DNA from: an uncultured Agathobacter sp.
Lineage (GTDB): Bacteria > Bacillota > Clostridia > Lachnospirales > Lachnospiraceae
Assembly: GCA_934316545.1 (NCBI GenBank)
Contig: CAKRDT010000041.1
Coordinates: 1-11,073, forward strand
DNA: 11,073 nt
Reading direction: 5' to 3'
Below, in pieces: positions 1 to 11,073 of this stretch (position 1 is its first letter; each line of letters opens with the position of its first letter). Below the pieces are notes generated by a model that was given only the letters and a program-made list of their open reading frames with translations, searched no databases and was not told the origin of the DNA. A program made the translations under genes and the position numbers.

Positions 1-103
1 CTCAGTCCTGAATTTTTCTCAATGATTTTCAAAATCTTTCAAGGTTTTTCACTGTTCAGTTATCAAGGTTCTTTGTTTTGTTGTCAACTGCGACAACTTC
101 TTA
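1..103 (-). ncRNA. Partial leader transcript of a probable rRNA operon (gene lies beyond left edge)
   Basis: Read on the minus strand, this stretch lies just downstream of two strong tandem promoters. It contains a short hairpin (80-85 GTTGTC pairing with 92-97 GACAAC), then a segment with CCTTGATAACTGAACAGTG and a second CCTTGAAAG nearby. From memory, such CCTTGA-AACTGAACA segments are typical of rRNA precursor leaders and spacers in Clostridia, where they contribute to antitermination or processing stems. No mature 16S or 23S start is visible, so the assignment rests on promoter strength and leader style only. It could instead lead a tRNA cluster or another highly expressed stable RNA. Confidence 0.5.
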
Positions 104-132
104 AGTATATCAGATGTTCAACCGCTTGTCAA
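104..132 (-). promoter_or_regulatory. Promoter P1, nearest the left edge, rRNA-type
   Basis: The minus strand shows -35 TTGACA (127-132), a 17-base spacer and -10 TATACT (104-109). An A/T-rich run (AAATTAAAAAAAG) just upstream of the -35 looks like an UP element. The near-consensus boxes and UP element suggest a very strong promoter firing leftward out of the window. Confidence 0.8.
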
Positions 133-209
133 CAACTTTTTTTAATTTATTTATTCGCTTTATCGCGATTTGCATCGATTTGTGTCGTGCCTCACGAGTC
201 AGCTTAGTT

Positions 210-238
210 ATAATATCATGCGTCTTTTTCAAAGTCAA
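210..238 (-). promoter_or_regulatory. Promoter P2, upstream tandem copy of P1
   Basis: The minus strand shows -35 TTGACT (233-238), a 17-base spacer and -10 TATTAT (210-215). Like P1 it is preceded by GTTG and an A-rich stretch. Two promoters of identical spacing about 106 bases apart and pointing the same way are characteristic of rRNA operons. Confidence 0.7.
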
Positions 239-269
239 CAACAATTTTCATTTTTTTCGAAGAAATTTA

Positions 270-301
270 AAGCACCACAAGATATTGTTCCTGTGGCGCT
301 T
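270..301 (-). terminator. Possible terminator after the cvpA-like gene
   Basis: On the minus strand AAGCGCCACA (292-301) pairs with TGTGGTGCTT (270-279), a 10-bp stem with one G-U pair and a 12-base loop, about 35 bases past the stop codon. The following tract (TAAATTTCTT) is only moderately T-rich. The G-U pair becomes A-C on the plus strand, which supports the minus orientation. The site would insulate the operon from the strong rRNA-type promoters downstream. Confidence 0.55.
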
Positions 302-335
302 ATCAACCGCAATTCCGATGCCTTTTCACGTTATA

Positions 336-1064
336 TTACAGAAAAGTCATCAGTAATGTAAGTACTAAATTGTTTTCATATATCCAGACAAGAAGTGGCG
401 ATTCATAGATATACGAAATCAAAGCAATTCCTATATCCGTTGCTCCTGCCATCGCAATAATCGCAAACGCAAGCCATATAATGAGAATTCCTTTCACGAA
501 CCCTGCAAATAATCCCAAGCTTCTGTTGATTCCTCCAATCAGAGGCAGCTTTTCTACAACGCGCAATACCACTGACAACAAATGAAATGAAATCAAAGCA
601 ATCAGCAGAACAAGTACGAATGCAATCACTCTCATTGCCAGACTTGTCGCACGCCCCGCAACCGCATGATAGGCTCCGCTTTCCTCAAACAGCCGATCCG
701 CTATCTGATTGGTATCAAAAAGTTTATTCATGACCGCATCCGGAAGCTTCATCTGGAGATCATGATATTTATCACTTTTAGTAGCACTCTCCTGTGCCGC
801 TTCCTCTTGATCCGGTTCAGACGTCTGTCCATCGTCATGCCGAACAAGTTCATGCAGCTTATCGCTGCACCCGGCCTCTATGCGATTATCAATATTTGTT
901 TTTTCCGTCAGCATATTTGCCACATAGGGAGTCGCCCATGTAACAAATGCCAGGATCGCAATCCACGCCAGCATCGAATATACAACGCGAAGAAATCCTT
1001 TGGAGAATCCCCACACAATATTCCCTGCCATTACCAGAATCACAATGATCAATAACCAATTCAC
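336..1064 (-). CDS. CvpA-like integral membrane protein with an extended loop
   Basis: This 242-residue membrane protein resembles the CvpA (colicin V production) family, whose members are multi-pass inner-membrane proteins of poorly defined role. Hydrophobic segments lie at about residues 2-20, 28-50, 140-167 and 183-207. The N-terminal layout (short helix, GFSKGFLR turn, second helix) and the later GGINRSLGLFAGFVKG segment are typical of the family. Between helices two and three is a polar, acidic insert (about 55-130), longer than in usual CvpA proteins of roughly 160-180 residues. The start is a GTG (1062-1064) overlapping the TGA of the upstream gene as GTGA, with GAGGT nine bases before it, so translation is probably coupled to that gene. 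Family assignment is fairly good; the exact function is unknown. Confidence 0.75.
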   Translation of the reverse strand: MNWLLIIVILVMAGNIVWGFSKGFLRVVYSMLAWIAILAFVTWATPYVANMLTEKTNIDNRIEAGCSDKLHELVRHDDGQTSEPDQEEAAQESATKSDKYHDLQMKLPDAVMNKLFDTNQIADRLFEESGAYHAVAGRATSLAMRVIAFVLVLLIALISFHLLSVVLRVVEKLPLIGGINRSLGLFAGFVKGILIIWLAFAIIAMAGATDIGIALISYIYESPLLVWIYENNLVLTLLMTFL

Positions 1065-2257
1065 TTTAATCGTACCTCGTCCGTTTCTCCGCTTAAAACA
1101 AATGTATAACTCGATGCATCCGCTCCGGACAGAATCTTATACAACGGCTGATCAAATGTATATGCAAATTTACGGATACTGTGTATCGTGTAAATCTCAC
1201 AATTGTAATCATCGCGCACGCACACTTCATTACCATCAAGGAACTCGATACAATTATAAGCAATCGCAGTATCATTCTCCATCGCGGTATTTCCGTTCAG
1301 ATCGTACACTTTAATATGCCAGTTCCCCTCTTTTGCAGCACTTGAGTAGGTAACGCCTACATACTTATTATTGCAAAAGACGCTTTGGACTTCCTGCTCA
1401 AAATCCACCTGGCGCTTAAGCGCTGGCTTTTGTGCCCCCTCAAACACCAGAAATCCTGTATCCGACAATGCCACCATACGATCCGATGCGACATAGGAAA
1501 TTTCTGAAATGAGCATATCTTCATAATGATATGTTCCTACATTATTATCAATTTCATTCTGTCCGACCGATCCAAAGTTATAAAAACTAATCGTTGAGCT
1601 GACTTTGCCATCTTTTACATTGAGCATATCCACCGCAAGCTTTTGCGCGTCATAAGAGAGTGCTATATCAACCGGAAAGCTTCCCTTTTCCACATAAAAC
1701 TCACCATTTGCAAGTTCGTTTCCCTTACGGTCATACAGGCGCACGGTAGAGACATTGTCTTCCTTCATCAGAACCGCAATCGTTCCCTGATTTGCCACAC
1801 ATACTGTACGGATCGGAGTTGAAGTTTCTATCTTCTTCGCAAGTCCCGTTGTCGTCATAATATAAATAGAAGTTCCACCCTGATCATAGATTGCCAGATA
1901 ATCCTCGCAAGTCGACAGCATTGGCGTACTCATTTCAAACGACTGATTCCAGATCAATTCATTATCATTGTTGCGATAAACAATACCATCGTTATTATAC
2001 TCTACTGTCTTCCCCTGGAAAGTCTCATATTTTGCCGATCCACTGTCCTGTTGCTCCGTCTTGCTGCGTATTTCATAGGAATCGTAACTGCGCAATGCAT
2101 TCCATAATTGTGTTCCCGCAAAAAGCAGTATGATTGCAAATACTACACAAATCACCCGGCGCACTATTTTATGTCTGTGCCGGCGGATTTGTTCCTCCAT
2201 TTCCTCCTGCATACTGTCATCGATCTCTACGGTTTTAAAATCCTTTTTTTCCGCCAC
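1061..2257 (-). CDS. DUF5711-type single-pass membrane protein
   Basis: This 398-residue protein has a charged cytoplasmic N-terminus (1-32, rich in Glu, Arg and His), one transmembrane helix at about 33-53, and a large extracytoplasmic domain. The outer domain is made of repeated short beta-type stretches (for example GIVYRNNDNELIW, TVRLYDRKGNEL and IKVYDLNGNT), suggesting a beta-propeller-like sensor or binding module; this is inference from pattern. It matches my memory of DUF5711 proteins next to CvpA in Lachnospiraceae. No catalytic motif is visible. The start is GTG (2255-2257) with GGAGAG upstream at good spacing; nearby ATG triplets are out of frame. Its last codons overlap the cvpA-like start. 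Confidence 0.7.
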   Translation of the reverse strand: MAEKKDFKTVEIDDSMQEEMEEQIRRHRHKIVRRVICVVFAIILLFAGTQLWNALRSYDSYEIRSKTEQQDSGSAKYETFQGKTVEYNNDGIVYRNNDNELIWNQSFEMSTPMLSTCEDYLAIYDQGGTSIYIMTTTGLAKKIETSTPIRTVCVANQGTIAVLMKEDNVSTVRLYDRKGNELANGEFYVEKGSFPVDIALSYDAQKLAVDMLNVKDGKVSSTISFYNFGSVGQNEIDNNVGTYHYEDMLISEISYVASDRMVALSDTGFLVFEGAQKPALKRQVDFEQEVQSVFCNNKYVGVTYSSAAKEGNWHIKVYDLNGNTAMENDTAIAYNCIEFLDGNEVCVRDDYNCEIYTIHSIRKFAYTFDQPLYKILSGADASSYTFVLSGETDEVRLK

Positions 2258-2300
2258 CGTTCATCTCTCCTCATGCCTTATCATTACGTTCAATGCCACA

Positions 2301-2309
2301 ATTATATCA
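2301..2309 (-). promoter_or_regulatory. Extended -10 promoter for the DUF5711-cvpA pair
   Basis: On the minus strand TGATATAAT (an extended -10, TGnTATAAT) lies about 45 bases before the GTG start at 2257 and just after the LysM gene. No good -35 box is seen at 17 bases, as expected for an extended -10 promoter. The pair may also be read through from the LysM gene. Confidence 0.5.
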
Positions 2310-2321
2310 TTCCCTAACCGA

Positions 2322-3488
2322 TTACGGAAGTAACAATTTCTGATCAACGCGCAGATCATCCGCATCTTCTAAGTGATTGCAGTCTTTCAATTCATTCATT
2401 TTTTCTGTCGATCCATATACTTTATTACAGATTGACGTAAGAGTGTCTCCTGCCTTTACAATATAATATTCCGATTGTTCAGCCTTCGCATTTGTTTCCT
2501 CACTCTCCGGCTTTTCCGATATCATGCGATCCTCCTCCACATCGTTTTCGATTTTTCGCACATCCCCCGCTTCCATCGACTCAATCGGAATAAGGTCTAA
2601 CGTTTCCGTATAGGTTTCACCCATATTCTGCGTGTCGCCTATGACCGCCTCCTGTGTTTCCGCAATCTCAGTACCGACCAGCACCTGCGGTTTATGTTCC
2701 TCTTTATTTCCGAAAGATGATGCGATCGTCTGTATCGCCCTTTCCAGCCCCGGTACATGTATACGATTCTGAACAATTCCCATCCCAACAATCACGACCA
2801 GCAATGCTACCGCCGCCGTCATCGCATATGAAACAGCCTGGGAAGCCTCCTGTGCCTGCGGTTTTCTCCGTGTTGTCTTCCCCCGCGATCCGCCTTCCGG
2901 CTCCGTTATCGGAACCGTCCCGCCCCGCATGCGTTTCGGCATCTCAACAACCACCTCAGGGGGACACACCTGTCGCAATTCCCGCGCATAAAATATATAA
3001 AATCCTTCTTTCTTGTGAAGCCAGTTTCCTTTATTAATATAGAAGGTCTCTTCTCCTTCAAAGCTATCCATCAGGAAAAGGACCTGATGTGCACCGCCGA
3101 ATTGCTCCCTATGTATCATTTCAAGTTCCTGCGTCATACTGGGTGCATATCCTTTTTGATCCATTGCCCATCCAACAATAATAGAGTTCTCATATGACCG
3201 TTTAATTTCCCGGAATACATCACTCCATACACGATTGTTCCATTGTGGCAGATTTTGAACAAACTCCATTTTCAGAACCGGAATCGCCGCCTCAATAAAG
3301 GTCGTATACCGTCCCTGTATGCATTCTGTATGCCCCATAAACACAAACACCTTTTTCTCTGCATAATCCTCTTCGTGAATTCTTGCATACACTGCATTTT
3401 CTATATAGATTTTGTCTTCCTGTGTCGGTGTCCCGATTTGGCGGATGTTCTTCAGATCTCGTTCATTCTTCGTCTCAATATCAATCAT
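2322..3488 (-). CDS. Membrane-anchored LysM protein with an MPN/JAB-like N-terminal domain
   Basis: With its start at 3488 this protein has 388 residues. That ATG is chosen because AAGGAG lies seven bases upstream; a longer frame to 3605 lacks a ribosome site and has unlikely N-terminal sequence. Domains in order: a folded N-terminal domain (about 28-172), a Gly/Arg/Lys-rich linker (185-212), one transmembrane helix (about 219-239), an acidic low-complexity stalk (about 270-338), and a C-terminal LysM domain (341-388, starting YYIVKAGDTLTSICNKVYGS). LysM binds peptidoglycan, so the C-terminus is probably outside and the N-terminal domain inside the cell. The N-terminal domain contains IIVGWAMDQKGYAPS followed by an IHREQF helix and VLFLMD. 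This resembles the MPN/JAB layout (GWYHSHPG, then helix, then strand) but without the metal-binding His pair, so if related it would be inactive. The MPN link is inference. The protein may connect an internal signal with the cell wall. Confidence 0.75.
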   Translation of the reverse strand: MIDIETKNERDLKNIRQIGTPTQEDKIYIENAVYARIHEEDYAEKKVFVFMGHTECIQGRYTTFIEAAIPVLKMEFVQNLPQWNNRVWSDVFREIKRSYENSIIVGWAMDQKGYAPSMTQELEMIHREQFGGAHQVLFLMDSFEGEETFYINKGNWLHKKEGFYIFYARELRQVCPPEVVVEMPKRMRGGTVPITEPEGGSRGKTTRRKPQAQEASQAVSYAMTAAVALLVVIVGMGIVQNRIHVPGLERAIQTIASSFGNKEEHKPQVLVGTEIAETQEAVIGDTQNMGETYTETLDLIPIESMEAGDVRKIENDVEEDRMISEKPESEETNAKAEQSEYYIVKAGDTLTSICNKVYGSTEKMNELKDCNHLEDADDLRVDQKLLLP

Positions 3489-3512
3489 TTGCCCACTCCT
3501 TATCCAACAAAT

Positions 3513-3531
3513 CATAAGATTTTTTCTTATG
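3513..3531. repeat. Small inverted repeat before the LysM gene
   Basis: CATAAGA-TTTTT-TCTTATG is a perfect 7-bp inverted repeat with a five-base loop, about 25 bases upstream of the LysM start codon. It could be a leader hairpin or protein-binding site. I found no convincing -35/-10 pair nearby, so its role is open. Confidence 0.4.
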
Positions 3532-3632
3532 CTAACACATCGGATCAGGAGAATTTTGGAAAAAGCTGACAGGTTTTCAAAAAAGTGAATGACAAATTTC
3601 GACACGTTTATTTGAAGGAATTTCCCATGATC

Positions 3633-3661
3633 AAAAATAAGCTGCCGCTTTCGCGACAGCT
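3633..3661 (-). terminator. Rho-independent terminator of the transketolase operon
   Basis: On the minus strand AGCTGTCGC, loop GAAA, GCGGCAGCT forms a strong stem with a GAAA tetraloop, followed by TATTTTTG. It begins 12 bases after the TAA of the transketolase C-terminal gene. The strong stem, tetraloop and T tract make this the clearest single-direction terminator in the window. Confidence 0.85.
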
Positions 3662-3673
3662 CAAAAAATCATG

Positions 3674-4615
3674 TTATTTACAGAATGCTTTCACTTTCTT
3701 GTAGATACCTTCTGCATCCAATTCATATTTGTGAATCAATTCAACTGCCGGTCCGGACTCGCCAAATTTATCATTCACACCAATACGCATCATCTTCGTC
3801 GGTGCTTTCTCAATAAGTACTTCTGCAACCGCGCTTCCAAGGCCTCCGATAACAGAATGTTCCTCCACTGTTACAACCTTTCCGGTTTTTGTCGCAGATG
3901 CAACGACCAGTTCCTCATCAATCGGCTTAATCGTATGAATGTTGATCACCTCTGCAGAGATTCCGTCCTTCTCAAGCATTCTGGCAGCTTCAAGTGCCTC
4001 AGACACTTCAAGACCGGTTGCAAAAATTGACACGTCCGTGCCCTCTTTTAATGTAATACCTTTACCGATTTCAAACCTATAATCTGCGTTGTCATTGATC
4101 ACCGGTACTGCAAGACGTCCAAAACGAAGATATACCGGTCCTACATAATCATATGCCGCTTTTACCGCCGCACGCGCCTCAACATCATCGGATGGATTGA
4201 TCACAACCATTCCCGGAATTTCACGCATCAAAGCAAGATCCTCAAGGCACTGATGCGTTGCACCATCCTCACCGACAGAGATACCGGCATGTGTTGCACC
4301 GATCTTAACATTTAAATGAGGGTAACCGATCGAATTGCGAACCTGTTCATAGTTACGTCCCGCTACAAACATCGCAAAAGAACTGATAAAAGGTACTTTG
4401 CCACAGGCAGCAAGTCCTGCTGCAATGCCGGTCATATTACACTCTGCAATACCGCAGTCCCAATGGCGCTCCGGAAACGCTTTCTGAAAAATGCAGGTTT
4501 TTGTTGCGCCTGCAAGATCCGCATCGAGTACGATCAGATTCTCATGTTCCTTACCAAGTTCTACTAATGCGTTACCATAACTGTCACGCGTTGCAATCTT
4601 CTTTACTTCTGACAT
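3674..4615 (-). CDS. Transketolase, C-terminal subunit
   Basis: This 313-residue protein is the second half of a split transketolase, the thiamine-diphosphate enzyme moving two-carbon ketol units between sugar phosphates in the non-oxidative pentose phosphate pathway. It holds the pyrimidine-binding domain (about 5-170) and the C-terminal transketolase domain (about 185-305). GIAECNMTGIAAGLA near residue 55 contains the conserved Glu58 expected to activate the cofactor's aminopyrimidine. GATHAGISVGEDGATHQ carries conserved His residues of the substrate channel. The start ATG (4613-4615) has AGGTG seven bases upstream and overlaps the end of the N-terminal subunit gene by 13 bases, favouring equal synthesis of the two chains. 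A terminator follows. Related DXP synthase or pyruvate dehydrogenase E1 beta chains are less likely given the partner gene. Confidence 0.92.
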   Translation of the reverse strand: MSEVKKIATRDSYGNALVELGKEHENLIVLDADLAGATKTCIFQKAFPERHWDCGIAECNMTGIAAGLAACGKVPFISSFAMFVAGRNYEQVRNSIGYPHLNVKIGATHAGISVGEDGATHQCLEDLALMREIPGMVVINPSDDVEARAAVKAAYDYVGPVYLRFGRLAVPVINDNADYRFEIGKGITLKEGTDVSIFATGLEVSEALEAARMLEKDGISAEVINIHTIKPIDEELVVASATKTGKVVTVEEHSVIGGLGSAVAEVLIEKAPTKMMRIGVNDKFGESGPAVELIHKYELDAEGIYKKVKAFCK

Positions 4616-5439
4616 AATGCTTCACCTGCCTTCTCGAGTTCTTCCATAGCGATCTTGTATTCGTCATCGTTTGGCGCTTTGCCGTGCCATCCTGCCTGAT
4701 TTTCCATATAAGAAACGCCTTTTCCCTTAATGGTCTTAGCGATAATTGCGGTCGGCTGTCCCTTGGTTTCACGCGCTTCCTTAAAAGCAGCACGAATCTC
4801 ATCAAAATTATTGCCATCAATTACAATCGTGTGGAAATTAAATGCTTCAAATTTCTTGTCGATCGGGTACGGAGAGCAGACTTTGTCAATTTCTCCGTCA
4901 ATCTGCAGATTGTTGTTGTCGACGATTACAACGAGGTTGTCCAACTTGCGGTGTCCTGCCCACATCGCAGCTTCCCAGATCTGTCCCTCCTGGATCTCGC
5001 CGTCTCCGGTCAGTGTATAAACACGATAATCCTTGTTGTCAAATTTTCCGGCAGCAGCCATACCAACAGCGGCAGACACACCCTGTCCGAGCGATCCGCT
5101 GGACATATCAACACCCGGAATATGTTTCATATCCGGATGTCCCTGCAGATAAGATCCGGTGTGGCGGAGTGTAGTGAGATCTTCCTTCGGGAAAAATCCT
5201 TTCTCCGCAAGAGTCGAATAATATGCCGGGGCCACATGACCCTTAGACAATACAAAACGATCCCGATTCTCATCCTTAGGATTTTTAGGATCAACATTTA
5301 ATTCTTCAAAATATAAATACGTGAAAATGTCAGCAGAAGACAATGATCCACCCGGATGTCCGGACTTTGCACTGTGTACTGCAGTTACAATACTCTTGCG
5401 AATTTCATTCGCAATCTTTTCCAGCTCTAAATTATTCAT
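4603..5439 (-). CDS. Transketolase, N-terminal subunit
   Basis: This 278-residue protein is the diphosphate-binding half of a two-gene transketolase. SAKSGHPGGSLS (about 23-34) has the conserved His28, FVLSKGHVAPAYY (62-74) holds His68, and DMSSGSLGQG (111-120) is typical. The thiamine-diphosphate motif runs from GDGEIQEGQIWEA (145 onward) to VDNNNLQIDG (173-182), the classical GDG...N arrangement binding the magnesium ion. The length fits N-terminal subunits, which end before the pyrimidine domain. AAGGAG lies five bases before the ATG. The gene has its own promoter between it and recR and is followed directly by its partner. The two chains should form the active enzyme in the cytoplasm. Confidence 0.93.
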   Translation of the reverse strand: MNNLELEKIANEIRKSIVTAVHSAKSGHPGGSLSSADIFTYLYFEELNVDPKNPKDENRDRFVLSKGHVAPAYYSTLAEKGFFPKEDLTTLRHTGSYLQGHPDMKHIPGVDMSSGSLGQGVSAAVGMAAAGKFDNKDYRVYTLTGDGEIQEGQIWEAAMWAGHRKLDNLVVIVDNNNLQIDGEIDKVCSPYPIDKKFEAFNFHTIVIDGNNFDEIRAAFKEARETKGQPTAIIAKTIKGKGVSYMENQAGWHGKAPNDDEYKIAMEELEKAGEALCQK

Positions 5440-5458
5440 AGGCTCTCCTTTATTTTCT

Positions 5459-5486
5459 TCTATAGAATATTACGGTGATGTGTCAA
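5459..5486 (-). promoter_or_regulatory. Promoter of the transketolase pair
   Basis: On the minus strand -35 TTGACA (5481-5486) and -10 TATAGA (5459-5464) are separated by 16 bases, about 20 bases upstream of the transketolase start codon. An inverted repeat GTGATG-N9-CATCAC (5475-5495) covers the -35 box, a place where a repressor could act. No terminator was seen between recR and this promoter, so read-through from the upstream operon is possible. Confidence 0.7.
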
Positions 5487-5498
5487 ATGCATCACTGT

Positions 5499-6095
5499 TT
5501 ATAACTCTGTTCTTCCTTGTAATGCGCGAAGCAGTGTAACTTCATCAATGTATTCCAGATCTCCGCCAACAGGAACTCCGCTGGCAATCCTCGTCACTTT
5601 AATGCCGGTCGGTTTGATCAGCTTGCTAATATACATCGCGGTCGTCTCTCCCTCAAGGCTCGAATTCGTCGCGATAATCACTTCATCGACATCTCCTTCA
5701 AGGCGTACCATAAGTTCCTTGAGCTTGATATCATTCGGTCCAATTCCGAGCATCGGCGAAATGGCTCCGTGCAATACATGATAGACACCGTCGTACTTAC
5801 CCGTCTTCTCATACGCTACAAGATCACGCGTATTCTCAACCACCATAACGGTCTTGTGATCACGCGCTTCATCACTACATATAGGACAAATTTCCTGATC
5901 TGTCAAGTTAAAGCAGCATTTACAATATTTCACATTATGCTTTGCGGATAAAATTGCAGACGACAATGCTTCCACATGATCCTCCGGCATATTTAATATA
6001 TGAAATGCCAAGCGCTGCGCTGACTTCGCTCCGATTCCAGGCAGCGAAGACAACTCTTCGATCAGTTTTGAAATCTCATGACTGTAATAATCCAT
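5499..6095 (-). CDS. recR: Recombination protein RecR
   Basis: This 198-residue protein has exactly the usual length of RecR, which with RecO/RecF helps load RecA onto gapped DNA. It shows a helix-hairpin-helix region ([17 protein letters not shown], about 16-32), a four-cysteine zinc motif (Cys58, Cys61, Cys70, Cys73 in [17 protein letters not shown]), and a Toprim domain from about residue 80 ([10 protein letters not shown], later [14 protein letters not shown]). It ends with the conserved [20 protein letters not shown] segment. The ATG at 6093-6095 is chosen because the protein then matches the family; in-frame upstream sequence is the ybaB gene read in another frame. The start lies one base after the ybaB stop (TAA-G-ATG), with a GGAGG about 14 bases upstream, so coupling is likely. 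Confidence 0.95.
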
Positions 6096-6096
6096 C

Positions 6097-6441
6097 TTAG
6101 AATGGGAATCCTCCACCCAATCCTCCGGTAATCTGTGACATCGACTTCTGGGAAGCCTCATCCACCTGACGCAAAGCCTCGTTGGTCGCTGCCATGATCA
6201 GATCCTCCAGCATCTCGATATCATCCGGGTCAACAACTTCTTCCGCAAGCTTTACTTTCGTCACTTCACGCTTTCCGGATACCGTTACTTCCACTGCACC
6301 GCCTCCTGCCGCCGCTGTAATCTCCTGCTCCTCAAGTGCCTTCTGAGCCTCTTCCATCTGGCGCTGCATCTTTTGTGCCTGTTTCATAATGTTATTCATA
6401 TTTCCCGGCATTCCGCCCGGAAATCCGCCTCTTTTTGCCAT
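6097..6441 (-). CDS. YbaB/EbfC family nucleoid-associated DNA-binding protein
   Basis: This 114-residue protein belongs to the YbaB/EbfC family: small dimeric DNA-binding proteins nearly always encoded between dnaX and recR. It has a Gly/Met-rich N-terminus ([15 protein letters not shown]), a coiled-coil helix (about 13-43, [20 protein letters not shown]), the strand segment [21 protein letters not shown], then [22 protein letters not shown] and a Gly-rich tail GGLGGGFPF. The start is ATG at 6439-6441 with GGAGG eight bases upstream; an ATG five codons earlier overlaps that ribosome site and is less likely. The gene is followed by recR after a single base. The role in recombination or chromosome organisation is inferred from family and position. 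Confidence 0.93.
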
Positions 6442-6480
6442 GTGGGTTTCCTCCATATTTTATATTTAATTAAAGTTTTC

Positions 6481-6611
6481 TATGATACACGAATTGCTCC
6501 GTTGCTTTGCAACTCTCGCAATTCTACTTAGCGATACATCAAAAATGTACCGCAGCACTCGCAATCGTTGATTTCGCTTTACGAAATCACTACTTGCTCA
6601 TGTGTATCATA
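6481..6611 (-). repeat. Structured multi-hairpin element between dnaX and ybaB
   Basis: This 131-bp element begins three bases after the dnaX stop and is bounded by perfect 10-bp terminal inverted repeats, TATGATACAC (6481-6490) and GTGTATCATA (6602-6611). Inside, read on the minus strand, are three hairpins. The first is TGATTTCG/CGAAATCA (6569-6589). The second is GCGGTACAT/ATGTATCGC with one G-U pair (6531-6553). The third has two stems, GAATTGC and GTTGC, with complements GCAAC and GCAATTC (6491-6524). The first and third are both preceded by AAGTAG. Together they make a closed four-helix structure in the operon mRNA. It may be a small non-autonomous mobile element or an RNA processing/attenuation site. 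A diverged part copy lies at 9320-9377. No coding frame is evident. Confidence 0.7.
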
Positions 6612-6614
6612 TCA

Positions 6615-8192
6615 TCAAATATCTTCTTCCTCAATATCAAAATTGATCGCAAGCCGCAAATCCGGCACGACATCTCCCGCGCTTCTTCCGCTTTCGTTCA
6701 TATGAAGCGTCACTTCGATTTCTTTACCGACGCGGTTCTCCATAAGCTGTTTAAAATGTGTCATACATTCCGCCTTATCCTCATTGAGATATGCGTATGC
6801 ATTCTTATCGTCAAAAACCAGCATCAGATCGCCATTGTTGCCAAGGCTCGGTACTGCCTTATTCAAATACTGACGCGACAGTCCACCCGCCTCGGAAAGC
6901 ATCGCTTTCCAGTTCTGCACAACCTGCCTGATATCATCCGGTATCGCTTTCGGCATCGGCGGCTTCTCTACCGGAGCTGCCGCATTCTGCGACTGCACAC
7001 TTGCAGCGCTGCCTCCTGCCTGTGCAATCGGAACCATGCCGCTTGCCAGTTTCTTCTCCAGATCATCCATGCGATCCACAATTGACGAATAATCCGTCTC
7101 CATCTGCGGACGGCAAAGCTTGATGATCGCGATTTCAAGCACGATTCGCTTCTGCGCAGCATATTTGATCTGATTGCTCAGATCCGAAAAAATGCGGATA
7201 TAGCGCATGAGCACTGCCGGTTCCACCATCTGCGCTTCTTCCTTGAGTGCCGCAAGATTATCCGCTGACATATCCAGCACCTCTTCCATCTCGTCCGAAC
7301 TCTGTAAAAGCAGAAGATTACGCATATACCATGTAAAATCGTTAACGAGCTGCCCCAGCTCGCGCCCCTCATCGACCAATTCGCCGACAACATGGATTGC
7401 ACCGGTTACATCACGGTTAATAATCTCCCGCAAAAGGTGTGAGAACACTTCCGTATCCACTGCGCCAAGCACATCAAGTACGTTTTCATAAGTAAGTTTC
7501 TCTCCCAGATGAAACGCAATGCACTGATCCAGAAGACTCAACGCATCTCTCATTGATCCGTCACCAGCCTTGGCAACATAACGCAACGCCCTTTCCTCCA
7601 CATCGACCTGTTCTTCCTTCATCAGTTCTGTCAGACGGTTCGTGATCGTATCGATCGAGATACGGTGAAAGTCGTATCTCTGACAGCGCGACAGGATCGT
7701 GATCGGGATCTTGTGTGCTTCGGTTGTCGCAAGAATAAAGATCACGTATGCCGGCGGTTCTTCGAGGGTCTTGAGCAATGCATTGAACGCTCCCGTCGAA
7801 AGCATATGTACCTCGTCGATGATATAGACTTTATACTTTCCCTCCGTCGGACGGTACGCCACTTCCTCGCGGATCTGGCGGATGTTGTCCACACCGTTGT
7901 TCGATGCCGCATCAATCTCTATGACATTCATAGAAGTCCCGGCAGCAATGCCCTTACAAGAAGGGCATTCACCACAAGGACTTCCGTCTACTGGATGCTC
8001 ACAATTTACTGCTTTTGCAAAGATTTTGGCAACCGTTGTCTTACCCGTGCCTCGTGTTCCACAAAACAGATAGGCATGTCCGATTCGATCTGCTTTGATC
8101 TGATTCTTAAGTGTTGTTACAATATGATCCTGTCCCTTGACGTCCTCAAACTCTTGAGGACGGAACTTACGGTATAACGCCGTATAAGACAT
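6615..8192 (-). CDS. dnaX: DNA polymerase III subunit gamma/tau
   Basis: This 525-residue AAA+ protein is the clamp-loader motor of the replicative DNA polymerase. It begins with MSYTALYRKFRPQEFEDVKGQ, a hallmark DnaX N-terminus. Walker A GTRGTGKT is at 45-52, a zinc module uses Cys64, Cys73, Cys76 and Cys79, Walker B IIDEVHM is at 124-130, and the SRC sensor is at 168-170 (LSRCQRYDF). A Pro/Ala/Gln-rich linker (about residues 385-410) leads to a C-terminal tau-like domain. I saw no A-AAA-AAG slippery heptamer, so a frameshifted short gamma form is not supported. The ribosome site AGGAGG overlaps the TAG stop of pfkA and lies nine bases before the ATG, so dnaX translation is probably coupled to pfkA. 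The structured repeat element follows the stop. Confidence 0.96.
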   Translation of the reverse strand: MSYTALYRKFRPQEFEDVKGQDHIVTTLKNQIKADRIGHAYLFCGTRGTGKTTVAKIFAKAVNCEHPVDGSPCGECPSCKGIAAGTSMNVIEIDAASNNGVDNIRQIREEVAYRPTEGKYKVYIIDEVHMLSTGAFNALLKTLEEPPAYVIFILATTEAHKIPITILSRCQRYDFHRISIDTITNRLTELMKEEQVDVEERALRYVAKAGDGSMRDALSLLDQCIAFHLGEKLTYENVLDVLGAVDTEVFSHLLREIINRDVTGAIHVVGELVDEGRELGQLVNDFTWYMRNLLLLQSSDEMEEVLDMSADNLAALKEEAQMVEPAVLMRYIRIFSDLSNQIKYAAQKRIVLEIAIIKLCRPQMETDYSSIVDRMDDLEKKLASGMVPIAQAGGSAASVQSQNAAAPVEKPPMPKAIPDDIRQVVQNWKAMLSEAGGLSRQYLNKAVPSLGNNGDLMLVFDDKNAYAYLNEDKAECMTHFKQLMENRVGKEIEVTLHMNESGRSAGDVVPDLRLAINFDIEEEDI

Positions 8193-8205
8193 GGTTTATA
8201 ACCTC

Positions 8206-9276
8206 CTAGTCACCAAAGCTGATTCCGGTTCTCTTTGCTTCTTTGATCATCTGGCTGTCCGGATCTACCATCTTAAGTTTTCCGGCAACCTCACCGAGTG
8301 GCACACGCTTCGTCTTGTTGTTGATCATTGCGATCATGCATCCGTAATCCTGATCCATGATTGCTTTCGCAGCTGCCGATCCGAGTCTTGTACATAATAC
8401 ACGGTCATACGGGCATGGGCTTCCGCCTCGCTGCGTATGTCCCGGGACCGCAACACGCACTTCCGTTCCACAAACTTCCTTGATCTTGTCGGCAATCTCA
8501 TAGGATACCGACGGATACTTACGATCCGCAAGCTTAGCTTTATATTCTTTCTTTGGCAAAGCGGCATCTTCCTTGGAGATTGCGCCTTCTGCAACTGCGA
8601 GAATGGTAAATCCCTTGCCGTCCTGTGTACGCTTATGAATTGCATCGACAACTTTATTGATATCGTATGGGATCTCAGGAAGCAGAATGATGTCTGCGCC
8701 GCCTGCGATACCTGCGTACAATGTCAGCCAGCCGACTTTATGTCCCATAACTTCAACGATGAATACGCGGTTGTGAGATGCAGCGGTCGTATGGATGCAA
8801 TCGATCGCATCGGTTGCGATGTTGATCGCACTCTGGAATCCGAACGTCACATCCGTTCCGTAGATATCATTATCGATTGTCTTCGGAAGATGGACGATAT
8901 TCAGCCCCTCTTCACGAAGAAGATTCGCGGTCTTCTGTGTTCCGTTACCGCCAAGGATCACCAGACAGTCGAGATTTAACTTGTGATAAGTCTGCTTCAT
9001 CGCCTCAACCTTATCCAGTCCGTTCTCATCCGGCACGCGCATCAGCTTGAACGGCTGACGGGATGATCCGAGGATCGTGCCGCCTTTTGTCAGAATTCCG
9101 GAGAAATCCGCCGACGTCAGAAGACGGTAATCTCCGTAGATCAGTCCCTTGTATCCATTCTCAAATCCGTAGATTTCTAAATCCTTTACGTTCGCAGAAA
9201 GTCCCTTAACAACGCCTCTCATCGCTGCATTTAAAGCCTGGCAGTCTCCGCCGCTTGTCAGCATTCCAATTCTCAT
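8206..9276 (-). CDS. pfkA: 6-phosphofructokinase, GGNGT/PKTIDND type
   Basis: This cytoplasmic glycolytic enzyme of 356 residues phosphorylates fructose 6-phosphate to the 1,6-bisphosphate. N-terminal MLTSGGDCQALNAAMRG forms the nucleotide/phosphate loop; GSSRQPF holds a conserved Arg; PKTIDND (131-137) carries the catalytic Asp; PGHTQRGGSP (278-287) binds the sugar phosphate. The Mg-binding GGDG of E. coli PfkA is GGNG here (109-112), and the E. coli Gly of PGTIDND is Lys132. Gly112 suggests ATP use, while Lys132 is shared with pyrophosphate enzymes, so the phosphate donor is uncertain. At about 356 residues it is longer than the roughly 320-residue E. coli enzyme. The ATG at 9274-9276 is chosen by family start; a GTG one codon earlier (9277-9279) is better spaced (eight bases) from AGGAGG. 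The gene heads the operon with dnaX. Confidence 0.92.
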   Translation of the reverse strand: MRIGMLTSGGDCQALNAAMRGVVKGLSANVKDLEIYGFENGYKGLIYGDYRLLTSADFSGILTKGGTILGSSRQPFKLMRVPDENGLDKVEAMKQTYHKLNLDCLVILGGNGTQKTANLLREEGLNIVHLPKTIDNDIYGTDVTFGFQSAINIATDAIDCIHTTAASHNRVFIVEVMGHKVGWLTLYAGIAGGADIILLPEIPYDINKVVDAIHKRTQDGKGFTILAVAEGAISKEDAALPKKEYKAKLADRKYPSVSYEIADKIKEVCGTEVRVAVPGHTQRGGSPCPYDRVLCTRLGSAAAKAIMDQDYGCMIAMINNKTKRVPLGEVAGKLKMVDPDSQMIKEAKRTGISFGD

Positions 9277-9319
9277 CACGCGTGCTTCCTCCTTTTATTG
9301 CGTATTATGTGCAAATCCT

Positions 9320-9377
9320 GTTTTTCTATAACACATGAATTGTTTCACCGCTTTCGCAGCTTCCGCAATTCCACTTA
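9320..9377 (-). repeat. Diverged partial copy of the 131-bp element, in the pfkA leader
   Basis: This stretch aligns with 6475-6530 without large gaps. On the minus strand AAGTGGAATTGCGGAAGC corresponds to AAGTAGAATTGCGAGAGT, the outer pair GAATTG/CAATTC is kept, and the end ATAGAAAA is shared. The inner stem has changed on both sides (GCTGC with GCGGT here, GTTGC with GCAAC there) while staying pairable. The left half and the first terminal repeat of the element are missing. Given the pfkA promoter, transcription should start near its first bases, so the hairpin would form most of the 5' untranslated region of pfkA. Confidence 0.65.
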
Positions 9378-9381
9378 AAAT

Positions 9382-9410
9382 ATTATACTATGAAACATTT
9401 TCAACCACAA
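9382..9410 (-). promoter_or_regulatory. Promoter of the pfkA-dnaX-ybaB-recR operon
   Basis: On the minus strand -10 TATAAT (9382-9387) is perfect, with a weaker -35 TTGTGG (9405-9410) at 17 bases. It lies about 106 bases before the pfkA start, leaving a leader containing the repeat-derived hairpin. The -35 overlaps the end of a 16-bp palindrome. Confidence 0.65.
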
Positions 9411-9423
9411 GATAAGTATCTTG
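9408..9423. promoter_or_regulatory. Perfect 16-bp palindrome joining two divergent -35 boxes
   Basis: CAAGATAAGTATCTTG consists of 7-bp half-sites CAAGATA and TATCTTG around a two-base centre. It overlaps the -35 box of pfkA (9405-9410) on one side and the -35 box of the tRNA-Ser promoter (9421-9426) on the other. The position fits an operator for a dimeric regulator acting on both promoters; the regulator is unknown. Confidence 0.5.
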
Positions 9424-9448
9424 AAAAAAATACGCAATTTGTTATAAT
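9421..9448 (+). promoter_or_regulatory. Promoter of the tRNA-Ser gene
   Basis: The -35 TTGAAA (9421-9426) and perfect -10 TATAAT (9443-9448) are separated by 16 bases. Transcription would start about 4-6 bases before the mature tRNA 5' end at 9460, giving a very short leader. Confidence 0.85.
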
Positions 9449-9459
9449 AGGTAGGGTAC

Positions 9460-9549
9460 GGAGAGTTGTCCGAGAGGTCGAAGGTGCCGCACTCGAAATG
9501 CGGTTTGCGTCGAATAGACGCAACGTGGGTTCGAATCCCATGCTCTCCG
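9460..9549 (+). tRNA. tRNA-Ser, anticodon CGA (reads UCG)
   Basis: The 90-base gene has the acceptor stem GGAGAGT (9460-9466) pairing with GCTCTCC (9542-9548), with one T-G pair. The D arm is of the usual serine form, and the anticodon stem CCGCA/TGCGG frames the loop CTCGAAA, placing CGA at the anticodon. A long variable arm (TTGCGTC/GACGCAA around GAATA), typical of class II serine tRNAs, is followed by T arm GTGGG-TTCGAAT-CCCAT. The discriminator is G, as expected for serine. CCA is not encoded. It is a single gene with its own promoter and terminator. Confidence 0.97.
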
Positions 9550-9563
9550 TTTTCTACCAAAAT

Positions 9564-9589
9564 AAAGCACAGGCTCTCACCTGTGCTTT
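9564..9589. terminator. Bidirectional terminator between tRNA-Ser and the carD-like operon
   Basis: AAAGCACAGG (9564-9573) and CCTGTGCTTT (9580-9589) form a perfect 10-bp stem with a six-base loop. The plus strand continues TTTTGTTGT for the tRNA; the minus strand continues TTTATTTTGG for the convergent gene ending at 9597. It serves both transcription units. Confidence 0.88.
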
Positions 9590-9596
9590 TGTTGTA

Positions 9597-10130
9597 CTAT
9601 TCCATTTCCGGCTGACGGCCTCTACGGTTGTCACGGCGACGGCGGCGGTTCTGATAATCTTTTCTGCCACCTTCAAACTCATCACGCTCGCGATCACGAT
9701 TGCGGTCACGTTCTCTGTCACGACGATCCCGATTATCGCGATTCTCACGGTTACGGCTGCGTCCTCCGCGATTGTCCCAGCCTTCCTGACTCTGATTTTC
9801 ACGATTCTCACGATTCTCACGGTTATCACGATCATTGCGTCTCTCTCGCTGATTGCTTCTGCCGGAATCCTTATGTTCGTTACGTTCGCCCGAATTATTC
9901 TCATTCCTGCGGTTCTCCGGAACCGGGCGCTCCTTCTTACGACCGATATACACATTCCACTTCATGTACGCTTCCTGTGCATTTTTCGATTTATAGATCA
10001 CATTGCGCTCTTCTCCGACAATATCGGTAATGCTGTACCAGCCTTTGTCATACTGGAACTCTGCGATCTTTCCCTCCAGTTCCTTGTTGCCCAGCACAAA
10101 TTTGTTCACGGCTTGTTGCTGCTGCGCCAT
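9597..10130 (-). CDS. Unrecognised protein with a small N-terminal domain and a charged Arg/Asn-rich tail
   Basis: I do not recognise this 177-residue protein. Residues 8-65 look like a compact domain (KFVLGNKELEGKIAEFQYDKGWYSI continuing through KNAQEAYMKWNVYIGRKK). From about residue 67 to the end it is a disordered, repetitive chain rich in Arg, Asn, Asp and Glu, with repeated NRE/NRD triplets and an RRRRRDNRRGR cluster near the end. Such tails resemble those of RNA-binding proteins, RNA chaperones or helicase tails; RNA binding is therefore inferred only. The start at 10128-10130 has AGGAGG six bases upstream, located inside the last codons of the carD-like gene, and begins one base after that gene's stop (TAA-T-ATG), so the two are translated together. 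Confidence 0.7.
   Translation of the reverse strand: MAQQQQAVNKFVLGNKELEGKIAEFQYDKGWYSITDIVGEERNVIYKSKNAQEAYMKWNVYIGRKKERPVPENRRNENNSGERNEHKDSGRSNQRERRNDRDNRENRENRENQSQEGWDNRGGRSRNRENRDNRDRRDRERDRNRDRERDEFEGGRKDYQNRRRRRDNRRGRQPEME
9795..9830. repeat. Tandem 9-bp coding repeats in the charged tail gene
   Basis: Four consecutive 9-base units (ATTTTCACG, ATTCTCACG twice, GTTATCACG) encode NRE-type triplets on the minus strand. Short in-frame repeats like this can expand or contract without frameshift, so tail length may vary between strains. Confidence 0.7.
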
Positions 10131-10131
10131 A

Positions 10132-10425
10132 TTATTCCTCCTCATTATGTAATAGAACGTAGTCCACTGCTGCTTTCAATAATTCATTCTTCTTGAGTTC
10201 CTCGGTCCCAAGCATCGCCTGTGCCTCTTCCTTTGTAAAAAGCTCCCGCAGCACCACCTGATGATGATCCACCGGTATGTACGACACCTTGGCCTTGTCC
10301 GCCACACTGCGGAGCACATAATACGGAACCCCTGCTTCTCCACGGGTGGCAGACAGTGACACGATGTTGTCAACCTGACATACACCCATAGTTTCACTGT
10401 ATATGATCTGTTTCTTTTCAAACAT
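10132..10425 (-). CDS. Small CarD/CdnL-like RNA polymerase-interacting protein
   Basis: This 97-residue protein resembles the N-terminal CarD/TRCF RNA-polymerase-interaction domain: MFEKKQIIYSETMGVCQVDNI, then PYYVLRSVADKAKVSYIPVD, matching the MF-GD-VVYP-HGVG...YYV...K-MVPVD pattern. CarD and CdnL bind the RNA polymerase beta subunit and stabilise open promoter complexes, with rRNA promoters a typical target. The usual C-terminal DNA-binding helical domain is reduced to about 30 residues (67-97), so this is a short version. The ATG at 10423-10425 is chosen because the protein then begins with the family MF motif and has GAGGTGG upstream; a longer frame to 10536 would run through the promoter. 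It is the first gene of a two-gene operon. Confidence 0.7.
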   Translation of the reverse strand: MFEKKQIIYSETMGVCQVDNIVSLSATRGEAGVPYYVLRSVADKAKVSYIPVDHHQVVLRELFTKEEAQAMLGTEELKKNELLKAAVDYVLLHNEEE

Positions 10426-10465
10426 AGAAGTCCACCTCTTGTATCCGAATAAAATAAGCTTCTTA

Positions 10466-10494
10466 ATTATATCATAAGTAGCACGCATTTTCAA
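10466..10494 (-). promoter_or_regulatory. Promoter of the carD-like operon
   Basis: On the minus strand -35 TTGAAA (10489-10494) and -10 TATAAT (10466-10471, within extended -10 TGATATAAT) are separated by 17 bases, giving a leader of about 35 bases. It diverges from the structured RNA promoter about 45 bases away. Confidence 0.8.
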
Positions 10495-10535
10495 AAAACA
10501 ATTTCTGGTCTTATATTTTTTTCTCTTTTTGAACA

Positions 10536-10563
10536 TTTACACAATATCAGTTCTGTATATAAT
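10536..10563 (+). promoter_or_regulatory. Promoter of the large structured RNA
   Basis: On the plus strand -35 TTTACA (10536-10541) and -10 TATAAT (10558-10563) are separated by 16 bases. It reads into the gene-free, highly structured region to the right and should start transcription near 10570. Confidence 0.7.
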
Positions 10564-10569
10564 ATTCCT

Positions 10570-11073
10570 TAACCATAAAGATATGATAAGCGATTGCGAA
10601 ACTCCTGTGGCGGCGTGCTCCGGCTGGGCTGACCCGATGGCGGGCTTCTACGCTGACACTAGTTATCCCAAATCAAGAATTTGCTGAAAATGTCCGCTGG
10701 GCTCTTTCTATGATTTTTGTCCGCTCAAGCTTAGACAGTGGCGCTCCGAATGTTCGTCTGAACACAGAATGTGTCCGATGGATTTCGTGTCTGCCTTACG
10801 TGGGGCACCTTTGTGAACGAGTGCCCACGGGTCGTGTTTGCGACCTCATAACTTAATGGCTCTCCACAATTCTATGAGGGGAGACATTAACCGAGAGTGG
10901 GCACAATCAAAATTCACAAAGTGCCCCTCTTAGGCAGACTAGAAATTTTGAGCACATCTGTGTCAGACGGACACTTGGAGTGCCACAGTCGAAGCATTGC
11001 TCGGACATAAAAATTGAGCCCAGCAGAGATTTTCGCAAATTCAATGATTTTGTCTAAAATCGTGTTCAGCGTA
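10570..11073 (+). ncRNA. Large rod-shaped structured RNA of unrecognised family, cut by the window end
   Basis: This gene-free stretch folds into one long bulged rod. Paired segments from outside inward: 10649-10659/11062-11073; 10670-10675/11045-11050; 10677-10691/11029-11042; 10696-10704 GCTGGGCTC/11016-11024 GAGCCCAGC; 10738-10747/10977-10986; 10751-10773/10953-10973 (21 pairs, two bulged A); 10789-10796/10932-10939; 10802-10817/10913-10927; 10821-10828 GTGCCCAC/10897-10904 GTGGGCAC. The tip (10829-10896) holds two hairpins and a possible pseudoknot. T10754-G10970, G10743-T10981 and T10863-G10880 are G-U pairs on the plus strand but mismatches on the minus strand, supporting plus transcription. 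I see no convincing ORF. The outermost visible stem reaches the last base, and 10571-10648 has no partner here, so the RNA continues. Its expected size would be near that of ROOL, GOLLD or OLE RNAs, but I cannot match it to them by sequence. Confidence 0.7.

Follow-up and report, generated by a model that had tools for sequence, protein, structure and literature searches.

The long double-stranded rod at the right-hand end of the window, by which we mean the whole 11,073-nt stretch of contig CAKRDT010000041.1 analysed here, is best explained as a giant foldback MITE: a non-autonomous, MITE-like mobile element of Lachnospiraceae, with IS1182-like ends and a conserved structured core. We put the probability of this reading at roughly 0.8. 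A mobile element is favoured because the sequence is multi-copy, lies among unrelated neighbours, is missing from orthologous sites, and carries ends resembling those of an insertion sequence (IS). No published description was found in a literature search, which is not proof of absence.

The rod itself is real. Folding of 10570–11073 gave a minimum free energy of −234.5 kcal/mol, compared with −147.0 ± 6.7 kcal/mol for 100 dinucleotide shuffles (z = −13.0), none of which folded as well, and no ORF of at least 60 aa overlaps 10587–11073. This agrees with the sequence-only reading of the same DNA, which had described a rod with bulges and small loops and without a convincing ORF at 10570–11073. 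Its location stands, but its limits need correcting. Comparison with other copies moves the start to about 10587, at TAAGCGATTGCGAAAC, the 3′ end is cut off by the end of the contig, and the arms, with their bulges and small internal loops, measure about 210 nt rather than the claimed 180 or so. Long-arm pairing spans 10649 to 11073, the last base of the contig. The first stretch, 10587–10648, pairs with nothing in the window rod; complete copies have both arms, and the right terminal inverted repeat of the window copy is expected past the contig end. From the outside inwards, the copies share one layout: a terminal repeat, a copy-specific outer stem, blocks A, B, C and D, and a variable apical loop, with variable stems lying between the conserved imperfect blocks (Table 1). 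In the least-changed copies the terminal repeat is close to TAGGCGTTTGCGAAACT. The GC content of the elements is 0.46–0.54, that of the window 0.45, and that of the flank at 10426–10585 is 0.27.

Table 1. Features of the element and its surroundings in the window
Feature	Position	Strand	Basis
Probable foldback (MITE-like) element, truncated at its 3′ end by the contig end	10587..11073	+	Relatives in R. faecis M72, G067 and two faecal scaffolds; ends by comparison
Terminal inverted repeat, left (TAAGCGATTGCGAAAC)	10587..10602	+	Resembles ends of the IS1182-like IS (TAGGCGCTTGCGAAACG / TGTTTCGCAATTACCTA) and of other copies
Outer stem, 5′ arm (sequence differs between copies)	10603..10659	+	Arm alignments; only 10649–10659 has a partner (11062–11073) in the window
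Conserved imperfect block A, 5′ side	10660..10692	+	Comparison of copies
Conserved imperfect block B, 5′ side	10710..10738	+	Comparison of copies
Conserved block C, 5′ side (GGATTTCGTGTCTGCCTTA)	10780..10798	+	Comparison of copies
Core: inner stem, block D, variable apical loop region	10799..10928	+	
Conserved block C, 3′ side (CTTAGGCAGACTAGAAATT); GT opposite TA, an arm-asymmetric internal loop	10929..10947	+	
Conserved imperfect block B, 3′ side	10986..11018	+	Comparison of copies
Conserved imperfect block A, 3′ side	11028..11061	+	Comparison of copies
Outer stem, start of 3′ arm	11062..11073	+	Arm alignment
Sigma-70-like promoter, outside the element	10536..10563	+	11/12 matches to consensus
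CarD-like gene (name from the sequence-only reading)	10132..10425	−	Nothing in Pfam at E 0.001 and nothing credible in NCBIfam

Relatives were found in few genomes, several copies at a time. Roseburia faecis M72 has four, one of which (C37) is a 277-bp form in which both arms are without blocks A and B. The relative genome G067 has eight, i.e., five complete, one truncated, and two split over contigs, the halves of which we paired via their complementary arms. Apart from the 277-bp form, complete copies measure 504–535 bp. Two faecal scaffolds add further relatives. The copy on L001 is 74% identical over 78% of the query and lies behind a spoVG-like gene, not a carD-like one, on a scaffold whose ORFs read as chromosomal-type genes (glgC/glgD-like, spoVG) plus an integrase-like fragment; that on L131 (6285–6542) is internally deleted. 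Both scaffolds show irregularities. Over its last ~100 nt, L001:3611–4219 perfectly complements its own 5′ side and flank, a feature not shared by R. faecis M72 and probably a foldback assembly artefact. The L131 copy agrees with R. faecis C33 in its 5′ flank but not in its 3′ flank, reflecting either a strain difference or an assembly chimera.

Beyond these, the element is rare. BLAST of 397 genomes of the family gave responses in three (R. faecis, G067, and one with a 28-nt match only); 3 of 62 genomes of the genus matched, two of them by only 24–25 nt; of five congeners of G067 one responded; and a covariance model of the core located it in 1 of 392 genomes of the order. These absence counts are not exhaustive, as two candidates were scored per family genome and the order-wide model search used strict filters. 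An exact 18-mer search of species genomes matched R. faecis M72 twice and one Synergistaceae bacterium (L005). The last was judged a chance match, no such hairpin being seen on folding; L013 was rejected on the same ground, and L016 and L017 were set aside on match length alone. Phage and plasmid origins were considered and discarded: three viral-contig pattern searches returned none, three and none, the three showing no kinship past the short match; the ‘phage’ records L001 and L131 are both unannotated faecal scaffolds; and plasmid searches yielded no element.

The insertion sites speak for mobility. Where both flanks could be mapped, in nine copies, the element lies between genes, with unrelated neighbours. 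In no full-length mapped copy does a reading frame stay open across the whole element; the 277-bp form has one, belonging to a 92-aa ORF that starts inside the copy. ORFs overlapping the nine copies (none screened for homology) are at most 136 aa long, except for one of 521 aa that merely extends out of the C83 copy into its neighbour. Empty orthologous sites were seen for several copies. C44 in G067 has a terminator upstream and a ribosome-binding site downstream, and in two congeners the first runs directly to the second. C81, the copy between spoVG and pth in R. faecis, is absent at all six junctions read (59 of 62 genomes had a match). At the R. faecis site orthologous to that of the window, which is empty, the carD-like gene is followed directly by a divergent gene, in our reading that of a transporter. 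For C78, match coordinates, and these only, leave 314 and 223 nt in two congeners compared with about 788 nt in G067. TA is found at both ends of four of the nine full-span copies (C26, C83, C44, C68), although it may be part of the repeat and not a target duplication. In the nine mapped copies one end lies ~24–54 nt from a start codon (for C83 as judged by eye), and C44 and C81 sit directly behind a terminator; such proximity reflects either insertion preference or survivorship.

The terminal repeat links the element to a particular IS. It resembles both ends of an IS that is complete on a plasmid of Roseburia sp. 831b. Relatives of this IS occur on a Butyrivibrio plasmid, at the ends of R. 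faecis contigs and, decayed, on a plasmid of Agathobacter rectalis. When ten elements were compared with two IS copies by BLAST, end matches of 12–19 nt were obtained for C26, C33, C81 and the window, weaker ones for C78 and C83, and none for C44, C68, C37 and C6, whose terminal repeats have changed. Between the ends we found no credible similarity of element and IS, internal matches appearing only at E 0.2 or worse. The repeat needs care as a search pattern. With up to three mismatches it was no commoner than its reversed control, and the informative matches are only those with zero or one mismatch and repeated sequence behind them. The IS transposase carries DUF772, scoring above the Pfam cut-off for that domain. 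Its closest NCBIfam model is IS1182, for which it reaches 67–70 bits against a cut-off of 270; an initial family guess, PF13586, gave no match. In G067, the draft assembly with most copies, this transposase was not found, which counts against a current partnership there. The IS1182-like ISs on the Roseburia and Butyrivibrio plasmids lie at L063:1611–3362 and L062:1593–3358, and no gene is entered at the transposase in the (incomplete) plasmid gene tables. On pCY360 two IS copies stand 14 bp apart, with CCTACATTTATTTATAAAT after both right ends.

The outer stems are nearly perfect within each copy and differ strongly between copies. In 11 copies, 607 of the 635 ungapped outer-stem columns are Watson–Crick, the rest being 11 A·C, 6 G·U and 11 transversions, with 27 gaps in addition; C6 and C81 are frayed in their outermost stretches. 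The window, with its 3′ arm missing, was left out of these counts and kept in those of the core and of isolated mismatches; the truncated L029 was left out of stem and core counts, L131 out of all counts, and L001 was used for the display alignment only and is not part of alignment A2. Between G067 copies, outer-stem identity is 0.11–0.77 (shuffled baseline 0.38, the lowest values coming from gaps) against 0.88–0.97 for the inner 150 nt. Likewise, R. faecis copies are 0.35–0.66 identical in the outer stem vs 0.69–0.94 inside. Distinct isolated mismatches in the outer and middle stems, in plus-strand reading, comprise 17 A·C, 9 G·U and 9 transversions. Selection on a plus-strand RNA should favour G·U, and these stems show no such excess. 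Near-perfect pairing within copies, strong divergence between them and few G·U pairs together suggest arm-to-arm copying of DNA, not selection on RNA. A process of this kind has been described: template switching in hairpins uses one arm as the template for rewriting the other, in a single event, and makes perfect stems (PMC8794818). The sequence-only reading had counted three G·U pairs in the rod that exist only if the plus strand is transcribed. In a crude arm alignment of the window we counted six plus-strand-only wobbles, but also four minus-strand-only ones, so that neither these nor the isolated mismatches support a plus-strand argument for the element as a whole.

The core is different. 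In an alignment of 12 sequences and 168 columns, 97.8% of the cells are paired, and 15 of 45 pairs have changed on both sides, compared with a shuffle mean of 7.4 (none of 500 shuffles reached 15) and with 0–4 in slid-alignment controls; the excess in further pair types is less marked (29 vs 24.9, with 18 of 500 shuffles as high). These figures are to be read knowing that the pairs come from the very alignment in which they were counted, and that related rows can beat shuffles without structure. Thus, the core covaries beyond both controls, a result that template switching can also produce. Paired change had been taken earlier to argue for a selected RNA rather than a recent inverted duplication. 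We agree that the paired changes in the core are real and that the rod is not such a duplication. The covariation argument is weaker than it appears, since isolated mismatches in the outer and middle stems show no bias to plus-strand wobbles, as template-switch correction would give.

Every lineage shows the same differences between the two arms of the blocks, such as GT opposite TA in block C, and these arm-asymmetric loops have been retained over roughly 30% sequence divergence between lineages. We consider them selected because arm correction would otherwise have erased them. Invariant columns make up 20 of 42 internal-loop, 50 of 90 paired and 0 of 32 apical positions of the core, and the loops are therefore about as conserved as the pairs. 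As to which strand matters, 11 of the 12 core sequences fold more stably as plus strand (−57.0 vs −49.5 for the consensus), and the 39 strand-neutral pairs show seven G·U types vs two A·C (10 vs 2 cells). Taking the 49 pairs of either strand's consensus, types remain uneven (12 vs 5) and cells do not (22 G·U vs 23 A·C), and whole elements fold better in the sense direction in 6 of 10. The plus-strand preference of the inner core, which represents about four independent lineages, is suggestive only. The core data suggest that the inner part is under purifying selection as a folded single strand, which could be either a plus-strand transcript or single-stranded DNA.

We picture the life of the element as follows. 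Its ends would be the terminal inverted repeats of the IS1182-like IS, the transposase of which most likely moves it in trans. After insertion, the arms could snap into a hairpin, and hairpin-templated synthesis (template switching) would copy one arm from the other, giving outer stems of near-perfect pairing and drifting sequence. The unequal conserved loops of the inner core, on the other hand, would be held by purifying selection on the folded transcript or on single-stranded DNA formed in replication or transposition. It is conceivable, though we hold it only tentatively, that this amounts to a new class: a transposable hairpin with IS1182-like ends, the plus-strand core of which carries asymmetric internal-loop modules and serves as a functional RNA or as a single-stranded DNA transposition substrate, and both outer-stem arms of which are rewritten by template switching.

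Two alternatives bear on what, if anything, is selected. In the first, the element is a vehicle for a mobile structured RNA: the plus-strand core (blocks A–D) would be a functional noncoding RNA set between IS-borrowed repeats, with selection acting on its transcript. The core is conserved and covaries across the window, R. faecis and G067; its sense strand folds better and its strand-neutral pairs favour G·U; in G067 it has stayed nearly constant as the outer stems diverged; the gene downstream is co-directional with the element in seven of nine mapped copies; and the IS, which has no core, does not need one. Against this, a consistent promoter is missing. A sense promoter with at least 10 of 12 matches within 80 nt upstream was found in one of ten copies, namely that in the window, and an antisense one in one of nine. 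No terminator was found in the window, which lacks the 3′ end of the element. In addition, the evenness of the 49-pair cells, outer and middle mismatches that favour neither strand, or the minus strand, the split of whole elements, and the dependence among core sequences (about four lineages) all speak against a transcript as the target. We regard this alternative as possible but less than probable.

In the second, the element is a plain decaying MITE in which nothing is selected, the inner part being conserved by youth and the paired changes being template-switch corrections. This would accord with G067 copies that are 88–97% alike inside, with outer and middle stems free of plus-strand wobble bias, and with C37, which has lost blocks A and B from both arms. 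It is hard to reconcile with asymmetric loops kept over such divergence, which correction would have evened out, and with outer stems that diverge far more than the inside. We think it rather unlikely.

The sequence-only reading itself, i.e., a large RNA gene that stands alone, has its own promoter and diverges from a CarD-like gene, fares much worse. The strong fold and the promoter-like site in the window speak for it, as does the lack of an Rfam match, which a new class would show. At gathering score, Rfam recognised only a tRNA (9460–9549) in the whole window; 10540–11073 searched at E up to 10 gave three hits far below gathering scores, which we take as chance, and four related loci had no match at E up to 1. 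By these Rfam searches no known family, including ROOL, GOLLD, OLE and 6S, accounts for the rod. The site upstream does exist, with 11 of 12 matches, but it does not belong to the element. Only this one of ten copies has one of 10 or more matches, and the promoter scan found eight such sites in 674 bp compared with 1.3 expected in shuffles. Perhaps it serves the gene that follows at the empty R. faecis site. The CarD-like gene is a chance neighbour, since its R. faecis homologue has no element upstream, and other copies adjoin unrelated genes. Different neighbours at every mapped copy, empty orthologous sites and IS-type ends contradict a lone chromosomal RNA gene, and we judge it very improbable. 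Beside the CarD-like gene, at 9597–10145, is an ORF of 182 aa with an Arg/Asn/Glu-rich C-terminal half, for which neither Pfam nor NCBIfam gave a match; its N-terminus resembles that of a protein at the R. faecis locus (L144). Finally, an assembly artefact (foldback chimera) might be suspected from the window, L001 and several G067 contigs that end in or at the element, from the self-complementary end of L001 and from the mixed flanks of L131, but it is contradicted for the nine copies that lie inside contigs with both flanks and genes on either side, four of them in R. faecis M72, an isolate by its title, and is next to negligible.

How does the giant foldback element compare with known systems? 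Integron attC sites are likewise imperfect hairpins in which some unpaired bases are conserved and the stem varies; the element, at about 500 bp, differs from them in size. Like the bacterial MITEs, including the Correia elements (NEMIS/CREE), QMITE2 and ERIC, it is gene-less, multi-copy and intergenic with IS-type ends. It is short and has no transposase ORF, its copies are dispersed, its terminal repeats are shared with an IS, and orthologous sites are empty. Transcripts of such MITEs are described as forming stable hairpins (PMC10969869; PMC2649163). The differences lie in size and architecture. QMITE2 is given as a 113–145-bp core with 23–29-bp repeats, and MITEs as typically AT-rich (both PMC10969869), a property that is typical rather than defining. 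The present element, in contrast, is ~510 bp long, folded over its full length and not AT-rich, and has copy-specific near-perfect outer stems and conserved asymmetric loops.

A second comparison is with ISs of the IS1182 family. IS1272, placed in that family in one account, is reported there to act on stem-loops and to transpose by replacing them (PMC5678879). The element resembles this family in that its ends are like those of an IS whose transposase is nearest the IS1182 model, and differs in having no transposase gene; the partner IS itself falls below the family cut-off. A structure-dependent transposase would, speculatively and by analogy, fit an element whose repeats change sequence yet keep pairing. 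At the C44 site no stem-loop replaced in the IS1272 manner was seen, and the neighbouring terminator is kept. With ROOL, GOLLD and OLE, lastly, the element has in common that they are large, highly structured and without ORF, and of function unknown or poorly known. Those RNAs adopt, by published description, ornate and complex folds and form multimers (PMC12286853), whereas the element is a single rod on an IS-like element and has no Rfam match.

These comparisons matter for how large RNAs are recognised. A mobile palindrome can pass the usual tests, i.e., a strong fold, covariation, no ORF and no Rfam hit. Many copies per genome, with both outer-stem arms changed together, document how paired positions in hairpins change, and could be used to test template switching against stepwise compensation through G·U as the keeper of perfect long stems. 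Should the core prove to be an RNA, gut bacteria would offer one of the uncommon examples of structured RNA dispersed as a gene-less transposon.

Two smaller sequences in R. faecis are related to the element. A 58-bp mini-palindrome (L042:1460–1517; C3:81892–81949) has the same kind of terminal repeats without the core, and at C48:53770 (L056) we recognised by eye a fragment of a C33-type 3′ arm joined to other sequence.
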